DNA of 64,000 bases from Owenia fusiformis (Eukaryota; Annelida; Polychaeta; Sabellida; Oweniidae), in assembly GCA_903813345.2 (NCBI GenBank), contig CAIIXF020000003.1:34769000-34832999 (forward strand), read 5' to 3'. The notes beneath the pieces are model-generated. The model did not search any database, was not told the DNA's origin, and saw only the letters and a program-made list of their open reading frames with translations. Every line of letters begins with the position of its first letter. Within the stretch, counting starts at the first letter, position 1. This document shows, one piece after another, positions 1-64,000 of this stretch. The position numbers and the translations under genes are program-made.

Positions 1-366
1 TACATTAGGGTAATACTTCCCCAATATATACAATATATATATAAGTTTGTGATATATTCCAGGCTCTACCAAACACTACCTGATTGTGGTCCTATATTAT
101 ACATTTGGGTAATACTTCCCCAATATATATAAGTTTGTGATATATTCCAGGCTCTACCAAACACTACCTGATTGTGGTCCTATATTATACATTTGGGTAA
201 TACTTCCCCAATATATATAAGTTTGTGATATATTCCAGGCTCTACCAAACACTACCTGATTATGGTCCTATATTATACATTTGGGTAATACTTCCCCAAT
301 ATATACAATATATATAAGTTTGTGATATATTCCAGGCTCTACCAAACACTATCTGATTGTGGTCCT
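1..366 (+). repeat. 88-bp tandem repeat containing the exon 1 acceptor
   Basis: About four units (periods 99, 88 and 88 bp, the first longer by a few ta dinucleotides). Each holds TACATTTGGGTAATACTTCC, an AT-rich tract, ATATATTCCAG and the first 31 bases of exon 1. The last unit runs into the real exon. Decoy copies read a TAA stop after the copied exon bases (GGG TAA), so upstream acceptor use would truncate. The array may continue before the window. Confidence 0.93.
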
Positions 367-458
367 GAGCTTCAGTGTCATTGCAGTTGTGGCTCAAATA
401 TGTTTCCAAATCTACTTGGGTGCAGGGATGTCTCCTTATGGATCAGAGTTCACAAACT
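336..458 (+). CDS. Piezo: Piezo exon 1 of window: N-terminal transmembrane segment
   Basis: Acceptor attccag at 329-335, donor ACT|GTAAGT at 459. The first two bases complete a codon from an upstream exon outside the window. It reads STKHYLIVVLSFSVIAVVAQ, then a hydrophobic stretch ending GSEFTN, matching the early helix before the conserved Cys of PIEZO1. It ends in phase 1 (T plus GT gives Cys with exon 2). The first 31 bases are copied in the upstream 88-bp tandem repeat. Confidence 0.85.
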
Positions 459-3400
459 GTAAGTTCTAGTATGTTTAGTAAAATATCATTCCAGGGATGT
501 ATCTAGTACTGTTCTAGAAAGCATTTATGTATTATTACCTGTCATTGATGTGGCAAGATAAGCCATTATACATTGACACCATTAAAATCACAACAGTCTG
601 CAAAGATCATCCTCAAGAGACTATGATACATACATTTTCTGTTAATACTTCAGCTTGAAAACCTTTTCATATTATGTTTTTGGTACACTCATATATTTGA
701 GGAATGTTTTCCAAACATATGTTCTAACATGACTTTATTCACGTCTTCTATAAACTGTGAACAAAGTCATTATTTCATCAAGTATTTATTTGTCAGTACA
801 ATACCTGGCTTTCATGTTCGAATCCTAATAGAGACCTCAGATCAGGTATTTATATCAGTAATTGGGCTAGCCACGAAAGCTTTCAAACCCTGAGGTACAG
901 AAATCTTTTGTGGCCAGCCCTGTCAGTATTCATTCTTGGACTTAATACTTAATAAGGTTGGTATTAGTCTTTTGGTTGAAGAAGGTTTTAATGATACATT
1001 TATAGAAGTATGTGTTGACCATTCATTCATGACATTACCATGAATGAAATTTTGTACAAAATTAACTCATTCAAGTCCTTTCTCTTTTAGGTTCTACAAA
1101 GGAACAAATCGCAAGAGAAGTTGGGTTCCAGCGTTACGACACAGCATCTCTTGTCAATATATTCCGCCTGGTTACACCTGATGTTGGCATGCTGATTATT
1201 TCCGCCATTGTATTTGGCATCTCTAAGGGGCTCCTCCCACAACAAGAGAGCCAATCAGAACTCCCAACAATAAGCCGTCAACCCTCAACGAGCAGAAGCC
1301 ACACCATCCTTGGTTACCTGGGAGAATTTTTAATGGTGCTTTTCCTGGCAGCATCTGGGATCGCACTGCCATCTATTCTTAATGGAATTTATTTTTTAAC
1401 ATTCCTTGGTATAGCCACCTGGTGGTCATTTTATAGATCACTAGGACGTGTGTTTGCATACCTGCGCTGTATTCTTCTGGTGTATACTGGACTGCATATG
1501 ACAGTGCTCTATCTCTCACAGTTCCAGACATTCCAACAGAAGGTTCCATATGAAAACCTGTTTGCAAGGTATAATACTGAATATATTGTTTGTAACAGTA
1601 CTTTGTCCATGCTGTCACCCATGATTGGTATTTTACCACATTTTTACAAATCAGTTAAACAAGGAATGATTTCTGGGAGAGCAATGGTGAGCTGAGATCC
1701 AGAAAGGTTTTTTATCAACAACAATTCCGCCATCTTTTTGACAATTATGTAATTTGAGAAATTTCATTAGCAGGAGCAAGTCCTTTATTTGAAGAATCAA
1801 CACTTTTGATAAAGATATGATTGATCAAAATCAAAGCTCTCAGATATTAAAGAGTGACAAATGGGTGATAACTATAACTACCTCAATTATAAATTGCCTT
1901 AAAGATATTTTGAACTCATTTTCATCTTGTTTTCAGAATATTTGGAGTAAGTCCTATAATACAGACAAATTGCGACAGGCCTTGGGAGATAAACTTCCAT
2001 CCAAATGTGAACTGGCCGCACTTTGCCAATCTTGGAGTCATCCTGGTTCTTTACTACATCCTGGCATTTGAGACACGTCGCTGGTGTCACAAACCAGTAA
2101 GTCATCTTGTCAAATTTTTAGATATTTAAATGTTGTGAAAAAGTTGTTAGTTGATATTATTTTGGAACATTGTTGTTTATTTTTACATTCAAAAAGAATA
2201 CAGGTTTAACCCTAAAAATCATACATACATTCTATTAATTTTAACTAATTGTCAAATATATTTCCAACATATCGATATGCTATTTGGTATTACTTGGTTC
2301 AAATTGTTATCCCATCGAACGAAGTTTGGAGGGATATAGGGAACTCCTCCGTCCGTAAAATTCAAGATTGAACCGGGAGAAGAACAAAATATTATACCAA
2401 GGATTCATCTTACAATTAAAATGCATAAACAGCCAATTAAATTTAGATATATCATTGGCTCAAAGAAAAGTTCTGTAAAACCAGCTGCCAAAAAACTGAC
2501 CAAAATTCTTAAACTAGTGCAATATACTAACAAAAGATACTGTGAGAAGATTAAGGATTATACAGGTGCCAATAGGATGTGGATCAGTGACAATAACCAA
2601 AATATGTTAGATAACATTAAAAGTGTAAATTTAAGGAACGGGGCAAGAAACATAGCCTCGTATGATTTCTCTACACTATACACAAAGATTAATCTAACTG
2701 ACATAAAGGAAAAACTGAAATGGGTGATAGATAAAGCCTTCAGAGGAGGAACTAACCAAAAGATAACAGTAGGTGGAGATGAAGCCAAATGGGGTGGAAA
2801 GGCGGATAATAAAAAGGCATATACCAAAGGAGAGTGCAATGATCTAGTGGATTTCATCGTGGATACAGCCTACTTTAAAGCAGGGAAATCAATTCTAAGA
2901 CAGAAAATTGGAATACCGATGGGAATCGATCCGGCGCCATATATGGCAAACCTATACTTATACAGTTATGAATTTCAAGCCATTGAGAAAATGTATAGGG
3001 AAGACTACTCCAAAGTACTAAAATATGCTAAAACTACAAGATTCATCGATGATTTATGTACTATAAACAACGACGGAGAAATGGAGACTGATATGAAGAA
3101 CATCTATCCTGAAGAACTAGTGTTAAACAAGGAAAATGAGAAGGATACAGAAACAACTTTTCTGGACATACAAATGAAAATAGTAAATAAACAAATCACT
3201 ACAAAACTATACGACAAAAGGGAAAACTTCAATTTCCAAATAGTCTCATATCCTGATCTATCTGGAAATATTCCTAGAAACCAATCTTATGGAATATTTA
3301 TATCACAAATAATAAGGATTTCAAGAATCTGCAGTCAACTGGAAGATGCAACAAACAGAGTTACCAGCCTGGGAAATAAACTACAATGTCAAGGCTACAG

Positions 3401-6400
3401 GAGCAACATACTAAATTCGTATACTAAGAAAGCTATAACAAGAAATAAATGGATATGTACTAAATACAATATGCAGGAGAATATCATCATGAAAGACTGG
3501 AAAATTAATGAGAGAAGAGAACATTAACAAATGAATATGAAACAGTATCTTCTCCGCAAAGAGGGTAAACTAAGATGACAAATCAGCATAAGACCAACAG
3601 TAAGGGGAAGGGGAGAGTTTTCCGGCCGGATCAAAACGTTTAACCCACCTATGCGCAGTCTCAAGTCTGTGGACCCTGAAGAAAGATAAGTAACATCGCA
3701 ATCAAATCAAGACAATGAAAGAAGAAAATGAATGAAGAAACCAATGCAGCAACAACAAATGACGTCCGTTTTGTGATATTAGTAGGGGCCAGTGAGATAC
3801 CTAAGGTAAACCTCCTCACTTATAAATTTCACAGTATTGTGTTAAACACATAAGCAGCTAAGAGTTCGCATTCAAAGAAAAGAAGAAACTAGAAGAAGTA
3901 TTAGAAGAAGTGGTGAGAAGTAAAGAAGAAGAAATAGGAAATAAATTATATATCAAAAGCCGCTATAGGCGTAATGGTTCAAACAAGAAGTCAAAAAGCA
4001 GCTGGGGAGCAGCCCTCCCCAATTGTAGCCTCCCCTAGTGTCAAACCAAACTCTAGGAGAAGTAAATGTCTTCGACAGGCTAAAGCTGATGTTGTAGCCC
4101 CCAATAAGGATAACGGAGGTAATTCTGAGGATACAGCAGGAGACTCTACTTCGAATAATCCTGGTAATTTGTCAAAGAAATGCGACAAAAGAGGATGTAA
4201 ACTGTGTAAGTCATATAAAGAAGGAAAATATATTATAGCTAATAACACTGGTAAACAGTATAAAATCAGGACAAACGACCTAAATGAAGTGTCCTGTGAA
4301 ACAAAAAATGTGATCTACTTGGCTACATGTACATCATGCGGAATTCAGTATGTTGGACAAACGGGCCAGACTGTTAAAGCAAGATTCAATGACCACAGAA
4401 GTAGGATTAAAAACAACAAAGGAACAAACAGTATGATCTTTGCGAATCACTTCAATGAAGGCCCATGTAAAGATTCAGAATATAATGTACAAATAATTGA
4501 AAGAGTTCCAATAGAGGATAAGAAAATTAGCAAACTAAGTAAAAAATATGAAATCAAAAAGGCAGCAGACCAAAAACAAAGAGAGGACAAGGAGTCATAC
4601 TGGATAAAGAAATTCCAATGTGTACACCCATACGGATTAAACAACAGACTGGAGAAAAATCTTCAGCAAAGAACAAAAGATGATGTAATATACAACGACT
4701 TTGATAACAAACGGAAGAAGAAAAACAAAAGGCCAAAGGGAAACCACCGTAAAGAAAAGGCATTAAAAGCCAATGACGTATTTGAAACTTTAGTGGAACA
4801 AAGCAATGGAAATGTACTGGCAGGTATGAAAACAATCTTGAGATTAGTCCCACAAATGAAGAAGACAGAATTGAAAAAACTTGGAATGATAAATATAGAA
4901 GATAATGATAGACTACACACACGACTTAAAATTACTCTGGAGGACAGAATCCAATCAAAACTTAGGAAAAACAATGAACTAAAGACCAAGAATAGGAAAA
5001 AGAAACCAACAAAATTCTGTAAAATACTATTTGAAAACAAAGCAGTAGAAGTAATCAACATTGCAAATATCTTAAGAGATGAAGAAGTGATCAAGACAAT
5101 ACCTTCAAGTATCAAAAATAAGGAACCACCAGGAATTGTCTATATATACACAAAGCCAATAAGGAATAAATTGTTCAACTATAGTGAGATTACAGAAAGT
5201 ATCGACGAAGGCAACAATACAGGAGAATGTGATTGTAATACATCTGAATTTAAGGATGAAGACCATGGTCACGTCATAACAGGAAATCTGAAGATTATAC
5301 AAAATTCAAAATTGAGAAAGCTATTTAGTAAAGGTCCTGGCTATAGAGAAAAACGAAATATTAACTTCAGGAAAGCAAAAGAAGAAATAAAGAAAGGAAT
5401 AGATGAATATGCAATAAGTTGGACAAAAAATGAAAAAGTTTCAAAAGTATACTTAAATGAATGGAAAAATACTGTAATGGAAAAGGTTAAACAAAAGATT
5501 GAGTTACTTCAAAATACAAAATTTAGACATATTAAAAATCCAAAGCAGACACTAAAGGACCATAATGCTATGGAAGAACTCAATCAACTCAAGGAAAAAT
5601 ATGCCATTGTACCTATTGATAAGGCAGCAAATAATATTGGGTTTATGTGCAAACAATACTACATAAAGAAGATTAAAGAGGAAATTGGGAGTGACACCTA
5701 TCAAAGGATAGAAGATAAAGGAGAAGAAGATATAGTGGAGGAAATCAAAGAGACAATGAAAACAAAATTCAAGATTGAACCGGGAGAAGAACAAAATATT
5801 ATACCAAGGATTCATCTTACAATTAAAATGCATAAACAGCCAATTAAATTTAGATATATCATTGGCTCAAAGAAAAGTTCTGTAAAACCAGCTGCCAAAA
5901 AACTGACCAAAATTCTTAAACTAGTGCAATATACTAACAAAAGATACTGTGAGAAGATTAAGGATTATACAGGTGCCAATAGGATGTGGATCAGTGACAA
6001 TAACCAAAATATGTTAGATAACATTAAAAGTGTAAATTTAAGGAACGGGGCAAGAAACATAGCCTCGTATGATTTCTCTACACTATACACAAAGATTAAT
6101 CTAACTGACATAAAGGAAAAACTGAAATGGGTGATAGATAAAGCCTTCAGAGGAGGAACTAACCAAAAGATAACAGTAGGTGGAGATGAAGCCAAATGGG
6201 GTGGAAAGGCGGATAATAAAAAGGCATATACCAAAGGAGAGTGCAATGATCTAGTGGATTTCATCGTGGATACAGCCTACTTTAAAGCAGGGAAATCAAT
6301 TCTAAGACAGAAAATTGGAATACCGATGGGAATCGATCCGGCGCCATATATGGCAAACCTATACTTATACAGTTATGAATTTCAAGCCATTGAGAAAATG

Positions 6401-9400
6401 TATAGGGAAGACTACTCCAAAGTACTAAAATATGCTAAAACTACAAGATTCATCGATGATTTATGTACTATAAACAACGACGGAGAAATGGAGACTGATA
6501 TGAAGAACATCTATCCTGAAGAACTAGTGTTAAACAAGGAAAATGAGAAGGATACAGAAACAACTTTTCTGGACATACAAATGAAAATAGTAAATAAACA
6601 AATCACTACAAAACTATACGACAAAAGGGAAAACTTCAATTTCAAATAGTCTCATATCCTGATCTATCTGGAAATATTCCTAGAAACCAATCTTATGGAA
6701 TATTTATATCACAAATAATAAGGATTTCAAGAATCTGCAGTCAACTGGAAGATGCAACAAACAGAGTTACCAGCCTGGGAAATAAACTACAATGTCAAGG
6801 CTACAGGAGCAACATACTAAATTCGTATACTAAGAAAGCTATAACAAGAAATAAATGGATATGTACTAAATACAATATGCAGGAGAATATCATCATGAAA
6901 GACTGGAAAATTAATGAGAGAAGAGAACATTAACAAATGAATATGAAACAGTATCTTCTCCGCAAAGAGGGTAAACTAAGATGACAAATCAGCATAAGAC
7001 CAACAGTAAGGGGAAGGGGAGAGTTTTCCGGCCGGATCAAAACGTTTAACCCACCTATGCGCAGTCTCAAGTCTGTGGACCCTGAAGAAAGATAAGTAAC
7101 ATCGCAATCAAATCAAGACAATGAAAGAAGAAAATGAATGAAGAAACCAATGCAGCAACAACAAATGACGTCCGTACGTCTGTCCGTCTGTCCACCCATC
7201 CGGGCAATAACTCAAATACCATTGGCTCGATTTTGTTCATATTTTGTACACATATACCTTATGGGGATAGAAATTCTGCTTGAAAGCTGATTTTCAAAAT
7301 GGCCGCTTATTTAAAAATGGCGGCCATTTTAGTGCCGATTTTACAGTAATTTAGGTACAATATGTAAAACTGTAATAGCAATACTTGTATGTTTTAAATG
7401 TAAAAAAATTATATAGGACATTAATAAAGCTAGAAATGCAGGTATTAAAGAATTACATGGCAGCCATCTTGAAAAATAGCGGCCTTTACTCGCTATTTTA
7501 CGATTTTTGCTGTAACTCAAAAAGTAGTGGAGCGATTTTGTTCATATTTGGTATGTGAATACTATAAGCATGTCACACTGTCTAATGACACTTTTGGTAG
7601 AAGGCGGCCATTTTTCACCATTTTGAAAGGTAGACTTTTGGTAGAAGGTGGCCATTTTGAAAAATGGCCGCCATTTTTTCTATATACTTTGTTTGTAAAA
7701 ATGCCAGCCATGGCTGTTCGATGGGATTTGCTACGCTTTGGCGTTGCTGTTGTCTAGTTTGATTACTCCTAGTTTTATATGTAGGTGGAAATATCGATTT
7801 CATACTCTTTGTTGGAATTGGCACATGAGGTGTTACAGGTATACACGCACAGTAAGCGTGTGCTCTAACACACATACAATAAGCGTGTGGTCTGATATGC
7901 CATTAATCAGTGTGCCAAATTCAATGCCAAGTTTTTAGCATGTGACCGTTTACCACTACCTGGAATTATCTCAATAAATACATATTAATAAACAAATAGT
8001 TACAGCAGTTTGTAACTGTTTAATCAAACACAACATTCAAGTTTACTTTTTGGGAATTTGGAATTAATTAATGCATTTTGTAGCTTTTTATGTGGAAAAT
8101 TATAATTTTATTGTTTATGTATTATTGCATTTATGATTGCTTTGCATGTATTCTGCTTAATTGCATTTCAGATGAACTTTGTGCATGTCAAGCAAAGTTC
8201 TCGCTATGTGTACAAGGGGCCCTGTGATGAAGTGTCGTCTGCTTCTCTAAGCCAGAATGAGGCAGGCTCTATGACTGTGGTGTGTTGGCACAAACATTTG
8301 TGTTTTTGGCTATGCAATTTCGACATCTTGTTTTTATAATATTTGTAGACCTTATATAGAGTAGAATGGTTTTCAGGCCTGAATAGATGGAATTGTTGGA
8401 TTCTATCATACTTAAACCAATTCATGAAACATTTGTTTACAGTATTCATGTACTGAAATAATTCTTGTCAGCTGTTATCAGCAAGATTATTTGACTTATA
8501 TATTTTAATTCCCCACAGTGGCGATGCACTGTGTAATAGGTAATGCGATTTCAATATGAAGAAAAGAACAAAAAGGCTCATAGCCCAAATTACATGGCCG
8601 CATGTTTTCAACAAAAAAAGCTCATTCAAGTGCACTCACACTCACATAATTCTTTTGAAAGACATCTCAGTTTATTGCAATTGAGTTCCTGTTGCGCACT
8701 AGCAACAAGCAAGCATGGTTGACACGCGGGGAGCTGACATAGGTTGCCACAGCGTAATTAGCGGTTTAAGTGTGCTTGGATTAACTGCTTTTGTTGAAAA
8801 CATGTGAGCATGTAATTTTTTTTAACACATGGGCTCATTGTTCTTTTTCGTGTTACATAGGGGGAATACTTATATATTATGCGCTTGTCAACTGGCAGTT
8901 CAAAAACAATCCCCAAGACTACCTCAAATCACCAGATAATTCATTCTACTTGACTCACCTTAATGAGTCAATTTTTTATTGAAGTTTGACCATTTGAAAT
9001 AACTTTCCAAGGGGTGACACCATGTCTTGTCACTAGTGACTTATTGTCTAGTGACTATTTATTTATTCTAATACAATTTTAACAAATGCACATCATGTTA
9101 GAATCAGCAGTTGCACCATTTTATAGAATGTTAATTTGTATGAATAATACTAATAGTTGCACCATTTTATAGAATGTTAATTTGTATGAATGATACTAAT
9201 AGTTGCACCATTTTATAGAATGTTAATTTGTATGAATGATACTAATAGTTGCACCATTTTATAGAATGTTAATTTGTATGAATGATACTAATAGTTGCAC
9301 CATTTTATAGAATGTTAATTAGTATGAATGATACTAATAGTTGCACCATTTTATAGAATGTTAATTAGTATGAATAATACTAATATGAGTTGAATGTGAA

Positions 9401-12400
9401 TTGTTTTGCAGACATCTGATTAATGAAGGTTTTTTCTGTTTCCAGACTATAACATAGTAATTCCTTGCACTGTAATTTTAGATTTTTATCAAATAATTCT
9501 TGCATGTAGAAACCTGTCAAAAATGGGTCAAGCTAATAGGATGCTGTATTGCTCAATTTAGAAATGGTAGTTGTTGCTAAGCAAAGCTTTTCTTGGAAGG
9601 TTAAGCATAATCTTTGCGTCAGTTTCAGTTTTTTCTCTACTAATAGTTTGAGTATGAAATTTTAGTTGATATTTGATAGCAACATTGAATGAAAAGCTTA
9701 AACATGTGCATTCCATGTAATCATTTCATGTCATATACAGAGAGTTTATTCATAACATCCTCAGATTCATGCATGTCCATTTTAAAGTCCCTGTGCATAA
9801 TACTTCTATTTACATATTCACAGACAGTGAGCATTTTTAAAAATTGATTTACCAATGATCCATTTTGTCATATACAGCATGGTTACATGTTTATATATCA
9901 TTATGAGCATTTGAATTTTCAACATAGTACACAACCTAGCATCATTCAGTCTAGCTTCAAGCCCTAAATGGTTGCCAATTAAACAGTGCTTTAAGGAAGG
10001 CTCTCATCCCCACCCCCTTAAAACGTAGTTCTTTAAATTTTGAAAATCTGGACAGAGAATTGAAATAAAAAAAAGTAAAACTTGCCAAATATATGACAGA
10101 GATTTTTATAAGAATGATGGTTAGCATTACAGTGTCACTTTACAATATCTTTGAATGCAGTAAAGCTCAGATTTTATGAAATTTCAAAACATTGATTTTG
10201 TTGGATAAAATTTTTTTCAGTATTGAAACCCCTGCCCCAAAACTTCATTAGTTAAGTTTCTAAACAGACATTGATCTTTTGATGCCTCCCCTTAGCTTGG
10301 CTGTTTTGTGAAAAGCATACTTGTCAACCTAAAATGATACAATTTTGCTGTATAAAAAATTATGGGAGATTTGCATTAAAATGTTAAGTTGGCAAGTCTA
10401 TATAGATCCCTTTATCAGCCCATATTCCCATGTAGCATTCCATTATCTGCATCTACATTAAACTAGGTTGCCATGGTTTTTCTATGGATGAAGTATATTT
10501 GGTGAAAACTGTACATTTGTATTCCCTTGCTACCCTATGGTTATAGTACATCTAACCAACATTTCTGTTGTATAAGGTGTCAAGGTTCGAGAAGTATATA
10601 TAATGTCATGCTTGTTTTCCCCATCACGAGAATAAAACAGTACTAGAAGATATTTTTGATCCCACCGAAAGAAGTTCCAGGGAAATAAATGGAGAGATGT
10701 CTGTCTATTTGTCCAATCATGTGTCAGGGCGATAACTCAAATACTGGTTGATGGATTTGGTTCAAATTTCATAGGATTTTGTTCAAATTTTATAGGCTTA
10801 TGCCTGATGGGCATAGAACCTCTGCTCGAGAAGAACTTTTCAATATGGCCACTCAATTCAAAATGGCTGCCATTTTTATAAAATAGTAATTGAGGGATTT
10901 GATTCAAATTTTATATCCCGATACCTAAAGGCAAATGAGCTTTGCTGGAGATGAGATTTTCAAGATGGCTGCTGAATTTTAAAATGGTGGCCTTTTTCTT
11001 ACAAATATGTAATCCTTGATATCTCAAGTCCCAGTGGATGGATTTGGTTCAAATTTTGTATGCTCTTGCACAGGAGTTCTTGCCAAGAAGGAATTTTAAA
11101 GATGGCAGTCGAGTTTCAAAGTGGCCACCATTCTTTGACAGAATGTAATTTTTGATAACTCAACTAGTTGATGGATTTGGTTCAAATTTTGTATGCTGAT
11201 GCCTTGAGATAAAGGATGGTTACTGAATTTCAAAATTTTATGGTGAAGTGGTGACATATTGTTATCTCTGGTTTTTACGGCTGTTGAAAGTTGGCGATCA
11301 GCGTTTGGCATCTGTAACAAATTCTTACAACTTCCAATAACTTTACAAATACTGTTTAGACTGACTTCAATCTTTTTCAAAATCATCCACAAGTTTTCAG
11401 AACTTGGAATATGACTTAATATTTCAGATTTGACCTTCAATGACCTTTTCAAGCTCAAAGAGAGTTAAATCAGTATTTTTTCGACTTGCTTCAAATTGAC
11501 CAATTTTTCATCTACAAGTTATCAGAAGTTCAAATCTGACTTAAGATTTCAGATTTTACCTTCAATGACCTTCTAATGGTCAAAAAAGGCCAAAAAGATA
11601 TTTTTCAACTTGCTACAAATTGACCAATCTTTTTTCAAAATCAACTAGTTCTCAGAAATTCAAATCAAACTTAATATTGAACTCATAATATTGTGAGCAA
11701 CTAGGTGGTGACATTTTGTCATGTAAATGCCTTCTTGTAAAATTTTGTTCAGCGTTTGGTGGTATTTGCTACCCCGTGTAGTTGCTGTTTTCTATAATTG
11801 TATTTTTGGTTTTTAATCGCAATATAATTTTGTTTCAATTACATAAATAAAAATTACCCTTTGAGATATAGTGATAGACGTTTTTTGTGAATTATATTTA
11901 AAGACAAATCATGACATTTTATATACAACCTACAAGATCATGTACAGGGTGTCAAAAAACAACGGTACCCCCCTCTACATAAAGTACTTAATGTTACATG
12001 GTGTGTCATATCTCATTTTAAAGACAATTTAATTCTGGAGTTACCTGAGAAATTTCAGCTTTATATCTTATAATGTTACAGATTTACAGCTGATTCTTAG
12101 TAGTTGGTATGACTACCAGTTGCTGCTTGAAAACAGCTTATCTGGAAGGATATGATTTCAATGAAAATTCAGATAAATGTGTAGCATTGCATAATCCTCT
12201 AAGCACTCTCCTCACATTCTTCAGAAATACATCCCCACTGTATCTTTTTTAAAGAGACTCTTCGTCCATCAGTTCCTATACCATGTTTTTCAGAACTGAA
12301 CCCATCTGCCATTGTAGTTGAAATCTGGGCTAATTCTTTCATATTCCACTTTCTTAAGATTTGATCTTTAACCAGTAACAGAGCAGCAAACAAAGTAGCA

Positions 12401-15400
12401 AACTTAAAAACAATTTAGCTTTTTTAATATACAGTTTTATTACATGAAATTTGAGGAGTAACTCCAGAATTAAATTATCTTTCTAATGAGGTATGACACG
12501 ATATGGAACATTAAGGACTTTTGGCTGTAGAGGGGGGTGCCATAGTTTTTTGACACCCTGTATATTGTGATTTGTTAGTCAGGAAGATGTGGTTACCTTA
12601 CTTCCCTTGCTTTGGTGCGAGATGCTAAACTTATTACTGTTCATCCTATAGGTGTCAGGATTTGGCGATGATGTCACAGGTTCACCTAGCCTCGGGAGTC
12701 CATCATTACTAGCCCCGCCTAAACGAACGAAGCGTCGTAAACGATCTGACGAGCGTCAGGTATTGCGGAGCACAACTGATGAGGTTTGGTGGACAATACA
12801 ACTCATACTCCCATGCATATTGTCAAAAAGTGACTCTTCTGTTGGTGAAACACAGAGTTGTGTCTATAAAAATGCTTCTGATTTCTACGCACATTGTCAA
12901 AATACCATGATGTTGAAACAATGCCTGACATCCATGTTGATGTTGAAACAATACAAGCCATTTCAATTTACTTGTTAACATATGTTGAAACAATACATGC
13001 AATTTCAATTTGCTTGTTAACATATGTTGAAACAATACATGCAATTTCAATTTGCTTGTTAACATACTGTTTTGTCAATCTTGTTATCAAAAGAACAGAG
13101 GTCATTGTTTTGAGATCATAATATTTGTACATATGGATGTAGATTATAGTCTCAGATCTGCAGTTTTGTAGACACAACGTTGTGGGCATCCATTAGAAGA
13201 CAGTCAAAGTGTTGTTTATTTAGATCAATGTGAGCACTTTGCAGAACACATTTTCAGTGTTATTATCTTAACGGAATAAAGTTATAATATTGAGAAAATA
13301 TTATAATGTGTGAACCAGTATATATTCAAATGTGATTCAATTGAGATTCAAATAATAAAAATTAATATTTATTAGCTCATCGACTTCAAAAGATTGTGTG
13401 TTATGAAAAAACATAATAACCTTTTGATATATTATGCTTAATATGTATGCTGCTGTGTTCTAATCCTTGACATTTACTCTGAAAATACACTGAATCCACT
13501 CTATGTGTGAATATATATATATATGTGTTTTGCAAAGTTATTCCCAGGTTCTTTTACATTTGACATTAATATACAATGTACAGGGTGTCCTACAGGCAGT
13601 GGAGCATAAACTGTTATTTTTCTTTGCTATTTATGGAACACCCTGTATTTATGTATATTTGATGCATTATGTCAGAACCTTCTTAGATGTCAATATTTTT
13701 TCATTTTATAGAAATGACAATATGTTTTTTTTGTATTATTTTTGAGTGACAACACCTGAAATAGATTTAGTCATTCATTGTCATCTTCGGGTCTTTTTGG
13801 AATTTTGCAATTTATTATTGTGCTTCTGAAAACTCATGGTTTTCTTGGTTGCCCATTGTATATTGAAAAATGTGAATGTAAATGACAATTCATAAAAGAG
13901 ATTTGTATTTCTACAATATTGATTTACTGCTAATGATACATTTACAAAGTAAACATCTACATGGGCAGTTGACATTTTGAAATCTTGATATATATTTTTG
14001 AAAATATGCTCTTGCAAATTTTGATTAAAAGATCTGCATTCATTGTAAGTAAAATAAAAATGAGGAATTGCTTTTTATGAGACAAAATAGATAACCAATG
14101 AAAACCATGAGCTTTGGTAGGTTTTACAAGAAGATACCAACTCCACAATGATTCTAACATTTTTTCATCTTGACAATTTCACCCCTCCCACTTGCAGCCT
14201 TTTTGCTTTCCTTGTCATTTCTTCTTCCTTTCAACTGGTTCGCTTTCTCCAACTCTGCACATTGTCACACATCAGACAATCCCTATCAACAATCATTCAT
14301 ATATCATGTTGAATGATCAAAATGTTTCAGTTTTAAAGATGTCTCCTTGATTCATTCATAACTAGACATGTAAATTGAACAAGTTCAATTTAAGACTCCA
14401 GATTTCAAACTTTTTTTAAGCTGAGTCATCCAAAATACTGTAAGCTGAGCCATTCAGAATAAGCTGAGCCATCTAGAATATAGACATTTAGACAACTCTT
14501 AAGTAGGTTATCTTCGTCTCCATTGGCTTAACATGGGGATATCATAATATCGACTTTTCGAGACTTCAAACAGCTATAACTATCTAACCAGAATTTGGGT
14601 CGAAATTTGGTTTGCAGATTCGAATTTCTGAGAAAATTCTACGTTTGTGTCATAACTCATACATTAAATCTTGAGAACTTTTTGTGTTGACCTACTTTCC
14701 GGACGCCATTCCTCAAAATCGGTAAGAGTAATAAAAAAAGACAGTTACAATAATGAAAGGACTGTCTTTAAGCTACATGATGAAAAAAGATAAAGGAATA
14801 ACGACGAATAGTGACAAAGATAATTGACATAACATGGGATATCAAAATACCAATTTTTTAATTTTTCAAAACGCCATTACTTCCAAACTGGGTGTCGGAT
14901 TGAAATTTGATTTGCAGATTCGGATTCCTGAGAAAATTCTACCCTTAATTCATAACTCATACGTTAAATTTGGAGAAACTTTCATGTTGACCTACTTTTA
15001 GGACACTATATCTCAAAAGTGGGTCAAAATACATTCTGACGGCAAAAGGCTAACACTATAAGCACACTCTTTGCTACCTGTATACAAACTTTTGAAGCAA
15101 ATAATTAAAGTGTAGTGTCAGAATCGCAAAAATAAGTTAAAACTATAAATTTGACCTAGATTTTGACCTAGGCATTTTGGTGTCCAAAGTGTGAAGCTAG
15201 CCAGCTTTTGAGGTCCCTTTCTTTTATAGGCTTTCATTATGTAAAGCTGTACTCAGTCTACATCTCGTATTTTACACTTCAAAAAAATCTTTTTTCCCAT
15301 TGCCATAACATTAGGCACCAAATTTAGCGATTTTTGAGCTTTCAAAACGACATAACTTCCGAACCAAAAGTCAGATTGAAATTTGGATTGCAGATTTGGA

Positions 15401-18400
15401 TTCCTGAGAAAATTCTACCCTTAATTCATAACTCATACGTTAAATTTGGAGAACTTTTTAGTTTGACCTACTTTTCGGACACCATATTTCAAAAGTGGGT
15501 CAAAATACTTTCTGACGGCAAAAAGCTAACACTATTAGCACACTCTTGGCTACATGTATACAAAATTTCGAAGAATATAATTAATGTGTAGTGTCAGAAT
15601 CGCAAAAATAAGGAAAAACTTTGAATTTGACCTAGATTTTGACCTAGGCATTTTGGTGTCCAAATTTTTATGAAAAGAAGGTCTTGAGGTCCCTTTCTTT
15701 TATGGGCTTCCATTATGTTTAGCTGTGCTTAGTCTATATCTCGTATTTTACACTTCAAAAAAATATTTTTTCCCATTGAATTAACATGGGGCACCAAATT
15801 TAGCGATTTTTGAATTTTCAAATCGCCATAACTTCTGAACCGGAAGTCAGATCGAAATTTGGTTTTCAGATTCGGAATCCTGAGAAAATGATATCCTGGA
15901 CATTGGATTCGGAGAAATTTTTTTTGGACCTCGTTTTCGGACACTGATATCTCGAAATCGGTTTGAGATACCAAAAAACTAAATCAACCCTAGATTTCTA
16001 CTTTTTTATGAGGAATACAATGAAAAAAAAACGGATCAAAAATATTGAAGGACGACCGAGATAATTGGAAAAAGTGACAAAGTACTGGAGTTGACCTAGT
16101 TCTTGACCTTTGACCTAGATAAAAATTTGACCTAATTTCCCAGAAAGCCGGATACAGTCTTTAGTTAACCATGTAAGTTGGATTAAGTAAACTGTTATAG
16201 TTGACGAGAAATTTGGTGAGGAGGAAGAAAAAAGAATAACTAGATTTTGGAAATTGAACAAGTTCAATTTCAGACTCCAGATCTAGACTTTTTTTTAGCC
16301 GAGTCATCCAGAATAAGCCGAGTCATCCAAAATAAGCTGAGTCATCCAGAAAAAGATGGATGGATGGATGGATGAAAAAGGAAGGAAGGATAGGATAGAA
16401 TAGGAATGAACGATAGGATAAAATAAGAAAGAAGGATAGGATAGAATAGAATAGGAAGAAAGGATAGGATAGGATAGGAAGGAAAAGAAACGAAGGAAGG
16501 ATAGATAGGAAGGATAGGATAGGATCAGATTGGAAGGATGGATAAATTTTTCAATATTTTCTTCTCTACTCTTGACTTTCTATCAGGATACCATCAGATC
16601 GATTTTTCTCGAAATTTCAAAACGCCATAACTTCCGAACCGGAAGTCGGATCGAAATTTAGTTTGCAGATTCGGATTCCTGACAAAATTTTAAAAAAATA
16701 TCTCAAAAGTGGGGCAAAATACTTTCTGACGGCAAAAGGCTATCACTATTAACACTCTTGGCTACATGCATACAAAATTTCGTAGAATATAATTAATCTG
16801 TAGTGTCAGAATAGCAAAAATAAGGAAAAACTTTGAATTTGACCTAGGCATTTTGGTGTCCAAATTTTGAAGCTAGATGGCTTTTGAGGTCCCATTCTTT
16901 TAAAAGCTTTCATAATATTTAGCTGAACTCAGTCTATATTTCGTATTTTTCACTTCAAAAAAATCTTTTTTCCCATTGACTTAACATGGGCACCAAATGT
17001 AGCGATTTTTGAGGTTTCAAAACGCCATAACTTCCGAACCGGAAGTCTGATTTGAATTTGGTTTTCAGATTCGGAATCCTGAGAAAATTTCCTATAATTT
17101 GATTTGGAGAACTTTTTTTTGGACCTCGTTTTCGGACACTGATATCTCGAAATCGGTTTGAGATATCAAAAAACTAAATCGACCCTAGATTTCCTACTTT
17201 TTTTATAAGGAACACAATGAAAAAAAACCGGATCAAAAATATTGAAGGACGACTGAGAAAATCGAAAAAAGTGACAAAGTACTGGATTTGACCTAGTTCT
17301 TGACCTTTGACCTAGATAAAAATTTGACCCAATTTCCGAGGAACTAGATTCTGGACCTAAATTGACCAAATGACTGACTTTACTGAAAACCTTATGGTTA
17401 TTGAGAAAACTGGTTTAGAAAAATAATAAGAATAAGAAGAAGAAAACTGACGAAAACAATAGACTCCAGATTTCATCTGGAGTCTAATAATAAAGAAAAC
17501 AGGCAAAAACAATAGACTCCAGATTTTCAATCTGGAGTCTAATTATTAGTTAAAGAGAATATGTTTATCCATGTACATTAAAATATTGCCAGTCAAACTT
17601 TACTATTTTATTTGTACCTGTTTTCTAACATAGTGTTATATGCAAATGTAAACAATATTTCCCATAGTGCTTTGTTACAAAGTAATGCATGCTCTCTCTA
17701 AGCATCTTATATTGTCTATCTCTTAGTATGATTAAACGTATCATTAATGCATGAATGACATGCTTGTAATCACTATACATACATAGTATCTTTCATTCAT
17801 GCATGGCATCTTTTGTGTGAATGGATTCTTTCATTCATGCATGGCATCTTTTGTGTGCATGGATTCTATCATACATGCATCGAATTGTTCATACATGCCT
17901 GACATATCTTGTGCATAAGTGATGTTTTGAAGAATAACATCTCAATTATATTTCTATACCCTACCCAAACTATAAACAACTTCTGATTTTATAATACTGT
18001 CTGAAATAATGGCTTTTGAAATACTTGCATGCAGCTCCTTTTTCATTAACGCTTTAGAGGTTTCTCTGTTTTTCCTTAATTAAATGTGACAATGAATGAT
18101 GCCATCTTAAAGTGTACTTCAAGTTCCATTTGAGACCAATGTGACTAATGGTGCATGATGCATGCAGTTTAAAGGTTCTCCACCAGGCTAAGTTGTTTAT
18201 TTAACAATTTTTAGTACTTAGTTAATCTAGATGGCTAATTAATTGCTGCATTAAAGTTGGCTTTAAGAAAGTTAAGATATAAATAGAATAATACATGTAT
18301 CCTGCATGTATTTTTATAAGTGTAGATGTAGACAATTAAAATAACATCCTTTCAATGTAAAACTCTTTTCTCAATTCATATTAGTCCATATACCTATAGG

Positions 18401-21400
18401 GTCTTGTTGCATATGTATTGTAATGTAGTGAGATGGCTTCCTTTGTGTTGTTGATATCATGCTTTCTACAAATTGTACACATTTACACCTAGACCATAAT
18501 ACAGTGTTTCATAAGAATATAAATTGTACACATTTAAGCCTAGACTACAATACAGTGTGTTTCATAAGAATACAAATTACACACATTTACGCCTAGACCA
18601 TAATACAGTGTGTCTCATAAGAATACAAATTGTACACATATACACCTAGACCAAATACAGTGTTTCATAAGAATACAAATTGTACACATACATCCCTAGA
18701 CAATAATACAGTGTGTTTCATAAGAATACAAATAGTACACATATACACCTAGACCATAATACAATGTGTTTCATGAGAATACAAATATCCAAGACCATAA
18801 TACAGTGTGTCTCATAAGAATACAAATTGTACACATATACACCTAGACCATAATACAGTGTGTTTCATAAGAATACAAATTGTACACATATACACCTAGA
18901 CCATAATACAGCATATTTTATAATAATTAAAATTGTACACATATACACCTAGACCATAATACAGTGTGTTTCATAAGAATACAAATTGTACACATATATG
19001 CCTAGACCACAATACAGTGTGTTTCATAATGCAAATTGTACATATTTTAGCCTAGACCATAATACAGCATATTTCATAATAATTAAAATTGTACACATAT
19101 GTGCCTAGACTATAATACAGTGTGTTTCATAAGATACAAAGTGTACACATATATGCCTAGACCACAGTACAGTGTCTTTCATAAGAATACAAATTGTACA
19201 CATATTAACTTGGACCATAATACATTGTGTTTCATAAGAATACAAATTTTACACATATTAGCCGAGACCATTATACATTGTGTTTCATATTAATGCAAAT
19301 TGTACACATATACACCTAGACCATAATACAGTGTGTTTCATATTAATGCAAATTGTACACATATACACCGAGACCATAATACAGTGTGTTTCATAAGAAT
19401 ACAAATTGTACACATATACACCTAGACCATAATATTTTGTGTTTCATATTAATGCAAATTTTACACATATACACCTAGACCATAATACAGTGTGTTTCAT
19501 AAGAATACAAATTATACACATATTAGCCAAGATCATTATAATCTTACAATGTACGTTATAAGAAAGCTCCTTTTAATCAATCTTAAGACTACATACTGGT
19601 TATTATATCATTAGTTGTAGTTGCCAAATATTAGCTGAATTATTATGAAAGACCCTGTATATCTTATTGCGATTAGTGTTATTGTGATTATTGTACTTTG
19701 TGAGAATATTTATATCACTATGAAACACCCTGTACATCTTATTGTGATTAGTGTGCTATTTGAGAATTTTAAATATGTTCCAATTCTACAGGTTTTAATG
19801 TACTTGTACTTTTAACCTTTACCATGCTGCCTTATTTCAGCAAATATATCCCACGCATCTGGCTTCTTTTTCAAAGAGTGCAAAAAATGATATGCCTGGA
19901 CTAAATAATTAATATCTCAATAACTACTGAATGAATCTGGATAAAATTTTCACAAAGGGAAGATACAGTGGCCTGGCTCATGAAAAATATGAATATTTTT
20001 CGTACAATAACATGACTGGGCATAAATATACCATGAATACTCCTCCGAAATCCGCCGCTCTGCCCCTTCGTCTGGTCAGAATTCAAATCTGAATTTGCAG
20101 CGATCGAATGTTCAATTTTTCAATTCAGAAAATATTCTAGTTTCTATTTTCGATGACCATTATCGGCTTCCAAGAGCCTAAAGAGCTCGAAATCGTAGTT
20201 CATTTCCTCCACATTGTCGTTGTGATCGTATTTGTCCGCCATTTTGTACGATTTGTTCACTTAAAACGACTAAAACACTGTTTAAATTGTTGAATTGAGA
20301 ATTATTTTTCGAAATATCGCCATTTTTAGGTCAACAGGAAGTCATGTTAGGCACTGAATAAATCGGGCAATCTAATTGGACAATACGAATGGCGCGAAAA
20401 AGTAAAGTTTTTAAAAGTTTGAAATTGGGCGTACGGGTCCGCCGGCAGTTGTGAGAGACATTTTAGTCTCGGCGGACGAGTCCGCCGGCAGCACGCTAAA
20501 GGTTAAACAGTTCAAACATTGTCTGATTGCTTTGTACAACCAGGGGGTAGAAACACTTATTTTTGTGGGGTACACAGAGAAAAAAAACAATATAAAAATG
20601 GCCATAATTTATTAGAATGTTAATTGGGTGTAGTTTTAATTTGTGGTTGGTATTTTGAATACTTGCTCACCTGCCAGATCTTTGTTTAAAATCAAAACAT
20701 TTCGGTGGCTGTCAATTTATAAAAACAATGACATGTTACCTAAAAGTACATTCACAGAATACCAAGCAAAAAAACTATACCTACCTGTTTACTGTACGAA
20801 AATATTCCACATGTTTCCAACTTTCTACCCCCTGACAACTGAGATTTAGAAAGTATATGATTTATTTAATATTATTTGCTATACTCTAAATATCATATTT
20901 CCAGTCTCTCATAGATGAAGCGGAACGAGGTAAAACTTATAGCTCAATAGAGGAAAGGAGTGAGGGTGCTGGAACAGCCACTGCTGATGATGTTGAATCA
21001 GAAGGGGAGCATACAGTAGATGGAACAGTCAAGAAATCGTATGAAAAGAGGTCACCCGTGGTCTCTGTATTTGTGTTTCTCATGAAACAAAGCTACGTCT
21101 GTTCCTTGATAGTCATGATGGTAAATAATAGTTATTTAAAGTGACCAGCTTAATATGTTGTTGATTTACCGTTACAAATTAATTATGTTTTAAGGAAGAA
21201 GTGAAATTATGTTCGATATTGTAATTTATTATGCACCCCATGCCAGATTTTTCTAAATATCCCTTTTGAGAAAATATTGGTCAGGAGACTGTCCAATATA
21301 TTTTGAAGATATTTTTTATAATTTCACTATAATTTGAGTATTAATTAAAATGAATGCATTATGTGTCAAACAAAAGAGAAAGGTGTACCTAATCATTTAA

Positions 21401-24400
21401 AACATTTATTAGTCAGAACTTGTGTGCAATACAACAGTGAAATGCTATATAAAATGTGGAAATTTAATGTGATCATGGTGTGTATTCCTGAAATCATATG
21501 TCTATTCTGAGAGTGTGACATCACTCCAGATGACGTCACACCCGGAATTACCAATACCATGACATTTATTAAAATCCCATAGAAAAGATAGCCATGGTTT
21601 GTTTAGGCTATTATGGTATCCTTTGCTTTCATTGTCTGTTTGTTGTGATTTGACATAAACATTATTTCATTGAGCCTACCACCAATGGGTACTGGATCAG
21701 GCTAGGGATCTGTGAATGTAACGGTACACTCAAAATATTGCTTGAGAAGGTTCATAATAAAACAAATACTGGATGATCAGAAGCTGAATATGGCTACCGC
21801 CTCGCCCAATATTTATTTCTCAAATAGGCATTCTGCCATATCAAGCTTCTGATCATCCGGTATTTGTATAATATGCATCAGTTTATGAAAAAGCAACTTA
21901 GATTGATCCAACAAAATGTTTGATTTCCTTTTTAGAGGGATGATGGGTCAATCTGAAAAGAAATCTTAGAATTCAATTATTTACACTTTGGTCAACATCA
22001 AAATATTTACCAGTTTAGTACATTAGGATAATTCCCAATATGACTTTTGAAGTGATGTATTTTACACTTATTTCATTTCAAACCTAAACCAATTATTTTC
22101 ATCAAAAATGATTTGATTTTCTTTGACAGGTTTGGAGCATAACATATCATTCCTGGCTGACCTTCGTCTTCTTGCTAGGGGCTTGCCTTATATGGATGTA
22201 CCCTAGATCACGTGACCTCTACCTGACCTTGTCCCCTGTTGTCCTATTCTACGCCATAGGGCTACTGATCATACAGTATGTGTACGGGATGAACCTCAGC
22301 GAAGAAGAGCTTCCCACAGAGGCAAATGGCTACAAATTTGCCCAGATTGGATTGGTTAAATATGACCCATATCCCATGGCCTGTCTGCATCTAGCTCTTA
22401 AGGTAACCTGTTTAGTAATTCTGAGTGTTTGATTTGAGTGGCCCACAACTGGGTATTCGTATGTCTGTTTATTGGTGCACAGAAAAGAACACAGGGCTTC
22501 ACCAAGGAAGGGTTACTGGCTCTGTCTATGAGTGTAAAATATGTAAAATAAGGAATATACAAATGATGTCGTTCACCAAAATATGATGGTAACCAAAATA
22601 CAATATAAAAGGACACTTTGTCAGCCATTAGAGTTAGTAATGTTAAGATAAATATGTGTCTTTGAAGATAAAACAGTGCTTTGAAATACTCTTTAAGGCA
22701 CTCTTCTTCTAAGTTTGATTTTAATAAAATACTTTGAAAACAGGGCACAAGAATTAAAGTAATTACAATTTCAAATGTGGATTTGTACTATTATGTTTAA
22801 TACTAATACTAATATTATGTTTTTTTCTCATATTCTATTTCCAGTGTGTTTTCACTGTTATGTTTTGGTTGACATTACGTCAGTCAATGAGAGAGCGTCA
22901 GATGAGGCGTGATGATGCCTACATGCATGGCCTTGCATTGGAACCAGTTGACAATAATGGGCATGGTCCTAACAATACTCAGGCCACAATATCAGAGGCT
23001 GTCCGTAAGTTTTACACAGACTTTGTTACATGTCAGGCAAAAGTGGTTCAGCTTTTTGTGCTTAAAAGGACTTTGAATGTGAACTTACAGCTAAGGAATA
23101 TTCACTTTTCAAGCATGAATCACCATTCCCAGTTATTTAACCAACATTGTCCAGTTGTTTTACCAACTTGATCCAGTTGTTTAACCAGAATTATCCAGTT
23201 GTTTTACCAACTTTATCCAGTTGTTTAACCAACATTATCCAGTTGTTTTACCAACTTGATCCAGTTGTTTAACCAGAATTATCCAGTTGTTTTACCAACT
23301 TTATCCAGTTGTTTAACCAACATTATCCAGTTGTTATACCAACTTTATCCAGTTGTTTAACCAACATTATTCAGTTGTTAAACCAACATTATCCAGTTGT
23401 TACACCAATTTTATCGAGTTATTTATCCAACATTATCCAGTTGTTTTACCAACTTCATCCAGTTGTTTTACCAACTTGATCCAGTTGTTTAACCAGCATT
23501 ATCCAGTTGTTTTACCAACTTTATCTAGTTGTTTAACCAACATTATCCAGTTGTTTTACCAACTTGATCCAGTTGTTTAACCAACATTATCCAGTTGTTT
23601 TACCAACTTTATCCAGTTGTTTAACCAACATTACCCAGTTGTTTTACCAAAGTCACCTGTTTTAAGGAACTTAAAAGTACAATCTGAGAAAGGCTCAATG
23701 AATTATATGTTGTTGAGTGGCATAGTACATTACTATTTTTTGCTTTTACACATTTTTTGAAACATTTATTTTATGTCAAGAATGTTTTGTGCGGGTTGGG
23801 TGGGGAATAGACAGTTATTTAGAATAATATTATGTTGGTTTATAAATACACATAGATATATTGTTTTGGAATGACACCTATTGATGGAGAAATACTTTGT
23901 ATTATGTACCATTTAAAGGCTTGTGACGTCCCCCACGCAGGTAGGGTTGACCACCCACTATTCATTCAAGAGGGGGAAATTAACTTGCTAGGTCACTCCC
24001 AGGGTAAGGATTTGGACAGCCCAATCTTAATTTTTCAAAATCCCTCTCTTCCTGTCTGGGGGTCTCACACAATCCTTTGAATTGTATATTAGAGTCAGAT
24101 TTGTGTAAGGGTCATCTCCAAATACCAACAGTTGTTCAAATATACTTAAGCATAAGGACTGGTTGTTGGGGGTGAGAAAGGCTAAAGCCAGAATGAAACT
24201 AACTGTAATTGCTGTAATGAGCACTTGCCTGTGTCATACACCCCTCCAATACCAACCAACTCCTACTTCCCACAACTATTCACGTTTGGAAATGACCCCT
24301 TTTATTTTTTGGGTTTATGTTGTGTTTGAGAGTCACTGTGCATGATACCATGAGGGTCATGAATTCCCATTTCCTATTTTTGCAATTTGGCAAAGGTTGA

Positions 24401-27400
24401 GTGAAATTCTCTGAAACTTTCTGCACCTACATTGCAGAGCATTATACTGTTATGAAGTTAATACTTGGTTTATTTATCAGATTCTTTATCACCAACCACC
24501 CTCAAATGAAAAAGTTGAAATACAGTAGAGACCTTTAAAGCATTCTTCTACTGCAGAAATTTTCAAATATTTCGAACAGGTTCTTCACTTATGACCATTA
24601 TTGTATTTTGTACAAAATAGATTATGTAGTTCATAATAGTTCATTGTTTTGTGTATAGATGGCATAGCTTATTGTTTCTAGGACAACAGCATGATGTCAT
24701 TGATGGTTATGATGGCGTCCGTGTCAAACAAATAGGTAACTTTTGTTTTTAAAGTGAAATGGACAAATTGTTTTTGGTACTATGTATTTGACAGTTCCTC
24801 CCACAGGTTTTATGGTCTTTTTGATTAATATAAGGACTAAGACTTATTAACTAGTATTTAAATACCAAGTACAGATGTATATTAATACTTATACTTTATT
24901 TATTTATATATTTAGTTTTCAGATATTTCTTATTAATGGAATGGTAAATCTCCACTGATATATTATATCTTATTAGAATCATTGTTTATTTTTTCATAAT
25001 AAGAATTTATTGTTTATATACATTTGGTGTGTGCAATTATTTTTCACTTTATTTGCTTTCTTATGTTGTGCAATGTGTTATGTGTGAAATACAAATGGGT
25101 TTCAGAATTCTACATTTTAATATTGAATATTACAATACTTTAATGTGTATTGTCAGAGACATTCATAACTCCCACTAATACATCAGCATTTAAGATAATC
25201 CTTGGGAAAGTCTTCAAAACAAGATGCTCAAGGGTGAACATTTAGAACTCTAAAGCAAAACATAAAGAAATTAAGACTGACCTGTTCGCTGACTCAACAG
25301 AACAAGAGCACTCAACAAATAATCAGAGTTCCAATACTTTCCACACCAGCCCTTGTTACAAAAAGATCTTCCTTCAACAGTAATTGCTACATTCAAAATA
25401 AAAAATCTGACTTAATAGAGCATTTTATTAAAATTTCTTGCAGGTGGTTGGATGTGGGATGTCCTGTCTAAATACTGGATCATAGCGTGTGGCTTGATGC
25501 TATTACTTATGGCCCTTCAGGATGTTGTCATCTACAGGATCATCTACATGATCTTTTTCCTCTACTTTATACTCACCTTCCAGGTGTGTACCATCAGGGA
25601 TCAGGTTGTATAAAACCCCAATAATTATGCCACTTACTGCCCGAGTCATGTTGGGCCATAGCTACAGATTCATTCCAAAAACTGAAAAACTCATGTGAAT
25701 GATACTTGCAAGTTTAACTTTCTTTTAATTGTACTCATAAAAGATTGTAAGAAAACTGACTCCAAACGTTGCAAATATGTAAAATAAAAAGCTGGGCGAA
25801 CACATCTATGTTTACAAAAAACAACATTTTATTTTGCAATACATCCAAAATAATGTATTTTGCAGTTATGCTATGGCTTCTGGAGGATGAGCATGAAGGT
25901 CTTCTGGTGGGTTTTGATAGTCTACTCCATGTTTATACTGTGCATAGTCTACACTTATCAGTTTGACCAGTTCCCCCAATATTGGCACAACAGTACTGGA
26001 TTATCTATGGAAGTGTAAGTGCATTGAACATATTAATAGTATGCAATTTTGGATCTGCAGGGTTGTCACAATCAGGGAGAAGTTAAATGTAAGTCAAAAA
26101 TGGCTATATGGTCATATCAGGAAAAGGTCAGGTGCTTTTAAGTAAGTGAAATTTTGAAAATCTGCTACCAATCATTGTCATGGTTAACTTTCTTTGTTAT
26201 AGTTTGTTTTAGTACACTTGACAGCAATATCATTGCCACGTTTAAATTTCTTTTTATAGTTTGTCTGACATTGGCCTTAGTACACTTGACAGCAATATCA
26301 TTGTCATGCTTAACTCTCTTTGTTATAGTTTGTCTTAGTACACTTGACAGCAATATCATTGTCATGTTTAACTCTCTTTGTTATAGTTTGTCTTAGTACA
26401 CTTGACAGCAATATCATTGTCATGCTTAACTCTCTTTGTTATAGTTTCTCTTAGTACACTTGACAGCAATATCATTGTCATGTTTAACTTTCTTTTTATA
26501 GTTTGTCTTAGTACACTTGACAGCAATATCATTGTCATGCTTAACTCTCTTTGTTATAGTTTGTCTTAGTACACTTGACAGCAATATCATTGTCATGTTT
26601 AACTTTCTTTGTTATAGTTTGTCTTAGTACACTTGACAGCAATATCATTGTCATGCTTAACTCTCTTTGTTATAGTTTGTCTTAGTACACTTGACAGCAA
26701 TATCATTGTCATGTTTAACTTTCTTTGTGATTGTTTGTCTTAGTACACTTGACAGCAATATCATTGTCATGTTTAACTTTCTTTGTTATAGTTTGTCTAA
26801 GTACACTTGACAGCAATATCATTGTCATGCTTAACTCTCTTTGTTATAGTTTGTCTTAGTACACTTGACAGCAATATCATTGTCATGTTTAACTTTCTTT
26901 GTTATAGTTTGTCTTAGTACACTTGACAGCAATATCATTGTCATGCTTAACTCTCTTTGTTATAGTTTGTCTTAGTACACTTGACAGCAATATCATTGTC
27001 ATGCTTAACTCTCTTTGTTATAGTTTGTCTTAGTACACTTGACAGCAATATCATTGTCATGTTTAACTTTCTTTGTTATAGTTTGTCTTAGTACACTTGA
27101 CAGCAATATCATTGTCATGCTTAACTCTCTTTGTTATAGTTTGTCTTAGTACACTTGACAGCAATATCATTGTCATGTTTAACTTTCTTTGTTATAGTTT
27201 GTCTTAGTACACTTGACAGCAATATCATTGTCATGCTTAACTCTCTTTGTTATAGTTTGTCTTAGTACACTTGACAGCAATATCATTGTCATGTTTAACT
27301 TTCTTTGTTATAGTTTGTCTTAGTACACTTGACAGCAATATCATTGTCATGTTTAACTTTCTTTGTTATAGTTTGTCTTAGTACATTTGACAGCAATATC

Positions 27401-29363
27401 ATTGTCATGCTTAACTCTCTTTGTTATAGTTTGTCTTAGTACACTTGACAGCAATATCATTGTCATGTTTAACTTTCTTTGTTATAGTTTGTCTTAGTAC
27501 ACTTGACAGCAATATCATTGTCATGCTTAACTCTCTTTGTTATAGTTTGTCTTAGTACACTTGACAGCAATATCATTGTCATGTTTAACTTTCTTTGTTA
27601 TAGTTTGTCTTAGTACACTTGACAGCAATATCATTGTCATGCTTAACTCTCTTTGTTATAGTTTGTCTTAGTACACTTGACAGCAATATCATTGTCATGT
27701 TTAACTTTCTTTGTTATAGTTTGTCTTAGTACACTTGACAGCAATATCATTGTCATGCTTAACTCTCTTTGTTATAGTTTGTCTTAGTACACTTGACAGT
27801 AATATCATTGTCATGTTTAACTTTCTTTGTTATAGTTTGTCTTTGTACATTTGACAGCAATATCATTGTCATGTTTAACTTTCTTTGTTATAGTTTGTCT
27901 TAGTACATTTTACAGCAATATCATTGTCATGCTTAACTCTCTTTGTTATAGTTTGTCTTAGTACACTTGACAGCAATATCATTGTCATGCTTAACTCTTT
28001 TTGTTATAGTTTGTCTTAGTACACTTGACAGCAATATCATTGTCATGTTTAACTTTCTTTGTTATAGTTTGTCTTAGTACACTTGACAGCAATATCATTG
28101 TCATGTTTAACTTTCTTTGTTATAGTTTGTCTAAGTACACTTGACAGCAATATCATTGTCTTGCTTAACTCTCTTTGTTATAGTTTGTCTTAGTACACTT
28201 GACAGCAATATCATTGTCATGTTTAACTTACTTTTTTATAGTTTGTCTTAGTACACTTGACAGCAATATCATTGTCATGTTTAACTTTCTTTGTTATTGT
28301 TTGTCTTAGTTCACTTGACAGCTATATCATTGTCATGCTTAACTCTCTTTGTTATAGTTTGTCTAAGTATACTTGACAGCAATATCATTGTCATGCTTAA
28401 CTCTCTTTGTTATAGTTTGTCTTAGTACACTTGACAGCAATATCATTGTCATGTTTAACTTTCTTTGTTATAGTTTGTCTTAGTACACTTGACAGCAATA
28501 TCATTGTCATGTTTAACTTTCTTTGTTATAGTTTGTCTAAGTACACTTGACAGCAATATCATTGTCTTGCTTAACTCTCTTTGTTATAGTTTGTCTTAGT
28601 ACACTTGACAGCAATATCATTGTCATGTTTAACTTACTTTTTTATAGTTTGTCTTAGTACACTTGACAGCAATATCATTGTCATGTTTAACTTTCTTTGT
28701 TATTGTTTGTCTTAGTTCACTTGACAGCTATATCATTGTCATGCTTAACTCTCTTTGTTATAGTTTGTCTTAGTACACTTGACAGCAATATCATTGTCAT
28801 GTTTAACTTTCTTTGTGATTGTTTGTCTTAGTACACTTGACAGCAATATCATTGTCATGTTTAACTCTCTTTGTTATAGTTTGTCTTAGTACACTTGACA
28901 GCAATATCATTGTCATGTTTAACTTTCTTTGTTATAGTTTGTCTGACATTGGCCTCAGTACACTTGACACTGGTACCCTCTTCCTCCAGCTTCTGACTCC
29001 GACAGCTTTCATAATAGTCGTCATTATACAAGTCCACTACTTCCACATACCATTCCTGAACATGAGCGCCATAGATAGATACAGGTATTGTATTGAATTG
29101 TTATTGTATTTTGTTTACCACCAGAGAAGGTGAGCAATACCCACTCAGCTGAAGTGTTAAGCTGCTACCGTTAAGCTTTATCCTTCCAGCTGTTCAAAAT
29201 CAAAAAAAAAAGTCAAACCTGTTTTGTGTACTTCAAACAGGTTCTAGTTTAAGATAACATTATGTAAAGAGCGATACATGTATGGTTTCTCATCAATGCT
29301 TTAAAACTACCATACATTGACATTTAAATACATGTGATACATGTTTCTGAATGGATCATCTTT

Positions 29364-29395
<32 letters not shown>

Positions 29396-32300
29396 CCTTC
29401 ATTCTTACTTATGTACATGTAAATATAAATATGTACATGTTAATGTAATGCAATTAATAATATAAATAAAATTTACATAGACAAAAAAATACACTTATAG
29501 TTATGTTGTAAATGTATGTTGACTAAATGAATGTTGAATAAAATTGCAATTGTTGTTGATTGTTGATTGATAAAAGAATGAGTAAGAATAAAGTGTATTT
29601 AAAACCAATGCAAGGGGTGTGCTTTCATATCCTATTTTGATGCTGTTTACTATATGTTGTAAAGGGATCTACAATGTTTTTATTTACTGCTTGAATATCT
29701 TTTGAGCAGTTTTCCATGCTTTGTCATGGGCTTCTAACTTGTTATTCTTCTCTGCATTGCTTCTGCTTATGATTTCCTGGGCTTCAACATATTTCTTGAG
29801 GCCTGTCATATTTGGTGGTTTATTGTCTAATTTGTTGAGATAGATGTAGTGTTTAACCAAGAGTAGCGTCAGGTTTTCTCCCAAACTGGTGTTCTCTCCT
29901 AGGAAGTATTTTGCTCTTGTCAGGTTTTGTATTTGACACAGTTGGGTGACCATCTCTATGAATGGTTTGACAGCTATACATTCGTATAGTCCATGTTCGA
30001 TGGTATCCTGTTTGTCTTCTTTACACAATTCACATTGTGGGCTTGTTTTGATTTTCATATTGTGTAGCATTTTGTTGAAAAATATTGTTCGAAGTAATAT
30101 TCTATATTGGAAATATCTCAGTTTTGTTTCCTTTGTTGTTATGTATATTCTACAGTAGTTGCTTTTCCAGTTTATATTTGTGTTGTCTATCGCCTTTTCC
30201 CATAGTTGTTGTTGTTTTATTGGTTCTTCAGTGTGGCTTTTTATTAGTATGTTATATGTATCCTTATTCGTCATTGTTTGTAGTTCCTTTATAGAAATGG
30301 ATTTTTCTTTCACATCAGTTGCTGTCTCGGTCCTTCTCGGTGTTTTTATTTGGTTTCTCCATTCAGCTGGTATGCTGTGTATGATGTGGTACCATTGAAT
30401 GAATGTTGTGTTTATTAAATCAAATTTCCTTTTCAGTGCTTGGTACGGGATTAATTGATTGTCCTCATACAACTGTTTGATATATATTATCCCTTTGGAT
30501 TTCCACCCCTCTATATATAAGGTCTCTCTTCTATTTTGCACATGTCTATTGTTCCAAATTATCTGGTTTTCGGGTGTATGGATGTCCTTGTACTCCTTAT
30601 AATGTATTGCACACCATGCATTGTATACGTCCCTTGCTTCTGTAAGTTTGATGTTGCTGGCAATCATCGGATTGATTTCTCTGAGGTTGTATTCCCATGC
30701 ATGTTCTCTGATATCTTCAAACTGCTGTTGCCAGAGTATTTTCCACTTACTTTTTATGTTGTCGTCCGTTAATTTTTTAATCCATTTGAGTTTTAATTTA
30801 TTAGCAAGTGATGGAATATGCGTCATTTCAAGACCTCCATAAGGTATTCCCCCTCTTAATGTTTTTCTTGCTATTTTGTCCGGTTTTCCGTCCCATATAA
30901 AATCAAATAGTATTCTTTCTAGTTCTTTGGTCATTTCAGCTGTTGGTGCTTTTAACACTGACATTGGATATGTTAACTGTGATAAAAGTAGTGACTTTAT
31001 AACCACGATTTTACCCATCAGGGATAGATTTCTTTGCTTCCATATTTGTGCTAATCTTAGTATAGTCCTGATTGGTTTGCTATAGTTGATTTCTTCTATG
31101 TTTCTTCCATCTATCGGTATTGTTAAGCCTAGGAGGTTAATCTCCCTTTCTTCTAGATTCACTCCAATATTTGTGCATATTCTCTGTGTCTTTTTTTTGT
31201 TTATCTGGTTGTCTTTTCCAATGGTAACTACTGTTGTCTTTTCTTTATTGATTTTAAGTCCTGATATCATCTCAAATTTATTAAAAAGATCTAGTGCATT
31301 TTCTAAATATGAGGCGTCTTTAAGGAACAAGCAGGTATCATCTGCATATTGCGAGATTCTGAGTTCTTCGTTTTCTGTTAGATTGATACCTTTTATTTTG
31401 TCTGTCTTCCGTGTAGCATTGCTAAGAACTTCTGCACATAGGATGAATATGTAAGGACTCAATGGGCAGCCTTGTCGTACACCTCTTTCAAGGTTGAAGT
31501 ACCTGGATGTGAAGCCATTGTTTATTATAGTGCTGTTTATTCCATTGTAGAAAGTTTCAACCCAGGCTATTAAGTCTGTGCCAAAATTAAAATACTTCAA
31601 GGTTTTATAGATGAATTTCCACTCCAATGAGTCGAATGCCTTTTGGAAGTCGATAGTTGCCATAATGCCATTCTTTCCTTGTTGAGTCAAGTGTTCCATT
31701 ACATCTAGTGATAGTCTTATGTTCTCACCTATGTATCTGTTTGATATAAATCCTGTCTGGTCTACGTTGATAAGTTTGTAAAGAACTTTTTTAATGCGTT
31801 CTGCTATGGCCTTTGTCATTATTTTGTAGTCGTTGTTAAGTAGGGTTATGGGTCTCCAGTTCTTTATTTTGTTCGGATCTTTACCTTTTTTGGGTATTAG
31901 AGTAATTATTCCTCTTTTTTGTTCTATCGTCATGTCTTTGTTATTTTTTGAGTAGTTGAAGCTTGCACACATTGGGTCTATGATGTCATCTACAAATGTT
32001 TTATAAAATTCACTGGAGAGTCCATCGCTTCCTGGGGTTTTGTTGTTCTTGAGGTTTGAAATTTGTTTTCTGCATTCATCTGCTGTTATATGCCCTTCAC
32101 AATTTTGTTTTTCATCTTTGTTTAGTTCCAGGTTTTCTCCTTTTGGGAAAAAGTCTTTATCAAATTTAGTTGTTTCTACAATTCTTGTTTTATATAATTC
32201 ACTGTAAAACTTTGCTTGTTCCTCACTTATTTGTTTTTGGTCTGTTATTAGGACGCCTTCTTCATCTTCAATGGCTGTCATGGTTTTGTTTATGTAATTG

Positions 32301-35300
32301 TGTTTTTCAAGATTTAGGAAGTATCTTGTTGGCTTTTCTCCTTCATCTACCCATTGACATTTACTTCTAAAGATAGCGCTTTTAGCCTTCTCTTCTTGCA
32401 TTAAGTCTATTTTGTTCCTTATTTTTTCAGCTCTGTCTGTTAACTTCTGTCTTTCTGGATCGGCGAGTGATTTATTGTTTTCCTGATGTTCAATCATAAT
32501 TACTTGGCCAATTTTAATATCTAGTTCTTGTTTTTTCTTCCTCTTTTTCTCTGTTGCGTAGCGTCTTGTCTCCATTTTAATGTTAAATTTGATTAATTCC
32601 CATAAACTATTTGGGTTGAGGTTTTCATTGTTCTGCTTTACATTGTTGATTATTACTTTTATGCTTTCTACATATTCTTTGTCTTTGAGTAATGTGTTGT
32701 TAAGTTTCCAGATGCCCGGTCCCCTCCTCTGGTTTAATAATTTGAGTTCAAGTTTTACTGGTCTATGGTCAGCAATTTTCCTTTTCACCATCGTTTCATT
32801 TAGAATCTCTGTATTCTTTGTTTGTTGGTAGATGTCTCTAGTTACTAGAAAATAGTCTAGTCTACATTTAATTGTGTTGTCGTGATTGTTCCAAGTGTAT
32901 TTTCTACTGTGTGGATGTTTTTGTCGCCATACATCGCATAGGTCGTGTTCCTCTATCATATTTGTAATAAGCGCCCTTGTTTTGATAAGCTTGTCTTCCA
33001 CCTTCTTTGTCCTTTGATATATCTAATGGGACATTGAAATCTCCTCCAATAATGATTGAGTTTTCATTTTTGTCTCTTAGTTTTTCTTTAATATTTTGAA
33101 ATAGATTGCTGTCGTCATGGTTGTGGCCGTAAACATTTACCAGTGTAATGAGTTTGCCTTTTAAGAGGCAGTCCATGATGATGAATCTCCCGTCTTTGTC
33201 GATATCACAGTTTATGATTTCAGGGTTAGGAATACATTTTTTGTTTATTAATGTTGCTACTCCAACTGAATTTGTAGCTGTAGTTGTGAAGTAGGCTTCT
33301 CCTCCCCATTGTTGCTTCCAGTTCTTGTCTTGCCCTTTTCCGCAGTGCGTTTCTTGTAAGAATGCGATGTCAAAATTATCTTCTTGTATATATGTAAATA
33401 TTTTTTTACGTTTGACCTTGTCCTGTAGACCCTTTACATTAACTGATACTATTCTAATTGACATTTATACAGATTTGTTATGTTACCCTTGCATTGGTTT
33501 ATACATTTAATTATTATTTTAATTGAAATAAATTTTGCTGAAATCTTATATAAAGAATGTTGCTCGTAGAGCGTATTGGGATGATAGTGGAATTCTACCA
33601 TCTCAATAAGAGGTCGAGATAAAAGCTTTAGGAGTGCGTTGAACTTACATTAAAGAGGCAGGTTTAAATAAATTCTTACTGTTTGATTCTAACTCAAAAG
33701 TTGTTGAGAATTTGATTTGCTGTACGCTAAAAAAAAAAATAGTTGCGTAAATTGAATAAAAGTTCAGTCTTAACTAATGTCTATTTTGATCTGCAAGGGT
33801 AAAGAATTATTTTTTGTTCAATCTCTTTGTGATGATTTCTTTGTATATATCGTCCATATTTACTGGATTGCCGTCAATATATACTCTAACCCCTACCCAC
33901 TTGACCTTCTTTCTTTGTTGTTTGGCCTCTTTTGTATATAATTTGTAGGCTAGGTTTTGAATTGCACGGGCATCTTCAGGTAGGTCTTCTCCAATTCTCA
34001 CATTGCTTTTTGCTTTCTTGGACCAGACTAGCCTTTTAATCGCATTCGCTTCCTTTTCCGATTCGAATTGTATTAGTACGGGTCTTGGTCTCTGTGATTT
34101 TCCTCCTTGTACGCTGGTAGTGGTAGGCCGCCCGATGCGATAGCAATTTTGAACTGTGGTGTGAGCTCCCTCGTTGAGCTGCTGAAGACGTGATTCAACA
34201 GCTTCTTTTAGATCGGTGTTCTCTTGATTTTCCGGTAGGTCAAACATTATTAGGTTTCTTTTCTTGTTGATAATATCGAGCTCTATGTCTCTGATAAATA
34301 ACTCTCTTACGAAACGTAGTTCTTCCGGTTTTTCGAGTTGTGTTTCAATTTTGTCCAGTTTTTTTTCGGAGCTTTCAATTCGGGCCTCGAGCTTTTGGTT
34401 GATTTCATCCACTTTTCGGTCAGTTTTTCTCAATTGCTCGAATAATTCGTCGAATTTAGGGTCCATAGGTGATGGGCTAGCTCTTAATTTGCGGTATGGA
34501 GGTAGAATTTTGGAGACCATGCTAGTTACATCCTAATTTGTAATTCTCACCACAATTTGGCAATAATTAAGCAAAATTTTACAGCGTTTAGGAAAAAATC
34601 AATATTTATACCCCCCACATGACAAAAGTAGGGGGTACATAGAAAATAATTAATAACTTTACAAAAACATTATGAATAACCACATTTTTTTCAGAATATG
34701 TGCACATATATGTCATTAATAACTGGTAAAAAATTGGTGACTATAGGTATGATGGTTGCTATGGAAACAGAATGTGATTGTCAAAATTTGCTAATTTGTG
34801 TCTATTTTGGGGGCTCGTTAACGAAAAAATGCTATGTAGGCAAGATATGCTGCAAAAATACCATTGATTTAAGGTTTAGAAAATTGCATATATATGTCCT
34901 GCATGCATTAAAATTGGAATGATGATTGAGTCTCAATCAGAAATATTTTTAAAATTTTTTTCTATGACCCACCCCTTCTAAATAATCCAAAGTGGGCTTG
35001 GCATTTAAGTGAATGATCAAGCCTACTTAACAGTAGATAACTTCAATTGTATAGCCTGTATTATCACAATTTCAACAGAATGTAGGATTCTGGTATCAGT
35101 TAACAGTTTATATGATTTTGTTCATCCCCCTCAATATTTATAACCCCTCCTTCGTCACCACCACCCCTCCCGCGTGACAAAAGTAGGGGGTACCTTGAAA
35201 ATGATTAATAACTTTACAACAATGCAGCGAATAACCATCAATTTTTCAGACAGGATAAATGTATATGTCATCAGTAATTGAAAAAATTCTTGGTAATTAT

Positions 35301-38300
35301 AGGTATGATAGTTTCTAAACAGGATTTGATCGTCACAACTTGTGAAGATATTGGGAGGGGGGGGGGCTGGTTCACAAAGAATACTATGCTAGCAAATTCT
35401 GCTGCAAAATTAGCATAGTTTTAAGGTTTAGAAAACTGCATATGTATGTCCTGCATGCATTAAAATGAAATGATGATTGGGTTTCAATTAGATTTTTTAG
35501 ATTTCACTATGACCCATCCTTCTTTATAATCCAAAGTGAGCGTGACATTTAACTGTATGATCAAACCTACTTAATAGTTCAACATTTCTATACAATGTAG
35601 GCATCAGTTAACTTTTTATCATTTTGTTCATCCCCAAATATTTATGCCACTCCCCTCGTCTTAACATACTAAAAATTACACATGTATATGTCATAAGTAA
35701 CTGGAAAAAGATTATGGTGATTATAGGTTTGATGGTTGCTATGGAAAAAGGATTCGATTGTCAAACAAAGGACCGCATGTTGTTTGTAGAATGAATCGGG
35801 TTAAAAACATCAATACACTTTAAACCATTTTATTGACTATAAAACTGCACCATATTATCCCCAAAAGATATTTCTCTTTTCAAGGATTATCTATGGATTA
35901 ACACCCAGGTTTTTTATTTTTCAAACTTCAGAGGGCTAGGAATCATTGATTATGATCATATATATGCTGTTTTAAAATAGGTTTAATGTATGCCAATAAT
36001 TTCTCAAATCGTGTAAATGGTACCCATTCCTTATTACCTACAATTTTCTCTGAGGAATTCCCATAGCAATCCTTTGGTATAGTTCCAAGCAGATTTTGAG
36101 ATAACAGGAAAGTTAATCATTAATACACACCTCATTGGGTTGTGATATAAACCAAAATAATACATCTCTTCATCACTTCTGATCATCAGAACCATGCCTG
36201 CTACCATATAATGTATCTTCTGACATTGCTTAGTGTAGATACAATATTTCCTGGTGTCAAATCTTAGCAAGATGATGGGGGGATGTACCATAAAAGGACG
36301 TCACGGGGTAGGTACAATGCTGTCAAAATCAAAACCTCAACAATACAACCAACAATCAACAGGCACGCAAAGTTCCTTATTGGTATTAAAAAGATTCAGT
36401 CACAAACATTTTGTTTATGATGATCAATGATGAAGATAACAGTTAACGTCCATTTGACAGCTTCACAGGCAACAGTACCGTAAAATTACATACAGTTGTG
36501 TATCTCCAACAGTATGTTATGGTACTGTTTGGGCTATGGTACTGTATGGTATGGTAATATATGGTACCAGACTAAAATAGTATTGTACAATACCATGGAC
36601 ACTGTACACCACCATAATAGAATGGCACTGTATGGTACTATTAATGTACCATGAGTGCAGATTGGTGGTGTTTATCAAGCCATTTGATATCACAGAATCA
36701 AGACTCCTATGCATATCATCAGGACTTCCAGCACTTACTCAATTCAAAAAATCCACCCAGTGTTAGGAGCTATTGCTTCTTAAGAATTTGTTAAATGCCC
36801 GTATTAGGATCAATACTAAATCATTTGATGCGCCCAAATCAAGATGAAGAAACACCATTCAGTTTGTAATAAAAACTCATGGAGAGCCATGGAATCATGG
36901 AAAGTCCATGAGGACAGATTCTATGGTGCTTAGCAAAAAGCAAATTGCAGTTATCCAGGGAGAAGGGTGTGTCACAACTTACAAAACAGTGAAAGTGTTT
37001 GTGGCAACATGTCCTTTTACCAAGTAGCCAAATTTCCAAACACATTTCGTCAACTGGCTGATGTTCCATTCTCTGGTGTTTCAAAGTACAGTGATATATC
37101 AATCATGTTCTGATATGTAACTCAGTATTGGACAGTCTTTCCAAACTTTCCATTCTTCATGTCATTCTTAAATGTTTGGTACTTTGTGATAACTCATTGT
37201 TTTCAATATCAACTAAGGCTTTAGTTGAAGTAGCAGTAATATAAGTTATTGAATGATTTGAAATGCAATACAGTATATATTCTGCTCGAGAAATTCTGTG
37301 TTGGAAAGAGACAAAGTCGAGTGCCAATACATAATATTGAGAGCAGAATATATCCTGTATTGCACCTCAAATCATTCTATAACGTTTTTATCGTGTGGTC
37401 TTAGGCCAATACATTTTACTCAGAAGGTAATTCCTATGAAATATTCTGTATTGCTACTGAGATTGTCCCCTCCGTCCCAATATTTTCTGTATTGCTAAGG
37501 AGATGATCAATAAGGACAATCTCAGTAGCAATACAGATTGGTACAGAACAAGAACTGACCAATCAGAGGGCTTCATTTTACAGATCATACGATAAGTAAG
37601 CTGAATACTCTCCAGATTCATGGAATTTTGAAATCAACAAGGATTCCAATTCCTCATTCCTGACTTTATGAACTCTGAAGGCCTTGTTGAATTGAAGTGT
37701 TTTCCACTACCATCAATTGAACTGCAAATATCTAAGATTCTATAGGAATGTCCTCGAACCCTTAATCTCATATATTTTCCCACAGCACAAAAGGGTATGG
37801 AATGTCCCCAATCTAATGAAAGCATTGCAGTGAAACATTAAAGGATCAGGCAATATTATAGACCTTCTTTTCTGCCGCTAAATCAAAGTTTGTTAATGTC
37901 ACCTATTATTATAATCTCATCAAAAAATTTATTTGTGAATGACATCCTTTCATTATTTCAGTTTTAATATATAAACCTTAAAACAATGGTATTTTGCAGC
38001 ATAATTTACTGGGATATGATTCTTTATAAACTAGCCCCCCCCCCACCCAATCTACACAAATTCACAACAATCAAATCCTGTTTCTATAGAACCATCATCA
38101 CCAAGAATTATTTCAAATTACTGATGACATATACATTTATTCTGTCTGATAAATTGGCGGTTATTTGCTGCATTGTTGTAAAGTTATTAATCATTTTCAA
38201 TGTATCCCCTACTTTTGTCCTGCGGGAGGGGTGGTGGAGGAGGGGGAGGGGTTACAAATATTGAGGAGGGATAGAAAAGTCATAGAAAATGTTAACTGAT

Positions 38301-41300
38301 ACAAGAATCATACCTTCTGTTGAAATAGTGATAATACTGGCTATACAATTGAAGTTATCTACTGTTAAGTAGGCTTGATCATTCAGTTAAATGCCACACC
38401 CACTTTTGATTATTTAGAGGGGGTGGGTCATAGAAATTTTTTTAAAAAATATTTCTAATTGAGACTCAATCATCATTCCAATTTTAATGCATGCAGGACA
38501 TATATATGCAATTTTCTAAACCTTAAATCAATGCTATTTTTGCAGCATATCTTGCCAACATAGCATTTTTTCGTTAACGAGCCCCCCAAAATAGACACAA
38601 ATTAGCAAATTTTGACAATCACATTCTGTTTCCATAGCAACCATCATACCTATAGTCACCAATTTTTTACCAGTTATTAATGACATATATGTGCATATAT
38701 TCTGAAAAAAATGTGGTTATTCATAATGTTTATGTAAAGTTATTAATTATTTTCTATGTACCCCCTACTTTTGTCATGTGGGGGGTATAAATATTGATTT
38801 TTTCCTAAACGCTGTAAAATTTTGCTTAATTATTGCCAAATTGTGGTGAGAATTACAAATTAGGATGTAACTAACATGGTCTCCAAAATTCTACCTCCAT
38901 ACCGCAATTTAAGGGCTAGCCCATAACCTATTACATTTGATATTTCCTGATTGTCTGTATTCGTGTTCAAATCCGTTGGGTTTTGTTTTTTGTTTCCGCT
39001 TCTTGTTGATTAGCTATCTTGTTTGGATTGTTTATGTTAGCAACCGTATTTTGCTTTTTGTTTTCAGTTTTTTTGTAATTGTCGCGGGCAGTCCTTGTGA
39101 CAAGCTTTCTAAAAAAGGATCCTGAATTATTTACAGTTCTGCTAGAGTCAGAATTCTGGTTATTTATTGCCGTTTTCCTCATTTATTTGGCATAATACGC
39201 ACCTCCATCAAACTTCCGTCTCCCTCTACTCTCTCTCCATGGCAACCTCCAACCTTTCATTTTTGTTGCTTTTGCAGGGCCTCAGACACCAACCCTGTCG
39301 GTGAGACAGTAGTAGACACAGAGCCAGCTGGACCAAGTGATGGCACAAAGGCAGAAGAAGAGGAAGAGGAACATGTAGACTCACCTGATGCTTGTCATGA
39401 CCAACCAAAGACAAAGAAGAGTAAGCAGCTTGTTTGGGGATATAAGATTAGAAAAGGGGAAACTCATATTTCAAAATAAATATTGATTTTATTGATGAAA
39501 ACATGTCATATTATATATACAAGTGGAAAGGGAATTTAATTTTCTTTAATTTGGTATATCTAAATAGATTCAAGGGGTTCATGATACACCAATTTTGTTA
39601 GTTCTCCCCAAATGTGATAGTTGCAGACATTGGCATTGGATGATCTCGGGGGAAGTGATAAAGGGGGGGGGGGGTGAATCAAAATGTCCTTCAAAGAGGA
39701 CTTATTCCTGATCTCATATTTGGCTCATTACATTTTCCAACAAGATGGGGCTCCAAGCCATAGATCCCACAAGACAGTCAACTATTTAAAGGAGAATGTG
39801 CCTTGATTCATCCCACCTAATCATTGACCCCCCAGATCACCCAATGCCAATGTCTGCAATCATCATGTTTTGGGAAAACTAACAAAATTGGTGTATCGTG
39901 AACATTTTAAATCTATTTAGTCCCTTAAGGACAACATTTTTGAGAAGTTGAATTCATAATTTCAACAGCATATCAATGTTGCTATCAACCAGTCGAGGCC
40001 AAGATTGAGGGCTATATTTAATCAAAATGTGGGAACCTATGGTAGTATGCCAAATTATAGAAAATTTAATTATTTTCATCAATAAAATCAATTTTTATTT
40101 TTGAAATTCAAGTGTCCCATTTTTTGGACCACCCTGTATATATGTGCAGAATAAGTCATTACCTTACACAAAGCATTATAATTGCATTTATGTTGTGAGT
40201 ATTTATTTAATCGGACACAAATTAAAAACTACTAGTTTGTGTGTTGAACATATGAAATAAAGGAAGTAATGTGCTTGCCATTGTGATCTCCCCATGGAAA
40301 AAGATTAATTCATCTGATTTTTCAAAATGAGTATACTGCTTTTATTATTACATTTATATGCACACTAGTATCTTGATGACCTATATTCAGCACTGTATTG
40401 ATGTATTGGCACCTTATTAGGCTCATAATTCAATCATGAAGTGTAGAGGTGTAGATTCCAAACCAGGAAGTATTTTTGTGTCTATCAAAATCCATTTGCA
40501 TCCTACGCATCCCTACATCTTATCCAAATATGATACTAAATAATGAAATATAATATTATAATCTTTGATTTTGCAAAGTTTTATGATATTTGATAAAGTT
40601 GTTTTTGGAGAATTTTTCTATAGCCATTTTGTAGGGAAAAAATGATGAAAAAAATGTACAATCTTTTAATTAAAAGTATGACCTGAATCGATTGCAAACT
40701 TCATATTTGCACATTTGATGAGATGAACCATTTGTGTCATATTGTAAAATCGATTCAGGTCATAGTGTATTTTTTGGTATTTCTGTGATAATCAATGGAA
40801 ACCAATGGCCTCTATTGGGATCTGCTGATATCCTCATGTTAAGTCAATGGTACACAGCCCCATGTAAGTCATATTTTACTGAACGAATTGATTCTCAGCT
40901 TATGTGTGCCCAAGCACTTTAATATTTTCCAAAGTATTATATGACATTCTGTTCTCCATGTTACACCTAAGAATGATTCATTTTGACCATAGGGATATTT
41001 GCCAATAATCGCACCTCTTCCTTTTGCACTAAAAGGCTTGTAAGGATTTGTAATTTATGTTTTTACATAATTATAGGTTGGAGTGCCAAGTTGTTAGCTT
41101 GGTGGATGAAGATCTGGAGCAAACTGAATTTCTCCTTTGATATTCTCAGTGATTTGCTATGGAGAGTCATAGATGTCCACATTCTTAAGATTGTTGCATT
41201 CACCATCTTGATGGTTTCAATTGCTGAGGTAATGAAGGGGGAATGTTTCAAGATTCTACATGTACATGTACATGTACATGTAGAAAAAAATCTTTAAAAC

Positions 41301-44300
41301 ATCTCTTGTATTTTTGACAATGATTGAAATGAACTTCACAGAATAAGTAAATACTAGTTTATCATTGTAGAAAATATCTTATTATTGAGAAAATGTCTTT
41401 GTCATCACAGGAAATGTCCTTGTCATTAAAATATCAGGAATGGGAGTCAAATAGGAATCATGGTTCTATGGGGAGTATTGATTTGTTCATTCTCATTATT
41501 TGTATTTTGGTCAAGTTTTGATTGTACATACATGTACTTGTATATTCATGTTTTTAGATCTGTGCGCTGAACTTTGTGTTTGTCGTCTTCCTGATTGTGC
41601 TACTACCTGTTCCAAAGTTGAATGCAGCTTTGCCTCATTTTGTCCAAATATGGGCGGGTATTGTTATACTTGCCAAAATGATATATCAATTGAGCATCGT
41701 AAAGCGTGACTATTGGTATTCAAATTGTACGGTAAGTTGATGAAGAATCACATTTGTATTAGTCAAATAAAATATTGAATTTCATTGTTTTAATGAAAAA
41801 TACAAAACTGTTGAGAAGTGTGAGCTTCAGCCTCTCTGGTTTTGTGGCTTTCCGGAAAAAGTGTGTTTATTTTGATTATTATTAATTATAATTAATAATG
41901 AATTTAATGATTATTTCATGATTGATGTCTTCTTGTTTCAGAGTGTATCATATGATCAGGGTATCTTCTTGTTTCAGAGTGTATCATATGATCAGGGTAT
42001 CTTCTTGTTTCAGAGTGTATCATATGATCAGGGTATCTTCTTGTTTCAGAGTGTATCATATGATCAGGGTATCTTCTTGTTTCAGAGTGTATCATATGAT
42101 CAGGGTATCTTCTTGTTTCAGAGTGTATCATACGATCAGGGTATCTTCTTGTTTCAGAGTGTATCATACGATCAGGGTATCTTCTTGTTTCAGAGTGTAT
42201 CATACAATCAGGGTATCTTCTTGTTTCAGAGTGTATCATACGATCAGGGTATCTTCTTGTTTCAGAGTGTATCATATGATCAGGGTATCTTCTTGTTTCA
42301 GAGTGTATCATATGATCAGGGTATCCCTCCTCCATTTAACTCTACAGCTAACAATGCTAATTGGTTTGGACTTGTGAAAACTGACAATATCTCACATTAT
42401 CTGAGGGTAAGTTAAATCATGTATTGAGGTTTACCAACATGTATATCTTGACTGATAAGCAAGCCGCAAACATTGTGAATTTAATTAATACAGTTATGCA
42501 CATGAACTAGTAAATCCTTGTAGCTATGAAAACAAATTGAGGGTAAAAGAGATAAATACAGGATGTAGTCAATTTTTAAAATAATGTTTTTATCAACCTG
42601 CTTTATTTAATAAATTATTTCTCACTGAGAATGAGTTGAATATTCATTGACACATTATTCCATTTTGATGTCACAATAATTGCTGCTGTGTTATCCTATA
42701 TGCTGACATGTTATCCTATATGCTGATATGTTATCCTATATGCCGATATGTTATCCTATATGCCGATATGTTATCCTATATGCTGATATGTTATCCTATA
42801 TGCCGATATGTTATCCTATATGCCGATATGTTATCCTATATGCCGATATGTTATCCTATATGCCGATATGTTATCCTATATGCTGATATGTTATCCTATA
42901 TGCCGATATGTTATCCTATATGCCGATATGTTATCCTATATGCTGATATGTTATCCTATATGTCGATATGTTATCCTATATGCCGATATGTTATCCTATA
43001 TGCTGATATGTTATCCTATATGCCGATATGTTATCCTATATGCCGATATGTTATCCTATATGCTGATATGTTATAGAACCACATAGCTCTGGTTGCTCTC
43101 ATCATATTCCAAGCAATAGTGAAAGTACACCAAGCCCAGTACTACATGAGACCAAACAAGACACCTCCAGAAACTAAGTACCCTGGAAAAATCTTCCCAG
43201 AGATTAGGCGTCAACATGCAGACGAGGGCTTGTTAAATTGTGCAAAGTTTTTACTCAATTTTGGATTCTACAAATATGGACTTGAGGTAAATTGAAATAC
43301 CAACACAAAATAGACTCATCCTGTGTATGGACACACTTAGTGAGAAACTTGCAAATCAAAACTGTTAATGTCACAGATTTCAAAATGATGTTTTTGTTAT
43401 ATGAACATAGCATCACAATAGTCTACAAGTAAAAAAAAACTCATACATTAGTTTGCTAATATATATTTTCCTTTTCAAAAAATTAGTCAATAAAATATAT
43501 TTTTACTTCAACTTTCAGCTCTGTTACACAATGACTGTCATCACTATTTGTGTGCGTCAAGATGCATTCGCTGTTCTCTATGGACTACTTCTTGGCATAT
43601 TACTACTCCTCAACCGAAGAGCTTCATATATACTCTGGCCTATTTACGCCATATTCTTGGCAATATTAATCCCAATACAGTATTTATCTTGCCTTGGCTT
43701 CCCATTGGTGCTTTGCTGGGGATATCCGTGGGATGAAGTGGCTGAGTTCAAGAGAAATCTTGCTTGGTGGATGTTTCTTCCAGATTACATCCACCCTCCT
43801 GATCATAATAAACTTGTTGGTATGTTTATTTTTTTACTTTAACTGAATCAAACATAGAATCCATAAGCATAGAGGGTGGTCCAAAAAGTGAACCCCTGCA
43901 ACAGGCTATATTTTCCTTAATACTTGCATGAATAGACTCATATTATCACATGTTGTAGAGAAAGGTCTAAAATTTTAGTTGATGCCATAATTTATTCTCA
44001 GTCTTAAATTTTGAAGAAATTACAAGAGTTTAACAAACATGCCTGAAAATTAGATATTGTACAAAATTTTACCAATGCGATTCACGGAAATTGTTGAAAC
44101 ACATTGGATGATCATCAACAGCTTTCAGTCAGTGATACAAGTTTAAATCCCTACCATATGACAAAAGGGACACTATTTAAGCAGAAAACACATTTCACAC
44201 TTTCATTGATCATTTTGAAACAGTTTTAACCGTTCAACAGTTCAGGGGTATGTTACCTTCACAAACAGTTAGAGGAGGGCCTCTTGTGGAAGGAAGTTGC

Positions 44301-47300
44301 CCCCTTCCCTGTGACCAGGAATCTGAGAAGCCCTTCATCAAATATCTTTAGAAAAATCAAAAGAAATTCCAATATTCAATGTTTTGAGCCATATTTCATT
44401 AGAATTGGTCCATGATTTATGAAGATATTGACATTTCAAGATCATATAGGGATATGTTCACTGGAAAATGTTATCGTCTATGGAAGCTTAGAACATTTCT
44501 TTAGATCACAATAACTTTGCAACTAACAAAGGCAAGATGCTAGTTTTAAGCCATAATGTGCGTGATTCAAAACCAAACAAAGTATTAGTTCTGCAGCTTA
44601 AAAAATGTCAGGGGAAGGGTGTTGAAGGGTTGAAGAATCACAGATATTCAAAATCACATTTTATCCATTTTCAGTAATATTCGGTAAGGGCTTATAATTT
44701 CTACAAATTTCAAGACTAAGAAAAATGTATTGTACCAACATAAATTTTAGACCTTCCTCTACAACATGTGAAGATATAAAAGAATTCCTGCAAGTAATAA
44801 GGGAAATATTGCAGGGGTTCACTTTTTTTGGACCACCCTGTACATGTATATAGTCAAAACAGTAACTTTTGTATATTTCAGATAGTAATGTATAATGTAC
44901 ATCAAAGCTGTGGCCTTTTGTAATTTAGGGAGTTTCAGCCATGTTAATTTTTTCGAAAATAACATGGCAGAGAAGTATCAAAATATTTAAAGGACACAGA
45001 TATGATAGCTAAACTAGAAAACAAACTAAAATATACAAAAGTTAGGATAAATATAAATGTTTCTATTTTTACATAAACTGTTTAACTGTTTCAATATGGT
45101 CATTTGATTGCTTATTTTTTAAATTCAAAGTACTCACAAACATTACTGTTTTGACTGTAAAGCCCAAATTTTTCAGAATTTCTGGATTGTTCTTTGAGTG
45201 AAGTCACAAAAATATGTTCCAATAGTAGTATAATTATTACATCTTTTGCCTAAGTTTTGCCTCAGCTATTTTTGAATCCTAGCTTAGTTGTATTCGGAAC
45301 CCAAGAATTTTTAAAGCAGAGTTTTTACCTACACAGCAGGTCAATAGGTCATGAATAGAAAAGTACTATGTATAATATAGGATTACATGTATATAATGTA
45401 CATGTATATAATGTGAGTTGTGACAAAAATGTAATTTTTTGCAGTTGATTTCTTCCAACTCTTATTTGTGGTTCTCCAATGGCGAGTATTCACCATAGAA
45501 AATAGTTCCAGAAGTGTGGAGGAATATGGGGGAGGTGATAACAAGAGTATTATGAAAGATGTGTTAACAAATGCCCCTAATCCAGTCAAAGATTTTACCT
45601 CAAATAAGGAGTAAGTGTGGTGCCATAATGACTGAGCAAACTTAGAGAAAATTTAAAGGGCTTTTGATTCCATATACCCCAAGTATTTATTTGAAGATAC
45701 AGTGTATTGGATGGATAAATACATCTACATAAAACTGTATTTAAGAATAGATTTAATTCTACACTAAATTCTGAGTTGAAACATCAGTCCATTTCATTTG
45801 GGATCGAACTCAACCCGACCTCTTGATATCTGGCCCATTGTTCGAGCACTGAGCTGAATGGTTATGCTGTATGCTTCTCTTAGTTTTTCTAAATTATGTA
45901 TTTGTTGCTCTTTGATTCAGGTCCTACCTTGACTATATCAAGTCAGTGTTGTTTTTCTATGGGTTCTGGGTAACCTTGGCGATCATCTTCATCACAGGGA
46001 CAAGTCGTATCAGTGTGTTCTGTATGGGCTACTTGATCGCCTGCTTCCTGTTCCTGTGGTATGGACAAGAGATGCTCGTAAAACCATTGCGTAATGTGCT
46101 TCGCATGTAAGTAATGTTACACTGTTGTTAATGCGCATTATTCTGATTACAAGTAACTTATTATTATTACACAGCAGTTGCTGTCTTTATGATGCTAAAT
46201 TGAAAAAGAATCATTGTATTTAAAATTATTGATAAAAGAGTAAGCTTCAGATGAATTAAAATATTGAATGCACGTGCATTTGTTATTGTACATGTTGCAA
46301 TGTTATAGGTGGGATGTCCTACTAGGCTATAACTTCATAGTGATTCTGCTAAAAGCAGCATTGCAACTAGTGGCATGTGTGTATGTAGAAAATCTCATAG
46401 TCAATCAATGCTGGCTGGTTCAACTCCTCAGCCTTGTCTGTCTTAAAGTGGATACATACCCAGAAACAGGTCAGTTAGAAATACATGTTTTGAACCAATC
46501 CCCAACCAATCTAGTGGGACCAATCAAAAGTGTTTATCAGGTTTTTTCAGGTTTAATATGTTAGTCAGTGGTAGATAACATAAAATGGGATATTAGAGAA
46601 TTTTCGTTATATGTTTTAATTCTACTTATACCGATATGTATACGTATGTTTATAAGTCTAAGTTTCAAGTTAGAACCATGTTTCGATATAAGTTACAAAT
46701 TTATATCAGGCTTGACCTACACCACTTGTTGAGAGTTAAACATGTTTACACGTATAGGGGGAGACCTTCACTGTTTATTGCGCAGTCGGTTCACACATCT
46801 CTAATTCCAAAAATGTAAACTGATAAAGTTAATACTTTTTATTTTAAAACATTACCTGTTCGTGTCCACATGGCGCAATTGGTTAGACTGTTTTATTTTT
46901 TTCTCAAGATCCGGATTTTGTTCGCAGTTCGTTCAGGTCGCACCACGTCGGTGTGCAACGTTGTTTAACGCGTCCCTTAGTCTAGAAGGTCATCATGACC
47001 TGATTACAGAACGGTATGGTCACCATCCAATTTTGAATCAATTCAAAATTCTAAATCACATTCCCTGTCCGGGAAAGTCCATGAAGTTCGTAAACAGACC
47101 GTAGAACATTGTATCTACTTTCATTCCGTTCGCACACAGTTTAAAACCAGTTTTGAAGAACACAGTGGCAACTTGCTTGGTGTGATAGCTATATTTTTGC
47201 TAACTCGTTGATATATACGTTCTTAATCAGTTTTAACCTGTTTGCAATTAGTTCTACCTCGTTTTCAATACGGCCTCAGACAGTTCAACTCATTGTTAAA

Positions 47301-50300
47301 ACGTCTCTAGTAGGATTGAAGTACGACGGTTCCGTTCGTAGTACGTCCAGCTCATCGTTAGTAGGTTGTCACTCGTTGTAATTGTAGAACGTGACGACCA
47401 AGAGAACATTTTGAGCATGTTCTAAGTTCTAGAGGACCTACCCGTTTGAGTATGTTCGATGAAGTTTGTAAATAGACCCCAAACGATTCTAAGTACGTCC
47501 AGTCCGTTCGTACACAGTTGAAGCCCATTTTCGAGAATGTAGTGAGAACTAGTTTGGTGTGATAGTAGGGTTAGATAATGCCAATTGTGTATATATTACG
47601 ATGAAAAATAGGATAAGGATAGTACTAACTTATAAACACTGTTCTATACGTGAAAACGTATTGCCTTACGAATAGAAAGCGCAAGATGTTATGACGTATT
47701 ACAACAAAAGCTATACATATAAGTATAAGGAATCTTATAAGATCACATTAACAACGGCCAGCATCATGAACATCAAGTCCAAACAGTATGTCATTGGGTG
47801 TAAATAAAGACCAATTGTGTACAGTATGTAAGACATTGAAAAAAAGATAAGAAAACTTCTAACTTATGATTCCTGCATCTCCTCTATCTGTAAAAAACGC
47901 ATAGCCTAAACAAATAGAGAGCGCAAGTTGTGATGACGTATTACACAAAAGCTATACCTCGGGGTGGAAAATTTTCTAAGAGGCTCTGTTAAGGAAAAAA
48001 TGACTTGGTGAGCTGGATGGAATTTCTGTGTATTTTTTTATTCTACTAGTGTCCTACATAAAGAATTTCGCCTGCGAAGCATATAACTCTTGCGAACATA
48101 TCTAAATACTGGTCCGAAGAAGACATACCTTGAATTTTTTAGAAAAAATTGGCTAAAAATGGAAACTACCAAAAGTCAAAATGTTCAACTCAAACAAAGT
48201 TGTAGCTGCTCTATATCAATATTATGTGTTATGTAAGGTTTCGCAGATGTTTCAGGACCTTCATTAGTATACTAGGTCTAGAAATGAGACATTTAAGGAC
48301 AAAACCTGGCATTTTTTATCATTTTCGCTTTCAGCAGTAATATATAGTTCCTCATATCTTGAATTTTATGCTGTCTGATTGTTGCATTTTCAATCAAATC
48401 TGTTCTTGTGCATGTCTTCTTCCATTTAAGGTATAAAAAATGTATAGTGGACAAACAATGTTCATATTAGAGCTTTCAGATCTCCCCTACCCCATTTATT
48501 ATGGAAAATAACCGAAAAATATGAAAAAATAAATTAACATGAAATTATAAACTTTAATAAAGTTGTAGCTGTTCTATATCAATATTAGATCATGGTTTTG
48601 GGCTGTATGGGGTTTGTTTTTCTTGACTGGGATGCACTTAGAGTTTGCTTTTTCTTGCTAAGTTCCATTACAACTTTTGGTCCTTTCCCTTTGGCACTAG
48701 TGCTTATATATTTATGTGTTATTTAATGTTTTTAAGATTTTTCAGAACTTTTATTGGTATTCAAGTGGCTAGAAATGAGACATTTAAGGGCAAAACTTGG
48801 CACCAATTACGTATAACGAAAATTCTTTATTGAAAGATGTTGAGATCAGAGGATGTATGTACCGTATTCTCTGTAATTACCGCCCACTCTCTAATAAGCG
48901 CCCACCCCGCTTCACAAAGTTCAAGAAACATCGAGGAATCATAATAATCCATGTCAAGCGCATGTCAAGGTCGTGAACTTTCTGGTTTCTTTTTAATGTT
49001 TCTCGACTTTTACATGACTTTTGCACGAATAATGATGATCTCTCATCAAATTAGAAATAATGTATAACTTTAGATCGATATCCAGCAGTCTCTAGTGGAA
49101 ATATTGAAGGTAATCGGCGATAATGACAAAGTGGGCGTGCCGGAAATAAATTAGACATAGACGGGTCTTCAACCACTGTCAATATTGTCTAAGCGATCTT
49201 TACCGTATTCTCTCCAATAACAGCACTTGTCATTTTATTATAAAAATATGTTGAAGAAAATGCATTCTTGTCAAGAAAAATTGCCATACATGAAATTCCT
49301 CGGGATTTCTGATTTCTTTCATACATGGGCGCTTATTAGAATGGTCTAAATAATGTATTTTCAATTTTCTAAACGCCCTGGGCGCTAATTACAGAGAATA
49401 CGGTATATACATGTATAGGTTTTGCTGTATTTCAAGACAGAGAATAAACCAAGCTATAGTGCTACAGCATTATCTTTGATATACAGTTTTACTTGGTTAA
49501 AAAAAACCTGTCTTAATGGTCAAAATGAGCGCTCACTCCCTAATGAACACTCCGCTGACCCTGCCTTCATAAATGTTAAGTAAAATGCCATTGATGAATG
49601 ACCAAAGATTGAAGAAAAGGTCAATCCTAAAGTCAAGGATAATAGTGTTCTTCCTCAAATCATGGTCAAAGAATACCTCTTCAGGGCGCTGTCTTTGAAT
49701 GAGTCCTTTTCTAAGATCATTTTCTTCATTATCAGATGTGAACCAATCGGGTGACTGTAAACTGCCTAATGATGATGCAGGTCTTACGTGGGATGTGGTA
49801 TGCTTTGTGTTCCTCCTGGCTCAACGTCGTATATACACGTCACAATATTTCCGTCATGTCGTCACAGAGCTTGAAGTCCAGAATAAACTAGCATCAAGGT
49901 AAAGTGTTATTGCTCAGGTTACTTGTTAGAAAAATTGCAACCAGAAAACTGTTTCCATTTTATGTGTTCTTCCTGCTGCTTTGAGAGTTCCCATTTTAGT
50001 TTCACAATTTATTTTGAACAATGCCACACATCCAGGAAAATATAAAAGTATGAACTAAGAAGCACTGGTCATTGAGTTGTTAACTTTGTCACCACCTAAG
50101 AGCAAAAATATTTTTATTATTTAAATAATCAAAAATGTTATCTAATTTTAATTTAGAAAGTACTTCCAAAAATTACTTCTGGGATGTCATTTTCTTTGTT
50201 TTGTAGGGGTGCCGAGTTGATTAACTTGAAGCTGATTGAAGCTGTGCTGATGATTAACAAGAGAGAGGAGTCTGTGTTGGCGAACATAAAACGTAAAATG

Positions 50301-53300
50301 ACAAGAATCAAGCTAAAACAGGAAGCCATGCAGCAGAAGGCAGTTATGGAACCAACAGATCATTATATAGGTGGGTTGTTTATTAGCTGCCATAATGAAA
50401 TATATTTAATATAATTATATAGGTGGGTTGTATATTAGCTACCATAATGTTGCACTGACATTGTACTTGGAAAAGGAAAATGAATTGCAGTCTACGTATA
50501 GTCTCGTATAGTGTTATGATATGTCTATGTAGAAAGGTCACACTGTTTTATTTACTCTATTTGGATAGAATGACTTCACATTTCCATATCAAGAGTGAAC
50601 TTGATGTGTCAATGCTGGGATAAAGGAGGATTGGTGTATCCCACAATTCCATTAAATTTACCCTTGGCGTGTCCCACAATTCCATTGAATTTACCCTTGG
50701 TGTGTCCCACAATTCCATTAAATTTACCCTTGGCGTGTCCCACAATTCCATTGAATTTACCCTTGGTGTATCCAACAATTCCATTGAATTTACCCTTGGT
50801 GTGTCCCACAATTCCATTGAATTTACCCTTGGTGTATCCCACAATTCCATTGAATTTACCCTTGGTGTATCCCACAATTCCATTGAATATACCCTTGGTG
50901 TGTCCCACAATTCCATTGAATTTACCCTTGGTGTATCCCACAATTCCATTGAATTTACCCTTGGTGTATCCAACAATTCCATTGAATTTACCCTTGGTGT
51001 ATCCCACAATTCCATTGAATTTACCCTTGGTGTATCCCACAATTCCATTGAATATACCCTTGGTGTGTCCCACAATTCCATTGAATTTACCCTTGGTGTA
51101 TCCAACAATTCCATTGAATTTACCCTTGGTGTGTCCCACAATTCCATTGAATTTACCCTTGGTGTATCCCACAATTCCATTGAATTTACCCTTGGTGTGT
51201 CCCACAATTCCATTGAATTTACCCTTGGTGTATCCCACAATTCCATTGAATTTACCCTTGGTGTATCCCACAATTCCATTGAATTTACCCTTGGTGTGTC
51301 CCACAATTCCATTGAATTTACCCTTGGTGTGTCCCACAATTCCATTGAATTTACCCTTGGTATATCCCACAATTCCATTGAATTTACCCTTGGTATGTCC
51401 CACAATTCCATTGAATTTACCCTTGGCGTGTCCCACAATTCCATTGAATTTACCCTTGGTGTATCCCACAATTCCATTGAATTTACCCTTGGTGTGTCCC
51501 ACAATTCCATTGAATTTACCCTTGGTGTATCCCACAATTCCATTGAATTTACCCTTGGTGCGTCCCACAATTCCATTGAATTTACCCTTGGTGTGTCCCA
51601 CAATTCCATTGAATTTACCTCTCATTATGTCTTTTTTACCAGAAAATTATACAAAAAGAAACAATGGCTAGAGTTACACAGGAGGTCTAATTTCTTAGTT
51701 GTAAAGCATTTTGTCAATGAAGCTTTGTATCAAATGATTTTTGAGGTGTAACTCAGGTTCGGACTTTCACTAGTGGAGGGCATTTCTACTGAAAGGAGCG
51801 TTTTCAGTATGTTATCCTACACTTAGTGTGCTAAATGTATAATAACAGTAAAAAATATATTTGATATCTATTGACAAAATGAATAAACTGAGGATAATGC
51901 CACGATATACTCCGGAAAACCAATATGCGGAGGATATCGTGACGATATACTCCAGAAAACCAATATGCCGAGGATATCGTGATAGGTGATAGTTAATTTG
52001 AAATACCCTGAATTTCATGTAGTAGAAGGAGGTTGCAGTACATATGTATACATGTTTATTTTATATAAAGGGTGGTTGCAATACATATTCCTTGTATACA
52101 TACCAAATATTACATTCTATTGAGGTGAATACATGTTCATCTTTCCCTCAGTATATTTCCCGCAGCCCGAAGGGCAAGGGAAATATACCTGAGGGAAAGA
52201 TGAACATTTATTTACCGAAAATAGAATGGAATATTTGATTTATTATATCATTTTAATTTTCTACAAATTATGTGTATTTTTTAGAACTATTTAAACACAT
52301 AAATAGGCTACAATACATGTGCTCATTAGAATAACCAAGATACATGTACAGCCACTTAGTCCGATGCAAGATATTGCCTTCTTTCATCCTTAAAAGTCGC
52401 ACGTGCAAGATGTCTTGTGACATCACTGGTTTATAAACATCAACAAAGTGGCAACGGACACAGAATTGCTATGAGTACCAATGCTCATTGCTCATACTAC
52501 AAACATAAGCTTTGACGTCATAACAATGAAGTTTTGTTGCCTGCGTATCCAAGTATTTTCTACAATATTGTTGTGACGTCATAACAAAGGCATAACATCC
52601 GGGACTTTCTACCGTGGTATATACTCCGTGGTATATACACCGTGGTATATACAGTTGAAAACGAGGCTGCAGCTGGAGATTGCAGGAAACAATGAAATAC
52701 ACCCTAATATTTTTAATCATGTGATCGGTTCTTATCCAATGAGAAAGCGAGAAACATTTCAATGATATAATAAATGCTAATATATCCATGATAATTTTAT
52801 ATAAAGGGTAGTTGCAATACATATTCCTTGTATACATGTTAATATATACATGTTAATTTTATATAAAGGGTGGTTGCAATACATATTCCTTGTATACATG
52901 TTTATTTTGTATAAAGGGTGGTTGCAATACATATTCCTTGTATACATGTTAATATATACAATATAGGCATTCCTCCCAGTTAAATATCCTTTAGAAGACT
53001 ATTCAGTATCAGTGTTTATTTTCCTCTCCTAAAAACCTGTATAAGTGGAACACTTTTCATTCCTGAAAAATAGTGCTTTCCTTTAAACCTTATTTTGATA
53101 TAGAGGTTCATTTTGTATTAAGTTAATGATAGCAGGACTTAGAAACATGTTTATCACCTGGAGGTGCCTCCCTGACAGAGGTCTTCCGCTTTACAGGTTT
53201 TACTGTTCAAAAATTCACATTAATTTGGAGCTGTGAATTGGAACAGCTTAACCTTTAGATGATCCTTTGGGATTAAGTAATATTATATTTTATTTTGTAA

Positions 53301-56300
53301 TTATTTAAGTTTATTGGTTGCACTTTATTTTAGAGCCATTGGTTTCCCATGATAATGGTATAGTACTGCTAGAAGGCCCACACAGATTAATAAATTATAA
53401 GGACTAATGGATTAATAATTGTTATTTTGTATGATTCTTGTAAGTGAATGAAAATTGAAAGTACAAAGAAAACATAGGAATTGTATAATACATGATAACA
53501 TTTATATTCCATTGAACCTTAGGTTTAAGTAATTCTGCTACTATCTGCCGCATTTATACTCCCAGCTTCTCTCGACAGTATGTGTATTGATGTGTTCTCC
53601 TCATTTGAAGGGACTCAGTGTTTATATCTGGTCCTGAAATATACCAAAATAAGAAAGAAGTTAAGATTGACCTGTAAATTGCACCAATAAAGGCCCCACA
53701 TAAAGTGTAAATAACTTTGGCTTATACTATAGTCTTAATTGGTTCATAAATAAGCGCGAAATGAACTCATCCATGCATGGAAATGATTCAGAGAAAAAAG
53801 AATTTCAAATTTTAGTTGTCATAGAAACCAATAATAAACCAAACAATAATATTTAAAACATAATACCCTGTTTTTGAAGTTTAGCAAATGTAGCTTTTAT
53901 GCCACCTGAGTGATGTTATGATGAGGTCAGTAAGTTTGCAACATTTTTGATATGCTAATACAGGTACAAATGGTAGGTCAACTCGCACCCAAGACAAGTC
54001 GTACCCAAGTATATATTTTGTTTTGAATCAAGCGTTGGACTGGGAATGTGAATAGATATACATATTATAATTGTAACATACTGTTCAGAATAGTTTAAAG
54101 TTTGAAGAATTATTTTCGGAAGAAATTGATTTAATTTTGTGACACTTTGAGCTTTGAGTGTCAATTTATTTTGACTATTATTTTATATTGGTCATAGATT
54201 CAGGATGTTAAAGTGAAGAGACATATGTTTATTACACATATTCATAATATCATTTTTCAAAATATTGAATGTTTATGAGTGTTTGGAACAAGTGTCAGAT
54301 CTAATGTTGTAATTATATTTATTTATATATATGTTTGACAAAAAATGTTGAGAACAAGCGCTTCAAGCAATTCTTTTATTAAATAAAAAAGGTGATCCAA
54401 GTTAAATCAAAATGCTTTCCTGAGAAATTGAGAAAAAATGTCTTCTAAATTCAAAAAAATATTGAGGCTATTTGAGTCAGATAATACCTTGAAAACATTA
54501 TTATACAAACTAAATTTTTTTCACTAATATGCACCCATAATACTGAAAATAATCTAAGGTACTAGTTGTCTTGGGTACCAGTTGTCTTGGGTACGAGTTG
54601 TCTTGGTACCGGTTGTCTTGGGTATGAGTTGTCTTGGGTACGAGTTGACTAGGAAGCGCTAAGACATATATTGAAGTGGCACATTAGATATGACATTTTA
54701 TTATTGAAATAGTGTGTCCTTTGTTCAATCTTGGCATTGTTGTTAAAAGATAATGTTTTTGGCACTGTATAATGGAATATTTGATGATGAAAAAATTTTC
54801 TCTGAAATAACTTTTAATAAATAAGTCATGACAAATATGTTGTAGTTTCAAACTTTACATGGGGACTTTTAGAGACTTTGTTATTAATCTGCTTTTCTGG
54901 AAATGTGGAAATATAATAAAAGATAAAAAACGAACAAACATGAAATGTAAGACATGTTGAAGTATACTGTAAATAGATCATAAAAATGACAAACTGATAA
55001 AGGAGAACACATATTTCACATTTACTGTACACTTGTGTTGTAAACAATGCTATTTGACTTCAGAATGGTAAATAACCATTTTTTCTTAATTACCCCACGT
55101 TCATAGACTCATTGAATGTATATTAGACTCAAAGTATCGATTTTAATAAAAAATCCCAATGGCATTGTGTACACATATGGTACTTAGACCCCCCCCCCTC
55201 CAATTTCTATACCTCACCTAACATTATATGCACTCAGATCATCTTTTAATCTTTCTACACTGCTTTTAATAATCTACGTTGAATGTACAATTAGTTGTTG
55301 AATGATCAGGCATTGACCATTGTACAGTTTTAGTTCATGTTGGAATTCCTCATTAAATCAGAAATTCATTCTCTTAAATTTTGCTGAATGAATCAATGAA
55401 AATATGAAAAATGATATATGGATATAAAAATTAAAGTTCATGAAAGTATATTTTTGAAAAAAACAACATCTTCAACATTTGAGGTCCCTTTATAATGCTG
55501 TATTATAAGTTATTTGTGCAGACTCATTAAAAACTTATTCCATGTGTTTCTTAATTTGCTATGATCAAAATAAACACCATTCTATAATATTGACATTGAA
55601 CTTCCAGCATTAGCCTTGCCCAAGTCGGTATTTTTTTTACTTATCTGATCTTGAATTATTACCGCCTTGTACAATCCAATACATCTCCGCTGTTATTATG
55701 CTGAAATATTCAACGGTTTCGAAATTTCCATAATACCTACGCTATTAGGGGTATCGCGAAACCTTATTGATTGACAAATATACGCTTGGACACGACGTGT
55801 GGCTTCAGGCTGAATGACCAATCAAAACGTTATCAGGTTGAGCTGCATAATCAAAACAAACTTCCCATCTACGACTTGAAATTCCATGATCTGATCGAGG
55901 TTTCGTTAATAGTTACAATATATTAATGTTATTAGATGTATATTGGAAGGTAAGAGTCATTAATATAAATTAAATCATGCGATTCAATGTTGATTTAGAA
56001 CTGATTTCGCGATGAAAATGCACGAAGACCAAGTCCAATGTAGCGGGTCATGTTGTCGTCGATCGGTGATTGAATCTCAGCCTACATGTTCAGCGATCGT
56101 TTCAACGTTTATTGTTGAAATCTTCTCACCTTTGGTTATCCGATCGATGCCCCGGCATCCACTAAACTCTCATTGATATTTATCTGATAAAATATTTGTA
56201 TTTTCATGATGAATTCATGCTCAGATTCGTGCAAGATTTGTTCGTGAAAAGTCCCGGTGAAAAGTGTACTTGTTTTTGACCGTGCATAATAATGAGCTAA

Positions 56301-59300
56301 CGCTACAGTGCCGTCGTTGATTGGTCAAATTTTACCGACATCAACAAACTGTCGGTAAAGCACGTGGCTTTCTCTTTGGTACAAGGCAGTCATAATAGAA
56401 ATCAAGATAAGTAAAAGAGACCGACTTGGGCAAGGCTATTCCAGCATGTGCATTTAAGATTGTTCAGTGGTCATTTGTTATTGCAGCACGAGACTGTGGT
56501 GGCCATATAATTATGGACACTCTGTATTTAGGACTGCTTGAAGGTATACAGGGCGTGATGGCTTTATTCCAACTACTTAATGAATCAATCAACACCTTGT
56601 TTCTCTTGTGTTCAGATTTTAATTCGATAAACATGCAGCTAAAAAATGAAAAGTTTGAACAACATTTTTGATTTTTTTTTCTTGCTTAAAATAATATTTC
56701 TATGTTTAAACTTTTGTTCATTTTATTTATTTTGTATAACTTTATGAGTTATATTGAATTTTGCATTATCAACTTGTGTGTAAAGTTATTTGCTGTTCCA
56801 TGTTTCTGCTACGCATTTAGTACACATGTGCCCATATATGGGTACAGTGTTCGCTGAGCATATCCGCAAGCATGAATCATTGATAGCAAACTAAGAATAC
56901 CTGAGCATGAAACTATATCATTGGCTCAAAACATATTCTCTGTAAGTAATGTAGAATATCTGTACTAATACCAAAACTGGTTTTGGTTCAGTCTTGGAAT
57001 ATATATGAAACTTTATTGAAATGTCAAAGTTGTTCAAGAAATGCTTCACAAATATGATTAATTTTCAAAAGAAAGAATTGAGGGCAAATCATGAGAAAAC
57101 TTTGCATGAACAAGTAAATATACTACTGCTTAAACAGATATGCTGATTTGTGTAAATATGGCTTAAACAGATATGCAAATTTGTGAAAATATGGCTTAAC
57201 AGATATGCAGATTTGTGAAAATATGGCTTAAACAGATATGCAGATTTGTGAAAATATGGCATAAACAGATATGCAAATTTGTGAAAATATGGCTTAACAG
57301 ATATGCAGATTTGTGAAAATATGGCTTAACAGATATGCAAATTTGTGAAAATATTCCTTAAACAGATATGCAGATTTTTGAAAATATGGCTTAAACAGAT
57401 ATGCAGATTTGTGAAAATAGGGCTTAAACAGATATATAAATTTGTGAAAATATGGCTTTAACAGATTTGCAGATTTGTGAAAGTATGGCTCTCCCTGACA
57501 AGAAATTGTGCATCTTTCTAAAGCTAGTTGATTCAAAATTCCTTTCAAAATTAAATCGTTATATTTCCTGAATGGTATTTTATTTTTCTTCAATATACTG
57601 TAGATTCAATTTATTTCATTTGTGTAGTTGTGTTAACTGCCCTCTGGTTTGAAATATTTGATTTCAGTTAAGTCTATATTAGATTCCAATTCTTACATAT
57701 TTTGCATTCTTTAGTTCATACTTTTTACATTCAGTTCAGTCAATATTAGATTCCAATTCTTACATCTTTTTTCATTTTTTTGTTCATACTTTTTCATTCA
57801 GTTCAGTCTATTATAGATTCCAATTCTTACATCTTTTCCATTCTTTAGTTCATACTTTTTACATTCAGTTCAGTCAATATTAGATTCCAATTCTTACATC
57901 TTTTTAGCTCACATGGTGAGCTTTTGCAATCACTCACTTGTCCGTCTGTCTGTCCGTGCGTCAGTACGTGCGTCAGTACGTCCGTCCGTCCGTCAACAAT
58001 AGTGGCACGTTTTAAAACCTCTGTCGATAGGATTCCCGATTTAAGTTATTTCTGTTCAACATCAATACAGAAAACTCCCCTATGACTCCTGGTTCAAAAG
58101 CTCGCCTATTTTCAAAATGGCCGCCATTTTTGTCTCACAAAATTCACTTTTGACCAATTTCCTAGGGTTACAAATAATTTCAGGTGTCTTACATTGTCAA
58201 AATCCATATCAATGTAAAGAGTAGATGTATCATATAATTTTGTTACAAAAAATCGGCAAAAAGTTATATCCATTTTTTTATTTTCAGCCATTTTAGTTAA
58301 CATTGATTTGTCTATCTGACTCGTGAAATCCACTTTTCTGTCAACAATAATGGCACGTTTCAAAACCTCTGTCGATAGGATTCCTGTTTTAGGTTATTTC
58401 TGTTCAACATCAATACAGAAGACTCCCCTATGACTCCTGGTTCAAAAGCTCGCCTATTTTCATAATGGCCGCCATTTTTGTCTCGCGAAATTGACTTTTG
58501 ACCCATTTCCTAGCTTTACAAATAATTTCAGGTGTCCTGCATTGTAAAATCCCATGTCAATGTAAAGAGTAGATGCATGAAATAATTTTGTTGCAAAAAA
58601 TCGGCAAAAAATTATATCCATTTTTTTATTTTCTGCCATTTTAGTTAACATTGATTTGTCCATCTGTCTCGCGAAATCCACTTTTTGGACCATTTGCCTT
58701 AAAACCTCTGTCGATAGGATTCCTGTTTTAGGTTATTTCTGTACAACATCAATACAGAAGACCCCCTATGACTCCTGGTTCAAAAGCTCGACTATTTTCA
58801 AAATGGCCGCCATTTTTGTCTCGTGAAATTCACTTTTGACCCATTTCCTAGCTTTACAAATAATTTCAGATGTTCTGCATTGTTAAAATCCATGTCAATG
58901 TAAAGAGTAGTTGTATGAAATAATTTTGTTACAAAAAATCGGCAAAAAGAATTATATCTGTTCTTTTATTTTCAGCCATTTTAGTTAACATTGATTTGTC
59001 CATCTGTCTCACGAAATCTACTTTTGGACCATTTGCCTTAAAACCTCTGTCAAAAGTATTCCTGTTTTAAGTTATTTTTGATCAACATCAATACAAAAAA
59101 CTCCCCTATGACTCCTGGTTCAAAAGTTCGCTTATTTTCAAAATGGCCGCCATTTTTGTTTAGCGATATTCACTTTTGGCCTATTTCCTAGCATTACAAA
59201 TAATTTCAGGTGTCCTGCATTGTAAAAAGCCACGTCACTGTTAAGAGTTGTTGTATGAAATAATTTTGTTTCAAAAAATCGGCAAAAAATTATATCCGTT

Positions 59301-60324: not shown

Positions 60325-60589
60325 GTAATGACTACAATTTAGTTAAGAATTTATCAAGACTCTTCTAAATCTTGAAAGTCTTGTGAAGGGTGAATGTTTG
60401 ATTGAATGCCTAAAACATTTAATTTGAACCCATATTTCAATTAAGTTATGTCTTCCTTATAGCTCGCTGTAGTATCCCTTAATTTAGAAAATGCCATTCA
60501 GAACAGTAAAAGCTGTATATCCTCAGAAGACCTCTCATTGTGAACTCTTTTTTCATCCCATATGTTTGAATTAATCTGCCATAGAAATC

Positions 60590-61580
60590 CACCAATATTA
60601 GATGGGTATTAATTGTCCTTGTGTGTGATAGTCATTAATTGTTTCATAAATAACATATATTAGATGGGTATAACTTCACTGTCCTTGTGTGTGATAGTCA
60701 TTAATTGTTTCATGAATAACATATATTAGATAGGTATTACTGCACTGTCCTTGTGTGTGATAGTCATTAATTGTTTCATAAATAACATATATTAGATGGG
60801 TATTACTGCACTGTCCTTGTGTGTGATAGTCATTAATTGTTTCATAAATAACATATATTAGATAGGTATTACTGCACTGTCCTTGTGTGTGATAGTCATT
60901 AATTGTTTCATAAATAACATATATTAGATAGGTATTACTGCACTGTCCTTGTGTGTGATAGTCATTAATTGTTTCATAAATAACATATATTAGATAGGTA
61001 TTACTGCACTGTCCTTGTGTGTGATAGTCATTAATTGTTTCATAAATAACATATATTAGATGGGTATTACTGCACTGTCCTTGTGTGTGATAGTCATTAA
61101 TTGTTTCATAAATAACATATATTAGATGGGTATTATTGCACTGTCCTTGTGTGTGATAGTCATTAATTGTTTCATAAATAACATATATTAGATAGGTATT
61201 ACTGCACTGTCCTTGTGTGTGATAGTCATTAATTGTTTCATAAATAACATATATTAGATGGGTATTACTGCACTGTCCTTGTGTGTGAAAGTCATTAATT
61301 GTTTCATAAATAACATATATTAGATGGGTATTACTGCACTGTCCTTGTGTGTGATAGTCATTAATTGTTTCATAAATAACATATATTAGATGGGTATTAC
61401 TTCACTGTCCTTGTGTGTGATAGTCATTAATTGTTTCATAAATAACATATATTAGATGGGTATTACTGCACTGTCCTTGTGTGTGAAAGTCATTAATTGT
61501 TTCATAAATAACATATATTAGATGGGTATTACTGCACTGTCCTTGTGTGTGATAGTCATTAATTGTTTCATAAATAACAT
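60590..61580 (+). repeat. 66-bp minisatellite, about 15 units
   Basis: Units contain ATATTAGATGGGTATTACTG, CACTGTCCTTGTGTGTGATA and GTCATTAATTGTTTCATAAA. Variation is mostly TGGG/TAGG. It starts 270 bp after exon 24. The LINE at 61581 is inserted at its right edge. Confidence 0.95.
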
Positions 61581-64000
61581 AGAATAGAATAGAATATTTA
61601 TTGAGTACATTCACACCCCTGAGGGTCAGGTACAAGAAAGTGCAGTACACAAAAAGAATATATATGATTTAACACTAGACTACTATATACTACATATAAT
61701 ATATGCTTAATACTATAAAATGTAAAATATGTATTACTACAAAATGCTTTTTGCGCAGCAGGAATTAGCCTTTCTAAATTAAGTATTGCTTTCTAAAATT
61801 CGGAAGGCATCACTAATATATTTTGCAACCTTGATGCAATCTTGATTTATACAAGTTAAGAGGTATATAAATTGATTTGTTTGTACTTTTGCCGTATCAG
61901 ACAATTCAGTTTGAAGTAATAATCTTTCATTTTGATATTTTTTACACTTCATCATAAAATGTTCTTCATCATCAATAATATTGCAATGGACACACAGTCT
62001 TTCTTCAATTGGGGTTTTCTTTGGTTTTGTATATCTCCCTTGCTCAATTTGGAGGTTGTGAGCACTTATTCTCAAACGTGTAAAGTTTCTTCGCATATCA
62101 AGTCTGTCGATTATATTTAAATAATGTTCATATTTAAAATCTTTCTTGAGGGTTCTGTAGGTTCGTAGTTTATTGCCGTTATCATTTTTCCTAGTGTCAG
62201 TATTTAATTTATTCTTCCAGTACCTGTCAAATTTTAGTTTAAGTAATGATGTACATCTTAAGGTATCAATTGTAGAATCCAAAGATTCAGAGCAATTTTC
62301 ATTAATAGAGCAAATTATTTTGTTTACGTTTGAAACCCATGAGTTTTCTTGTAGTTCTTTGGAGCAGTCAAAAGCTGCCTTGATTAGAACATTTTTTGTA
62401 TCTTTAATGTGATGTAAAAAGTTGAGAATTTGGCCAAATATACCTATAAATAGTGGATATCTTCCAAGTTCCCCATAAACAGCCATATTAGTGGCCTTTC
62501 TACCAACTCCAAGTAGGAATTTGGAAAAGGATATGTTTAATTTTTCTGAAGGGAATTTGTTTTGGTTTAAGTATGCTTCTTCTAGGTTTGAACTGGATAC
62601 TTTGTTAAGACTGAAAGGGGCCCATATTTCAGCCCCATATAGACAAATTGGTTTTATCATTTGATCAAACAGTTTAAGCCCAAGCTGTGGTTTTATATCA
62701 CTCTGTTGAAGGCATCTTTTAAGTTTAAAAATTGCCTTACTAGCTTTTTCATGTAGGTGTGTTTGAGCTGATATAAAGCTGCCTGATGCTCGAAATATCA
62801 CACCAAGGTACTTGTATTCTTGTACACATTGAACTTGGAGTCTACCATATGAGAAATAGTCAGTGCAGAGATGCCCGTTTTTTTGGAATTTAATTATCTT
62901 GGTCTTATTTATGTTGATATTAAGTTTCCACCTGTCACAATATTCTTTTAAGGAATCTAAAGATCTTTGTAATCCATGTTTAGAAGTCGAGAATAAAACA
63001 ATATCATCAGCGTACATAAGCATGTTAATAATTTCTTTTCCAATAGATGGACAGTCATTTTTATAGCCAATAGTATCGGGTAAGTCATTTAGGAATAAAT
63101 TGAAAAGACAGGGGGACAATGGATCACCTTGTTTTACACCAATATTTGCTACTTTGAATACAGTTCTCTTCCCGAGGTCATTGTTTTTGATGCAAAATTT
63201 ATTATTATCATACATGTTTTCAATGATTTTTAATGTTTTACCACGAATTCCTGAGTTTAAAAGCTTGAATATTAGTCCCCTGTGCCAAATCGAGTCAAAC
63301 GCTTTTTGAAAATCAATGAAACAAGCATAGAGATGCTCTTTAGAGTTGTTTGATAAGTGTTTATCGATTAATGTTCGAAACACAAACATGTGATCTGATG
63401 TAAGCGCTTTTTCCTTGAAGCCAATTTGATACTTACTAGATATATTATTTTTGAGTAGAAATGATTTAATTCTATTATTAAGGATAGTGTTAAACACTTT
63501 ACCTAAGCAATTATTGATGGTTATTCCTCTATAGTTACTCATATCCGAAGGTTTACCAGATTTTAGAATGGACGATATGTAACCTTCATTCCATGATTTT
63601 GGATATTTTCCGCAATTAAGAATCTTGTTAAAAATGCTATTTAAGAATTTCAAGGATTGATTAATACTGTGTTTCACCATTTCATTTGATATTCCATCTA
63701 ATCCACAGGCTTTTTTATTTTTTAAATGTTTGACAGCACCTAGAATTTCATCATCATTTATGGTGTAATCAAGATCATTAAAAAAAGGTTCATTTTTTAG
63801 ATTAGAGATTTTCTGTTCAATGTCATTATCTATTGTAGTTGCTGTGTTGAGCAGTGATTCGTAATAAAGTAATTGCTCGGATGAGGAGATATGATTTGTA
63901 TTTGGTGCCTGACTTGTATTTGTTGACACTGATTTTAGTTGCTCAACTAATTTCCAATATTCTGAAGGGTCATTTTCACTCATAATATGTAACTGATTAA
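61581..64000 (-). mobile_element. Second LINE, 3' part (5' part beyond the window)
   Basis: Read on the - strand, it ends with AATAAATATTCTATTCTATTC: a polyadenylation-like signal followed by a short TATTC repeat tail rather than poly(A). The reverse transcriptase frame covers 61779-63983 and stays open to the window edge. Its RT differs from the L1/Tx1-like element; it belongs to another endonuclease-type LINE clade (Jockey/CR1/L2 or RTE-like), which I could not fix. It is inserted into the 66-bp minisatellite in the intron after exon 24. Confidence 0.85.
61779..63983 (-). CDS. LINE reverse transcriptase ORF, C-terminal 734 residues or more
   Basis: Motifs in order: KNKKACGLDGISNEMVKH, NYRGITINNCLGKVF, motif A CFIDFQKAFDSIWHRGL, motif B GVKQGDPLSPCLFNLF, catalytic MYADDIVLFS, KYLGVIF, and a C-terminal Cys/His cluster CVHCNIIDDEEHFMMKC. 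The first Met (MSENDPSEYW) is probably internal because the frame is open to the edge of the window and an endonuclease domain is expected upstream. No internal stop. It would carry out target-primed reverse transcription in the nucleus. Confidence 0.9.
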   Translation of the reverse strand: MSENDPSEYWKLVEQLKSVSTNTSQAPNTNHISSSEQLLYYESLLNTATTIDNDIEQKISNLKNEPFFNDLDYTINDDEILGAVKHLKNKKACGLDGISNEMVKHSINQSLKFLNSIFNKILNCGKYPKSWNEGYISSILKSGKPSDMSNYRGITINNCLGKVFNTILNNRIKSFLLKNNISSKYQIGFKEKALTSDHMFVFRTLIDKHLSNNSKEHLYACFIDFQKAFDSIWHRGLIFKLLNSGIRGKTLKIIENMYDNNKFCIKNNDLGKRTVFKVANIGVKQGDPLSPCLFNLFLNDLPDTIGYKNDCPSIGKEIINMLMYADDIVLFSTSKHGLQRSLDSLKEYCDRWKLNININKTKIIKFQKNGHLCTDYFSYGRLQVQCVQEYKYLGVIFRASGSFISAQTHLHEKASKAIFKLKRCLQQSDIKPQLGLKLFDQMIKPICLYGAEIWAPFSLNKVSSSNLEEAYLNQNKFPSEKLNISFSKFLLGVGRKATNMAVYGELGRYPLFIGIFGQILNFLHHIKDTKNVLIKAAFDCSKELQENSWVSNVNKIICSINENCSESLDSTIDTLRCTSLLKLKFDRYWKNKLNTDTRKNDNGNKLRTYRTLKKDFKYEHYLNIIDRLDMRRNFTRLRISAHNLQIEQGRYTKPKKTPIEERLCVHCNIIDDEEHFMMKCKKYQNERLLLQTELSDTAKVQTNQFIYLLTCINQDCIKVAKYISDAFRILESNT

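Follow-up and report, generated by a model that had tools for sequence, protein, structure and literature searches.

What becomes of a minisatellite that repeats a splice acceptor inside a gene: is it read into the protein, or removed with the intron? The question is raised by a stretch of 64,000 nucleotides from the annelid Owenia fusiformis (the window), in which a tandem repeat of 36 bp lies across the start of an exon of a Piezo gene. The original prediction described eleven in-frame splice acceptors, the first of which would add 120 residues to the channel and the others progressively fewer. We assessed here the gene, the repeat, the strength of the competing acceptors and the company that the repeat keeps in the window.

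The 36-bp array and the Piezo gene that carries it

By homology, the gene is a Piezo mechanosensitive channel, as had been proposed. Of ten ORFs scanned with Pfam, four gave PF24871 or PF15917 (Piezo_TM1-24 or Piezo_TM25-28) above the cut-off, a fifth gave a sub-threshold Piezo hit and four gave no hit of any kind; the array-bearing ORF had no Piezo hit in Pfam, its four sub-threshold hits being to unrelated families. The region of exons I-J-K-L-M, with exon K in its short form, matched solved Piezo2 and Piezo1 chains (best E 1.6e-41), and another comparison with solved Piezo chains reached a best E of 8.2e-33. In all, 18 acceptors and 17 donors of the gene were placed by inspection of ORFs and splice motifs. 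The resulting exon list is very probably incomplete, for example between positions 1568 and 20905. The features around the array are as follows (a slash within a motif marks the splice junction):

41558 to 41731, plus strand: exon J (exon 15 of the original prediction), ending in ...YWYSNCT, with the phase 0 donor TACG/gtaagt (splice mapping, Piezo1/2 homology)
41930 to 42325, plus strand: 36-bp minisatellite of 11 units (TRF and unit listing)
42302 to 42406, plus strand: exon K, short form (exon 16 of the original prediction), SVSYDQGIPPPFNSTANNANWFGLVKTDNISHYLR, with the donor CTGAGG/gtaagt (aligned to Piezo1/2 NCT...NWFG)
43077 to 43286, plus strand: exon L (exon 17 of the original prediction; ORF and splice mapping)

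The array is real and had been described accurately. TRF reports it at 41928-42325 (period 36, 11.1 copies, 98% matches, score 761), and the units, cut at 41930, read TTCTTGTTTCAGAGTGTATCATATGATCAGGGTATC. Each was said to join 12 intron bases to the first 24 bases of the exon. The 36 bp do span the boundary (TTCTTGTTTCAG/AGTGTATCATATGATCAGGGTATC), with an edge that is ambiguous by 2 bp (TC), so that 12-14 nt of the unit belong to the end of the intron and 22-24 nt to the start of the exon. The acceptor TTTCAG/AGT is kept in 11 of 11 copies, with no indels, placing the possible first exon bases at 41942 + 36n, the last being 42302. All eleven acceptors are in phase 0 and open as far as the donor at 42406, and they are identical to one another over at least 14 nt. 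Every unit also contains a weak in-frame AG (GATCAG/GGT) and an out-of-frame AG (CAGAG/TG), both of which scored below 0. Units 1-5, 10 and 11 are identical; TAC replaces TAT in units 6-9, a synonymous change, and unit 8 has in addition AAT for GAT (Asp to Asn), in agreement with the differences first listed. Among the first ten units only two of the 36 columns vary, a number that leaves a selection test on the unit differences without power.

The array thus spans an intron/exon boundary and carries splice signals in every copy, two of the features by which lancelet "mirages" are recognized. Judged from its sequence, it is a minisatellite duplication of this type in an animal Piezo gene. It sits between the NCT and NWFG segments, both seen in the alignment to the Piezo1/2 chains; since NCT is common to these chains, the insert would indeed adjoin a conserved site. 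Vertebrate chains and this gene also have NCT-NWFG stretches of unequal length. With the short form of exon K as the only query, the solved chains showed no insertion of about 120 residues at NCT...NWFG.

Signals for a choice among eleven acceptors

The usual rule is that the first suitable AG downstream of the branch point is used. Acceptors were scored with a weight matrix built from the 17 other mapped Piezo acceptors (themselves scored leave-one-out), and branch-point candidates were counted as YTNAY at 12-50 nt from the acceptor without an intervening AG. The intron end in question is:

41890 to 41941, plus strand: intron end before the array, with four YTNAY candidates followed by TTCTTGTTTCAG (branch-point scan)

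The first site scored 12.95 and each of the other ten 5.03, a value inside the range of the 17 other acceptors (0.94 to 12.38, median 7.8). All four YTNAY candidates (at 17, 24, 35 and 47 nt, counted from 41942) serve site 1 without an intervening AG, and none was found for sites 2-11; by comparison, 11 of the 17 other mapped acceptors and 20% of some 2000 random AGs had at least one such candidate. The lack of YTNAY is not fatal to an acceptor, since six of the 17 have none free of an intervening AG (five have no YTNAY at all). At sites 2 and 11, the two checked for the relaxed motif NTNAY, the only candidates were ATCAT and ATGAT, each separated from the acceptor by an AG. The preceding AG lies 80 nt from site 1 and 18 nt from each of sites 2-11.

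In light of these signals, we consider it probable, on balance, that the first acceptor is the one mainly used, such that the 120-residue insert is included, its length follows the repeat number, and the later acceptors are at most minor. The sequence of events could have been the following. A tandem duplication would have copied 12-14 nt of intron end together with the exon start, and slippage or unequal exchange would then have expanded the 36-bp array. The original branch point would have stayed upstream, leaving the first acceptor with a complete 3' splice site and providing the ten others with just a pyrimidine tract and AG. Because the tract and AG were copied and the branch point was left behind, the first-AG rule predicts that the first acceptor should dominate and that the array should be exonic: the spliceosome would mainly use the first AG after the branch point (41942), the mRNA would keep the remainder of the array as coding sequence, and about 120 residues would be added to the Piezo loop that follows NCT. 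The length of the insert would vary with the germline, and possibly somatic, repeat number, with the later acceptors contributing little.

The proposal that the insert is tuned in length by acceptor choice finds no backing in these data. Acceptors 2-11 lack a consensus branch point of their own and are far weaker in score than the first, so that a single acceptor should be favoured in splicing, and variation in length would come through repeat number instead. An adaptive length tuner is therefore unsupported, apart from the likely variation in repeat number.

All 10 extra units are open, and the period is divisible by 3. That every copy is in frame had been pointed out; the observation stands, and its weight is small, for the probability of such openness by chance is about 0.16 (1/3 for a period divisible by 3, multiplied by 0.49, the fraction of sampled 36-mers of the window that are open in one given frame). 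The open frame thus shifts the odds towards a coding array by a modest factor, about six, and is not a proof. Exon K would measure 465 nt from the first acceptor and 105 nt from the last; exon A has 478 nt, so that 465 nt is not unusual for this gene. Small introns within the array, using the repeat-borne GT (CAGG/GTATCT) as donor, were considered and put aside after inspection: the consensus is weak and the phase is mismatched to the phase 0 acceptors.

The segment that would be added is:

41942 to 42301, plus strand: candidate coding insert, ten copies of SVSYDQGIFLFQ, one unit with Asn for Asp (present if the first acceptor is used)

Computed from the frame, use of the first acceptor adds ten 12-mers, or 120 residues, as had been stated. 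The predicted insert contains nine Asp and no Lys or Arg (net charge -9). It brings no additional N-glycosylation sequon, and none of its 19-residue windows reaches the hydrophobicity of a membrane helix (maximum 0.95). AlphaFold2, run on the 155-residue long exon alone as a single sequence, returned an all-beta model with a mean pLDDT of 87.1, for which no match in the PDB was found at E 0.001 or better (best E 0.035, TM-score 0.18). Single-sequence models of exact repeats can be over-confident, and for this reason the model was not used as evidence. Most simply, the insert can be read as an insertion that is tolerated in a loop whose length varies, and we claim no function for it.

A second boundary array and the rival readings

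The same gene contains another, larger array of this kind, at exon G:

26194 to 28944, plus strand: 58-bp array repeating the exon G acceptor (TRF and acceptor listing)
28938 to 29084, plus strand: exon G (LSDIGLSTLDTGTLF...), from the last acceptor of the 58-bp array (splice mapping; gapless F-G match to Piezo1)

The TRF row begins at 26276, and earlier, degenerate copies extend from near 26194. The array holds 44 TATAG/TTT acceptors and four further copies with TG instead of AG. In the phase of the upstream exon, 43 of the 44 acceptors meet a stop within their first 27 codons and only the last (28938) is open, a contrast with the 36-bp array that speaks for inclusion of the latter. The product of this last acceptor aligns to Piezo1 with no gap at the F-G junction, and the sequence points to use of the last acceptor here. 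YTNAY candidates without an intervening AG accompany 43 of the 44 acceptors. The copy at 26260 keeps a longer exon start, TTTGTCTGACATTGG, found elsewhere in the window solely at the true exon G, and this speaks for the array having arisen as a copy of the exon G boundary; the other listed copies, including the very first (26203), are without these extra bases. The 58-bp array is a possible source of stop-carrying transcripts, and it implies that the making of Piezo needs dozens of decoy acceptors to be skipped, whatever happens at the 36-bp array.

The 58-bp array bears directly on the most serious alternative for exon K, namely that the last acceptor (42302) is used there too, exon definition from the donor at 42406 picking the shortest exon, so that the 36-bp array is spliced out as intron, the protein is short and the ten extra acceptors are silent decoys. 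Last-acceptor use is what an open product requires at the 58-bp array, and this would count against inclusion of the 36-bp array; the short form, moreover, matches the solved Piezo chains, in which no large insert is present at this site. A further argument comes from lancelets, where the mirages of globin, Adh and TnC reportedly leave splicing undisturbed and the authors argue likewise for PGBD5, a precedent that would favour the last acceptor. The two Piezo arrays are not equivalent, however, as the copies of the 58-bp array own branch-point candidates (43 of 44), whereas 42302 lacks a consensus branch point, is preceded by an AG at only 18 nt and scores well below the first site. We regard this alternative as rather unlikely.

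Still less probable is the use of several acceptors to produce a ladder of in-frame Piezo isoforms in 12-residue steps. The identity of the eleven acceptors over at least 14 nt, their common open frame, and downstream scores within the range of the gene's mapped acceptors would all permit it, but one acceptor is clearly the strongest and is the sole one with consensus branch points; sites 2-11 are equal in score with nearly identical local sequence, and nothing was seen in the sequence by which a cell could choose among them. Finally, an error of assembly, in copy number or in the array itself, is barely credible: arrays of near-identical units are hard to assemble, and one lancelet mirage was reported to be aberrantly assembled in a draft genome (PMC3087553), but the units here differ block-wise (TAC in 6-9, AAT in 8), as expected of a real array, and many further arrays with other periods occur in the window.

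Returning to first-acceptor use, a wider proposal can be put forward tentatively, and with less confidence: Piezo may carry a repeat domain of about 120 residues, possibly beta-rich, beside NCT, its length set by a fast-changing germline repeat, while the branch-point-bearing 58-bp array is spliced out. If this is true, whether a boundary minisatellite ends up as protein or as intron would be decided by its content of branch points.

Arrays of three or more copies, after merging, number 21 in the window and account for 17% of its bases. One more of them touches a mapped boundary:

42689 to 43074, plus strand: 20-bp array of 19.3 copies, reaching the acceptor AG of exon L and confined to the intron side (TRF)

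The last ~385 bases of the intron before exon L are therefore minisatellite, including any branch point and tract located there, and the previous AG is more than 200 nt upstream. An enrichment of arrays at splice boundaries was looked for and not found: of the 21 merged arrays, three come within 10 bp of a mapped boundary, compared to a circular-shift mean of 3.19 (P 0.62). Exact boundary-spanning duplications (at least 17 nt, within 3 kb) occur at three of the 35 mapped boundaries, taking the last-acceptor position for exon K, compared to 16% of 600 random positions. With 3 arrays at mapped boundaries where 3.2 are expected, there is no enrichment, and the boundary arrays appear to be by-products of a repeat-rich genome and not of a targeting process.

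Other repeats and elements were recorded in the window. The exon Q donor, as assigned, falls within a duplication of two copies (50362-50431; spacing 52 bp, 34 of 40 nt identical, 18 nt of them exact), which gives two identical donor motifs. A 33-bp array of 30 copies (50631-51619) begins 261 bp past this donor and is presumably intronic; it has long open frames on both strands (345-375 codons), and the two frames scanned had no Pfam match. A LINE-like retroelement ORF (29687-33022, minus strand; RVT_1 and zf-RVT) lies between mapped Piezo exons. A 903-codon open frame (3938-6646), which may be a Penelope-type element, had no Pfam match at E 0.001. It has a partial, nearly identical second copy at 2340-3524 (1115 shared 30-mers between about 5764 and 6906).

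Comparison with known systems

The architecture is not unique to this locus: mirages of the same kind occur in lancelets, and the same Piezo gene has the second, larger array, readable only from its last acceptor. In the lancelet (Branchiostoma), two reports describe mirages as minisatellite-like tandem repeats spanning exon/intron boundaries, in the genes Adh3, globin BflGb6/BflGb9, TnC and PGBD5 (PMC3087553, PMC3902484). Units are 10-72 bp in Adh3 and 150-160 bp in BflGb6, the latter with 6 and 3 copies in two haplotypes, and RT-PCR suggests regular splicing (PMC3087553); TnC and PGBD5 were added later, normal splicing of PGBD5 being the authors' argument (PMC3902484). Splice signals are reported in many, not all, of the copies, and copy number varies between haplotypes (BflGb6) or assemblies (PGBD5). 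The 36-bp array of Piezo resembles these mirages as a tandem duplication of a boundary with splice signals in its copies. Its unit measures 36 bp, against the 150-160 bp of BflGb6, and contains no consensus branch point; every copy keeps the reading frame and is open. For the lancelet copies, splicing is reported or argued to be undisturbed; inclusion is the outcome that the sequence leads us to expect for the Piezo array.

Tandem duplication is also a described route of intron gain, with examples in potato, in fission yeast (24-bp repeats) and in vertebrate ATP2A1 (PMC4974935). There too, a duplicated stretch with splice signals changes gene structure, and the potato copy came from an intron-exon structure; as described, it contained a putative branch site together with a tract and a 3' splice site, and it gave rise to a new intron. 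In the Piezo array, unlike potato, no good new donor was seen and a new intron is not expected. In human PIEZO1, the e756del allele, called gain-of-function, lies at a locus with short tandem repeats (PMC7643131). Both cases involve repeat-associated length variation in a Piezo coding region; e756del is, judged by its name, a deletion of one residue, and the change predicted here is a 12-residue unit repeated ten times at the start of an exon. Minisatellites vary in a mollusc as well, an abalone gene having an intronic 27-bp array of variable copy number (PMC6905558); the accessible portion of a study on gastropod haemocyanin introns (PMC7931591) contains nothing on boundary arrays. Among the matches listed in the literature search, no paper concerned a splice-site minisatellite in Piezo.

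The 36-bp array is thus a further example of a known architecture, the mirage, in an important gene. If it is translated, the length of a loop in a mechanosensor could change quickly between individuals. Boundary minisatellites are a test, set up by nature, of how one of several identical acceptors is picked by the spliceosome, and this one Piezo gene combines two opposite arrays: one of 36 bp that is in frame and lacks a consensus branch point, and one of 58 bp that has a branch-point candidate and meets a stop after every intact acceptor except the last. The two make opposite predictions and could separate the rule of the first AG after the branch point from exon definition. The main value of the locus lies in this pair of contrasting arrays.
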